Part shown: positions 1 through 43,375 of the stretch, piece after piece
Numbering within the stretch: position 1 is the stretch's first letter
Layout of the letters: the number at the start of each line of letters is the position of its first letter
Origin: Gammaproteobacteria bacterium
GTDB taxonomy: Bacteria; Pseudomonadota; Gammaproteobacteria; Steroidobacterales; Steroidobacteraceae
Direction of reading: 5' to 3'
DNA: 43,375 bases
Assembly (NCBI GenBank): GCA_030831085.1
Contig: JAURLT010000053.1
Span: 1-43,375, forward strand
Program-made: the position numbers and the translations under genes
The notes under the pieces: generated by a model
Databases searched by the model: none
What the model saw: only the letters and a program-made list of their open reading frames with translations
Told to the model about the DNA's origin: nothing

Positions 1-92
1 CGCTCTCGAACGACGACCCTGGAGACGGTTCGCCCCATGAGGGCCGGGGCGATGCCGCGGAGGGTGGTCTCGACTTCTGGCAGTTCAGGCAC
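1..92 (-). CDS. mutM: Formamidopyrimidine-DNA glycosylase, N-terminal 30 residues (cut by window edge)
   Basis: Reading leftward from a GTG at 92-90, the first 30 codons give a protein starting (M)PELPEVETTLRGIAP. This is the hallmark N-terminus of MutM/Fpg: after removal of the initiator Met, Pro2 is the Schiff-base nucleophile and Glu3 the general acid of the glycosylase/AP-lyase that removes oxidised guanine. The frame runs open to base 1, so the rest of the gene lies outside the window. It starts 23 bases after the rpmG stop, and the order rpmB-rpmG-mutM is a classic gammaproteobacterial cluster. GTG is chosen because Pro2 must follow the initiator; no strong Shine-Dalgarno is visible, so coupling to rpmG translation is likely. 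Confidence 0.9.
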   Translation of the reverse strand, partial: MPELPEVETTLRGIAPALMGRTVSRVVVRE

Positions 93-115
93 GGGACAGG
101 CCCGCGCAGCGAAGG

Positions 116-271
116 CTACTTGATCTTGCCTTCCTTGTAGGGGACATGCTTGCGCACCACCGGGTCGAACTTGCTGACTTCCATCTTCTCGGGATGCAGC
201 CGCTTGTTCTTGGTGGTGGTGTAGAAGTGGCCCGTGCCGGCGGTGGAGACGAGCTTGATCTTGTCGCGCAT
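116..271 (-). CDS. rpmG: 50S ribosomal protein L33
   Basis: A 51-residue basic protein beginning [20 protein letters not shown] and ending in PYKEGKIK, matching bacterial L33 over its whole length. L33 is a small subunit of the 50S particle near the E site. The zinc-binding cysteines of the C+ type are absent, so this is the zinc-independent (C-) form usual in Gammaproteobacteria. It lies 25 bases downstream of rpmB and 23 bases upstream of mutM on the same strand and is presumably transcribed from the rpmB promoter. A short run, AGGGAG, lies just upstream of the ATG as a plausible ribosome-binding site. Confidence 0.95.
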
Positions 272-296
272 GGTGAAACTCCCTCTGGACTACCGG

Positions 297-533
297 TCAG
301 ACCTTCTGGCCTGCGGCGCGCAATTCGGCCACGACGACCTCGATGCCCCGCTTCTCGATGGTCCGCATGGCGGCCGTGGAGACCCTGAGCGACACCCAGC
401 GCTTCTCCGATTCCAGCCAGAAGCGCTGCTGATGCAGGTTGGGCAGGAAGCGGCGCCGCTTCTTGATGTTCGAATGGGACACCTTGTTGCCCGTGGTGGG
501 GCGCTTTCCGGTGACCTGGCAAACTCGGGACAT
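297..533 (-). CDS. rpmB: 50S ribosomal protein L28
   Basis: A 78-residue protein starting [20 protein letters not shown], with the central [14 protein letters not shown] segment and a basic C-terminus, matching bacterial L28 from end to end. L28 is a late-assembling protein of the large ribosomal subunit. The ATG at 533-531 is chosen because [10 protein letters not shown] is the conserved N-terminus; the open frame extends further upstream without conserved sequence. It is the first gene of the rpmB-rpmG-mutM cluster, and a good sigma-70 promoter lies about 60 to 90 bases upstream. Confidence 0.96.
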
Positions 534-591
534 GGCCAAACACTCCGTTGACGGATAACCCCTGCGGGCAATCCAGCGAAAAAGGCCGCGT

Positions 592-620
592 ATTAAACCA
601 GCCCCGGGACGCCTTGGCAA
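592..620 (-). promoter_or_regulatory. Sigma-70 promoter for rpmB-rpmG-mutM
   Basis: On the minus strand a TTGCCA -35 (620-615, 5 of 6 matches to consensus) and a TTTAAT -10 (597-592, 5 of 6) are separated by exactly 17 bases. Transcription would begin near 585, giving a leader of about 50 bases before the rpmB ATG. This is the best consensus promoter in the left part of the window, as expected for ribosomal protein genes. It also suggests that the cluster is transcribed independently of radC upstream. Confidence 0.7.
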
Positions 621-677
621 GGCCTCGCGGGTCTCGTGACGGGACCGCGGGCGTCATGCAAGCCATTGATTTCTATT

Positions 678-1346
678 TTATAACAGGCCTCGCTCGGCCA
701 GCGAGGCGCAGCAGCTGTCGCCGACGATGAGGTGGTCCAGCAGCCGGACGTCCACCAGCGCCAGTGCTTCCCGGAGCCGCCCGGTGATGAGTTCGTCGGC
801 GTGACTGGGCTCGGCGATCCCCGAGGGATGGTTGTGAGCCAGGATGACGGCGGCTGCCCTGAATTCGAGTGCCCGCTTGACCACGTCCCGAGGGTGGACC
901 GTGGCCCCGTCCAGGGTGCCGCGGAACAGTTCCTCGAAGCGCAGCAGCCGGTGACGGGTATCGAGGAACAGGCAGCAGAAGACTTCGTGGTCGCGGTCGC
1001 GGAGTTGGGCGATCAGGAATTCCTGGGCCGCCCTGGGGCTGGCGAGCGCGGGCCCGTGGCTGAGGCGCTCCAGGTAATGGCGACGGGCGAGTTCCAGGGC
1101 AACCTGAAGTTGGACCCGGCGGGCAGGGCCGATCACCGGTTCGCCCGGATCGGGCTCGGTGGACGCCCGGAACAACCGGCGTAGCGAGCCGAAGTGGTGC
1201 AGCAGGCCGCGGGCCGAGCCTAGGCCGCGCGCGCTGCCTCGCCCCCCGGACCAGAGCAGCATCAGCAACTCGGCCTCGGTGAGGTCGGCCGCCCCCTGCA
1301 GGGCGAGCTTTTCCAGCGGGTGATGGGCGGGGCGCGGGTCGTTCAT
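678..1346 (-). CDS. radC: RadC family JAB/MPN-domain protein
   Basis: A 222-residue protein, the usual length for the family. The N-terminal half contains the helix-hairpin-helix-like segment (LTEAELLMLLWSG). The C-terminal half is the MPN/JAB domain with the metal-binding motif H171-x-H173 (HNHPSG) followed by D184. RadC proteins have a JAMM metalloprotease-like fold, but their cellular role is unresolved; the old link to DNA repair rests on a misassigned E. coli allele. The ATG at 1346-1344 is chosen over an upstream ATG in the same open frame because family similarity begins here. It lies back to back with coaBC and upstream of rpmB, a conserved neighbourhood. Confidence 0.93.
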   Translation of the reverse strand: MNDPRPAHHPLEKLALQGAADLTEAELLMLLWSGGRGSARGLGSARGLLHHFGSLRRLFRASTEPDPGEPVIGPARRVQLQVALELARRHYLERLSHGPALASPRAAQEFLIAQLRDRDHEVFCCLFLDTRHRLLRFEELFRGTLDGATVHPRDVVKRALEFRAAAVILAHNHPSGIAEPSHADELITGRLREALALVDVRLLDHLIVGDSCCASLAERGLL

Positions 1347-1464
1347 GGCTGGCTCTCCGAGGGCTATTGTCGGCCTCCGTGTCACCCTCGGCCGACGCCT
1401 ATTCCACCTGATGGGCCAGAAAGCGGCTGACCTGCATGAGCCCATAACCAACCGGGATGGAAAG

Positions 1465-1493
1465 TGGTCACCCCGGGTCAGGCCGGGGATAAT
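1465..1493 (+). promoter_or_regulatory. Putative coaBC promoter, positioned for a leaderless mRNA
   Basis: A GATAAT -10 (1488-1493, 5 of 6 matches) lies 17 bases after a TGGTCA -35 (1465-1470, 4 of 6). Only six bases separate the -10 from the coaBC ATG at 1500, so the predicted transcription start coincides with the A of ATG. No Shine-Dalgarno is visible between them. Inference only; a promoter further upstream remains possible. Confidence 0.5.
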
Positions 1494-1499
1494 GCTCCG

Positions 1500-2738
1500 A
1501 TGGCCGAAACTCCCCGACGGATCCTACTGGGCGTGACTGGCGGCATCGCCGCCTACAAGTCACCCGACGTGGTGCGCCGCCTGCGCGAGCGTGGCGCCGA
1601 GGTGCAGGTGGTGATGACCCCCTCGGCGCGCGAGTTTGTGGCGCCGTTGACCTTTCAGGCAGTCTCTGGTCGCGAGGTCCGGGAGTCGCTGTGGGATGCG
1701 GCGGCCGAGGCCGCCATGGGCCATATCGAGCTGGCGCGCTGGGCGGAGGCCGTGCTGATCGCCCCGGCGACCGCCGAGTTCCTGGCCCGGCTCACGCATG
1801 GGCGGGCCGATGACCTGCTGGCGACCCTGTGCCTGGCGACCACTGCTCCCGTGTTCGTCGCACCTGCCATGAACCGGGCGATGTGGGCTAATCCGGCAAC
1901 GCAGGACAACGTCAAGATCCTGCAGGGTCGCGGGATCACCGTGCTCGGGCCCGCCCGCGGCGAACAGGCCTGCGGCGAGGTGGGTGAGGGTCGCATGCTG
2001 GAACCTGCCGAGATTGCCGAGCGGCTGATGCAGCACTTGACCTGCGAGCCCGTACTCGCCGGCAGCAGGGTGGTGGTCTCCGCAGGGCCCACGCGGGAGC
2101 GCATCGACCCGGTCCGCTACATCAGCAACCGCAGCTCCGGCAAGATGGGCTACGCGGTGGCACAGGCCGCTCGCGAGGCCGGTGCGGACGTGGTGCTGGT
2201 CTCCGGTCCCGTTGCCTTGACCCCGCCTTCGGGGGTGCACGTGGTGAGGGTGGAGAGCGCCGCCGAGATGCACGCCGCGGTGCTGCAGGCGGTGAACGGG
2301 GCAGATGTCTACATCGGGGCCGCCGCGGTGGCCGATTACACGCCCAGCGTGATCCACCCGCAGAAGCTCAAGAAGCAGGCCGACACCCTGACGCTCGAAC
2401 TGGTTCGCGCCCCCGATGTCCTGGCGGAGGTGGCCGCACTCCGACCCCGCCCTTTCGTGGTGGGCTTTGCCGCCGAGACCGAGCAGCTCGAGGCCTATGC
2501 GCGGTCCAAGCTGGAGCGCAAGGCGCTCGACCTGATTGCGGCCAACCTGGTCGGTGACGAGACCGGCTTTGACCGCGACGACAACGCCCTGCTGCTGCTC
2601 TGGCCGGGCGGGCAGGCAACGCTGCCACAGGATTCGAAACTGTCCCTCGCGCGGCAACTGGTCAGGCGTATAGCCCTCCTGCGGTCGCCCGAACAGGCGC
2701 CGGCCGGGCGGGAAGCCCTGGGAGGCTCACTTGCATAG
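1500..2738 (+). CDS. coaBC: Bifunctional phosphopantothenoylcysteine decarboxylase / phosphopantothenate-cysteine ligase
   Basis: A 412-residue fusion enzyme of coenzyme A biosynthesis: the CoaB half joins phosphopantothenate to cysteine using CTP, and the CoaC half decarboxylates the product with FMN. Residues 1 to about 190 are the CoaC flavoprotein, with active-site H75 (MGHIELARW), N125 (PAMNRAMW) and C158 ([10 protein letters not shown]). The rest is CoaB, with N210 ([12 protein letters not shown]), the GAAAVADY segment and K289 (HPQKLKK). These key residues fall at the same numbers as in the E. coli enzyme, which supports the ATG at 1500 rather than an in-frame GTG-type start 12 codons earlier. 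The 3' end overlaps dut by 8 bases. Confidence 0.97.
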
Positions 2739-3183
2739 ACTGAAGGTCAGGATCCTCGACCCGCGGGTGGGCGATAGCCTCCCGCTCCCCACCCACGCCA
2801 CGCCGGGCTCGGCCGGCATGGACCTGCGCGCCTGTATCGACGGGCCGCTCACCCTGGCCCCCGGGCAAGCCGAGCTGGTGCCCACCGGCATCGCGATCCA
2901 TCTGGAAGATCCGGGCCTCGCGGCCATGCTGCTGCCGCGCTCGGGGCTCGGTCACAAGCATGGGGTGGTGCTCGGTAACCTGGTTGGGCTGATCGATTCG
3001 GACTACCAGGGCCAATTGCTGGTCTCGGCCTGGAATCGTGGCAGCGCGCCTTACGTGATCCAGCCCGGTGAGCGCATCGCCCAGATGGTACTGGTCCCGG
3101 TGGTGCAGGCCGAGCTCGAGGTAGTCGCCGATTTTGCCTCGAGCGAGCGCGGCGAGGGCGGCTTCGGGAGTTCGGGCCGCTAG
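2731..3183 (+). CDS. dut: Deoxyuridine 5'-triphosphate nucleotidohydrolase (dUTPase)
   Basis: A 150-residue trimeric-type dUTPase that hydrolyses dUTP to dUMP, preventing uracil incorporation and feeding dTMP synthesis. All five family motifs are visible: [10 protein letters not shown] (1), [10 protein letters not shown] (2), GLIDSDYQG (3), [10 protein letters not shown] (4) and the C-terminal [11 protein letters not shown] (5). The start is a TTG at 2731, preceded by GGGAGG about seven bases upstream; the gene overlaps the end of coaBC by 8 bases, so translation is probably coupled. The coaBC-dut pairing is widely conserved in Gammaproteobacteria. It converges with the gene at 3190. Confidence 0.96.
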
Positions 3184-3189
3184 CCCTCT

Positions 3190-3828
3190 TCAGCTGCCGG
3201 CACGCAGCTGGTTGAAGCGCGCGATGTCCGCGTCGAACTGGTCGTTGATCTCGGTGCGGTTGCGGATGCGCTGATCGAGGTTGGCGCGCTGCACGTCGAT
3301 CTCGTTCTCGGTGCGCTTGATGTCTTCCATCAGCCCCGCCGGCATCGGCTCCGCCTTGGGATCGTCGTTGAAGGGCTTGAACAGGTTGGAGCGCTTGACC
3401 AGCTCACGATGTCTGGCCACCAGGTTGTCGACCCCGAGCTTCAGCAACTGGATCTGCGAGTCGATCTGGTCAATGCGACGCCCCCGCACCAGCTCGATTT
3501 CCTCCACGCTCTGGTAGGCGGTGACCAGCATCCGGTCGCGCAGGGCGGCCTCTGCCTTGATGCGCGCGATGCGCTCGCGCTCCTTCTGGGCCTTGAGTTC
3601 CTCATCGGTGATGGTGCCCTCTTCGCGCCCCACCGTGATGCCCTGGCGGTTGATGAGATCCCGATCCTGGGTGGCGTATTCTGGCGGGACCCGGTCCCCG
3701 TAGTGGGTCTGGCCGCGCTTGTCGACCCACTTGTAGACCGTCTGGCCCTGGCTTTGTGCCGTCGCTGCCGCGGCCATAAGAGCCACGGCTATTGTCAGGA
3801 CGACGGGAGCCGGTGGTCTGAACTTCAT
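3190..3828 (-). CDS. DUF4124 domain-containing secreted coiled-coil protein
   Basis: A 212-residue protein with a cleavable-looking signal peptide (residues 1 to about 24, ending AAAATAQS). The YKWVDKRGQTHYGDRVPPE segment that follows is typical of the DUF4124 domain (Pfam PF13511). The remaining 150 residues are highly charged and probably form long helices or coiled coils (KAQKERERIARIKAEAALRDR and later segments). DUF4124 proteins are envelope-located and of unknown function. It lies 31 bases downstream of pyrE on the same strand. The ATG at 3828-3826 is chosen because it directly begins a signal peptide; sequence upstream in the same frame is pyrE antisense noise. Confidence 0.85.
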   Translation of the reverse strand: MKFRPPAPVVLTIAVALMAAAATAQSQGQTVYKWVDKRGQTHYGDRVPPEYATQDRDLINRQGITVGREEGTITDEELKAQKERERIARIKAEAALRDRMLVTAYQSVEEIELVRGRRIDQIDSQIQLLKLGVDNLVARHRELVKRSNLFKPFNDDPKAEPMPAGLMEDIKRTENEIDVQRANLDQRIRNRTEINDQFDADIARFNQLRAGS

Positions 3829-3859
3829 GATGGCGATTCTGCCTGTTTTGTGAGTTGTG

Positions 3860-4525
3860 TCATAACACTGAGTCACACTTTGATTTTTCGACCCCCCACT
3901 GGGCCCGGTAGTTCCTGAGGGCGGCCAGCTCTTTCTGGCGCTGGGCCGCCTCCAGGTGGGCAATGAGGTGGTCCAGGGCAATGATGTGGATGACCGGAAT
4001 GCCGAAGTCCTGCTCGACCTCCTGCACGGCCGACAGCTCCCTCTGGCCCCGCTCCTGCCGATCAAGTGCCACCACCACCCCAGCCGGGGTGGCCCCTGCC
4101 TCGCGGATGATCTCGATGGATTCGCGGATGGCGGTCCCGGCCGAGATGACGTCGTCGACCACCAGCACCCGCCCCTCGAGAGGCGCCCCAACCAGGCGCC
4201 CGCCCTCGCCGTGAGCCTTGGCCTCCTTGCGATTAAAGGCAAACGGCAGGCTGCGATCATGCCAGTCGGCCAGCGCCACCGCGGTAGTCGTCACCAACGG
4301 GATGCCCTTGTAGGCAGGCCCGAACAGCATGTCGAAAGGCAGGCCCGATTCGCTGACGGCGCGGGCATAGCAGCGACCAAGGGTGGAGATGGCCCCACCG
4401 CTGTTAAACAGTCCGGCGTTGAAGAAGTACGGGCTGACCCGACCGCTCTTGAGGGTGAACTCGCCAAAGCGCAGCACCTGGTGGGCGATGGCCAGTTCGA
4501 TGAATTCCTGCTGATAGGGCTGCAT
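3860..4525 (-). CDS. pyrE: Orotate phosphoribosyltransferase
   Basis: A 221-residue enzyme converting orotate and PRPP to OMP in pyrimidine biosynthesis. The N-terminal [16 protein letters not shown] and [10 protein letters not shown] segments and the PRPP-binding loop [13 protein letters not shown] (D124, D125) are intact. The length is slightly above the E. coli protein because of a short C-terminal extension. The start ATG at 4525 is preceded within a few bases by an AT-rich stretch (GATCAT then six bases), so a leaderless transcript is possible. It is divergent from exonuclease III, with only 34 bases between the start codons. Confidence 0.96.
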
Positions 4526-4559
4526 GCGTATATGATCCGCGCTTCTGGCGGGGGCGGCA

Positions 4560-5339
4560 ATGCGAATCATTACCCTCAACTGCAACGGCATCCGATCGGC
4601 GGCCCGCAAGGGGGTGTTCGGCTGGCTCGGCCATCAGCGCGCGGATATTCTCTGCCTGCAGGAGACCAAGGCCCAGGAGCATCAGCTCGATCACGGCGAC
4701 TTCCGTCCGGCGGGCTTCACCGGCTACTACTTCGATGCGGAAAAGAAGGGCTACAGCGGTGTCGCCATCTTTTCCAGAACCGAGCCTGACGAGGTCATCC
4801 GCGGGTTTGGTGTGGAGGAATTCGATCGCGAGGGGCGCTACCTCGAGGCGCGCTTCGGGCGCCTGTCGGTGGTCTCCCTCTACCTGCCGTCCGGATCTTC
4901 CGGCCCCCACCGGCAGGCCTCCAAGTTCCGCTTTCTGGAAGCCTTCCTGCCCTACCTCAAGGGCCTCAAGCGCAAGCGGCGTGACTACATCCTGTGCGGC
5001 GACTTCAACATTGCCCATCAGGAGATCGACCTCAGGAACTGGAAGTCCAACCAGAAGAACTCCGGCTTCCTGCCCGAGGAGCGCGGCTGGCTGGATCAGG
5101 TCTTCGACGGACTCGGCTACGTGGATGCCTTTCGGCAGGTGGACCCCCGCCCCGACCAGTACACCTGGTGGTCGAACCGGGGGCAGGCGTGGGCAAAGAA
5201 CGTGGGCTGGCGCATCGACTACCAGTTGCTCAGCCCCTCGCTGGCCGGCACCCCCCGTGCGGCTCGTATCTACAAGGACCAGCGCTTTTCTGATCACGCA
5301 CCACTGATCATGGATTACGAACTGGAGATGGCCACGTGA
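4560..5339 (+). CDS. xth: Exodeoxyribonuclease III (AP endonuclease, EEP family)
   Basis: A 259-residue Mg-dependent DNA repair nuclease of the exonuclease III/APE1 superfamily. Visible motifs in order are [10 protein letters not shown] (metal-binding Asn), LCLQETKAQ (metal-binding Glu), [13 protein letters not shown] (catalytic Asp and Asn), WRIDYQL (Asp) and [12 protein letters not shown] (catalytic His). It cleaves abasic sites and acts as a 3' exonuclease or phosphatase. It heads a four-gene operon, its stop overlapping the next start by 4 bases (GTGA). Its position next to pyrE is common in this bacterial group. Confidence 0.94.
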
Positions 5340-6622
5340 AGCTGGTGACGGAGTCGTTGAAGCCCTACCTCGAGCGGGAATCGCTGGCGGCCTTTTTCGT
5401 GGGCGTCTCCTCCGGCTTTCCCTACGCCATGATCGGCGCCACCCTGACTACGCGGCTGGCGCAGGACGGCATCGACAAGAAAACCGTCACGGCCTTCACC
5501 CTGGCTTTCCTGCTCTACAACCTGAAGGTGTTCTGGGCCTGGGTGGTGGACGGCGTGCGCCTGCCGCTGCTGCACCGGCTGGGGCAGCGAGTGTCCTGGC
5601 TGCTGTTCAGCGGTCTGCTGGTGATGGCGGCGGTCATCAACCTGGCGCTGGTGGACCCCACGGCAAGCCTGGAGGCTACCGTGATCGCCGCATTGCTGGT
5701 GGGCTTCGCCGGGGCGACCTACGACATCGTGATTGACGCCTACCGTATCGAGACGCTGCGTCCGGACCAGCTCGGCGTGGGCTCGGGCATGTGCCAGTAC
5801 GGCTGGCGGATCGGCGCGGCGGCGGCCGGTGCGCTGGCCCTGGTGGTGGCGGCCCGGCACGGCTGGTCGGCCGGTTACCTGGCCTGCGCCGTATTCGCCC
5901 TGCCTGCCATGTTGACCGGGCTGTGGCTCGGCGAGCCGACCCGGCGTGAGGTGGTGCTGCAGAAGCAGGGCCTGGCGGCGGTCTGGCAATCCATTGTCGG
6001 GCCGTTCGTGGAGTTCATGCAGCGTTCCGGGGCCTGGCTGGTGCTGGTGTTCATCCTGGTGCACAAGATTGGCGATACGCTCGCCAACCTGACCTTCCGC
6101 CTGCTGTTCAACGACCTGGGCTATACCAACGACGAGATTGCCCTCTACGACGTCGGCTTCGGCTTCTGGGCCTTTCTGATCGGCATCTTCATCGGCGGTA
6201 TCCTCTACAGCCGCATGGGGCTCAAGCACTCGGTGATGCTCGCGCTTGTCTTGATGTGCGTCTCCAACCTGAGCTTTGCGCTGCTCGCGGTAGCCGGTCA
6301 CAGCAACTGGGGTCTGGCGGCAGCCATCGGTTTCGAAAACCTCGCCAGCGGGTTTGGGGGCGTAGTGGTGGTGGCCTATTTCTCGGCGCTGTGCAACCTG
6401 CGTTTCACGGCCGCCCAGTACGCGCTGATCTCGGCCGCGGCGAGCGTGGTGGGCCGGGTGCTCACCGGCACCACTGCCGGTGGTCTCATCGAGACCATGG
6501 GTTACGTGAATTTCTACCTGCTCACCACGGTGCTGGCGGTGCCGGGCATCCTGCTGTTCTGGTTGATGGTCCGAAACGGCCTGCTCGATGCGGCGCTCGG
6601 CACTGCGGGCTCCCGCCAATGA
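5336..6622 (+). CDS. AmpG-like MFS transporter (PAT family)
   Basis: A 428-residue integral membrane protein with about 12 hydrophobic segments. The segments SGFPYAMIGATLTTRLAQDG, FLLYNLKVFWAWVVDG and GATYDIVIDAYRIETLRPDQ line up with the N-terminal half of AmpG, the inner-membrane permease that brings anhydromuropeptides into the cytoplasm for cell-wall recycling. The start is GTG at 5336, overlapping the exonuclease stop; the stop overlaps the Rieske gene start (ATGA). Because AmpG-like paralogues can carry other solutes, muropeptide transport is likely but not certain. No ampD or nagZ gene is nearby. Confidence 0.8.
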   Translation: MKLVTESLKPYLERESLAAFFVGVSSGFPYAMIGATLTTRLAQDGIDKKTVTAFTLAFLLYNLKVFWAWVVDGVRLPLLHRLGQRVSWLLFSGLLVMAAVINLALVDPTASLEATVIAALLVGFAGATYDIVIDAYRIETLRPDQLGVGSGMCQYGWRIGAAAAGALALVVAARHGWSAGYLACAVFALPAMLTGLWLGEPTRREVVLQKQGLAAVWQSIVGPFVEFMQRSGAWLVLVFILVHKIGDTLANLTFRLLFNDLGYTNDEIALYDVGFGFWAFLIGIFIGGILYSRMGLKHSVMLALVLMCVSNLSFALLAVAGHSNWGLAAAIGFENLASGFGGVVVVAYFSALCNLRFTAAQYALISAAASVVGRVLTGTTAGGLIETMGYVNFYLLTTVLAVPGILLFWLMVRNGLLDAALGTAGSRQ

Positions 6623-6984
6623 GCGCGGAGCGAGTGACGCTGTGCGCGCTCGACGACCTGCCACCCGGCCAGGTCCGTGCCTTCCGGGTGGGCGAGGGTC
6701 CGTGGCCGCTGGCGGGGCTCGTGCTGCGTCACGGCGAGGGTGTGCGTGCCTACTTGAACCGCTGTCCGCACGCGGGCCATCCGCTGAACCTCAAGCCCGA
6801 TGATTTCCTGGACGCCGAGGGTCGCTACATCGTCTGTCGCTCCCACGGGGCCCTGTTCGAGCCTGCCAATGGGCACTGCGTGGCCGGGCCCTGCGCGGGC
6901 AAGTGGCTGCCGCGGATCCCGGTGGAGGTGGAGGCAGGCCAGGTGCTGCTGGGTGCGGGCGTGACTGCGGAGGATTACCGGTGA
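6619..6984 (+). CDS. Small Rieske [2Fe-2S] ferredoxin-like protein
   Basis: A 121-residue single-domain protein. The cluster ligands are C49-x-H51 (NRCPHAGHP) and C73-x2-H76 (VCRSHGALF), the pattern that coordinates a [2Fe-2S] cluster through two Cys and two His. There is no transmembrane segment, so it is soluble, more like a Rieske-type ferredoxin or NirD-like subunit than a cytochrome bc1 Rieske protein. No oxygenase or reductase partner is encoded nearby. It is embedded in an operon, overlapping the AmpG-like gene by 4 bases (ATGA) and marC by 4 bases (GTGA). Partner and substrate are unknown. Confidence 0.88.
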   Translation: MSAERVTLCALDDLPPGQVRAFRVGEGPWPLAGLVLRHGEGVRAYLNRCPHAGHPLNLKPDDFLDAEGRYIVCRSHGALFEPANGHCVAGPCAGKWLPRIPVEVEAGQVLLGAGVTAEDYR

Positions 6985-7601
6985 TCGACGAGCTGATTAA
7001 ATTCTTCGTGCTGCTGTTCGTGGTGGTGGAACCCATCACCCTGGCACCGGTCTTTGCCAGCCTCACCCAGGGCGCGGATGCCGCGTACCGGCGCCGGATG
7101 TCGTTCAAGGCCACCCTGATTTCCCTCATCGTGCTGGTGGTCTCTGCGCTGGCAGGCGGCCGCTTCATCGAACTGATGGGCATCAGCATCGATGCCTTCC
7201 GCATCGCCGGCGGGGCCATGCTGTTCCTGATCGCGCTCGAGATGGTCTTTGCCCGCGAGTCCGGGACCAAGACCACCCAGGAGGAGAAGGCCGAGGTGCA
7301 ACAGCGGGCCGACATCTCCGTCTTCCCGCTCGCCTTTCCCTTCATCGCCGGCCCGGGCGCGCTGGCCACGGTGCTGCTCACCTTCTCGACCACGCGCGGC
7401 GACTGGATGCTGACGCTGGGCCTGCTGGGCGTGATTGCCCTGGTGCTGTTGATTACCCTGGGGGTGCTCCTGCTCACACCCTTCATCAACCGGGTCATGG
7501 GTGTCACCGGTGCGCACGTGGTCAGTCGCCTGACCGGCGTGGTGCTGGCCGCCCTCGCCGTGCAGTTCATCCTGAACGGGCTGCGGGGGGCTTTCGGCTA
7601 G
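6981..7601 (+). CDS. MarC family integral membrane protein
   Basis: A 206-residue protein with about six hydrophobic segments: near 8-28, 40-62, 68-90, 110-135, 145-170 and 180-200. The motifs EPITLAPVFASLT, FRIAGGAMLFLIALEM and PLAFPFIAGPGALATV are typical of the MarC/UPF0056 family. The family is widespread; its function is not established, and the early link to multiple antibiotic resistance was not upheld. The start GTG at 6981 overlaps the Rieske stop. Its last 4 bases overlap the convergent trmB gene. Confidence 0.9.
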   Translation: MIDELIKFFVLLFVVVEPITLAPVFASLTQGADAAYRRRMSFKATLISLIVLVVSALAGGRFIELMGISIDAFRIAGGAMLFLIALEMVFARESGTKTTQEEKAEVQQRADISVFPLAFPFIAGPGALATVLLTFSTTRGDWMLTLGLLGVIALVLLITLGVLLLTPFINRVMGVTGAHVVSRLTGVVLAALAVQFILNGLRGAFG

Positions 7602-8272
7602 CGGCGCCTGAACGCCAGGTCACGCACCACGTGACCGAGGCGATCGCCCCGCCGCTCGAAGCGGGTCACCGGTCGGCTTGTCGGGCGCTCCACCCAGTCC
7701 CCGGTCGGGGACAGGTTCTCGAAGTCAGCCGAGGCGGACATCACTTCCAGCATATGTTCGGCATAGGGCGCCCAGTCGGTGGCGAGCCTGAACACGCCAC
7801 CGGGCGTCAGCTTGCGGGCGAGCAGGGCGACGAAGTCGGGTTGCAGGATCCGGCGCTTGTGATGGCGCTTCTTGGGCCAGGGGTCGGGGAAATACAGCAG
7901 CACTTCGTCGAGCGACCCGTCCGGCAGTCGACGCTGCAGCACTTCCACCGCATCCTGACTCACCACGCGCAGGTTGGTCACGTCGCTGCGCTCGGCCAGT
8001 AGCAGGCAATGCCCCACTCCTGGTGGGTGCACCTCGATGCCCAGCATGTTGCGCTCGGGCTGCTGGGCGGCCAGCGCGACCGTGGACTCGCCGTCGCCGA
8101 AGCCGATCTCCAGGGTCACCGGGGCACAGCGCCCGAAGCAGGCCTCCAGGTCAATCGGTTCGTCTCCCGAATCAATGCCGTAGCGCGGCCACAACTCGGT
8201 CAGGGCGCGACGCTGGCCGTCGGTGATCCGGCCTGCCCGCTGCACGAAACTACGGATGGACCGTCTTTCCAT
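7598..8272 (-). CDS. trmB: tRNA (guanine-N7)-methyltransferase
   Basis: A 224-residue SAM-dependent enzyme that forms m7G46 in the variable loop of tRNAs. It contains the SAM-binding TLEIGFGDGEST motif, the GIEVHPPGVG segment, the hallmark FPDPWPKKRHHKRR stretch (catalytic Asp and RNA-binding basic residues) and a C-terminal TRFERRGDRLGH. The ATG at 8272 is preceded, six bases upstream, by a TATCAT -10-like element rather than a Shine-Dalgarno. It converges with marC with a 4-base overlap and diverges from the short-chain dehydrogenase gene. Confidence 0.95.
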   Translation of the reverse strand: MERRSIRSFVQRAGRITDGQRRALTELWPRYGIDSGDEPIDLEACFGRCAPVTLEIGFGDGESTVALAAQQPERNMLGIEVHPPGVGHCLLLAERSDVTNLRVVSQDAVEVLQRRLPDGSLDEVLLYFPDPWPKKRHHKRRILQPDFVALLARKLTPGGVFRLATDWAPYAEHMLEVMSASADFENLSPTGDWVERPTSRPVTRFERRGDRLGHVVRDLAFRRR

Positions 8273-8278
8273 GTCGGC

Positions 8279-8284
8279 ATGATA
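8279..8284 (-). promoter_or_regulatory. Putative trmB -10 element, leaderless spacing
   Basis: TATCAT on the minus strand matches the -10 consensus at 5 of 6 positions and lies six bases before the trmB ATG, so transcription would start at or next to the start codon. No convincing -35 is present at 17 bases. Inferred from sequence only. Confidence 0.35.
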
Positions 8285-8316
8285 CCGTTGCGGCCTCCTG
8301 CATATTGGAGCCGCGT

Positions 8317-9192
8317 ATGAATACCACGCTCGATGAACGTCCCGCTGCCGTGATCACCGGGGTCTCGACCGGCATTGGACGGGCCTGTGCCGAGGCGCTC
8401 CTGAGTGCCGGCTGGCGGATCTTTGGCAGCGTGCGCCGCCAGGCCGACGCCGAGGCGGCCGCCGCCGCGCTCGGCGAGGGCTTCACGCCACTGGTGTTCG
8501 ACGTCACCGACCCGGTGGCCATCGCCGCTGCGGCCGGGGTGGTGGGCGAGGCCCTGCAGGGCCGGACGCTGGAGGGCCTGGTCAACAATGCGGGCATCGC
8601 GGTGGCGGGACCGGTGGCCCACATCCCGCTCGAGGAGGTGCGTCACCAGTTCGAGGTCAACGTGATCGGGCAGATCCAGGTCCTGCAGGCCTTCCTGCCC
8701 ATGATGGGCATGGACCCGCGCTGGCAGGGCAAGCCCGGGCGCGTCATCAACATGAGTTCCGTGTCCGGGCGCATTGCCTCGCCCTTCATGAGCCCCTACG
8801 CCATGTCCAAGCATGCGCTCGAGGCGCTGTCCGAATCCCTGCGCCGCGAGTTGATGCCCTATGGCATCGACGTGGTGATCGTGGGGCCCGGTTCCATCCA
8901 GACCCCGATCTGGGCCAAGGCTGACGACATCAACGCGGAGCAGTACGCCCACACTGGCTATCTCGAACAACTCAAGGGCATGCGCTCGCGTATGCAGGCT
9001 TTCGGGGCCGCGGGCCTGCCCGCGGGGGATGTCGGCCGGCTGGTGCTGCGCATCCTGCAGGCTGCGCACCCCAAAACCCGCTACCCCATCCTGCGCAACC
9101 GATTCCTTATGTGGACCTTGCCCGGCCTCCTGCCCCGCCGCGTCGTGGACCGGATGCTCGCCCGCCGTTTCGGGCTGGGCGGCCGGAACTGA
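8317..9192 (+). CDS. Short-chain dehydrogenase/reductase (classical SDR)
   Basis: A 291-residue classical SDR. The NAD(P)-binding TGVSTGIG motif is at residues 14-21, NNAG follows, and the active site shows the Ser of NMSSVSG and YAMSK (Tyr and Lys). Beyond residue 200 is an extension with a basic, hydrophobic C-terminus ([20 protein letters not shown]) that may touch the membrane, as in several SDRs acting on lipids. The ATG at 8317 is preferred because TGGAG lies six bases upstream; a TTG four codons earlier is the alternative. Substrate unknown. Its 3' end lies antisense to the end of the rhlE-like gene (86 bases). Confidence 0.88.
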
Positions 9193-10411
9193 AAGACGGC
9201 CTTCGAGGAGGCGAGGGCGCGCGATTCCTGTCGGCATGAGCGGGTGCAGGTTGCGGTGTGGCGGCGTTGGCAAGGGGTGCCGCAAACTTTGGTAATTCCC
9301 TGAACGGTACTGGCTGGCGCATGGTTTTCTCGATGTCGCGCAGCAGCGAGGCCTCGTCCGGGGCCACCAGCGACACGGCCCGGCCGGTGGCACCGGCGCG
9401 TGCGGTGCGGCCGATGCGGTGGACGTAGTCCTCCGGCACGTTCGGCAGTTCGTAATTCACCACCATCGGCAGTTCCTTGATGTCGAGCCCGCGCGAGGCG
9501 ACCTCGGTAGCCACCAGCGCGGCCACCTTGCCGGCCTTGAAGTCCGCGAGCGCCTTCACCCGCGCCGACTGGCTCTTGTTGCCGTGGATGGCAGCGGCGC
9601 GGATGCCCGCGCCTTCCAGCTGCTGGGCCAGCTTGTTGGCGCCGTGCTTGGTGCGGGTGAACACCAGCGCCTGATACCACTGCCCCTCGTCGGTGGCGCC
9701 GTGACCGAACAGGTGCACCAGCAGGTGACGCTTCTGCTCCTTGGGTACGCGGAAGGCGACCTGCTCTACCCGCTCGGCCGTGCTGTTACGTGGGGCCACG
9801 TCGATGCTCACGGGATCTACCAGCAGGCGGGTGGCCAGCTGGCGGATGTCGTCGTTGTAGGTGGCCGAAAACAGCAGGTTCTGGCGCGAGGGAGGCAGCA
9901 GCTTCATCACCCGCTTGATGTCGTGGATGAAGCCCATGTCCAGCATGCGGTCGGCCTCGTCGAGCACGAAGTGCGACACCTGCGAGAGGTCGGCGAGACC
10001 GCGGTTGGCCAGGTCCAGCAGGCGGCCCGGCGTGGCGATGAGCAGGTCGCAGCCGTTACGTAGCGCCTGGATTTGCGGGTTTTCACCCACGCCGCCGAAG
10101 ATCACGATGGTGCGCAGTTGCTTGTACTTGCCGTAGTCGCGCGCGTTCTGGGCGATCTGGGCGGCCAGCTCGCGGGTGGGCGTGAGCACCAGCACGCGTG
10201 GGGCATGCCCCTTGCGCTGGCCGAGCTTCTGCAGCAGGGGCAGCACGAAGCCCGCGGTCTTGCCGGTGCCGGTCTGGGCGCCGGCCAGCACGTCGCGGCC
10301 GGCGAGCACGGCCGGTATGGCCTGCTGCTGGATGGGAGTGGGCGTGTCGTAGCCCTTGTCGGTGACGGCACGCAGCAGCTCGGGCTCGAGCCCGAGATCG
10401 GAAAAATTCAT
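9107..10411 (-). CDS. rhlE: RhlE-type DEAD-box ATP-dependent RNA helicase
   Basis: A 434-residue helicase with all core motifs: Q motif ([11 protein letters not shown]), Walker [18 protein letters not shown], the DEAD box in [16 protein letters not shown], then [23 protein letters not shown] and [10 protein letters not shown]. The last 60 residues are a low-complexity basic tail rich in Arg, Gly and Pro, typical of RhlE proteins, which remodel RNA in ribosome assembly and cold adaptation. Start ATG at 10411 has AAGGA about nine bases upstream. The final 86 bases, coding for the tail, lie antisense to the conserved C-terminus of the convergent SDR gene. The gene symbol is a subfamily call and could be another DEAD-box paralogue. 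Confidence 0.88.
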
Positions 10412-10589
10412 TGAGTTGTGTCCTTCGATAAGCTCGCCGCGTGGGCACCTGGCCCAAGGCGGTCAGTAGCGAGCGGGTTTAGCGATTCGAGCCGGCCGGA
10501 TGGGCGGTCTTCGAGGCAAAGGGGGCGCTGACCGCGCGACCCTGATTTGATGGCGCGGATCATACAGGGGTGTCGCCACCAATGTGGGA
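10412..10589 (-). promoter_or_regulatory. Long leader region upstream of the rhlE-like gene
   Basis: The 178 bases between the RNA methyltransferase stop and the helicase start hold no gene I can support. A TATGAT sequence on the minus strand (10564-10559) matches the -10 consensus at 5 of 6 positions; used as a promoter it would give a leader of about 140 bases, but no good -35 accompanies it. Cold-shock DEAD-box helicase genes in other bacteria often have long regulatory leaders, so this is a candidate, not a demonstrated, leader. Confidence 0.3.
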
Positions 10590-11324
10590 TTATTTTTCTG
10601 GCGTCGAGCGCTGCAGTTCCCACAGGCACATGGCCGCAGCGCTGGCGAGGTTCAGCGACTCGATGGCGCCGCAGCCGCCGATGGTGAAAGCGCGGGCATC
10701 GGGGAGTGAGGCCCAGCCTTCGGGCAGGCCACGGGCCTCGCCGCCAAACACCAGGCAGTCGCGGGCGGTGAAGGCAGGGGAGGTGATGGTCTCGCCCTCG
10801 AGCCCCAGGCAGCCGATGTGCCGGTAGCGTTGATCGAGTGCCCCCAGGGGAACGCCCGTCTCGACCGGCACATGGAAGATGGCACCCATGCTCGCGCGCA
10901 CTGCCTTGGGGTTGTAAGGATCGACGCTGCCGGGCCCAAGCAGGCAGCGGAAGCCGCCGAACCAGGCCAGGCTGCGTAGGAGCGTGCCCAGGTTGCCAGG
11001 ATCCTGCACCTCGTGCAGGTACACCGCTCGCTCGCCCTCCATCGGCGGAGCAGCCGGCAGTACGGGCACCACGGCCAGCAGGCCCTGCGGTTCGCGCGTG
11101 TCGGCGATGCGCGCCATCTGCGAGGCACTGATCACCTGCGTATCCAGTGGGGATCGCCAGTCCGAGCGCTGTTCGCTGACGAACAGCTTCGACTGCAACA
11201 GTTCCGGTCGGGTGCGGCAGGCCTTCTCCAGTTCCAGCACCAGGTGCTCACCTTCCACCAGGTACAGGCCGGCGGCTTCGCGGTGCTTGCGCTGCTGCAG
11301 CTTGCGGACCTCGTCGAGCTTCAT
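10590..11324 (-). CDS. TrmH/SpoU family RNA 2'-O-methyltransferase
   Basis: A 244-residue SPOUT-class enzyme. The N-terminal 90 residues (starting MKLDEVRKLQQRKHRE) form the usual RNA-substrate-binding domain. The C-terminal domain has the three SpoU motifs: DPGNLGTLLRSLAWFG, FGGEARGLP and ESLNLASAAAMCLWEL, which build the SAM-binding trefoil knot. It probably methylates a ribose in rRNA or tRNA; the exact site cannot be assigned, and TrmH, RlmB and YsgA-like relatives are all possible. The ATG at 11324 overlaps the stop of the upstream FAD protein gene by 4 bases (ATGA), so the two are co-translated. Confidence 0.88.
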   Translation of the reverse strand: MKLDEVRKLQQRKHREAAGLYLVEGEHLVLELEKACRTRPELLQSKLFVSEQRSDWRSPLDTQVISASQMARIADTREPQGLLAVVPVLPAAPPMEGERAVYLHEVQDPGNLGTLLRSLAWFGGFRCLLGPGSVDPYNPKAVRASMGAIFHVPVETGVPLGALDQRYRHIGCLGLEGETITSPAFTARDCLVFGGEARGLPEGWASLPDARAFTIGGCGAIESLNLASAAAMCLWELQRSTPEK

Positions 11325-12940
11325 GCGGCGCGCTCGCCCAGGGTCATGGAGCGGGCGACCGCCTCGGCCAGCAGGATGCCGTCGATACCCGCCGAGAGGA
11401 TGCCGCCGGCGTAACCGGCACCTTCCCCGCCGGGGAACAGGCCTTTGACGTTTAGGCTTTGCAGACTCGCTGGATCGCGGGTGATGCGTACCGGCGAGGA
11501 GGTGCGCGACTCGATGCCGGTGAGCACTGCATCCTCGCGATCGAAGCCGCGGATCTTGCGGCCGAAGGCGGGCAGGGCCTCGCGCAGGGCCTCGATGGCG
11601 TCGGCCGAGAGCAGCGAGGACAGATCGCCCAGCCGCACCCCCGGCTGGTAGGAGGGCAGCACCTCGCCGAAGTCGGTCGAGGGCCGATCCCGCAGGAAGT
11701 CGCCCACCAGCTGTCCCGGTGCCGAGTAATCGCCGCCGCCGAGTTCGAAGGCCAGCGATTCCAGCCTGTCCTGCAGGGCGATGCCGGCGAGCGGACCCTC
11801 GGGGAAGTCCCTCTCCGGGGAGATGCCCACCACCATGCCGGCATTGGCGTTGCGCTCGTTGCGCGAGTACTGGCTCATGCCGTTGGTGACCACGCGCCCG
11901 GTTTCGGAGGTGGCGGCGACCACCGTGCCGCCTGGGCACATGCAGAAAGAGTAGACGGCGCGTCCATTGCGCGCGTGGTGCACCAGCTTGTAGTCGGCAG
12001 CGCCCAGCGCCGGATGGCCGGCATGGCGCCCGAAGCGGGCCCGGTCGATCATCGACTGCGGATGCTCGATGCGAAAGCCGAGTGCGAAAGGCTTGGGCTC
12101 GATGAACACGCCCTGGCGGTGGAGCATGCGGAAGCTGTCGCGGGCGCTGTGGCCAAGCGCAAGCACTACATGGCGGGAGGCAAGCAGCTCGCCGTTCTCC
12201 AGCACGACGCCCTGCAGGTTGCCATCCTCGAGGACCAGGTCGACCACCTTGCTCTCGAAGCGCACCTCGCCGCCGAGCTCCAGGATCTGCTTGCGCATGG
12301 CAGTGACCACGCCGGTGAGCCGGAAGGTGCCGATGTGCGGACGATTGACGTAGAGGATCTCCGGCGGCGCGCCCGCGCGCACGAACTCTTCGAGCACCTT
12401 GCGGCCGTAGAACTTCGGGTCGCGCACCTGGCTGTAGAGCTTGCCGTCGGAGAAGAGCCCGGCGCCGCCCTCGCCGAACTGCACGTTCGACTCGGGGGTG
12501 AGGGTGTGCTTGCGCCACAGGCCCCAGGTGTCGCGGGTTCGTCTACGGACATCGCGCCCCCGCTCCAGCACGATGGGCTTGAAGCCCATCTGGGCGAGCA
12601 CCAGGGCCGCAAACAGCCCGCAGGGACCGAAGCCCACCACCAGCGGGCGCTCCGGCAGCGGGCTGGGGGCCTGGGCAATGAAACGGTAACGAGTGTCGGG
12701 GGCTGGCCCGACCTCGCGGTCGTGCTGCAGGCGCTGGAGGACCTCCGCCTCGTCGCGGGCCTCCAGGTCCACGATGTAGACCAGGTGGATGCGTTCCCGC
12801 TGGCGCGCATCGTGGCTGCGCTTGAAGACCGTGTGGGACAGCAGGTCGGCATCGGCGATGCCCAGCCTCTGCACGATGGCCGCGCGCAGGGCTTCGGGGG
12901 GGTGGTCGAGGGGCAGCACGAGCCCGGTAATGCGGATCAT
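11321..12940 (-). CDS. FAD-dependent NAD(P)/FAD-binding oxidoreductase, COG2509 type
   Basis: A 539-residue flavoprotein. An N-terminal domain of about 90 residues precedes the FAD-binding Rossmann motif VVGFGPCGLFAALVLAQMGF and its ERG acidic end. A C-terminal FAD contact is visible in GLFPGGEGAGYAGGILSAGIDG. The middle contains CMCPGGTVVAA, whose cysteines could be catalytic or structural. Proteins of this type (COG2509) are widespread and annotated only as FAD-dependent proteins; the reaction is not known. It is the first gene of a two-gene operon with the SpoU methyltransferase. CAGGA seven bases before the ATG is the likely ribosome-binding site. A 20-bp palindrome lies 34 bases upstream. 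Confidence 0.88.
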   Translation of the reverse strand: MIRITGLVLPLDHPPEALRAAIVQRLGIADADLLSHTVFKRSHDARQRERIHLVYIVDLEARDEAEVLQRLQHDREVGPAPDTRYRFIAQAPSPLPERPLVVGFGPCGLFAALVLAQMGFKPIVLERGRDVRRRTRDTWGLWRKHTLTPESNVQFGEGGAGLFSDGKLYSQVRDPKFYGRKVLEEFVRAGAPPEILYVNRPHIGTFRLTGVVTAMRKQILELGGEVRFESKVVDLVLEDGNLQGVVLENGELLASRHVVLALGHSARDSFRMLHRQGVFIEPKPFALGFRIEHPQSMIDRARFGRHAGHPALGAADYKLVHHARNGRAVYSFCMCPGGTVVAATSETGRVVTNGMSQYSRNERNANAGMVVGISPERDFPEGPLAGIALQDRLESLAFELGGGDYSAPGQLVGDFLRDRPSTDFGEVLPSYQPGVRLGDLSSLLSADAIEALREALPAFGRKIRGFDREDAVLTGIESRTSSPVRITRDPASLQSLNVKGLFPGGEGAGYAGGILSAGIDGILLAEAVARSMTLGERAA

Positions 12941-12973
12941 GGTCGGTTCCTGGCCGGTGTCTCCGGCAGAGGC

Positions 12974-12993
12974 CTACACTATGCATAGTGTAG
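12974..12993. promoter_or_regulatory. Perfect 20-bp palindrome, NrdR-box-like, in a divergent promoter region
   Basis: The sequence CTACACTATGCATAGTGTAG equals its own reverse complement over all 20 bases. It sits in the 77 bases between the divergent FAD protein gene and rlmE. Its inner 16 bases match the NrdR-box consensus as I remember it (acaCwAtATaTwGtgt) at every position except the central AT, which is GC here. It also carries a TACACT hexamer on each strand that could serve as a -10 for both genes. Whether it is an operator, a symmetric bidirectional promoter, or both cannot be told from sequence. Confidence 0.6.
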
Positions 12994-13017
12994 CCCCAGA
13001 GCGAGGCAGGCGGCCCC

Positions 13018-13647
13018 ATGGCCAGGTCCAAGAGCAGCAGTCGCTGGCTGCAGGAGCACGTCAGCGATCCCTACGTGAAGCGCGCCCAGCGTGACGGTTA
13101 TCGCGCCCGCTCCGCTTACAAGCTGCTCGAGCTCGATGAACGCGACCGGTTGCTGCGGCCCGGCATGACCGTGGTGGATCTCGGCTCGGCGCCCGGCGGC
13201 TGGTCGCAGGTGGCCGCCACGGCCGTTGGCGAGAAGGGTCGGGTGGTCGCCACGGATATCCTTCCCATGGACGCCATCCGCGGGGTCGAGTTCGTCCAGG
13301 GCGATTTCCGTGAGGAAGCGGTCCTGCAGCAGGTGCTCGCTGCCCTCGGCGGCGCGCGCGCCGACCTGCTGCTGTCGGACATGTCGCCCAATCTTAGTGG
13401 CGTGGCGCCCGCGGACCAGGCTGCCTCCCTCTACCTGCTGGAATTGGCCCTGGACCTGGCCGGTAAGGTCCTGAAGCCTCGCGGGCAGTTCGTGGGCAAG
13501 CTGTTCCAGGGCGCGGGCTCGGACGAGTACCTGAAACAGCTGCGCCAGGCCTTCGAGAAGGTCTCGATCCGCAAGCCTGAATCCTCACGCTCGCGCTCCC
13601 GCGAGGTGTATTTCGTGGCCAGGGGCTTTCGGGGCTCGCCGGACTGA
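13018..13647 (+). CDS. rlmE: 23S rRNA (uridine2552-2'-O)-methyltransferase
   Basis: A 209-residue RlmE (RrmJ/FtsJ) enzyme that 2'-O-methylates U2552 in the ribosomal A loop, a late step of 50S assembly induced by heat shock in E. coli. The SAM site [13 protein letters not shown] is clear. The catalytic tetrad K35, D121 (LLSDMSPN), K161 ([10 protein letters not shown]) and E196 ([11 protein letters not shown]) is complete and shifted by a constant three residues from the E. coli numbering, which supports the ATG at 13018. The usual neighbour ftsH is absent here. It converges with the ABC transporter operon, four bases apart. Confidence 0.96.
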
Positions 13648-13651
13648 GGCG

Positions 13652-14626
13652 TCAGGCGTGCAGGTGGCAGGCCACCTGATGGCTGGCCCCACCAGCGCCG
13701 ACCTCGACCACCGGCGGTGGCACCGAGCGGCAGATGTCCATGACCTTGGGGCAGCGCAGGTGGAAAGGGCAGCCCGGCGGCGGGTTCATGGGGGAGGGCA
13801 CGTCCCCACCGAGCACGATGCGTCGGGCCTTGCGGGTAGGATCCGGCACGGGCACGGCGGACAGCAGCGCCTCTGTATAGGGGTGGCGCGGCTGGCGATA
13901 GAGCTCACGCGCCGGCGCCAGCTCCACGATGCGACCGAGGTACATCACGCCGACCTGGTCACTGACGTGCTCGACGACCGACAGGTCGTGGGAGATAAAC
14001 AGGAAGGCGATGCCCATCTCGCGCTGTAGCCGGGCGATCAGGTTGAGCACCTGCGCCCGCACCGAGACGTCGAGTGCCGAGACCGGCTCGTCCGCCACGA
14101 TCAGCTTCGGGTCCAGGGCCAGCGCGCGGGCGATGCCGATGCGCTGCCGCTGGCCGCCGGAGAACTCGTGCGGGTAGCGGTCCAAGACCGCCGTGCGCAT
14201 GCCCACTACGCCCAGCAGTTCCTCGACCCGCTGCTCCCGCTCTGCCGGGGTGCCGATGCCGTGCACCTCGAGCGGCTCGCGGATGGTCTGGGCGACGGTC
14301 CTGCGCGGGCTCAGCGAGGCGTAAGGGTCCTGGAAGATGATCTGCATCGAGCGGCGCATGGCGTGCAGGCGCTTGCGATCAAGCGTCGTGAGTTCGGTGC
14401 CCTGGAGCAGCACCTCGCCTGAGGTGGGGCGCTGCAGTTGCAGGATGGCCCGCCCGAGCGTGGACTTGCCGCAACCCGACTCGCCCACCAGGCCGAGCGT
14501 CTTGCCCACCTCCAGCGTGAAGCTGACGCCGTCCACCGCCCGCACCTGGGCGACGATGCGCCGGAGCAGCCCACCGCGGACCGGGAAGTGCTTCTTGAGG
14601 TTCCTGACTTCGAGCAGCGGCGTCAT
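13652..14626 (-). CDS. Dipeptide/oligopeptide ABC transporter ATP-binding protein (DppF/OppF type)
   Basis: A 324-residue ATPase: Walker [10 protein letters not shown]-loop [10 protein letters not shown], signature [15 protein letters not shown], Walker [13 protein letters not shown] and the switch histidine in [10 protein letters not shown]. The C-terminal extension with [12 protein letters not shown] carries the cysteine-rich region of Dpp/Opp-type ATPases, which can bind an iron-sulphur cluster. It pairs with the second ATPase immediately upstream (9-base gap) to power peptide import. Last gene of the five-gene operon; hairpin-forming bases overlap its last codons but lack a U-tract. Confidence 0.93.
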
Positions 14627-14635
14627 GGCAGTGCC

Positions 14636-15613
14636 TCAGAGCGGATGAAAACAGGCTACACGGGCAGGGCTGGCGGCGTCGCCATCGAGGTCCGGCAGCT
14701 CGCCGTCGCAGCGCGCGTCGCGCCGCGGGCAACGTTCGGCGAAGCGGCAGCCGGCTGGCAGGTCGAGCAGGTCCGGGACCATGCCCGGGATCACCGCCAG
14801 GTCCTGCTTCTCGGCCTCGCCGACGCGTGGTAGCGAGCGCAGCAGGCCGGCGGTATAGGGGTGCCGGGGATGTGCAAACAAGGGTCCGATGTCTGCCTGC
14901 TCGGCCACCCGCCCGCAATACATCACCAGCGCCCGCTGGCAGGTCTCGGCCACCACGCCCAGGTCGTGGGTGACCAGCACCATCGCCATGCGGAATTCCT
15001 GCTGGAGGCGCACGATCTGTTCCAGCACCTGGGCCTGCGTGGTGACGTCGAGCGCCGTAGTGGGTTCGTCGGCCACGATCAGCTTTGGATCGCAGGACAG
15101 CGCCATGGCGATGACCACGCGCTGGCGCATGCCACCGGAAAGTTGATGGGGATACTCGTCGATGCGCTGGGCCGGAGCGGGAATGCCCACCTTGGCCAGC
15201 AACTCAATGGCTGCAGCGCGGGCCTGGCTGCGGGACAGTCCCTTGTAACGGCGCAGGATGTCCATCATCTGGTTGCCGACGGTGAACACCGGGTTGAGTG
15301 CGGTCATCGGCTCCTGAAAGACCATCGCCATGTCCCGGCCGCGCAGCTGGCGCAGCTCGGATTCCGGCAGCCCGACCAGCTCGCGACCCGCCAGGCGGAT
15401 GCTGCCGCTGGCGATGCGCCCTGGCGGGCTCGGTATGAGGCCGAGGATGGCAAGCCCCGTGACGGTCTTGCCGCAGCCGGACTCGCCCACCAGCCCCACC
15501 GTCTCGTTCGGGAAGACGTCGAAGCTGACCCGATCCACCGCCCGCACCACACCATGCTCGGTGCGAAACTCCACCACCAGGTCGCGCACGCTGAGGATGG
15601 GTTCGGCGCTCAC
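14636..15613 (-). CDS. Dipeptide/oligopeptide ABC transporter ATP-binding protein (DppD/OppD type)
   Basis: A 325-residue ATPase with Walker A GESGCGKT, Q-loop MVFQEPMTALNP, signature LSGGMRQRVVIAMAL, Walker B LIVADEPTTALD, LVTHDLGVV, and a C-terminal PAGCRFAERCPRR segment with the conserved cysteines of this subfamily. The start is the GTG at 15613, which overlaps the permease stop (GTGA); residues from SAEPILSVRDL onward match the family. The frame stays open far upstream, but that stretch is antisense noise over the permease. It forms the ATPase heterodimer with the DppF-type protein. Confidence 0.93.
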   Translation of the reverse strand: MSAEPILSVRDLVVEFRTEHGVVRAVDRVSFDVFPNETVGLVGESGCGKTVTGLAILGLIPSPPGRIASGSIRLAGRELVGLPESELRQLRGRDMAMVFQEPMTALNPVFTVGNQMMDILRRYKGLSRSQARAAAIELLAKVGIPAPAQRIDEYPHQLSGGMRQRVVIAMALSCDPKLIVADEPTTALDVTTQAQVLEQIVRLQQEFRMAMVLVTHDLGVVAETCQRALVMYCGRVAEQADIGPLFAHPRHPYTAGLLRSLPRVGEAEKQDLAVIPGMVPDLLDLPAGCRFAERCPRRDARCDGELPDLDGDAASPARVACFHPL

Positions 15614-16476
15614 GAGACCTGCCTCGGGTCGAGTGCATCCTGCAGCGCATCCGAGAAGATGCTGAAGGCCATGACCAGCCCGAACATCAGCACCGAGGCT
15701 GCCAGGAAGTTGTTGAAGAAGCCGGCCAGTACCTCGAAGGTGCTCTCGGAAATCATCAGGCCCCAGCTCATGCCGTCCTTCACGCCGAGTCCGAGGAAGC
15801 TCAGGATCACCTCGGACTTGATGGCGGCCACGAAGGTGATGGTCGATTGCACCAGCAGGATGTGGAAGGTGTTGGGCAGGATGTGCCGGAAGATGATGGT
15901 GTATTCCGGCACACCGATTGCGTGGGCCGCCTCGACGAACTCCAGGCCCTTGAGCTTGATCACCTCGCCGCGCACCAGTCGCGCGGTGGTGATCCAGAAG
16001 GTGGAGATCATGGCTACGTGCATCGACCAGGGGTTGCCCTCCAGCGCGAAGGCGATGGCCGCCACCAGCAGGTAGAAGGGAATCGAGTCCAGCACGCCCA
16101 TCAGCCAGACCACGAACTCGTCGGTGGCCCGCCCGCTGAAGAACCCTGCCATGGCCCCCAGCACCGCACCGAGCAGGGTGGACAGCACGGCGACGATTAG
16201 GCCGATCTCGAAGGCCGTGCTGATGCTGTAGATGCTGCGCTGGAAAATGTCCTGGCCGATCAGGTTGGTACCGAACCAATGTTCGGATGAGACCGAGTCC
16301 CACTTGCCGCCCGCCACGTCGCCCCAGCCAGTGGCCCACAAGCCGAGCCATACGCCCACTGCGGCCACGAAATGGGCCAGCACGACGGCCAGCCCGAGCA
16401 TGCCGAAGCGGTCGCGGCGCAGCTTCCAGGCGGCCTTGGACCAGAGCGACTGGCGACGTGTTGCGGCGACGCTCAT
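15610..16476 (-). CDS. Dipeptide/oligopeptide ABC transporter permease (DppC/OppC type)
   Basis: A 288-residue inner-membrane protein with about six membrane segments. An N-terminal cytoplasmic stretch (WKLRRDRFGMLGLAVVL) is typical of OppC, followed by a periplasmic loop containing HWFGTNLIGQDIF and the ABC-permease EAA loop (FVEAAHAIGVPEYTIIFRHILPN). The C-terminal part includes EVILSFLGLGVKDGMSWG. It overlaps its neighbours by 4 bases on both sides, so subunit stoichiometry is probably kept by translational coupling. Confidence 0.93.
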   Translation of the reverse strand: MSVAATRRQSLWSKAAWKLRRDRFGMLGLAVVLAHFVAAVGVWLGLWATGWGDVAGGKWDSVSSEHWFGTNLIGQDIFQRSIYSISTAFEIGLIVAVLSTLLGAVLGAMAGFFSGRATDEFVVWLMGVLDSIPFYLLVAAIAFALEGNPWSMHVAMISTFWITTARLVRGEVIKLKGLEFVEAAHAIGVPEYTIIFRHILPNTFHILLVQSTITFVAAIKSEVILSFLGLGVKDGMSWGLMISESTFEVLAGFFNNFLAASVLMFGLVMAFSIFSDALQDALDPRQVS

Positions 16477-17426
16477 GACAGCGACACCCGAGGATCGACC
16501 GCCCGGTAGAGGACGTCGACCACCAGCTGGGCCAGCACGAACAGCACGGCGGTGAGGCCGACCACCGCCTTGAGCACAGGCTGGTCGCCGGTGGTGATGG
16601 CGTCGAAGGTCACCTTGCCCACGCCGGGGATGCCGAAGTAGGTCTCCACCAGCAGCGCGCCGCTGATGACGATCAGCGGAATGGTGAAGACCACCCTCGT
16701 GATGATGGGGATCAGGCAGTTTTTCAGCACGTTGCGGTAGAGCAGCTTGGCTGGCGGTACCCCGAAGGCCCGTGCCGTGCGCACATGGTCGCGGTTGAGT
16801 TCCTCGACGATCACCGAGCGATAGAAGCGCGTGTTGTAACCGAGGGCCACGAACACGGTGGCGAGGGTGGGTACCGTCACGTACTCGAGATATTCCGCAA
16901 GGGAATGCACGTTCCAGCCGCGCACCGGGAACCAGCCGAGCCCGGAGCTGGAGGAGAAGATGACCTGGAAGGCGATGATCACGATCAGGTAGCTGATGCT
17001 CATGCCCACCACGGAGAAAGCCATGATGCCCTTGTCGGGCCAGCGGCTGCGGTAATGCGCAGCCAGCAGGGCCAGCAACAGGGCCAGCAGGTTGCCCAGC
17101 AGGAAACCTGGCAGGATCAGCATCAGGGACACCGGGATGGTGCGCGCAAGGAGGTCGGTGACCAGCTCGCCGGTCGAGTTGGAGTTGCCGAAGTCGAGGG
17201 TGGCCACCTCCCGCAGGTAGTCGGCGTAGCGGACGAGGAAGGGCTGGTCGTAGCCGAGCTCGGCGCGGATCTCGGCGATCTGTTCGGCGGTGGGGTTCTT
17301 GCCCAGCAGCTGGTAGGTCTGGTCGGGCCCGAAGTAGACCATCAGCAGGAAGCTGATAAAGGTCACGCCGAGGAGCAGCGGAATGCCGGCCACCAGCCTG
17401 CGCAGGGAGTACTGCAGGACTTCCAT
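16473..17426 (-). CDS. Dipeptide/oligopeptide ABC transporter permease (DppB/OppB type)
   Basis: A 317-residue permease starting MEVLQYSLRRLVAGIPLLLG, a typical DppB/OppB N-terminus, with about six membrane segments. The EAA loop HVRTARAFGVPPAKLLYRN and the late GALLVETYFGIPGVGKVTFD segment are clear. It pairs with the OppC-type subunit to form the channel. The ATG follows the substrate-binding protein stop by only four bases, with AGGGGG just upstream as ribosome-binding site. Confidence 0.93.
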   Translation of the reverse strand: MEVLQYSLRRLVAGIPLLLGVTFISFLLMVYFGPDQTYQLLGKNPTAEQIAEIRAELGYDQPFLVRYADYLREVATLDFGNSNSTGELVTDLLARTIPVSLMLILPGFLLGNLLALLLALLAAHYRSRWPDKGIMAFSVVGMSISYLIVIIAFQVIFSSSSGLGWFPVRGWNVHSLAEYLEYVTVPTLATVFVALGYNTRFYRSVIVEELNRDHVRTARAFGVPPAKLLYRNVLKNCLIPIITRVVFTIPLIVISGALLVETYFGIPGVGKVTFDAITTGDQPVLKAVVGLTAVLFVLAQLVVDVLYRAVDPRVSLS

Positions 17427-17430
17427 CCCC

Positions 17431-19248
17431 CTAGTCCTCCACGTCCACGTATTTCAGGAAGAAGCCGCCCACGATCTCGCGATCCGGCAAGGCGATGACG
17501 TCCTTGTGCCAGAGGTGGATGCGGGTGCGTGCAAGCCCCGTCGCCGTCAGGCACGCGTCGATCACCATCTCGTTCATGCGGCGGTAGATCTCGGTCCGCT
17601 CCGGGGAGGGCAGCATGACGCTCGATTGTTCATACAGCGCGTCGTACTCGGGGTTGCGCCAGTTGGAGTCGTTGGAGCCCGGCGAGCTGTTCGGGCCGTA
17701 AAACAGCTGCAGGGTGTTCTCGGCATCCGGGTAGTCGAGTCCCCAGCCCTTCACCACCCAGGGCAGCTCCGCCTGCTTCCAGGCCTTGCTGATGTCGCCG
17801 AAGGTGGCGTACTGCTTGAGCACCACCTTTTCCGGCGGGTAGCCGATGTCCTTCAGCCAGGCCCGGAACTGTTCGAACATCAGCCGGTTCAGCACGTTGG
17901 CCGTAGTGCCGAAGGTGAACATGGGCAGGTTGGCGGCATTCCAGCCGTTGTCCTCGAGCAGCTTGCGCGCGCCCGCCACGTCTCGGGTGACGCTCACGCG
18001 AGACAGGTCAGGGTCGAACTCCGGTACCACGGGGACGATAATGCCGGGGAAGATGGTGCCGATGCCGCCGTAGAAGCTGTCGTTGCGCGCCGGCCAGTCG
18101 AAGGACTTGATGACCGCGCAGCGCAGCGCCTTGTTGCGGCGCTCGCGCTCTGGATCCTCGTTGTAGCCAAACTCCGGGTCCAGCAGGTTCCAGGTCTGGA
18201 AGATGAATCCTGCCTCCATGCCTGCGTAGAAGAAATACTTTTCCGCGTACTCGGGCTTCAGGGTGATCGGATGCTTGGAAGTCAGCACCCGGTCGATCTG
18301 CTCGTTGGGGATCGTGGTGTACTGGGCCTCGTCGCCCTTGGTGAAGGAGTTCCAGCGGGCCGAGGCATCGGCGATGAACTGGAACTCCAGCCGGTCGATG
18401 AAAGGGGGCGAGCGGCCCTCGATGCGCTCCAGGCCGTACTGGCCCTGGGTCGCCGGGTCGTAACCTTCGGCGGCGAGGTCAACGGGCTCCTGCCGGAAGC
18501 CCGGGTTGCGGTCCATGACGATGCGAGCCGTGTCGTAGGACACCAGCCGGAACGGACCGGATCCGACCGGGCGGATACCGAACTCGCGGCCGTAGTGTTC
18601 GACGGCCTCACGCGGCACCACCGAAGAATACCCCTGAGCCAGGGTGTCGAGCAGCTGTGGGTAGGGCTGCACCAGCTTGATCTGCAGGGTGTGATCATCC
18701 AGCGCGCGCAGCCCCTCGACCTCCTGGTCGTAGTTCGAGCCGGCCTCCTTCCAGGCATCCAGGCCGACGATGCGGCCCTGCCAGAGCCAGGCGCCTTGCG
18801 GGCGGGTAGCCGGGTCGAAATGGCGCTTCAGTGAGTACACCACGTCGGCGGCGGTGACCTCGCGTCCCTTGCCGTCGGGGAAGCATGGGTCGTCGATGTA
18901 ACGTACGCCCCGCTTCAGGCGAATAGTATAGGTGAGGGTGTCCGTGGAAATCTCCGGCCAACCGTCGGCCAGGTTCGGCTTCAGCACGTAGGGCCGGGCC
19001 AGGTACTGATAGGAGAACAGCGTGTCGTAGGCGTTGATCAGGACATGGTTGGCATAGACGTTGGAGGCCTGCACGGGATCCAGGCTGGTGGGCGATTCGT
19101 CCATGCTGTGCCGATAGACCTTCAGTCCCGCCGAGGAGCCCGGGCTGCTGTTGCCCGCGTCATCGCCACCGCCGCAGGCAGCCAGGCAAGCCATCAGGGC
19201 GGCCGGCAGCCAGCGGAGATTTGTGAGGGCCTTCAAGCTAGTCGTCAC
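17431..19248 (-). CDS. ABC transporter substrate-binding lipoprotein, family 5 (peptide type)
   Basis: A 605-residue binding protein. The N-terminus has a basic start, a hydrophobic core and the lipobox LAAC, so Cys25 or thereabouts is probably acylated, followed by the flexible GGGDDAGNSSPGSS linker. The mature part is a family 5 extracellular binding protein (LDPVQASNVYANHVLINAYD, YTIRLKRGVRYID, ADVVYSLKRHFDP, PVGSGPFRLVSYD), as in DppA and OppA. It is the first gene of the operon. The start is GTG at 19248 with no Shine-Dalgarno; a TATCAT element lies exactly six bases upstream. Probable ligands are di- or oligopeptides, but family 5 members also bind sugars, nickel complexes or opines. 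Confidence 0.9.
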   Translation of the reverse strand: MTTSLKALTNLRWLPAALMACLAACGGGDDAGNSSPGSSAGLKVYRHSMDESPTSLDPVQASNVYANHVLINAYDTLFSYQYLARPYVLKPNLADGWPEISTDTLTYTIRLKRGVRYIDDPCFPDGKGREVTAADVVYSLKRHFDPATRPQGAWLWQGRIVGLDAWKEAGSNYDQEVEGLRALDDHTLQIKLVQPYPQLLDTLAQGYSSVVPREAVEHYGREFGIRPVGSGPFRLVSYDTARIVMDRNPGFRQEPVDLAAEGYDPATQGQYGLERIEGRSPPFIDRLEFQFIADASARWNSFTKGDEAQYTTIPNEQIDRVLTSKHPITLKPEYAEKYFFYAGMEAGFIFQTWNLLDPEFGYNEDPERERRNKALRCAVIKSFDWPARNDSFYGGIGTIFPGIIVPVVPEFDPDLSRVSVTRDVAGARKLLEDNGWNAANLPMFTFGTTANVLNRLMFEQFRAWLKDIGYPPEKVVLKQYATFGDISKAWKQAELPWVVKGWGLDYPDAENTLQLFYGPNSSPGSNDSNWRNPEYDALYEQSSVMLPSPERTEIYRRMNEMVIDACLTATGLARTRIHLWHKDVIALPDREIVGGFFLKYVDVED

Positions 19249-19254
19249 GGCCCG

Positions 19255-19260
19255 ATGATA
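19255..19260 (-). promoter_or_regulatory. Putative -10 of the peptide ABC operon, leaderless spacing
   Basis: TATCAT (5 of 6 matches) lies six bases before the GTG start of the binding-protein gene. A TTGCCC sequence 19 bases further upstream is a weak -35. The arrangement is the same as at trmB and similar to coaBC. Inferred only. Confidence 0.4.
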
Positions 19261-19307
19261 ACGTTGGACACACGACTATGGGCAAAAACCGGACCCCGGA
19301 GGAAGGG

Positions 19308-19661
19308 ATGAAGACGCTCGCCTGTCTGCTGATAACTACGGCCCTGCTCACGGGGGCGGCACAGGCCGCCAAGCCGGAGGGCAAGGGGCAGGGTGGCAAG
19401 CCTGAAAATGCCTCCGCGCCACACGGCCAGACCGTGTCCGGTTGCAACCACCAGGCCAATGACCTCGCCCTGAAAGGCAAGGATCGCAAGGCCTTCGTCG
19501 ATCGCTGCATTGCCGCGGGGGGGGATGCCCGTAACCCGGAGGAGTCGGGTCGACACTGCCGGCGCAAGGCCGACGACCTGATCCTGAAGGGCGACGTCCG
19601 CCGCGACTTCCTCGACCTGTGCCGTAGCTACCGCGACGGCGAGCGCGACTGGCGCCGCTGA
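19308..19661 (+). CDS. PsiF-repeat periplasmic protein
   Basis: A 117-residue protein with a signal peptide (residues 1 to about 20, ending GAAQA) and a Lys/Gly-rich linker. Two copies of a 22-residue unit follow: C46 to C67 (CNHQANDLALKGKDRKAF...) and C84 to C105 (CRRKADDLILKGDVRRDF...). Each has the C-x20-C spacing and the LKGxxRxxF core of the PsiF repeat (Pfam PF07769). E. coli PsiF is phosphate-starvation inducible; the biochemical role is unknown. The ATG at 19308 is chosen because GGAGGAA sits directly upstream and the signal peptide begins there. It is divergent from the ABC operon. Confidence 0.85.
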   Translation: MKTLACLLITTALLTGAAQAAKPEGKGQGGKPENASAPHGQTVSGCNHQANDLALKGKDRKAFVDRCIAAGGDARNPEESGRHCRRKADDLILKGDVRRDFLDLCRSYRDGERDWRR

Positions 19662-19662
19662 G

Positions 19663-20964
19663 TCAGGGCCCCTGGGGCCCGTGCTCGAGGTAGTCGACCG
19701 CCACGGCCAGCATGGCCTTGAGGCCGGTGATCAAGCCGTCCTCATCCACGTGGAATAAAGGCGAGTGATTCGGCGCGGCGCCCTCGGTGCCGGGCGGGGT
19801 GATGCCCACCCAGAAGAACAGGCTGGGCACTTCGCGTGCGTAGTAGGCGAAATCCTCGGCGGTGGTCTGCAGTCCGATGGGCACGGCGCCAGCCGGCGCC
19901 ACGCGCTCGAGCACCGGCACCATGCGCCGGGTCAGCGCCTCGTCATTGATGAGGGCCGGATTGGGCGTGGTGGCCAGGATCAGCTCGGCGCGTGCACCCG
20001 CGGCCTCAGCCGTGCTTTCCACCGTGCGCTTCACTCTCGCCAGAACGTCCTCGCGAATCTCCGGCCGGAAGGTGCGGATGGTGCCTAGCAGCTCCACCGA
20101 GTCGGGAATGATGTTGTAGCGCGTGCCGCCCTGGATGGCCCCGACCGTGACCACGGCCGGCACTTCCGTGATGTCGAGCTGGCGGCTGACGATGGTCTGC
20201 AGGGCCTCGATGATCTGGGCCGAGACCACCACCGGGTCGATGCCGGCCCAGGGGCTGGCGCCGTGAGTCTGCTGGCCGTGCACGACCACCCTGAAGAAGT
20301 CAGATCCCGCCATGAACGGACCCGGCCGGTAGCCCACCTGCCCGGTCTGCAGTGAGTAGAAGACGTGCAGCCCGAACATGGCTTCTGGTTGGGCAAGATT
20401 GAAGAGGCCCTCTTCGAGCATCAGGGAGGCGCCGCCGGTCTCGCCTTCCGGTGCGCCTTCCTCGGCGGGCTGGAACACGAACAGGATGGTGCCGGGCAGG
20501 TCTTCACGCCTTGCTGCGAGCACTTCGGCGGCTGCCATCAGGATCGCCGTATGCGCATCGTGACCGCAGGCGTGCATCACGCCGACCTGCTGCCCGCGAT
20601 ATTCAGCGGTGGCGGTGGACCTGAAGGGCAGGTCACTGCGCTCCGTGACAGGCAGTGCATCGATGTCGGCTCGCAGGGCGATGGTCGGCCCCGGGCGGCC
20701 GCCGCGCAGCACGGCGGCCACGCCGGTGTGGGCGATGCCGGTGTGCACCTCGAGACCCAGGGTCTGAAGATGCTCGGCGATCACCTTTGAGGTGCGGAAC
20801 TCGCGGTTGCTGAGTTCGGGGTTCTGGTGGAAGTCGCGCCGCCATTCGATCATGCGCGGCTGGATGGCCTCTGCGGCGGCGCTCAGTTCGGCCTCCGTCA
20901 CGCCAGCCACCGCCGGAGCGGCGGTGGCCAGGGCAGCGACCAGGGTGGTCAGTGTCTTCGCCAT
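19663..20964 (-). CDS. M20D family amidohydrolase/carboxypeptidase, exported
   Basis: A 433-residue metal-dependent hydrolase of the hippurate hydrolase/N-acyl amino acid amidohydrolase group. It has a signal peptide (MAKTLTTLVAALATAAPAVA) and the family motifs IALRADIDALP, HACGHDAHTA (metal ligands Cys and His), FVFQPAEEG (catalytic Glu), a dimerisation insert around QTHGASPWAGIDPV, and the late HSPLFHVDEDG histidine. It probably removes an acyl or amino acid group from N-acyl amino acids or peptides in the periplasm. The ATG at 20964 is preferred since AGGAAGA precedes it and it starts the signal peptide. Its 5' end overlaps the upstream gene by 16 bases. Confidence 0.92.
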   Translation of the reverse strand: MAKTLTTLVAALATAAPAVAGVTEAELSAAAEAIQPRMIEWRRDFHQNPELSNREFRTSKVIAEHLQTLGLEVHTGIAHTGVAAVLRGGRPGPTIALRADIDALPVTERSDLPFRSTATAEYRGQQVGVMHACGHDAHTAILMAAAEVLAARREDLPGTILFVFQPAEEGAPEGETGGASLMLEEGLFNLAQPEAMFGLHVFYSLQTGQVGYRPGPFMAGSDFFRVVVHGQQTHGASPWAGIDPVVVSAQIIEALQTIVSRQLDITEVPAVVTVGAIQGGTRYNIIPDSVELLGTIRTFRPEIREDVLARVKRTVESTAEAAGARAELILATTPNPALINDEALTRRMVPVLERVAPAGAVPIGLQTTAEDFAYYAREVPSLFFWVGITPPGTEGAAPNHSPLFHVDEDGLITGLKAMLAVAVDYLEHGPQGP

Positions 20965-21446
20965 CGGCGGTCTTCCTCGTAACGAGGCCACTCGCGGCCC
21001 CGGTCCGGAATCTTAGCCCAATGCCGGCCGTTCAAGGCGCGACCGAGCGCGTCCAGATCCCGCGAGACCTCGTCCACCAGGTGGGCGGCATGGCGCAGCC
21101 GGTACTCCCGACCGCGATGGTCGAAGCGCAGGTCGAGCCGGGCATGGCGGTGCCGGAGCTCCCGGTAGGCCTCGCGCAGGGCGTGTTCCGGGGCGCGGCG
21201 CTCCGCCAGCCTGCGGAACTCGCGGGCCGTGTCGGCCAGCCGTCCAGCGCGCTGGGTGGTCTCGGTTCTGCCGCTGTGGGCGCGCAGGGCGTTGTAGAGC
21301 TGGGTCGTCGAGCGATCCAGTTCGCGAGCCTCGACCAGCAAAGGGGCCGGGCCCCAGTGGGGTGGGCGATGCGCCGGCTCCGGACGGTGACCGGCGAGGG
21401 CCGGCAGGGTGGCGAACAGGGTGAGGGCAGCGATCAATGTCCTCAT
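20949..21446 (-). CDS. Small secreted Arg/His-rich protein, function unknown
   Basis: A 165-residue protein I do not recognise. A clean signal peptide (MRTLIAALTLFATLPALA) is followed by a His/Pro-rich segment, then a predominantly helical, very Arg-rich body (ARELDRSTTQLYNALRA, REAYRELRHRHARLDLRF and others) with no cysteine. The ATG at 21446 has AAGGAG ideally placed upstream, so the gene looks real. It overlaps the M20 peptidase gene by 16 bases and is probably co-transcribed with it. The many His and Arg residues might bind metal or anionic ligands, but this is a guess. Four 11-bp-spaced repeats lie 50 to 90 bases upstream. Confidence 0.75.
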   Translation of the reverse strand: MRTLIAALTLFATLPALAGHRPEPAHRPPHWGPAPLLVEARELDRSTTQLYNALRAHSGRTETTQRAGRLADTAREFRRLAERRAPEHALREAYRELRHRHARLDLRFDHRGREYRLRHAAHLVDEVSRDLDALGRALNGRHWAKIPDRGREWPRYEEDRRWRRH

Positions 21447-21497
21447 GATGATTTCTCCTTCAGCGTGATCTACGGTCACAGACTGCGCCCCGGGCGC

Positions 21498-21536
21498 TGA
21501 ACGGGGCTTGAACCGGCGATGAACGAAACCTGAACG
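21498..21536. repeat. Four TGAAC direct repeats at exact 11-bp period (OmpR/PhoB-type operator candidate)
   Basis: TGAAC begins at 21498, 21509, 21520 and 21531, i.e. with perfect 11-bp spacing. Read on the other strand the pattern is (C/G)GTTCA-N5-(C/G)GTTCA, the architecture bound by winged-helix response regulators of the OmpR/PhoB family such as PhoP and PhoB, which recognise head-to-tail sites one helical turn apart. The array lies in the divergent region between the small secreted protein gene and the ATP-grasp gene. Its rightmost unit sits where a -35 would be for the ATP-grasp promoter (GATAAT at 21555-21560). No such regulator is encoded in the window. Confidence 0.65.
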
Positions 21537-21560
21537 ATCGCGTGGGGAAAGCGGGATAAT
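21531..21560 (+). promoter_or_regulatory. Putative promoter of the ATP-grasp gene
   Basis: A GATAAT -10 (21555-21560, 5 of 6) follows the last repeat unit TGAACG (21531-21536), which occupies the -35 position at 18-base spacing and is a poor -35 by itself. This is the layout of an activator-dependent promoter in which the bound regulator replaces the -35 contact. Predicted start near 21567, followed by GGAGG ahead of the ATG. Confidence 0.4.
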
Positions 21561-21583
21561 CCGCGACCCTGGAGGTAAGCCGC

Positions 21584-22471
21584 ATGAAGTCCGTTGCCTT
21601 GGTGACCTGCAACATGGACCCATCCCTGGACGAGGACATGCCGCTGCTCTGCGAGGCTTTTGACCAGCTGGGAATATCGGCCGCTATGCCTTCCTGGGAC
21701 GATCCGGCCATCGACTGGGCGGGCTTCGACGCCGCCCTGCTGCGCTCCACCTGGGACTACATGGACAGGCTGGACCAGTTCCTGGCCTGGGCGGATCGCT
21801 GCGCGGCCGAGACCCGTTTGTTCAACCCGCCTGCGCTGGTGCGCCGCAACCTCGACAAGCACTACCTGGCCGGGCTCGAGGCCGCCGGGATCCCCATCGT
21901 CCCGACCCGCTTTGCACAACCCGGTGATGATCCCACTGCCCGTCTGGAGGAGTTCCTTGCCGGCCTCGAGGGGAGCGAGTTCGTAGTGAAGCCGGCCATC
22001 GGCGCCGGCTCGCGTGATGCGTCGCGTTTCGGCGTGGAAGACCATGCCGACGCCTTGACCCACCTGCGCAGCATGCTCGATGCCGGTCGCAGCGTGCTGC
22101 TGCAGCCATATCTGGCCCGGGTGGACGAGGAGGGGGAGACGGCGCTCGTTCATATCGACGGCGCCTTCAGTCACGCCATCCGCAAGGGCCCGCTGCTGAA
22201 GCGTCATGCGCCAGGAGTGGCCGGGCTGTTCGCACCGGAGACGATCAGTGCGCGGCAGCCGGGTGGCGACGAACTGGAGGTGGCGGCTGCCGCCTGTGCG
22301 CACCTGGCGCACCTCGCCCCCCTCTACCTGCGGGTCGACCTCATCCGCAATCCGGCCGGCCAGCCCGTGGTGCTGGAACTGGAGATGACCGAGCCCTCGC
22401 TGTTCCTCGCCTTTGGTGCCGGTTCGGCTGACCGCCTGGCGCGTGCGCTGCTTAGCCGGTGCCGCGCTTGA
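21584..22471 (+). CDS. ATP-grasp domain protein (RimK/glutathione synthetase-like ligase)
   Basis: A 295-residue ATP-grasp enzyme. An N-terminal pre-ATP-grasp domain (SVALVTCNMDP, then LLRSTWDYMD) precedes the ATP-binding part: the FVVKPAIGAGSRDASRF loop, LLQPYLARVDEEGETALVHI, and the metal-binding end YLRVDLIRN ... VVLELEMTEPSLF. The family joins a carboxylate to an amine or thiol through an acyl-phosphate. Similar uncharacterised proteins are common in proteobacteria and resemble the cyclo-ligase DcsG and glutathione synthetase; the substrate is unknown. GGAGG eight bases upstream supports the ATG. It is coupled to rarD by a TTGA overlap. Confidence 0.85.
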   Translation: MKSVALVTCNMDPSLDEDMPLLCEAFDQLGISAAMPSWDDPAIDWAGFDAALLRSTWDYMDRLDQFLAWADRCAAETRLFNPPALVRRNLDKHYLAGLEAAGIPIVPTRFAQPGDDPTARLEEFLAGLEGSEFVVKPAIGAGSRDASRFGVEDHADALTHLRSMLDAGRSVLLQPYLARVDEEGETALVHIDGAFSHAIRKGPLLKRHAPGVAGLFAPETISARQPGGDELEVAAAACAHLAHLAPLYLRVDLIRNPAGQPVVLELEMTEPSLFLAFGAGSADRLARALLSRCRA

Positions 22472-23424
22472 GCCAGGAACAGGAAGCCCGGCGTGGGGTG
22501 CTGGCCTCGGTCACGGCCTTCCTGATCTGGGGCTTTTTTCCGCTTTATCTGCATCCGCTACTCGGGGTGCCGGCCGAGGAGATCCTCGCTCATCGGGTGG
22601 CCTGGTGCCTGCCCTGTGTGCTGGTATGGCTGGCGTGGAAGGGTAAGCTCGACGAGGTGACCGCCGCGCTGGTGCAGCCGCAGCTGCTTTCGCGGCTGGT
22701 CCTGTCGGCCCTGCTGATGTCCGTGAACTGGTGGGTATATACCTGGGCCGTGGTCAGCGGGCGGGTCCTCGAGGCCAGCCTGGGTTACTTCATCGGCCCT
22801 TTGGTCAACATCGTGCTGGGCGTCAGCGCCCTCGGCGAGCGGCTGAGTCCCCGGCAATGGCTGGCGGTCAGCCTGGCGGCCGGCGGGGTCGGCTGGATGA
22901 CCTTCGCCGCCGGCGGCCTGCCCTGGGTGTCGCTGACCCTGGCCCTGTCGTTCGGCGTGTACGGGCTGGTGCGCAAGACCGCACCGATTGGCGCCGTGCC
23001 GGGACTCGCGGTCGAGACCCTGCTGCTGGCACCCATTGCCATGGCCTGGCTCTGGTTTTTCGGTCCCGGCACGCTGACCGGGTCACTCAGCACCGATCCG
23101 CTCACCAGCGTGCTGCTGGCCTGCGCGGGCCTTGCCACCGCGCTGCCGCTTGCCTTGTTCGCCGCCGGCGCGCGGCTGATCCGCTACTCGGTGATGGGGC
23201 TGATCACCTTCATTGGCCCGAGCCTGCAGTGGCTGCTGGGCATCACCCTCTACCGCGAGCCTTTCAGCGGCGCCAAGGCCATCGGTTTCGCCATCATCTG
23301 GTCTGGCGTGATCGTCTTCATTGCCGACGGGTTCCTTACAGCAGGTGCTGGCGGAAGAAAAGCACCACGGCCTGCTGGTACAGGTCCTGGTTCTCCTTCT
23401 TCCGGTAGCCATGACCCTCGTTGA
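22468..23424 (+). CDS. rarD: RarD-type EamA/DMT permease
   Basis: A 318-residue membrane protein with ten hydrophobic segments. Residues near RRGVLASVTAFLIWGFFPLY, PAEEILAHRV, LEASLGYFIGPLVNIVLG and SFGVYGLVRK match E. coli RarD closely. RarD belongs to the drug/metabolite transporter superfamily; it is linked to chloramphenicol sensitivity, but its substrate is unproven. The TTG at 22468 is chosen because it makes a TTGA overlap with the ATP-grasp stop and matches the RarD N-terminus; a GTG three codons earlier is the alternative. The last 25 or so residues extend past the usual RarD end and lie antisense to the S9 peptidase gene (89 bases). Confidence 0.88.
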   Translation: MSQEQEARRGVLASVTAFLIWGFFPLYLHPLLGVPAEEILAHRVAWCLPCVLVWLAWKGKLDEVTAALVQPQLLSRLVLSALLMSVNWWVYTWAVVSGRVLEASLGYFIGPLVNIVLGVSALGERLSPRQWLAVSLAAGGVGWMTFAAGGLPWVSLTLALSFGVYGLVRKTAPIGAVPGLAVETLLLAPIAMAWLWFFGPGTLTGSLSTDPLTSVLLACAGLATALPLALFAAGARLIRYSVMGLITFIGPSLQWLLGITLYREPFSGAKAIGFAIIWSGVIVFIADGFLTAGAGGRKAPRPAGTGPGSPSSGSHDPR

Positions 23425-25285
23425 GGGCATTCATGTACCACACCGCCTGATCCCGGCCGCGTAGTGCGGCGACGATCTGCTCCGCCTCGGTCACAGGCAC
23501 CCTGGGATCGTTCTGGCCCTGCACCACGAACATCGGCACCGTGATCTTCCCGACGTTGTTGAGCGGGCTGATCTTCTCGAGGTGCGCGCGCATGGCCGGG
23601 TCGCGCTCGTCGCCGTACTCCACGCGCCGCAGGTCGCGGCGATAGTCCTGGGTGTTTTGCAGGAAGGTCACGAAGCTGGAAATGCCCACGATGTCCACGG
23701 CGGCCTTGAGCCGGTCGCTGTAGTGAACGGCGCTGGCCAGCACCATGTAGCCGCCATAGCTGCCACCGATTACGCCCACCCGGCCCGCGTCGAGGTCGGG
23801 CTGGGTGCCGATCCACTCCAGCAGGGCGCCGATGTCGCGCACCGAATCCTCGCGCAGCATGCCGTTGTCGAGCTTCAGGTAGGACTTGCCGTAGCCTTCG
23901 GATCCGCGCACGTTGGGAAAGATCACCGCAGCGCCCAGCTTCTGCAGCCACATCTGAGTGGTGCTGCTGAAGGTCGGGCGTGACTGGCCCTCCGGTCCAC
24001 CGTGGATAGAGACGATGACCGGGAAAGGTCCCGTGCCGATCGGACGATAGACCCAGGCGGGAATCTGCCGGCCGTCGAAGCTGGAATAGCGCACCAGCGC
24101 AGGCTCGATGAAAGTCGAGCTGTCGAGCCCACCGACTTCGCTATAGGTCCAGCGCTGCAGCGCGCCGTGCTCCAGCGCGCCCTCACCCAGCTCGAGCACG
24201 AAGCTGTCGCTGGGCGTCTTCGCGGTGTTGAGCGTCATGGCCAGTCGTCGCCCGTCGGGGCTGAACACCAGGCCACCGGCGACGCCGGTGGGCAAACCCT
24301 CGACCGGCTGGTAGCGTCGGCAGATCAGGTCGATCAGGTAAAGGCGACTGAAGCCATCCTCGTTGACCGTGAACGCTCCGCGCCGGCGGTCGTCGCTGAT
24401 CGCCATGCCCTCGACGCTCCACTCGATGTCGCCGGTGACCACCTCGGCGGTCGCTTTCGGGTCCAGCGACTGCCAGGCCAGGCGTCCGTGCTCGCTGCCG
24501 GCATCCGTCACCAGCCAGAAGCCCTTGCCCTCGGCGTCGAAGGCGACGGGCGAGTTGGCCGACGCCGCGTCACCTCCACCTGCGAGCAGGCGTCGCTCGC
24601 CGGTCGTGAGGTCGAGCAGGTGGACGCGGGAGTCGTTGATGCTGACGTAGTTGCCGACCAGCAGCTGCGTGCCGTCGGCGGAGAAGTCGGTCGCACCCCA
24701 GGCCGTGCCGTCAGGGGACTCCAGCGCGATCCGGGCCGTGTCCGGGTGGTCTGGGTCCATCACCCAGATGTCGTTGGAGGCCCCGTTGCGCCGGGTGCTG
24801 ACGAAGGCGAGCTGGCTGCCATCGCGGTTCCAGGTGACTCCACCATTTCTCGACTTGCCGTCGGTGATCATGCGCGACTCGCCATTGGCGGGATCGAGCA
24901 GGAACAGCTGGGAGAATTCGCTGCCGCCGGCGTCCATGGCAAAGACCAGCGTCGCGGCGTCTGGCCGGCGCGACATGCCGCCGAGGGGCTCGCTGAAGAA
25001 GGTCAGCTGGGTACGCGCGCCGGCAGGTGCGTCGACCCGGTGCAGTTGGGGCACGTCGCCGAAGCGGGTCGAGACGTACAGGCTCCTGCCGTCCTCCGTC
25101 CAGTCGAGCACGCCGGCCGAGCGCACGTTCTGATAGCGCAACAGGTTGTCGGCGATCTCTCGGGGGATTTCGGGAATGTCTTCCAGCACCAGCTGGCCGT
25201 CGTTCAGGGTACGGCGCTCGACGGCGGTAGCGGAAAGTGTCACGAACACCAGCAGGATACCCGCGGCCGTGATCGTCCTGTGCAT
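23336..25285 (-). CDS. S9 family serine peptidase (acylaminoacyl/dipeptidyl peptidase type), exported
   Basis: A 649-residue prolyl-oligopeptidase-family enzyme. A signal peptide (MHRTITAAGILLVFVTLSATA) is followed by a beta-propeller domain of about 370 residues with repeated WD40-like blades (VTWNRDGSQLAFVS, VFSPDGRRLAMTL) and the C-terminal alpha/beta hydrolase domain. The catalytic triad is S509 (GGSYGGYM), D593 (GQNDPRVP) and H625 (EGHGYR), all present. It probably cleaves peptides in the periplasm. AGGAGG precedes the ATG at 25285. It is the third gene of an operon with the amidohydrolase and MFS carrier, 20 bases after the latter. Confidence 0.93.
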   Translation of the reverse strand: MHRTITAAGILLVFVTLSATAVERRTLNDGQLVLEDIPEIPREIADNLLRYQNVRSAGVLDWTEDGRSLYVSTRFGDVPQLHRVDAPAGARTQLTFFSEPLGGMSRRPDAATLVFAMDAGGSEFSQLFLLDPANGESRMITDGKSRNGGVTWNRDGSQLAFVSTRRNGASNDIWVMDPDHPDTARIALESPDGTAWGATDFSADGTQLLVGNYVSINDSRVHLLDLTTGERRLLAGGGDAASANSPVAFDAEGKGFWLVTDAGSEHGRLAWQSLDPKATAEVVTGDIEWSVEGMAISDDRRRGAFTVNEDGFSRLYLIDLICRRYQPVEGLPTGVAGGLVFSPDGRRLAMTLNTAKTPSDSFVLELGEGALEHGALQRWTYSEVGGLDSSTFIEPALVRYSSFDGRQIPAWVYRPIGTGPFPVIVSIHGGPEGQSRPTFSSTTQMWLQKLGAAVIFPNVRGSEGYGKSYLKLDNGMLREDSVRDIGALLEWIGTQPDLDAGRVGVIGGSYGGYMVLASAVHYSDRLKAAVDIVGISSFVTFLQNTQDYRRDLRRVEYGDERDPAMRAHLEKISPLNNVGKITVPMFVVQGQNDPRVPVTEAEQIVAALRGRDQAVWYMNALNEGHGYRKKENQDLYQQAVVLFFRQHLL

Positions 25286-25305
25286 GCTTATCCCTCCTGT
25301 GATCT

Positions 25306-26616
25306 TTAACGGCTCGCTGCAGCGAGGTTTCGATAGTGTGGCAGTCCCCAGAAGAACAGCCCGATCGCCGGCAAGGCCGCAAGGATACCCACCAAAGCCA
25401 TCGACTTGCCCACGGCGAGGTCGTCTCCGAACAAGAAGTCGGTTCCCATTGCCACCAGTGTTGGCCCGGCACCCAGTCCGACCAGGTTGAGCAGGAACAG
25501 GTAGATCGCCGAGGCAGTTGCTCGCATACCGGCAGGCGTGATGATCTGGATGGCCGCCGCTGCAGCGCCGAAGGGCAGCGTGGTAGCGAACACCAGGCCC
25601 GCATACAGCCACAAGGTGGCAGCGCCCGATGGCAGCAGGGTGCAGGCTGCCACCAAAGGGAGGGTGAGGCAGGCGCTCAGCAATCCGACTTTCATGGCGC
25701 CGTCTCCAGCACCCCGCGAGTCCAGCCGGTCAGTCAACAAGCCACCGGCGAGTACGCCACTCGATCCCATGACCAATAGCGCCAGACCAATCCAGAAAGC
25801 AGCATCCGCCGTTCCGAGGCTATGGTTGCGGATCAGGTGGGTAGGCATCCAGGCCAGCGTCGCGTTGAAGACCAGTCCGATCAGGGTGAACCCCACCAGG
25901 TGAGTGGTGTAGGCGCGCCAGTGGCTGCGCATGTGCCCCGCACAGTCGGCCAGCCGCCGCAGCATCCCGTCATCAGCCGCGGCTGCCGACGTAGCCAGCC
26001 TGACTGGTTCGGTCAGCGTCATGACCCAGACCGCCACGATCAGGCCCGGCAGCCCAACGATGAAGAACACCAGTTGCCAGCTGCGTACCTCGCCGATCAG
26101 CGGGAGCTCCACGGCGCCCGCTTGCGCAACTGCCGCGATGACCGCACCACCAATCAGGAAGGCCAGGCCCGCTCCGGCGAAGGCGCCGACGTTATACAAG
26201 CCCAGCGCGCGGCCGAGCCGCTCACGCGGGAACAGGTCGGCAATCATGGAATAGGCGGCTGGCGACAGCGCCGCTTCGCCCACACCCACCGCCACCCGCG
26301 CCAGGAACAGCTGGCCGAAAGACCGGGCCAGCCCGCAAACCGCGGTAGCAAGGCTCCATACGGCAATACCCAGGGCCATGATGTTGCGGCGATTGAGACG
26401 GTCGGCCAGCAGCGCGATGGGAATGCCCAGGGTGGTGTAGAAAATAGCGAAGGCGAGGCCGTGCAGCAGGCTCAGTTGGGTGTCACTGATACCGAGGTCG
26501 GCCCGGATGGGGGCGACGAGGAGCGCCAGGATCGTGCGGTCGATGAAGGACAGCACGTAGGCGACCGTCAGGACGCCTACGGCGTAGTAAGCCGAGGCCA
26601 GGCTCTTGTCCTTCAT
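25306..26616 (-). CDS. Spinster-like MFS transporter
   Basis: A 436-residue carrier with about 12 membrane segments. The first segments AYVLSFIDRTILALLVAPIR and LLHGLAFAIFYTTLGIPIAL and the loop LADRLNRRNIMALG (MFS motif A) are typical. The RVAVGVGEAALSPAAYSMIAD stretch is characteristic of the spinster-like group, frequent in organisms that degrade aromatic or xenobiotic compounds. Substrate unknown. Its ATG overlaps the amidohydrolase stop (ATGA), so it probably takes up or exports a compound handled by that enzyme. Confidence 0.88.
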   Translation of the reverse strand: MKDKSLASAYYAVGVLTVAYVLSFIDRTILALLVAPIRADLGISDTQLSLLHGLAFAIFYTTLGIPIALLADRLNRRNIMALGIAVWSLATAVCGLARSFGQLFLARVAVGVGEAALSPAAYSMIADLFPRERLGRALGLYNVGAFAGAGLAFLIGGAVIAAVAQAGAVELPLIGEVRSWQLVFFIVGLPGLIVAVWVMTLTEPVRLATSAAAADDGMLRRLADCAGHMRSHWRAYTTHLVGFTLIGLVFNATLAWMPTHLIRNHSLGTADAAFWIGLALLVMGSSGVLAGGLLTDRLDSRGAGDGAMKVGLLSACLTLPLVAACTLLPSGAATLWLYAGLVFATTLPFGAAAAAIQIITPAGMRATASAIYLFLLNLVGLGAGPTLVAMGTDFLFGDDLAVGKSMALVGILAALPAIGLFFWGLPHYRNLAAASR

Positions 26617-27497
26617 TTGCGTTTGGCGGTTCCGCGCGGGCGTGGCAGGCGGGTAAAGACCTTCAGGGCATTCTCCCGCATCAGGGCGCGATGGGCCTCG
26701 GGCCGCATGCCGAGTTCAGCAACCTCCCGGACTGCGCGTTCCGGGTCGATCACCGGCCAGTCGGTACCGAACAGGACCTTGTGGCTGCCGTAGGTGTTCG
26801 CATAGTGCACGAAGGACTTCGGCCAGTGCCGCGGTGCGTAGGCGTCGCCGGCCAGGTAAAGGTTCTCGTGTTTCCAGGCCATCGAAATGGCCTCGTCGGT
26901 CCAGGGCACGCCAATGTGGATGCCGATCAGCGTCAGTTCCGGAAAGTCGATGGCCACCTGGTCCAGGGTGATGGGGCGGCCGACGCTCGGCAGGCGCCGC
27001 TGGCGTGAGTACACCAGGTTATGACCGATCTGCATCATGATCGGGATGTCGAGCTCTGCGCAGCGCGCATAGTAGGGGTAGTACTTGGCATGGTCTGGCG
27101 CCAGGCCGAACCAGTGCGGGTATAAGTGGGCGCCCACGAAACCCAGCTCGTTGACCGCGTGGTCCAGCTCTTTCAGGCCCGCGATGCCGCGGAATGGATC
27201 CACGCCTGCGAGTCCCGAAAACCGGTCCGGGTAGCGTGCGCAGACCTTGTGGACACGTTCGTAAGGAAGTTCGAAGGATCCGGCCACCTTGAGGTCGCCG
27301 GCCCGGACGGCGATCAGCAGCGAGCGTTCGATGCCTGCCCGGTCCATGCGCCGCAGGTAGTCGCTGACCGGCACGCCGCCCCACATCCTGCGGTCCATGC
27401 GCACCTGTCGCTTGAAGGTGTTGTCGAGTCCGGTCTGCCCCTTGCGAACGGCGATCGGGTCGTAGAGGTTACAGACGATATCGATATGCCCGGTCAT
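26613..27497 (-). CDS. Amidohydrolase-2 family protein (ACMSD/decarboxylase-like)
   Basis: A 294-residue TIM-barrel metal-dependent hydrolase or decarboxylase of the amidohydrolase_2 family (Pfam PF04909). Visible landmarks are FVGAHLYPHWFG, MMQIGHNLVY (metal His), LIGIHIGVPW and the terminal LFGTDWPVIDP (catalytic Asp). The usual N-terminal HxH metal pair is not apparent: the protein begins MTGHIDIVCNLYDP, so metal binding may differ. Relatives decarboxylate aromatic acids or hydrolyse lactones. The ATG at 27497 is chosen over a GTG three codons upstream because AGGGGGTGGG then sits at normal spacing. First gene of the operon leading to 23336. Confidence 0.82.
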   Translation of the reverse strand: MTGHIDIVCNLYDPIAVRKGQTGLDNTFKRQVRMDRRMWGGVPVSDYLRRMDRAGIERSLLIAVRAGDLKVAGSFELPYERVHKVCARYPDRFSGLAGVDPFRGIAGLKELDHAVNELGFVGAHLYPHWFGLAPDHAKYYPYYARCAELDIPIMMQIGHNLVYSRQRRLPSVGRPITLDQVAIDFPELTLIGIHIGVPWTDEAISMAWKHENLYLAGDAYAPRHWPKSFVHYANTYGSHKVLFGTDWPVIDPERAVREVAELGMRPEAHRALMRENALKVFTRLPRPRGTAKRK

Positions 27498-27551
27498 GGT
27501 TCCCACCCCCTTGCATCACGAACGGCCTGCACTATGCCAGACTTGGCACCC

Positions 27552-29084
27552 ATGACGCATACTGACCGGCCACTGCTCATCTCCAGCGGCCTGCGAGCCT
27601 CAGCCGCCCGTACTCCCGACAAGACAGCGCTCATCTGCGAGGAGCGCAGCCTGACCTATAGGGAACTGGCCTCGCGCTCCGCGAGGGTGGCAGGCGCCGC
27701 CATCCGTGCCGGGCTGCGCAAGGGTGACCGTGTGGCGCTGGTGGCGCCCAACTGTCTGGAATATCCCGAGCTGATGTGCGGCCTGACGGATGCGGGCCTG
27801 ATCGTGGCCACGCTCAGTCCCCGCCTCACTGAGCGGGAAATCCGCGAGGCCTGCGAGGATTGTGGAGCGCGCTGGATCATCGCCCATCCGGCGGCAGCTC
27901 CTGTAGTCCCGAAGTCTGCTGCCGCGTGCGAGAGGGTGCTCTGGCTGGGAGAGGAGTACGAGGGCTGGATCGCCTCAGCCGACCCCGTTGGGCCGGTCGC
28001 CGAACTGACGGAGCGCGACCCCTTCACGCTGGTCTACAGCTCGGGCACGACCGGGAAACCCAAGGGCATCGTCATCTCGCACAGGTCCCGTACCCTGACT
28101 TTCCACGCCATGGCCATGGAATACGGGTGCTACGGTCCGGATGACCTCCAGCTGGGTATTGCGCCCATGTCGCATGGTGCCGGCTTTGCCTTCATCATGG
28201 CCTCGCTGTTCTTCGGCGGTGCCGTAGAAGTCCTGCCTCGTTTCGAGGCGGAAACGGTGCTATCGCGGCTTGCTGCGACGCCGTTCACCGGCGTATTCAT
28301 GGTGCCTGCCCACTTTCATGCCATCTTCGCGCTTGAGCCCGCGGTGTTGGCGCGTTACCAAGGGCGTTTTCCTTTTCTGCGAACCATCATGTCCAACGCC
28401 TCCGCCTTGCCCCAGGCCACCAAGGCCCGGATCGTTGACTATTGGGGTGAAGGACTGCTTCACGAAACCTACGGGTCGACCGAGGCCGGGATCGTTACCA
28501 ACCTGCGCCCGGTCGATCAGCTCCGGCGACTGCAGAGTGTCGGTCTGCCCTTTGCGCTGAACGAGGTTCGACTGCTGGATGAGGAGGGCCACGAGGTGGG
28601 GCCTGGCGAGGTAGGCGAGCTGTACTCGCGGTCGCCCTACCTGTTTGAAGGGTACTTCGGCAAGCCGGAAGAGACCGCAGCGGCACTTCGAGAGGGTTGG
28701 GTGACCGCTGGCGACCTCGCGCGTCGGGACGAGGACGGGTACCTCTACATCGTCGATCGCAAGAAGGACATGGTCGTGACCGGAGGCTTCAACGTCTATC
28801 CGCGCGAGATCGAGGAACAACTGGTGATGCATCCCACGGTGGCAGAGGCGGCCGTAGTCGGCGTGCCTGATGCCCACTGGGGCGAAGCGCTGGTGGCGTT
28901 TATTGTTCCCAGGCCCGGTTGCTCACTGGATGACTCTGCACTGGAGACGTTCTGCAGGGAGCGCCTCGCGGGTTACAAGGTGCCGAAGCGCTTTCTCTCC
29001 ATTAACGAGTTGCCCCGTAACGCGGGCGGCAAGGTGTTGAAGAACGAGCTGCGCGCCGGCTTCAAGCAGGCCGCGCCGGTTTGA
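27552..29084 (+). CDS. AMP-dependent acyl-CoA synthetase/ligase
   Basis: A 510-residue adenylate-forming enzyme that activates a carboxylic acid with ATP and CoA. Motifs in order: P-loop LVYSSGTTGKPKGIVISH, YGSTEAGI, the hinge region GWVTAGDLARRDEDGYLYI, DRKKDMVVTGGFNVYP and the catalytic Lys in RNAGGKVLKNEL. The substrate may be an aromatic or fatty acid. Upstream in-frame sequence does not match the family, so the start is taken as the ATG at 27552, although no Shine-Dalgarno precedes it; an ATG at 27534 is the alternative. It is divergent from the amidohydrolase gene, 54 bases apart, which suggests joint regulation. Confidence 0.92.
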   Translation: MTHTDRPLLISSGLRASAARTPDKTALICEERSLTYRELASRSARVAGAAIRAGLRKGDRVALVAPNCLEYPELMCGLTDAGLIVATLSPRLTEREIREACEDCGARWIIAHPAAAPVVPKSAAACERVLWLGEEYEGWIASADPVGPVAELTERDPFTLVYSSGTTGKPKGIVISHRSRTLTFHAMAMEYGCYGPDDLQLGIAPMSHGAGFAFIMASLFFGGAVEVLPRFEAETVLSRLAATPFTGVFMVPAHFHAIFALEPAVLARYQGRFPFLRTIMSNASALPQATKARIVDYWGEGLLHETYGSTEAGIVTNLRPVDQLRRLQSVGLPFALNEVRLLDEEGHEVGPGEVGELYSRSPYLFEGYFGKPEETAAALREGWVTAGDLARRDEDGYLYIVDRKKDMVVTGGFNVYPREIEEQLVMHPTVAEAAVVGVPDAHWGEALVAFIVPRPGCSLDDSALETFCRERLAGYKVPKRFLSINELPRNAGGKVLKNELRAGFKQAAPV

Positions 29085-29141
29085 GGAGCAAGCCCGTCTG
29101 AAGCCGTGATACCTGGGATGGTGACTGGGAGCGACCAATCA

Positions 29142-29948
29142 ATGTGCAGAAAAGTCCTCTTGTTCTTTATTGTCCTTTGGCACTTTGCTGTGTTGGCTGA
29201 AGGTCTGGAGCCACTGGCGGAGAAGGACGTGGAATTGAGGGACGGGAGGTATGTCCTCATCCAGTCCGGACAGACGGCCAGCGGCCAGCTTGAAAGTCGC
29301 GACCCGGAAGGCGTGCTGACCAAGCGCGTGGAACTCAAGGACGGGCTCGTCGACGGCGCGGTAACCTGGTTTCACCCCGATGGCACGGTCCGTTTGCGTG
29401 GCAAGCAGGTTGAAGGCAAGTGGGAGGGGCTTTACGAAGTGTTCTGGCCGACGGGAATCCTGCGCGTCCGAGGCAGCTATTCCGGAGGTCGACTGAGCGG
29501 AGCAGATGAAATCTTCTTTGAGACCGGTGTCTTAAGCTATCGATTAAGCTACCACGAAGGTGCTTTGCACGGCCCCTATGAGGCCTTCCATGAGGACGGC
29601 TCGCTCCAGCAACGTTCCGACTATGTCAGGAACCTTCGGCATGGCTTGCATGAGGAGTATCACCCCGGTGGGCTTTTGCACCGCCGTGTCGAATTCAATC
29701 ATGGCGTCGAGCATGGTGTTTATGAACGGTTTGATGCTGAGGGCCAATTGCTGGAAAAAGGGCGCCATGAGTACGGTCTTCGTGCGGGCACCTGGGAGGA
29801 GTACTGGACCAACGGCCAACTCCGTGAGCGCGCCAACTATGTAGATGGACGTCGAGAGGGTGATGTTGAGGTTTTCCACGGCAATGGGCGTCCTGCCGGG
29901 AGCATCCGCTTCAAGCAGGGGGTGCCCGAAGATTTGCAGCCAGACTGA
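29142..29948 (+). CDS. Secreted MORN-type repeat protein (YwqK-like)
   Basis: A 268-residue protein with an N-terminal hydrophobic signal (KVLLFFIVLWHFAVLAEG). From about residue 78 it consists of eight units of 22 to 25 residues with the pattern G-x3-G-x4-[YF]-x3-G-x-L. Examples are GKWEGLYEVFWPTGIL, GALHGPYEAFHEDGSL and GLRAGTWEEYWTNGQL. This is the MORN_2/YwqK repeat (Pfam PF07661), a beta-hairpin repeat forming an elongated sheet. Some members are called antitoxins, but there is no toxin partner here. Function unknown. The ATG at 29142 starts the signal peptide; GGGAG lies about ten bases upstream. It follows the acyl-CoA ligase by 57 bases. Confidence 0.8.
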   Translation: MCRKVLLFFIVLWHFAVLAEGLEPLAEKDVELRDGRYVLIQSGQTASGQLESRDPEGVLTKRVELKDGLVDGAVTWFHPDGTVRLRGKQVEGKWEGLYEVFWPTGILRVRGSYSGGRLSGADEIFFETGVLSYRLSYHEGALHGPYEAFHEDGSLQQRSDYVRNLRHGLHEEYHPGGLLHRRVEFNHGVEHGVYERFDAEGQLLEKGRHEYGLRAGTWEEYWTNGQLRERANYVDGRREGDVEVFHGNGRPAGSIRFKQGVPEDLQPD

Positions 29949-29975
29949 CGCTTAAGCGGCCACCCGCCCCGAGGC

Positions 29976-30485
29976 TCAGGCTTCCTGTTGGTCCCCACCT
30001 GCTGGTCGAAGGCCTGATGGATCCCGAAGCGTCCGCATCGGCCACAGCAGGTGGATGCGAATCCTGCTAAACAACCAGCGACCGTCCACCTTGCGATATT
30101 CGTCTTCGTAGATTGCCGTGTAGAGCAGGGGATTGGTTTCGCCGCCCGCAGTGACCGCCGGCGTCCCGGGCTGCTGGCGATGCAGCAGATCAAGCAGGTA
30201 CCAGCGTCCGCGGGCGGTATAGGGGCCGGTCAGCGTGATCAGCGGGTTGGTGACCACATGGATCACCTCGAAGGGTCCGCCGTAGGTGGCCATCACCGAG
30301 CGATAGTTGGTGGCAATGGTCTCGCGGCCCACCCAGTCGCCGCCAAACTCCTTGCCGAATTCGCAGACCGCGTCCTCGGCGAACAGAGTAGCGAGGCGCG
30401 CGTAGTCCTGGCCGTCGATGCAGGCCGAGTAGGCATAGCGCAGTTCGCGAATGGATTCCTTTTCCAGAAATTCATGCAAATCCAC
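29976..30485 (-). CDS. SnoaL-like/NTF2-fold protein
   Basis: A 169-residue protein of the NTF2-like superfamily. The N-terminal helix ESIRELRYAYSACIDGQDYA, the TLFAEDAVCEFG segment, a central beta sheet (THV-like VIHVVTNPLITL, ARGRWYLLDLL) and the end YRKVDGRWLFSRIRI are all typical of SnoaL_4 proteins. These bind or transform small hydrophobic molecules (cyclases, dehydratases, ring-hydroxylating dioxygenase beta-like). The GTG at 30485 is preferred because GGAGA lies six bases upstream and it gives the usual family start (DLHEFLEKESI). A TTG at 30524 would overlap the divergent EthD gene. Confidence 0.82.
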   Translation of the reverse strand: MDLHEFLEKESIRELRYAYSACIDGQDYARLATLFAEDAVCEFGKEFGGDWVGRETIATNYRSVMATYGGPFEVIHVVTNPLITLTGPYTARGRWYLLDLLHRQQPGTPAVTAGGETNPLLYTAIYEDEYRKVDGRWLFSRIRIHLLWPMRTLRDPSGLRPAGGDQQEA

Positions 30486-30510
30486 TTCTTGTCTCCAGTT
30501 CGGTAAAGTT

Positions 30511-31179
30511 ATGCCAATGATCAAGACCTATGCCTTCATCGTAAAGAAAGCCGGCCTCAGCGACGAGCAGTTCCATGCCCATTGGCGTGACCCGCATGGC
30601 GTGATGACGGCACGCATCCCGCACTTTGTTCGCTACCTGCAGAACCATGGGACGGGCGAGGAGTGCCGGTTTGGATCCTTGCCGCCGGTGCCCTTCCGCG
30701 GTGTGCCGGTGATCTGGACGGCGGGACTCGAAGACCTTGCCGCCGCAGCTGAGCACCCGGAATGGCCGCCATTGGCTGCAGATGGTGGGTTGTTCTACGA
30801 CGTCGACCGGCTTGCTTTTGTGCCTTGCCAAGAGGGCGCCGAGCTGGGGCATGATCCGGGCACTGGCCCTCATCACAAGGCCATGGTCTTTTTCAGGGTC
30901 GATGGCGCTGTTGATCAGGCCCAGCTGCTGCTGCAAGTGACCAAGGCCATACCCAAGGCCCCCTGGATGGGTATTGCCTGCCCACTTGCGGCGGCCAATC
31001 CACCTCCGGGGCCGTTTTTCGACATGGTGCTGGAAGTGATCCTGCCGCCCGGCTCCGGCTCCTTGCAGGAGGCTGCTGCTCACGGACAGGCCCTTGTCGA
31101 CACCCTGACTGAGTTCAAGGCACTGAAACCTGTGGGGGGCTTCCATTGCCGGGAAGAGCGGGTGTTCGACCGCCGCTGA
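30511..31179 (+). CDS. EthD-domain (dimeric alpha/beta barrel) protein
   Basis: A 222-residue protein whose first 100 residues (KTYAFIVKKAGLSDEQFHAHWRDPHG ... PHFVRYLQNH) match the EthD domain (Pfam PF07110), a ferredoxin-like fold seen in ether-degradation clusters and polyketide cyclases. The second half (HHKAMVFFRVDGAVDQAQ ...) may be a second, degenerate copy of the same fold. Likely an accessory enzyme of a catabolic route. ATG codons at 30511 and 30517 are both possible. Only 25 bases separate it from the divergent SnoaL-like gene, so their promoters must overlap coding sequence. Confidence 0.78.
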   Translation: MPMIKTYAFIVKKAGLSDEQFHAHWRDPHGVMTARIPHFVRYLQNHGTGEECRFGSLPPVPFRGVPVIWTAGLEDLAAAAEHPEWPPLAADGGLFYDVDRLAFVPCQEGAELGHDPGTGPHHKAMVFFRVDGAVDQAQLLLQVTKAIPKAPWMGIACPLAAANPPPGPFFDMVLEVILPPGSGSLQEAAAHGQALVDTLTEFKALKPVGGFHCREERVFDRR

Positions 31180-31213
31180 TCCAGACAGTGCGTCGGGGTA
31201 GGGCCGCACAAAG

Positions 31214-31262
31214 AAAAAGGGCCCGCTCGAGGAGCGGGCCCCTTGCGATAAGCGACTTATCG
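31214..31262 (-). terminator. Rho-independent terminator of the collagen-like gene
   Basis: A 10-bp GC-only-plus-two stem (GGGCCCGCTC at 31219-31228 with GAGCGGGCCC at 31232-31241) and a 3-base loop is followed, in minus-strand sense, by five T residues (plus-strand A run 31214-31218). A second hairpin, CGATAAG/CTTATCG (31246-31262), lies between it and the stop codon at 31266. Orientation of the U-tract assigns it to the collagen-like gene, not to the EthD gene. Confidence 0.88.
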
Positions 31263-31265
31263 ACT

Positions 31266-32216
31266 TCAGTTGGCAGGAGGACAGGAGACGATCATCGTGA
31301 ATGAGTCATCTTCTGCCTTATTGGAGCTTCTGCCGAGGGTCATCACTGCGACTTGATTGGATGACGCGAGGACGGTCTGAGAGTTGGTGTTGCCAGCCGC
31401 CGCGAGCCACGCGCAGGTGCTGACATCGCGAGAGAAAGTCACGGTGTAGTCACCCTTGGCATTCCTGACGGCACCTGAGACCCCTCGCGAGCGTGCGGCA
31501 ACCACGACGCCGTCGCTGCCCACTACTGCGTGAATTCCACTGCCCTCGCCCGGAGGACCTTGGATGCCCTGATCGCCCTTGGGTCCCTGAGCACCATCGG
31601 CGCCTGCGGGGCCGGTATCGCCCTTGGGTCCTTGAGCACCATCAGCGCCATCGGCGCCTGCCGGGCCTGCCGGGCCTGCGGGGCCGGTATCGCCCTTGGG
31701 TCCTTGAGCGCCATCAGCACCATCAGCACCATCGGCGCCATCAGCACCATCGGCGCCTGCGGGGCCCATGGGTCCTGGGGCGCCCTCGAGCGCCGCATGC
31801 GTCCACATGAATCGGTAGGTCTCTACGACCGTACCATTGGGGCCTTTCTTGGCCGTGGTCGTGTTCGTGACGGCGACTTCGAAATCGCCGTAGGGAAACG
31901 CCGACGGAATTTCTACGGACAAAACGCTTTCCGACCGATCGATGATATTTGCCGCGAAACCACCCAGCGTCACCGTGGTGGTGGCCGCAAAGTTCTTGCC
32001 GACCAGATTGAGCAGTCGCGGGCTGCCGTCTACCTGAATCTCGTCCATGGTGACCTGGGCCACCTCCGGCGCTGCGGCCAGGGCCGCGCTGGATGCGAGC
32101 AAGGAGATGCCGAGCAGCGCTGCTCGCGAACTCTGCAATGAAACCGAAACGCCATGAGTTGCGCTACCGGCGCAAATGGCCCGGATCGCTCGGGCAAGCT
32201 GTTGAACACCGGACAT
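31266..32216 (-). CDS. Secreted collagen-like protein with IPT/TIG-like domain
   Basis: A 316-residue protein. A long N-terminal leader (about 48 residues, ending in a hydrophobic [17 protein letters not shown] signal) is followed by a beta-rich domain (residues about 55-135: [20 protein letters not shown] ... [11 protein letters not shown]) that resembles an IPT/TIG immunoglobulin-like fold. Next come 27 uninterrupted Gly-X-Y triplets (rich in [12 protein letters not shown]) and a C-terminal globular domain of about 90 residues with two cysteines that may trimerise the stalk. The Gly-X-Y stretch should form a collagen triple helix. The ATG at 32216 has AAGGAA eight bases upstream. Likely a cell-surface or secreted stalk; ligand unknown. 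Confidence 0.85.
31542..31784 (-). repeat. 27 Gly-X-Y collagen triplets
   Basis: These 243 bases encode 27 perfect G-X-Y triplets without interruption. Within them, a block encoding [15 protein letters not shown] recurs with near-identical DNA, so the region is itself a short tandem repeat prone to length change by slippage or recombination. The X and Y positions are rich in Pro, Ala, Asp and Lys; the KGD sequences favour triple-helix stability in bacterial collagens, which lack hydroxyproline. Confidence 0.9.
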
Positions 32217-32424
32217 GTCAGAAATTCCTTTTGTTACCCCGTTAAACGGACGTCCACAGTGCTCATTAGGTGTAACCGAAAACGAGCAGCCGCTCACGTT
32301 TTGACATGCTGTTCGATAGGCGCAAAGGATCTGTGAATCCGGTCCGACATGATGTCAAGTCGCACGCCGCCGGGGCACCGCCTTGCCGCGATCCGCGGCA
32401 TCGGGGTGGCTCTCAGGTCAGCGG

Positions 32425-32453
32425 TTGCTGGGAGGTAGGGTGGGGACTAAAAT
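32425..32453 (+). promoter_or_regulatory. Putative tRNA-type promoter ahead of the truncated tRNA-Gly copy
   Basis: A TTGCTG -35 (32425-32430) and TAAAAT -10 (32448-32453, 5 of 6) are separated by exactly 17 bases. The tRNA-like sequence begins 12 bases after the -10, with a GC-rich discriminator between, as expected for a stable-RNA promoter. It suggests that the left repeat copy is the original 5' end of the tRNA gene together with its promoter. The 200 bases to its left, up to the collagen-like gene, hold no gene I can see. Confidence 0.45.
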
Positions 32454-32464
32454 GGAAACCGGGC

Positions 32465-32486
32465 GCGGGTGTAGTTCAATGGTAGA
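32465..32486 (+). pseudogene. Truncated tRNA-Gly: 22-base 5' fragment (left attachment-site candidate)
   Basis: It begins GCGGGTGTAGTTCAATGG and covers the 5' acceptor strand and nearly all of the D arm, identical to bases 1-22 of the tRNA-Gly at 36051. From 32487 on the sequence departs completely: no anticodon arm, T arm or CCA follows. It cannot fold into a tRNA. A tRNA-like promoter precedes it. Confidence 0.85.
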
Positions 32487-32749
32487 GTGGTTATACCGTT
32501 GGTATCGGAGGGTCATGGCGGCACGTGGATGATCGCCTTGGCGACCTCGGCGCCGCTGAGCGAATCGTACTCGAGTCTTACGACAAGTACGATCTGTATG
32601 CGAGCTTGCGTAATGATCGTTTTGTGTTGCGCGCCTATGCCAAGAATGTGACCGATGAAAGAGCCATCGAGACTGTGTCGCCATTCTTCTCGTATGCGGT
32701 CGTTTCTCGACCGCGTACAGTGGGTTTGTCACTGACAATGAGTTTTTAG
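32486..32749 (+). pseudogene. C-terminal fragment of a TonB-dependent receptor
   Basis: The frame reads through 87 codons, from the edge of the tRNA fragment to a stop at 32747-32749. The products VGIGGSWRHVDDR, YDLYASLRNDRFVLRAYAKN, NVTDERA and the end RPRTVGLSLTMSF are the last beta-strands of an outer-membrane TonB-dependent receptor, with the usual terminal Phe. The rest of the barrel and the plug domain are missing; an in-frame stop lies in the tRNA fragment, so this cannot be expressed as a receptor. The break point coincides with the end of the 22-bp repeat. The complete receptor may have transported the peptides cut by the neighbouring oligopeptidase. Confidence 0.8.
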
Positions 32750-32764
32750 CCATCAGGATTGCTT

Positions 32765-32791
32765 GCTGGCTCGGTGTCATGCCGAGCCAGC
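32765..32791 (+). terminator. Strong hairpin after the receptor fragment
   Basis: A perfect 10-bp stem, GCTGGCTCGG (32765-32774) with CCGAGCCAGC (32782-32791), and a 7-base loop lies 15 bases after the receptor stop. There is no U-tract on the plus strand, so it may be a Rho-dependent or mRNA-stabilising hairpin rather than a classical terminator. Confidence 0.45.
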
Positions 32792-32862
32792 GGCATCCAA
32801 TATTCCCGATCGTGGACGCCTAAAATACAACTGTCGTCCAGCTTGACCACTGGAGAACAGCA

Positions 32863-35052
32863 GTGACAACAACGTCGTCACGAAGAAATTTTCTTAGAAC
32901 CCTGAACATGGCAGCCTCAGCAATCTTCATGTTCTCCCTGAATGTACATGCTTCGGATGACAGCGACCCGTATCAGTGGCTAGAGAACACCGGGTCGGCA
33001 GATGTGATCGAATGGGTGGAAAGTCAGAACAAAGAAACTGTAGAACAACTGACCAAGGAGCCAGGCTTTGATCAGCTCAGGGCGCGGTTTCTGTCGCTCT
33101 ATCAGTCTGATGATCGTCTTCCCGGGTTTGGTGAACTTCGGCAGCACCGAGGCATGGTTTACGCGCTGGAGCAGTCAACGGAGCATCCCCGCGGTGTTTT
33201 GAGGAGAGTTTCCGTTGAGAGCTATGGTCGTTCGAGTGCTCCATGGGAGGTTTTGGTAGATATTGACGCCATCGCTGACGAGGAGGGTAAGAATTGGTAC
33301 ACACCGCTCTTTAGACTCAGCTTTTCCCCAGATGGCAGCCGTGTGCTTCTAGGGTTGTCAGATGGTGGGTCGGAAGCGATTTCTTATCGAGAGTTTGACC
33401 TACACAAAAGGGAATTTGTGAAAGGAGGCTTTAGTACGCCAGTGGCTCGTCAATTTGCTGTTTGGGAAAACGAGAACACGCTGCAGATTGCTATTGTTCT
33501 TGCCTCGGACGAAGCAACAGAGTCTGGATACCCCAGGATAGTTAGACGTTGGCAGCGCGGCACAGACTTGAGAAGTGCCCAGTCAGTCTACGAGGGTTCA
33601 AGAAGTCATGTCCTGATCGCACCAACTATTGCGAGCTCCGCGAGCTACAGCAAACCGTTGATCTTGGATGCAAAGACCTTTTCTGAAGGAAGTGTGTACG
33701 CAGTAGACGACCAAAAAGGGCTCGTGAAGCTGGAGTTTCCTCAAGAAGTCATGGACTTTGCTTGGGTGGGGCTGCATGGCATTGACCAGACGATTTTTCT
33801 GTCGCTTCAAGCAGATTGGGCAGTCGGCGGGCAGGTCTTTCGTGCCGGCGATGTCGTCGGAGTCAATCTTCGAAAAATCATCGCTCAGGGTGGCAAAAGC
33901 GCAGGTGCTGTTGAAACAGTTTACTCAAGCGCAGAAAACCAGGCAATTCGTTTGAATGACGGCGTCGTCGTCTCAAAAGACACACTGCTGGTCAATGCAC
34001 TTTGTGATGTAATATCCTGCCTTAAAAGCATAGCCCTTGATGACAAGGGGAGCTGGGTTACTCAGGACGTGCAGTTGCCTGGACAAGGCACAGTAAATGC
34101 TGTTGGGGGCACGGATGTTTATTCCCCGGTTAGTCTTTGGACATATGAGAGTTTCCTGACAGCGCCGCAGTTGCTCGCAATTGAGCAAAACGCGGCCCCG
34201 ACAGTTAGAGCTCAGCAAGTGCCCTTTGATGGGCATGAAGAATTCGAAACAACGCAGATGTTCGCCTTGGCAAAGGACGGCACAAAAATCCCGTATTTTG
34301 TTGTCCATAAGAAGAGGCTAAAACTCGACGGTAGCTCGCCTGTAGTCATGTATGGATATGGTGGGTTTGGATTAAGCGTACCTGCATCGTATGAGCCTCG
34401 TTACATCGGGCCATTTCATGACATTTGGCTCAAGCAGGGTGGCATTTTTGTTTCGGTGAACCCTCGGGGTGGCGGGGAATATGGTCCCAAATGGTACAGC
34501 GTTGCTAAACGGCAAACGCGACAAACGGTGTACGATGATATCTACGCCGTCACCGAGGATTTGATTCAGCGAGGATTTACCGCCAAAGGGAAAGTTGGCT
34601 TTGTCGGCGGGTCAAACGGTGGGCTTACTGCAGGCGTGGTGGTAACACAGAGGCCAGACCTGTTTGGTGCGTCTGTTTCTCTTGTGCCACTGCTTGACAT
34701 GATGCGGTTCCATAAGCTCCTGGCCGGAGCGAGCTGGATGGATGAATATGGAAATCCAGAAGTTGATGCAGATAGAGAGGCGCTGTTGGGATATTCGCCC
34801 TATCAGAACATTGATGTGGATGCAAAATATCCAGAAATTTTCTTCATGACATCCACTCAAGACGATCATGTACATCCTGGGCATGCGAGAAAGATGGCTG
34901 CCAAGATGATGGCCTCCGGTCATCCGACGCTCTTCTACGAGGCGAAAGAAGGAGGGCATGCTATGGCGGTGAATGATGAAGGGAGGGCGTTCAATTCGGC
35001 AATGATAACGTCATATTTCATTCGCCAGTTGATGACGACCCGCGACCACTAA
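32863..35052 (+). CDS. Prolyl oligopeptidase family serine peptidase (S9A), Tat-exported
   Basis: A 729-residue enzyme. The N-terminus carries a twin-arginine motif (SRRNFLR) followed by a hydrophobic stretch and VHA, indicating export of the folded protein. The order is then the SDPYQWLEN entry helix of prolyl oligopeptidases, a seven-bladed propeller, and the hydrolase domain with YGYGGFG, NPRGGGEYGPKW, S584 (GGSNGG), an Asp in TQDDHVHPGHA and H699 (EGGHAM). All catalytic residues are present. The start is GTG at 32863 with GGAG upstream. Codon use is markedly AT-richer than the flanking genes, consistent with transfer. It cleaves after Pro in short peptides by family. A TAAAAT at about 32822 may be its -10. 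Confidence 0.92.
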   Translation: MTTTSSRRNFLRTLNMAASAIFMFSLNVHASDDSDPYQWLENTGSADVIEWVESQNKETVEQLTKEPGFDQLRARFLSLYQSDDRLPGFGELRQHRGMVYALEQSTEHPRGVLRRVSVESYGRSSAPWEVLVDIDAIADEEGKNWYTPLFRLSFSPDGSRVLLGLSDGGSEAISYREFDLHKREFVKGGFSTPVARQFAVWENENTLQIAIVLASDEATESGYPRIVRRWQRGTDLRSAQSVYEGSRSHVLIAPTIASSASYSKPLILDAKTFSEGSVYAVDDQKGLVKLEFPQEVMDFAWVGLHGIDQTIFLSLQADWAVGGQVFRAGDVVGVNLRKIIAQGGKSAGAVETVYSSAENQAIRLNDGVVVSKDTLLVNALCDVISCLKSIALDDKGSWVTQDVQLPGQGTVNAVGGTDVYSPVSLWTYESFLTAPQLLAIEQNAAPTVRAQQVPFDGHEEFETTQMFALAKDGTKIPYFVVHKKRLKLDGSSPVVMYGYGGFGLSVPASYEPRYIGPFHDIWLKQGGIFVSVNPRGGGEYGPKWYSVAKRQTRQTVYDDIYAVTEDLIQRGFTAKGKVGFVGGSNGGLTAGVVVTQRPDLFGASVSLVPLLDMMRFHKLLAGASWMDEYGNPEVDADREALLGYSPYQNIDVDAKYPEIFFMTSTQDDHVHPGHARKMAAKMMASGHPTLFYEAKEGGHAMAVNDEGRAFNSAMITSYFIRQLMTTRDH

Positions 35053-35179
35053 AGCCTCAATACTAGACCAACACTATGTTTCAGCGCGCCGACCGCCATC
35101 GATCAGCAGATGCGCGACGCCGACGTGCCTGGCAAATGCGGGTTGCGCCGGCGTGTCAACGCCGTGCCTCGAGTACGCG

Positions 35180-35272
35180 ACGGAGAATGTCGTTCGCACA
35201 GTCAGCATGCTCGGGCACGGCTCGGTCAGGTATACAGAGCAAGCGCTGGTTTGCGCCGCGCGTGCGCCCTAA
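35180..35272 (+). pseudogene. Possible tyrosine-recombinase C-terminal remnant (weak)
   Basis: One frame reads ENVVRTVSMLGHGSVRYTEQA and stops at 35270-35272. LGH, then five residues, then T-E is the register of the box II end of phage-type integrases (LGHSS...TTERY), but the catalytic Tyr position is Ala and nothing convincing precedes it. The 120 bases before it, back to the peptidase stop, hold no recognisable gene. Could be chance. Confidence 0.2.
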
Positions 35273-35274
35273 GA

Positions 35275-35799
35275 GGCGGTGTCCGCCTCGAGTTTCATGG
35301 TGAGCTTGGCGCCGAGCAGGTTGGTGCCCTGGTGAATGCGGCAATTCGGCTGGATAGAGTGCCGACGAGTGTTGCAAGCGTCGGATTGCCGTTTGCGTTC
35401 GTTCATTTACAAGACAAGAACTGGTTGTCAAAAATGTCGCTGCACCAGGAATCATTTGAGAAGTGCAGCCAGATTGGGACTCGAACGGTCGATGGTTTCT
35501 GTATCTGTGCGTTTTCCGTTGATCGCGAAGGGGACGGGACTATCGATGTTACTTCCCGAGTAGTCTCGCCACTTGCTATTCCAAACGAGGATCCTGCAAC
35601 GGGTAACGCCGCCGCAGCGTTATCGGCTCTGCTCGTGAAAACTGTTAGCCAGTTTCCGGTAACCATTAACGTAAGTCAGGGGGAATTTGTGGGTCGTTCG
35701 AGCGAGATTACCGTAGAACTGGCTAGCCCGGACGATAGTCCATTGGTTTCCGGGCGCTGTGTCCCGGTAAGTAGCGGAACTCTGTACGTCAATGATTGA
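35275..35799 (+). pseudogene. PhzF-family protein fragment (middle and C-terminal part)
   Basis: About 174 codons resemble the PhzF/diaminopimelate-epimerase-like family. PTSVASVGLPFAFVHL matches the mid-protein segment, NEDPATGNAAAALSALLV is the hallmark second-domain motif, and SQGEFVGRSSEITVEL is followed by GRCVPVSSGTLYV. The first domain, with the catalytic Glu and the GHPTLG segment, is absent; the sequence before 35275 has no similarity. The fragment therefore looks like a decayed isomerase. An ATG at 35110 keeps the frame open but adds unrelated sequence, so I treat this as a pseudogene rather than a full gene. Confidence 0.65.
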
Positions 35800-35989
35800 C
35801 AATCTTCTTGCGGGCTCTGCGAATCGACTCCCTTTCGGTGTGATTTTCCTACTTCAAGGACTCGCTGGCTGTAGCGGTTCTTGCAATGAAACTGAGTTCA
35901 AAGGCGTAAGTTATGTGCTCCAGTCGGTTGGCAGGTTTAGGAGAAGGCAAGTCGCCAATCTCTTCTCTCCGGGCCTCAGAATCGCTTAG
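35792..35989 (+). CDS. Small ORF with lipobox-like signal, doubtful
   Basis: A 65-codon frame overlapping the end of the PhzF remnant. Residues 12-28 are hydrophobic (LPFGVIFLLQGLAGC) and end in LAGC, a lipobox pattern, after which the sequence is short and featureless. There is no good ribosome-binding site. It could be a small lipoprotein, the start of a decayed one, or chance. The 60 bases between it and the tRNA contain only a weak TATGCT -10-like element at about 36010. Confidence 0.2.
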   Translation: MIDNLLAGSANRLPFGVIFLLQGLAGCSGSCNETEFKGVSYVLQSVGRFRRRQVANLFSPGLRIA

Positions 35990-36050
35990 AATCGACGTAC
36001 TCTCACTTTTATGCTCAGCCAGACCGAAGTGAGACGTAACTCCCTGATAA

Positions 36051-36124
36051 GCGGGTGTAGTTCAATGGTAGAACTGCAGCTTCCCAAGCTGCTAACGTGG
36101 GTTCGATTCCCATCACCCGCTCCA
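36051..36124 (+). tRNA. tRNA-Gly (anticodon CCC)
   Basis: A 74-base tRNA with encoded CCA. The acceptor stem GCGGGTG/CACCCGC pairs fully, the D arm is GTTC/GAAC, the anticodon stem is GCAGC/GCTGC around the loop TTCCCAA (anticodon CCC at 36083-36085), and the T arm is GTGGG/CCCAT around TTCGATT. The discriminator is T. It closely resembles E. coli glyU, the tRNA that reads GGG. Its first 22 bases are duplicated at 32465, which makes it the right edge of the island-like segment. It converges with the operon ending at 36166. Confidence 0.97.
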
Positions 36125-36131
36125 TCCTTAC

Positions 36132-36162
36132 CCTGCCTTGAGCAGGCGGGTGGCCGGTTTTT
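36132..36162 (+). terminator. Possible tRNA-Gly terminator
   Basis: A short CCTGC/GCAGG hairpin (36132-36146, loop CTTGA) is followed after 11 bases by a run of five T (36158-36162). The gap between stem and T-run is longer than in a standard intrinsic terminator, so the call is tentative. Confidence 0.3.
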
Positions 36163-36165
36163 CGG

Positions 36166-37734
36166 TCAGGGTCCCTGAACACATCCCAAGTCCTCAAAAG
36201 CCTTGGTCGACGTGTACTCAACGTGCGGCAGGTAAGCCCCCATGGCGGCGATTTCATCGCCGGGGATGCGGGTATCCTGCACGGCGTGTTTGAAGCCGAC
36301 GTCGGGCAACATGTTGCGGATCTGGAACCATCCAAAGTCCGGGTCCTTGAATCCGTCCCCGGCGACTGACCACTCTATCCACGCAACCCCGCATTCGGAC
36401 CGTGCGTTGGCCGGCCGGTCAGCCGTCCGGCTGGTCACCACCGTGTAGCGACGCTGGGCGTCGGTCGGAATTTCTTCATCGAACACGCAGCCCATCACCC
36501 TGGTGGTCTTCACCGACTCGTTCATGCACATCGATACGTAGCGCACTTCCCCGGTACCCATGACCGGCTGGTGATCGCGCGTCGCAGGTGCAGTAGGTAA
36601 GGTACCGCGAATGACCGCGACCTTGCCGAACGAACGGTGCAGGGCAGTGCGGACGTAATTGTTGTGGATGTTAGGGAAGAAGCCCCCGCCAACGCGCTGC
36701 GGGCTATTCTCTGCCCCGGCAGCCTCGTCACCCGTCCACAGCTGTAAAAGGTACCGGCGGTTGTACTGAGCACGCCACTCGGTCGAACGCCTGTTCTGGT
36801 CCTGAGTGGGTTCAAAGCTCGCGGGAAACGCCGCGGGGTTCACGACCGTTCGTGCCGCCTGGTAAAGGGGAGCGCCCGGCTGCCCGGGGGGTGGGTAGAC
36901 CGTGACCTGTGCTCCGTCTTGGAGCCGTTCGGGGTAGCGCAATGCCGAATAGCGCTCATCGTCGATTAGCAGCGCTGACGGGTCCGGCAGTCGCGTAACC
37001 GCAGGATTGCCCGTGCGGGCCTGGTAGTCCCGCGATTGCGCGTCAACGGCATCGCAAGCAGCCTGACCTGTCAGTACTGAGCCGTCGGCCAGCGTCAGCT
37101 TTGGCCGGGGCAGTCCGACATTGCCGGTCAGGTTGAGGCCCGTGTCGGGAACATAGACACGATAGACGAGTAACTCGAGACCCAGAGTCTCTCCTTCATC
37201 GACGGTTTCCCTGGCATGGGGCACCTGCCCCTTCGTCGGGTCAGGTTTTGTATAGAGGATGTTGCGCTGCGGTTCATTGTTGCGTGGGTCGCGAATGGTG
37301 AAGCCCGGGTTTGCGTCAGGGGAGATGGCGACCGCAAAAGCGCGCTGCCCCTCACGCGTATTTCGTGCTGCGCCGGGCCTGAAAGGATTTCCCGAACCCG
37401 GCATCGGTACCATCTGGTAGTCAGCGATGCCGTCCACCGGCTGGCCAAGGCGATCGTAGCTGATCAGCGACATGTACCTCGCATACGGGTAGGTGCCCTC
37501 AAGTTCAAGGACAGAACCTGGAGGGCGGCGATAGTAAGCGGCCCAGTAAGTTGCCCCTGCGTCGGGATAGGCAATGTTGTACTCGGGGTCATCACCGACC
37601 GCGCCAAAATTCCAGAAACAGGTGCTGAAGGAACCGCCGACAAAACTGCGCGCAGCAGGGTCCGCGGATGCCACTGCCGGAACGCCCGAAGTGGCTAGCA
37701 GGGCGCCGGTGAGGATCGGGGTCAGGATGTTCAA
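36166..37734 (-). CDS. Secreted protein of unrecognised family
   Basis: A 522-residue protein I do not recognise. A signal peptide (MNILTPILTGALLATSGVPAVASA) is followed by segments such as STCFWNFGAVGDDPEYNIAYP, YPYARYMSLISYDRLG and, near the C-terminus, GWFQIRNMLPDVGFKHAV. It contains several cysteines, which could form disulphides, and many aromatic residues, suggesting a beta-rich extracytoplasmic fold. The only in-frame start is a TTG at 37734, with GGAG nine bases upstream, which directly begins the signal peptide. It is the last gene of the operon, 12 bases after glutathione peroxidase. A role with the upstream oxidative genes is only inferred from position. Confidence 0.8.
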   Translation of the reverse strand: MNILTPILTGALLATSGVPAVASADPAARSFVGGSFSTCFWNFGAVGDDPEYNIAYPDAGATYWAAYYRRPPGSVLELEGTYPYARYMSLISYDRLGQPVDGIADYQMVPMPGSGNPFRPGAARNTREGQRAFAVAISPDANPGFTIRDPRNNEPQRNILYTKPDPTKGQVPHARETVDEGETLGLELLVYRVYVPDTGLNLTGNVGLPRPKLTLADGSVLTGQAACDAVDAQSRDYQARTGNPAVTRLPDPSALLIDDERYSALRYPERLQDGAQVTVYPPPGQPGAPLYQAARTVVNPAAFPASFEPTQDQNRRSTEWRAQYNRRYLLQLWTGDEAAGAENSPQRVGGGFFPNIHNNYVRTALHRSFGKVAVIRGTLPTAPATRDHQPVMGTGEVRYVSMCMNESVKTTRVMGCVFDEEIPTDAQRRYTVVTSRTADRPANARSECGVAWIEWSVAGDGFKDPDFGWFQIRNMLPDVGFKHAVQDTRIPGDEIAAMGAYLPHVEYTSTKAFEDLGCVQGP

Positions 37735-37746
37735 GTCGATGTTCTC

Positions 37747-38238
37747 CTACTCAGTCAGCGCGTCAGCGATCTCCTGCCTGAGCCCGTTGTCCTCGGGACG
37801 AGTGGTCGGCGGATAGCGGCCCAGCAGGCGCCCGTCCCGGCCGATCAGGAATTTCTCAAAGTTCCACTCGATGTCCCCGGGGAAGCCGCGGGCGGGATCG
37901 GTGAGCCATTGGTAGATCGCATGCCGGCCTGGTCCGTTGACCTCGAGCTTGGCCGACATCGGAAAAGTCACGCCGTAAGTAGTCGAGCAGAACCTGCGAA
38001 TTTCCTCCTCCGAGCCTGGCTCCTGGGCTCCGAACTGGTTGCAGGGAAAGCCGACCACGCTAAAGCCGTGCTCCTGAAGTTCATCATGCAGTTGTTCAAG
38101 ACCCGCGTACTGCGGGGTCAGCCCGCAGCGGCTGGCGACGTTCACCACCAGCAATACCCTGCCGCGAAGCGGCCCGAGCAGGTTGGAGCTGCCCTCGATG
38201 GCTTGAACCGTCAAGTCGAAAAAGTCGCTCACCATCAT
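37747..38238 (-). CDS. Glutathione peroxidase (thioredoxin-fold peroxidase)
   Basis: A 163-residue peroxidase reducing hydrogen or lipid peroxides with thiols. The active-site Cys38 is in NVASRCGLTPQY (Cys form, not selenocysteine). The FPCNQFGAQEPGS motif provides the Gln and a second Cys, and WNFEKFLIGRDG gives the conserved Trp and Asn. The tetrad is complete. There is no signal peptide, so it is cytoplasmic. Start choice is open between two adjacent ATG codons (38238, 38235) and the following GTG, since GGGAGG lies close upstream. Its place downstream of two FAD oxidases suggests protection against peroxide they release. Confidence 0.92.
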   Translation of the reverse strand: MMVSDFFDLTVQAIEGSSNLLGPLRGRVLLVVNVASRCGLTPQYAGLEQLHDELQEHGFSVVGFPCNQFGAQEPGSEEEIRRFCSTTYGVTFPMSAKLEVNGPGRHAIYQWLTDPARGFPGDIEWNFEKFLIGRDGRLLGRYPPTTRPEDNGLRQEIADALTE

Positions 38239-38267
38239 GCCTCCCTTGCCTGCCCCTGCAGCAACGG

Positions 38268-39131
38268 TCAGGCGGCCGACGTCGGCTTAGGTCCGAAAAT
38301 GATTATCAGCCAGGCGCTCAGCACGAATGGCAGTGAAAGCAACGTCACCTGCAGTTCCAGCAGACCGTAGGACAGGATGACCGACACGGCGATGCCCAAC
38401 AGTATCCCGCCCGGCCTGGTTCCACGGGCGTGCAAGGCGGAAGCCAGTATCAGCGCGTTGTAACCCAGCAAGCCGTCAGCGAATTGGGAATCGGGCAGGC
38501 CCAGGCCGAGTGCAATGAGCCAGCTGCCGATGGCTGCGACCAGCACCCAAAGCGCCGCACCCCGGGAGTGCACGAGCACGGCCAGAATCACGGCCAGGCC
38601 GACCCACTGCTCGGTTGAAAACAGGACCTGCGCTGAATTGGCGCCGGGCGCGGTCAGGAAGCCGGTATTTGCAGCCAGCGCAGGCGCTTCCATGATGCCG
38701 ACGAATCCGGTACAGAATGGCAAGGCAATCCAGGTCATGGCGATGTAAGGAACCGTATAGACCGGTAGCGGCAATATGCTTCGCAGGACAACCAGCAGCC
38801 ATACGGTCAGGGCCCCGACACCCGTGGCGATCAGCACTAGCAAAGGGCTGAATTCCAGGAACGACCCGAGTGCGAGTCCGGCGAGCGCCGCATTGAAGAT
38901 TGCAGTGCCGTCCGAGAAGAAGGCCTGACTCCTCAAAAACCACCAGCCAGCACACCAGGCGCCTATTGCCGCCCCAAGGCTCACGCCAAAAGCCGTTGGG
39001 GCAGAGAGCAGGGCGGCCAGCGCGAACAGTCCACCGGTGGCAGCCGAGGGCTGAAACAGGATCTGTCCATAACCGCGCAGCAACGGCAACAGTCCGTCGT
39101 CCAGCAGGGGTCGTGCCGGCACTGCCCTCAC
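38268..39131 (-). CDS. Urea transporter (UT family)
   Basis: A 287-residue membrane channel. The start LLRGYGQILFQPSAATGGLFALAALL and the following GTAIFNAALAGLALGSFL segment match the first repeat of the UT family, and SQFADGLLGYNALILASAL the second. VYTVPYIAMTWIALPF is the pore-lining loop. It has about ten membrane segments as an inverted repeat. It would pass urea or short amides passively across the inner membrane. GTG start at 39131 overlaps the upstream FAD gene stop (GTGA). No urease is in the window, so urea could be either imported or a released product. Confidence 0.85.
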   Translation of the reverse strand: MRAVPARPLLDDGLLPLLRGYGQILFQPSAATGGLFALAALLSAPTAFGVSLGAAIGAWCAGWWFLRSQAFFSDGTAIFNAALAGLALGSFLEFSPLLVLIATGVGALTVWLLVVLRSILPLPVYTVPYIAMTWIALPFCTGFVGIMEAPALAANTGFLTAPGANSAQVLFSTEQWVGLAVILAVLVHSRGAALWVLVAAIGSWLIALGLGLPDSQFADGLLGYNALILASALHARGTRPGGILLGIAVSVILSYGLLELQVTLLSLPFVLSAWLIIIFGPKPTSAA

Positions 39132-40639
39132 CGCCCAGACAACGCGGCGCGCGCCGCATTTCGGCCCGGCACGCCGCTGATCCCGCCACCGCCATGGGTG
39201 CCGCTGCCGCCGAGGAACAGGCCGTCGATCGGCGTGCGGTGATCCGACCAGCCAGGCAGCGGTCGCATGAACATCAGCTGGTCCAGGATCAGCTGGCCGT
39301 GGTTCAGGTCGCCCTCGGTCAGGGACCAGTGCTCCTCCAGGTCCACGGGGGTAATGGATTGAACCGATTGGAGGCTGTCGGAAAGTCGGGGCGCATATTT
39401 CGAGAGCGTCTCGATGGCGCGTGTCTCCAGCGCGGCACGGGCATCGCCCCAGCCTTCGTGGCGCAGTGCGAACGGCGCAAACTGGAAGTGGATGGACACG
39501 ACCGCACCCGAAGTGGTCACTTCCAGATAGGGGCTCGCGGAGATCTCACCGTACTTTGCCGCATCGTAGGCCTGCTCTAGGTAGCGAAGCGTGGGAGCCA
39601 CGACCAGCGTGCCCTCGGGCAGTCCATGGTTGCCATCGGTGAGCAGATGGACCTTGGCCACCGAGCCCCTCATCCGAATGGACTGCACGCCCCAGACATA
39701 GTCGGTAGGCAGCTCCGGTGCACCCACCAGGCCCAGCAGCGTGCGCCGGGGATCGGCGGAGGAGAGCACCCGCGTCGCGTGGATCTCCGTCCCGTCTTTG
39801 AGCAGCACGCCTTTGACCTGCTGGCGTTCGACCAGGACGCGGGCCACGGGCGCAGACGTGCGCAATTCTCCACCCGCGGCCTGCAAGGCAGTTACGAGGG
39901 CCTGGGTGATGGCGGCGCCGTCGGGGCTGGCGTGGGCCAGGCCGCCACGGTTCAGCCAGTTGTGGATCAGCGTATAGCCGGTACCCGCCGAGTACGGGCC
40001 CAGCGTGACGCCATGGATGGCCAGCGCGCCGAGCGCGGCCCGCAGGGGCTCGGCCTCGAACCATTCGTCGGCCAGTTCGCGGGCCGACATCGACAGGCTG
40101 CGGATCACGCGGAACATGTCCCGACGTCCGAGCCGCCGCAGTTTCAATAGCAGCGAAGCGAGTGGCAAGGCCTTGCCCAGGATTTCCCGGCGCTCGGGCC
40201 TTGGCATGGGCGTGGCATACGCCGCGTTCAACAGACTGCAGGCGGCGTCCATGAAGGCCAGAAACTCAGGCCAGCGCGCGGCATCCCGTGCGGAGTGCCT
40301 GCGAATGGCCTCGAGGGTATCGGTATCACCCCGACGAGTGGAGAGACGCAAGTTCTCGCCCCCGGGGAGTAGCGCCGTGTAAGCAGCGTGGGGCACGTCA
40401 TCAATCGCCAGGCCATGCCGTGCGAGGCCCAGTTCGCGGATGATTTCCGGCCGCAGCCGGCCGGCCGGATGCAGCGCGGGTGCGCCGAGGTCCTTGCCTG
40501 GCATCCGGTTCGCCAGCTGCCCGCCTGCCTCACTGGCCGCTTCCAGCACCAGCACCTTGCGGCCCGCCCGGGCGAGGTAGATGGCGGCCACCAGGCCGTT
40601 GTGTCCTCCGCCAACGATGAGGGTGTCAGGCTGGGACAT
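39128..40639 (-). CDS. Phytoene-desaturase-like FAD oxidoreductase
   Basis: A 503-residue flavoprotein of the NAD(P)/FAD-dependent oxidoreductase group related to phytoene desaturases and PYROXD2. The FAD-binding start is LIVGGGHNGLVAAIYLARAG, ending with E in VLVLEAASEAGGQ. The C-terminal FAD contact is PIDGLFLGGSGTHGGGGISG. It is a paralogue of the next gene upstream (42228-40642), sharing motifs such as ADEWFEAEPL, PYSAGTGYTLIHN and SSADPRRTLL, but lacks the GGAAVTEEI segment. ATG at 40639 follows the upstream stop by two bases. The pair may act as a heterodimer or as two successive oxidation steps. Substrate unknown; no carotenoid genes are nearby. Confidence 0.87.
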   Translation of the reverse strand: MSQPDTLIVGGGHNGLVAAIYLARAGRKVLVLEAASEAGGQLANRMPGKDLGAPALHPAGRLRPEIIRELGLARHGLAIDDVPHAAYTALLPGGENLRLSTRRGDTDTLEAIRRHSARDAARWPEFLAFMDAACSLLNAAYATPMPRPERREILGKALPLASLLLKLRRLGRRDMFRVIRSLSMSARELADEWFEAEPLRAALGALAIHGVTLGPYSAGTGYTLIHNWLNRGGLAHASPDGAAITQALVTALQAAGGELRTSAPVARVLVERQQVKGVLLKDGTEIHATRVLSSADPRRTLLGLVGAPELPTDYVWGVQSIRMRGSVAKVHLLTDGNHGLPEGTLVVAPTLRYLEQAYDAAKYGEISASPYLEVTTSGAVVSIHFQFAPFALRHEGWGDARAALETRAIETLSKYAPRLSDSLQSVQSITPVDLEEHWSLTEGDLNHGQLILDQLMFMRPLPGWSDHRTPIDGLFLGGSGTHGGGGISGVPGRNAARAALSGR

Positions 40640-40641
40640 GG

Positions 40642-42228
40642 CTACTTCCAGTCCTTGAGGATTTCCTGGGCAGCCAGCTTGCCGGCCGCGCCCATCACGC
40701 CACCGCCCGGGTGGGCGCCCGAGGCGCCGAAGTAATACCCCTTGAGTGGCGTCCTGAAGTCGGCCCACTGCGGTGCGGGACGCAGGAAGAACAACTGGTG
40801 CAGCAGCAGTTCGCCGTGGAAGATGTTGCCGCCGGTGATGCCCGCGATGCGCTCGATGTCCTTGGGCGTGATCACCTGCTTGCCCACGATCGCCCGGCGG
40901 ATGTTCGGCGCGTAGCGCTCGATGGTGCTGATCACCGCCTCGCCGAATGCGTCGCGTGCCGTATCGTCCCAGCCACCCTCGCGGTCATAGGGCGCGTATT
41001 GCACGAAGCAGGACATCACGTGATGGCCGGGCGGGGCCATGTCGCGGTCGATCATGGAGGGGATGACCATGTCGATATAGGGGTTGCTCGAGACCTGGCC
41101 GTACTTGGCCTGATCGTAGGCCCGCTCGATATAGTCGATGCTGGGGCTGATCGAGATCGCACCGCGATGCATGGGACCCTCGCCAGGCAGGCAGGTGAAG
41201 TCCGGTAGCTCCGACAGCGCAATGTTCACCTTGCCCGACGAGCCGCGCACCCTGAACGACTCCACTGCCGTCACCAGTTCGCCGGGCAGCTCATTGCGCT
41301 CCACGAACTGCAGGAAGGTCCGCTTGGGGTCGGCGGCGGACATCACCACGCGGGCGTGGAACTCATCGCCGTTTTCGAGAGCCACTCCGACAGCGCGGCC
41401 GCTTTTGACGATGACCTTGGACACTGGAGCCGATGTCTTGATCTCCACCCCGAGGGCGCGTGCCGAACTGGCGATGGCCGCCGACACGCCGCCGGTGCCG
41501 TTCTTGGCGAAGCCCCAGGCCCGGAAGGCGCCGTCGATCTCACCCATGTAATGGTGCAGCAGCACATAGGCGGTGCCTGGCGAGCGCGGACCGAGAAAGG
41601 TGCCGATGATGCCGCTGGCCGACTTGGTGCCCTTCAGGGGATCGAAGTCGAACCACTCGTCCAGCAGGTCGGCGGCGGATTGCGTCAGCAGCTTGGAGAT
41701 GCGGCAGATCTCGGTCGGGCTCAGGCTGGCGCCGTACTGGCCGAGCTTCAGGAGCCCGCGCAGGTCGCGCCAGCTGAGCGAGGACGGATCCGGGGGCACC
41801 AGGCTGATGATGGGCTTGATGGCCTTGGCGGCGCGCGCCATCACCCTCGAGTATTCGTCGGCTGCCTCGGCATCGCGCGGGGAGTGGCGATACAGCTCTC
41901 GCCGGGTCAGGTCGTGATCCTCCCAGCTGGCCAGATAGTCGCCGTCGCCGAAGGGGGTGACGGTGGAGGGCAGGGGCAGGATCTTCAGCCCATGCTTCGG
42001 CAGCTCGAGGTCGCGGATGATTTCCGGCCGGAGCAGGCTGACCACGTAGGAGAACTCGGTAAAGCGATAGCCGGGGAAGATCTCCTCTGTGACCGCGGCA
42101 CCACCTACGATCTCGCGCCGCTCCAGCACCAGCGTCTTCTTGCCTGCGCGCGCCAGGTAGGCGGCGGCGATCAGGCCGTTGTGACCGCCGCCGATGATGA
42201 TGGCATCGTAGAGGGCGCTGGCGGTCAT
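40642..42228 (-). CDS. PYROXD2-like FAD oxidoreductase
   Basis: A 528-residue FAD enzyme. The N-terminal IIGGGHNGLIAAAYLARAGK, followed by VLERREIVGGAAVTEEI and FSYVVSLLRPEIIRDLELPKHG, closely matches the human mitochondrial protein PYROXD2 and its bacterial relatives. The C-terminal GYYFGASGAHPGGGVMGAAG completes the FAD site. These proteins sit in the amine-oxidase/phytoene-desaturase superfamily, and their reaction is not established. The ATG at 42228 gives an ATGA overlap with the GcvT-like stop and has GGAAG upstream; an ATG four codons earlier is the alternative. Tandem paralogue of the downstream gene. Confidence 0.88.
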   Translation of the reverse strand: MTASALYDAIIIGGGHNGLIAAAYLARAGKKTLVLERREIVGGAAVTEEIFPGYRFTEFSYVVSLLRPEIIRDLELPKHGLKILPLPSTVTPFGDGDYLASWEDHDLTRRELYRHSPRDAEAADEYSRVMARAAKAIKPIISLVPPDPSSLSWRDLRGLLKLGQYGASLSPTEICRISKLLTQSAADLLDEWFDFDPLKGTKSASGIIGTFLGPRSPGTAYVLLHHYMGEIDGAFRAWGFAKNGTGGVSAAIASSARALGVEIKTSAPVSKVIVKSGRAVGVALENGDEFHARVVMSAADPKRTFLQFVERNELPGELVTAVESFRVRGSSGKVNIALSELPDFTCLPGEGPMHRGAISISPSIDYIERAYDQAKYGQVSSNPYIDMVIPSMIDRDMAPPGHHVMSCFVQYAPYDREGGWDDTARDAFGEAVISTIERYAPNIRRAIVGKQVITPKDIERIAGITGGNIFHGELLLHQLFFLRPAPQWADFRTPLKGYYFGASGAHPGGGVMGAAGKLAAQEILKDWK

Positions 42229-43375
42229 GCGCGCTTCCATTCGGGATCGTAGAACGGCAGGTTCACCACCGTGGCCGCCGCGCGGCAGCGCTCATGCTGT
42301 ACGGTCACCTCGAGTTCAATGCGGGTGCCAGGTTCATAGTGAGGTCGTTCCAGGTGAACCAGGGCGATGTATTTCTTGAGGAGCGGTGACCAGGTGCTGC
42401 TGGAGGCGTAACCCACCTGGCGGCCGTTCCGGTAGGCCGGCAGGCTCGCCCGGACCGTCATGGCGGGAATCTGCGGAGTCAGGCCCACCTGGCCATAGGC
42501 GTGTTCCAGCGCATCCCAGTCAACTTCGACGCCCACCATCTTCCATGCCGAACCCGCGGCGGCCTCGCGCTCCAGCGCGCGCCGGCCCATGAAGAAGCCG
42601 GGCTTGTCGAGTGCGATGGTCCAGCCGAGCCCCATCTCGTAGGGCGAGGATTTCTGGGCATCGATCCACGCGTGGGTCGCTGCGGTGTAGTCGACATCCA
42701 GCATGAACAGGCCGGCCTCGACGCGGGCCATATCCATGGCCAGGATTCCGCAGGGTGTGATGCCGTAGTCGCTGCCACCCTCGATGAAAGCATCCCAGAC
42801 CTGCAGGGCATCTTCCGCCTCGAGCCAGATCTCGTAGCCGAGGTCGCCCGTGTAACCGGTCCGGGAGATCGTCACCGGCTTTCCGGCAATGGAGTTTTCC
42901 GCCATGCGGAAGAAGCGGATGCCGTCCACCGGCGCACCGCAAACACGATTGAGTACCTGCCGCGACTTGGGTCCCTGCAGCGACAGGGCCGCGACCTGGT
43001 CGGTGCGCTCGGTGATCCGCACGTCCATCCCGACCGCGTTCATGTGCAGCCAGCGAAGCGAGGGTTCTGCCGAGGTGAGCCGATAGGACTGCTCGGCGAG
43101 GCGCGTGATGGTGCCGTCGTCCAGCAGCTTGCCTTCCTCATCGCACCAGCCCGTGTAATACACCTGCCCGATCGCGAGCTTGGCGAGATTGCGGGGCGTC
43201 AGCTTGTCCAGCAGGCGCGCGGCATCGGGCCCCTCGATGAGGTACTTCATCAGGGGCGACACGTCGATCAGGGCTGCGTGGTTGCGGATGGCCCAATACT
43301 CGCGTTCCAGCGTGAGGTCGTAGGAGCCCACCGCGATGTGCCCCGCCCAGCGCCGCCAGTTCTGCGGCAGGCACA
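42225..43375 (-). CDS. GcvT-like aminomethyltransferase family protein (5' end outside window)
   Basis: At least 382 residues of a folate-binding GcvT-type protein; the frame stays open to the right edge with family-like sequence (LPQNWRRWAGHIAVGSYD), so the start is outside the window. The N-terminal domain shows YWAIRNHAALIDVSPLMKYLIEGPDA, GWCDEEGKLLDDGTITRL (with the Asp pair at the folate/catalytic site) and LSLQGPKSRQVL. The C-terminal part has GYTGDLGYEIWLE, GLGWTIALDK and RNGRQVGYASSSTWSP. Members accept a methyl or aminomethyl group onto tetrahydrofolate (GcvT, DmdA, dimethylglycine and sarcosine enzymes). It lacks glycine-cleavage partners here and overlaps the FAD gene, so a distinct demethylase is more likely. 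Confidence 0.88.
   Translation of the reverse strand, partial: CLPQNWRRWAGHIAVGSYDLTLEREYWAIRNHAALIDVSPLMKYLIEGPDAARLLDKLTPRNLAKLAIGQVYYTGWCDEEGKLLDDGTITRLAEQSYRLTSAEPSLRWLHMNAVGMDVRITERTDQVAALSLQGPKSRQVLNRVCGAPVDGIRFFRMAENSIAGKPVTISRTGYTGDLGYEIWLEAEDALQVWDAFIEGGSDYGITPCGILAMDMARVEAGLFMLDVDYTAATHAWIDAQKSSPYEMGLGWTIALDKPGFFMGRRALEREAAAGSAWKMVGVEVDWDALEHAYGQVGLTPQIPAMTVRASLPAYRNGRQVGYASSSTWSPLLKKYIALVHLERPHYEPGTRIELEVTVQHERCRAAATVVNLPFYDPEWKRA

Follow-up and report, generated by a model that had tools for sequence, protein, structure and literature searches.

The tRNA-Gly(CCC) locus

The window, i.e., the whole stretch of 43,375 nucleotides that was analyzed, contains one tRNA gene called by ARAGORN, an intact gene for tRNA-Gly(CCC), and a tRNA was also the only match in an Rfam search of the locus. 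The 3.6 kb upstream of this gene and their immediate surroundings contain the following features.

32425-32464, + strand: sequence that is probably the native tRNA-Gly(CCC) promoter, displaced, with TTGCTG at 32425-32430, a 17-nt spacer and TAAAAT at 32448-32453 (-17 from the tRNA start)
32465-32486, + strand: left copy of the first 22 bp of tRNA-Gly(CCC) (BLAST, exact match), read as the truncated remnant of a 5' half of ~37 bp
32487-32749, + strand: C-terminal end of a TonB-dependent-receptor-like ORF, named by eye from its translation
32863-35052, + strand: full-length S9 prolyl oligopeptidase, cargo (PF00326, 1.2e-41; PF02897, 7.8e-25)
35110-35799, + strand: ORF ending in the C-terminal half of a PhzF-like protein, a remnant (PF02567, 4.1e-13, profile positions 134-281 of 281)
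35962-36050, + strand: right end (RE), a conserved module (nhmmer E 9.1e-40; alignment of relatives)
Within RE, + strand, from the sequence: TAGAAT at 35987-35992 (-64), CTCAC/CTCAG repeats, and GTAACTCCCTGA at 36036-36047
36051-36087, + strand: 5' half of tRNA-Gly(CCC) including the whole anticodon loop, the unit common to the family junctions (junction comparison)
36051-36124, + strand: intact tRNA-Gly(CCC) (ARAGORN), identical in sequence in the same-genus genomes G003 and G005

An exact-match scan found the 22-mer at 32465-32486 and 36051-36072 and no further copy on either strand of the window. As the initial annotation had noticed, both copies equal the first 22 bp of tRNA-Gly(CCC), and the right one opens the intact gene. 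The left one indeed ends abruptly, after 22 bp as compared with the 5' half of ~37 bp that forms the boundary repeat in relatives. Since the 22-bp piece gave a BLAST E value of 1.5e-4 within the host genome, it is no chance word. The segment is also AT-richer than its surroundings, with a GC content in 1-kb steps of about 0.51-0.56 inside versus 0.61-0.63 immediately outside, and of 0.59 slightly further to the left. Its description as being full of gene remnants applies to the receptor-like end and the PhzF-like half, but not to the S9 peptidase ORF, which has its full length. The reading frame of the receptor-like remnant is open right behind 32486, and this 74-aa ORF had no match in Pfam. 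The S9 protein was considered and rejected as a marker of origin. It names no donor, because its top full-length relatives reach 40-41% and are scattered over families f14, f15 and f7, and a frame in G163 (f7) with 56% over 191 aa is partial.

A family of units with conserved ends

The RE module, of ~88 bp, is usually fused to a tRNA 5' half that reaches the anticodon loop. RE with the 5' half was found in 40 of the 296 genomes of the order, which shows that a family of elements exists at the 5' end of tRNA-Gly(CCC), a check that the initial annotation had suggested. In two of these 40 (G257 and G277), the match covers 36 bp only, and the genome of the window is the sole member of family f1 among them. 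The RE of the window shares 90% over 115 bp with that on contig G027:C140 and 95% over 100 bp with that on G057:C26. The alignment of right ends (A2) holds 50 of the 58 distinct full ones, the eight omitted being among the more divergent.

A second conserved module, the left end (LE) of ~145 bp, was detected in 32 of the 296 genomes, with scoring limited to two candidates per genome; the window has no match to it at E 1e-3. There are 76 distinct junctions of RE with the 5' half, of which 32 continue into LE, 29 into an intact tRNA and 11 into other DNA, and four are cut. The sequence common to the family junctions stops at the anticodon loop, TTCCCAA. Units bounded by both RE and LE (n = 32, some with a module truncated at one end) measure 0.34-10.2 kb, with a median of 2.7 kb, are frequently arranged in tandem and carry metabolic cargo. 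The cargo was assessed from 77 of the 86 ORFs found, and its tallies comprise the first 25 of 132 Pfam families and 25 of 34 PHROGs and cannot by themselves exclude a recombinase.

In a test for conserved pairing, two-sided changes were seen in 0 of 12 pairs in RE and in 1 of 14 in LE, and a reading of the modules as RNA structures was rejected on these counts; as judged from their alignments, both ends behave as DNA sites. The consensus ends contain the motif TAACYNNNTGA four times, once in RE and three times in LE, with one copy inverted. This number was reached by 0 of 20000 simple shuffles, the motif having been picked after viewing the sequences.

Displacement of the native promoter

It had been proposed that the 5' half is the target, that the tRNA body is thereby cut off from its native promoter, and that the element brings new upstream DNA. 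This stands for the family, on account of the 40 of 296 genomes with RE and the 5' half and of the genome pairs G326/G271 and G211/G182. The window itself retains the RE end and a -10, but its flank shows only weak sequence likeness, and it has lost the left end. In G211 (L243), the native promoter lies to the left of the element, and its counterpart in G182 (L230) is located directly on the tRNA (87% over 63 bp). The displaced promoter of G172 (L107) aligns with G163 (L274) with a score of 28; the scores of both pairs were reached by 0 of 2000 shuffles each. As comparison of these loci shows, the DNA upstream of the intact tRNA-Gly(CCC) belongs to the unit, and some relatives keep the native promoter and a spare 5' half at the unit's left.

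Of the 15 tRNA-Gly(CCC) loci of family f1 that were examined, 13 have a -10-like hexamer between -16 and -20, and the one left of position 32465 in the window lies at -17. When the DNA left of 32465 was compared with 15 family promoters, the best score, with G005, was equalled by 10 of 500 shuffles and the others by 62-498 of 500. Its resemblance to family promoters appears weak: the position of the -10 fits, and the sequence likeness is not convincing. A consensus promoter scan listed neither 32425-32464 nor RE, which has no good -35.

A comparison with relatives that lack the segment was successful for the family. The array-free locus of G326 matches the array-bearing one of G271 in the left flank (1556-4092 to 1619-4146, 83.5%) and in the tRNA and right flank (6949-9049 to 15627-17727, 79.9%), and contains neither a full RE nor LE. 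The correspondence is not base-perfect: the RE model partially matches G326 over the 5' half and ~13 bases before it, and the left region also differs otherwise. For the flanks of the window, a search with two flank proteins in 60 genomes of the family yielded no array-free site. A probe with the right flank of one unit gave no array-free partner; the pair G326/G271 came later, from comparing all flanks.

Probable integration and the search for a recombinase

From these sequence comparisons, the 3.6-kb segment is very probably a decayed, integrated mobile cassette, related to units that would enter at tRNA-Gly(CCC) through a trans-acting integrase, and later reduced by deletion. It resembles a degraded representative of a family of small cassettes that enter the 5' half of tRNA-Gly and bring a putative replacement promoter. 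A tyrosine integrase would join an attP site, consisting of RE, the 5' half and LE, to the tRNA gene at the anticodon loop. The putative arm-type sites of this enzyme would be the TAACYNNNTGA copies. This integrase would be supplied in trans, because the units carry cargo and no detected recombinase. A putative promoter in RE, with a -10 at -64 and therefore a leader of ~50 nt, would drive the pre-tRNA, from which the leader would be removed normally, and repeated insertion at the rebuilt tRNA gene would generate the tandem arrays. LE and the 5' part of the receptor gene may afterwards have been deleted from the window, so that 22 bp of the 5' half remained. Among the observations that count against this explanation are the lack of LE and of an array-free site for the flanks of the window, the weak likeness of the DNA left of 32465 to family promoters, the imperfect match of G326, the missing -35 of RE and the outcome of the recombinase searches described below. 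In addition, at least five partial RE copies have no adjoining 5' half, and the anticodon stem of the gene in the window is of the host type (TGCAGC), unlike that of most units seen.

Two home-made HMMs detected no integrase in the window or the units; on 20 known regions, the first recovered 9 and the second all 20, having been partly built from them. A search with PF00589 in 44 of the 46 module-bearing genomes, i.e., all except G257 and G277 with their 36-bp RE matches, gave just two matches on contigs with a module and none other beside arrays. One of them, the integrase with which G182:C42 (L228) begins, was rejected as a helper, as a piece of tRNA-Arg, recognized by eye, separates it from LE; on this evidence, it belongs to another island. 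The other, an 84-aa recombinase fragment, lies beside RE on G281:C32. PF00239 had no match in 12 genomes, and five exact-pattern scans of viral_contigs each returned no match to the ends. An attP-like query matched 2 phage and 18 plasmid records, all within its positions 86-142, around the tRNA half.

In 17 of the 44 genomes, the PF00589 matches number just two, which are presumably XerC and XerD. This count, the result with PF00239 and the lack of any recombinase tied to the units would suit a situation in which no integrase moves the cassettes now, and the arrays spread when DNA is taken up and recombines homologously at the RE-5'-half-LE repeats. Also, 10 of the 76 junctions extend by GCT of the anticodon stem before unrelated DNA begins, as expected of ectopic or decayed copies. 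We consider this possible but rather unlikely: the precise termination at the anticodon loop and the recurrent order of RE, 5' half and LE argue against it and require a site-specific event, at least formerly.

Very unlikely is that the left 22 bp are left over from an additional tRNA-Gly gene that has decayed, or from a short tandem duplication, with ordinary variable DNA in between. Such arrangements do occur, as G023 (L008) carries a degenerate tRNA-Gly located 98 bp before the intact gene and G039 (L050) has a 124-bp tandem unit, and the DNA left of 32465 is only weakly like native promoters. However, RE, which is fused to the 5' half in other families too, and the presence of LE behind 32 of the 76 junctions would be left unexplained. 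Even less probable is a chimeric contig joined at the tRNA repeat: the genome is a MAG assembled into 181 contigs, and RE forms the terminus of several further contigs, but one false join would create one foreign edge, whereas here the tRNA body is of host type, the left edge has its -10 at the host position and RE is foreign to the host family, and a left junction without a module is not what a repeat-driven join would produce. The poor sequence likeness to family promoters weakens the part of this argument that concerns the left edge.

Relation to known integrative elements

To our knowledge, nearly all tRNA-targeting islands leave the tRNA under its own promoter. The integrated cassettes that we favor would replace the DNA upstream of tRNA-Gly(CCC) repeatedly, which would make expression of the tRNA dependent on mobile DNA. 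The geometry is uncommon, as the initial annotation stated, yet already known: the accessible part of the Islander paper reports a 5' tDNA fragment in 159 of 3919 islands (PMC4383910). As described there, these islands have, like the window, an intact tRNA and a displaced, co-oriented 5' fragment, and a site centered on the anticodon. Islander demands an integrase gene (PMC4383910, same part), whereas none is tied to the RE/LE units, which are mostly small, often in tandem, and have a dedicated upstream end in common. The junction of RE, 5' half and LE offers a convenient tag for islands that are rejected when an integrase is searched for. In the archaeal pTN3-like integration, the 5' half is targeted and the new promoter of the tRNA is that of the integrase gene, according to the section consulted (PMC8371274). 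Similarly, DNA derived from RE, with its putative promoter, replaces the native promoter on the rebuilt tRNA; unlike in that system as described, the units are bacterial, their upstream DNA is a dedicated end module rather than an integrase promoter, and no integrase gene was found.

The additive flexible islands at tRNA-Lys of Methylophilaceae are likewise gene sets flagged by recurrent repeats of one tRNA end, but in their case it is the final 20 bp of the gene that are repeated, and the accessible part of the paper describes no promoter replacement (PMC10872708). Tycheposons, compared here through the secondary description in that part of the same paper, are also cargo-carrying elements at tRNA genes; they have a tyrosine recombinase and measure 4-200 kbp (PMC10872708), whereas the RE/LE units share the tRNA and have no recombinase that was found. 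No published description of the RE and LE ends was found in a search mostly outside subscription journals. Integrase-free cassettes that would supply a promoter look new, whereas islands at the 5' half as such are rare but known.

Chromosomal integron arrays consist of small units in the same orientation without an integrase of their own, each with a recombination site. The RE/LE arrays share these properties. They differ in that the site holds a tRNA half and has no covarying fold (0/12 RE and 1/14 LE pairs), that multi-gene cargo is included, and that no PF00589 match lies beside the arrays except on G182:C42 and G281:C32. Tentatively, and with somewhat more doubt than confidence, the cassettes may be viewed as a new integron-like class in Woeseiaceae and related gammaproteobacteria, each with an att module of ~270 bp that would also serve as promoter of tRNA-Gly. 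A recombinase acting in trans would capture them and stack them at a single tRNA gene, so that the newest cassette would always drive the tRNA. The units also raise the concrete question of what enzyme mobilizes cassettes without a recombinase of their own. Islands at tRNA-Gly(CCC) in G017, G024 and G006 were set apart as a different thing; they are of the 3' type, with the 3' end of the gene repeated.

The tRNA-Gly repeat and the segment it bounds

The window is a single contig (G000:C3) of a MAG consisting of 181 contigs and 89% complete. In the initial annotation, positions 32465-36072 were described as AT-richer, foreign-looking DNA between two copies of a 22-bp repeat. The copies are exact and, when both strands of the window were scanned, were found in these two places only. 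The right copy is the start of tRNA-Gly(CCC), the sole tRNA gene in the window, whose body is identical to those of two genomes of the same genus (G003 and G005), and the AT content of the segment exceeds that of the neighbouring DNA. The description of the segment as full of gene remnants applies to a receptor-like and a PhzF-like gene, but not to the S9 peptidase gene, which is full-length. The features are:

32465-32486, left copy of the repeat
32487-32749, C-terminal end of a TonB-receptor-like ORF (named by eye)
32863-35052, full-length S9 peptidase
within 35110-35799, C-terminal half of a PhzF-like protein
35962-36050, right end
36051-36124, tRNA-Gly(CCC), starting with the right copy

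Adjoining the segment, positions 31266-32297 encode a collagen-like repeat protein (PF01391) with a sub-threshold TIG match.

A family of cassettes with conserved ends

The suspected family of elements does exist: 40 of 296 genomes of the order match the right end, a conserved module upstream of the tRNA-Gly 5' half (~37 bp, to the end of the anticodon loop). Most belong to one genus of another family (f7), and multiple copies spaced by a few kb are frequent. Positions 35973-36087 show 90% identity over 115 bp to G027, a genome of a different family, where the module also leads into the tRNA-Gly 5' half. Two of the 40 genomes (G257 and G277) match just 36 bp on the tRNA side, and the 5' half is missing from five or more partial copies. 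A pattern scan in named genomes yielded 37 stretches, of which 24 carried the title Gammaproteobacteria and 7 Woeseiaceae; some of the 6 others may be mislabelled bins.

In an alignment of 50 of the 58 distinct full right ends, identity extends across the 5' half up to the anticodon loop TTCCCAA. Past the loop, the sequences diverge: some proceed into the 3' half of the tRNA, others into another conserved stretch, the ~145-bp left end, which starts with TCGGAGTCGCTGAG. The 76 distinct junctions lead into the left end (32), an intact tRNA 3' half (29), or elsewhere (11), or are cut (4). One of the 11 is an odd left end; the other ten (L062, L064, L067, L068, L074, L081, L106, L112, L124, and L244) retain the anticodon-stem GCT and then diverge into unrelated DNA, several with a GATAGCGGACATTCG-like word in common, and represent either secondary sites or decayed tRNAs.

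Thirty-two units are flanked by the two modules, one of which is truncated in some of them; they range from 338 to 10,156 bp (median ~2.7 kb) and carry varied cargo: alcohol dehydrogenase, DoxX, LysR, BCCT and citrate transporters, TerC, DUF3604, TPR proteins, and S9 peptidase. A 338-bp unit (G174:C72, L080 1221-1558) has no ORF of at least 80 aa and consists essentially of both end modules alone. Near two cassette ends in G027:C140 (L031 3781-4543 and 11367-11941), two HigB/HigA-like toxin-antitoxin pairs were recognized by eye. In G182:C97 (L230 8112-8272), a second tRNA-Gly behind a right end combines a GCC anticodon with a body of the CCC type, as though the codon had been switched in the copy driven by the cassette.

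Displacement of the native promoter

The proposal that the 5' half is the target, with displacement of the native promoter, is borne out in a relative, G211, when compared with G182. In G211 (L243), the promoter to the left of the left-end module shares 87% identity across 63 bp with that located directly at the intact tRNA in G182 (L230), and the intact tRNA of G211 sits behind a right end. A second, weaker pair was found in G172 (L107) and G163 (L274); none of 2000 shuffles matched the score of either pair.

An empty site had been suggested as a check, and an array-free locus was found in G326, which is of the same f7 genus as G271. The left flank is common to both (83.5% identity across 2.5 kb), as is the right flank, which aligns from 13 bp ahead of the tRNA (79.9% across 2.1 kb). 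G271 contains three right-end/5'-half junctions, the last one at its tRNA. No such junction and no left end were found in G326, where the right-end model matches only partially, at the 5' half and ~13 preceding bases. Since the regions left of the tRNA show further differences, the G326 locus is free of the array but does not match an empty site base for base.

In the window, a left end was looked for and not found, and the receptor reading frame is open immediately past the 22-bp repeat. The simplest reading is that the left end was lost in a deletion that also took the final 15 bp of the 5' half and the beginning of the receptor gene. In 13 of 15 tRNA-Gly(CCC) loci examined in the host's family, f1, a -10-like hexamer is present at -16 to -20 (TAGAAT in seven); it is absent in the other two. 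At the left window copy, TAAAAT occupies -17. The right copy has no hexamer at the native position and, like other right ends, TAGAAT at -64. Sequence likeness is weaker evidence: positions 32437-32486 are 78% identical to the same-genus G005, yet 22 of the 50 columns are the tRNA itself, and a comparison of the 60 bp upstream of the left copy with these 15 loci singled out G005 alone (equalled by 10 of 500 shuffles, as against 62 to 498 for the others). Thus, it is the position of the -10 hexamer that suggests that the left copy bears the native promoter.

Possible mode of action of the ends

Predicted base pairs in the end modules show almost no two-sided changes; thus, the ends look like DNA sites. 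The motif TAACYNNNTGA occurs once in the right-end and three times in the left-end consensus, a number reached in none of 20,000 simple shuffles, although the motif was picked after inspecting the ends. Right end, 5' half, and left end together would form an attP similar in layout to that of the lambda type, with the crossover region at the anticodon loop as the core and the motifs as putative arm sites on both sides.

Neither a PF00589 profile search, covering 44 of the 46 genomes with a module, nor home-made HMMs linked a recombinase to the units. The second of these HMMs does detect an integrase in G017 (L036), where an ordinary 3'-type island occupies tRNA-Gly. Just two PF00589 matches, presumably XerC and XerD, were found in 17 of the 44 genomes. 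On module-carrying contigs, the only matches were at G182:C42, adjoining a tRNA-Arg piece (read by eye), and an 84-aa fragment at G281:C32. Blastn revealed no right end, left end, or 5' half in 20 regions around non-Xer integrases in six genomes. Therefore, the units are either served by a helper acting elsewhere or now spreading via recombination of arrays.

Relation to known systems

The Islander paper counts 159 islands with a 5' fragment vs. 3760 with a 3' fragment, an integrase gene being obligatory for listing (PMC4383910). According to a review, recombinant bacterial tRNA genes retain their promoter in all but very few cases; in archaea, pTN3-like elements make use of the 5' half, the tRNA being expressed from the integrase promoter (PMC8371274). 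Islands with recurring tRNA 3'-end repeats are mentioned in Methylophilaceae (PMC10872708). A literature search yielded no description of the present cassettes. They are placed beside 5'-half tRNA integration, which works in like manner, and outside integrase-bearing islands, integrons, and tycheposons.

Other arrangements at tRNA-Gly

In G023 (L008 1403-1501), a decayed tRNA-Gly lies 98 bp upstream of an intact tRNA-Gly(CCC). A 124-bp unit, composed of a tRNA-Gly 5' part, a hairpin-rich stretch, and a promoter-like end, immediately precedes the intact gene in two families (G039:C39, L050; G027, L031 4968-5092) and is likely to be a different entity, either a short duplication or a mini-element. 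Ordinary 3'-type islands are found at the same gene in G024:C188, G017:C3, and G006:C301, with 3'-end repeats downstream of tRNA-Gly(CCC); in G017 (L036), the integrase lies between these repeats.
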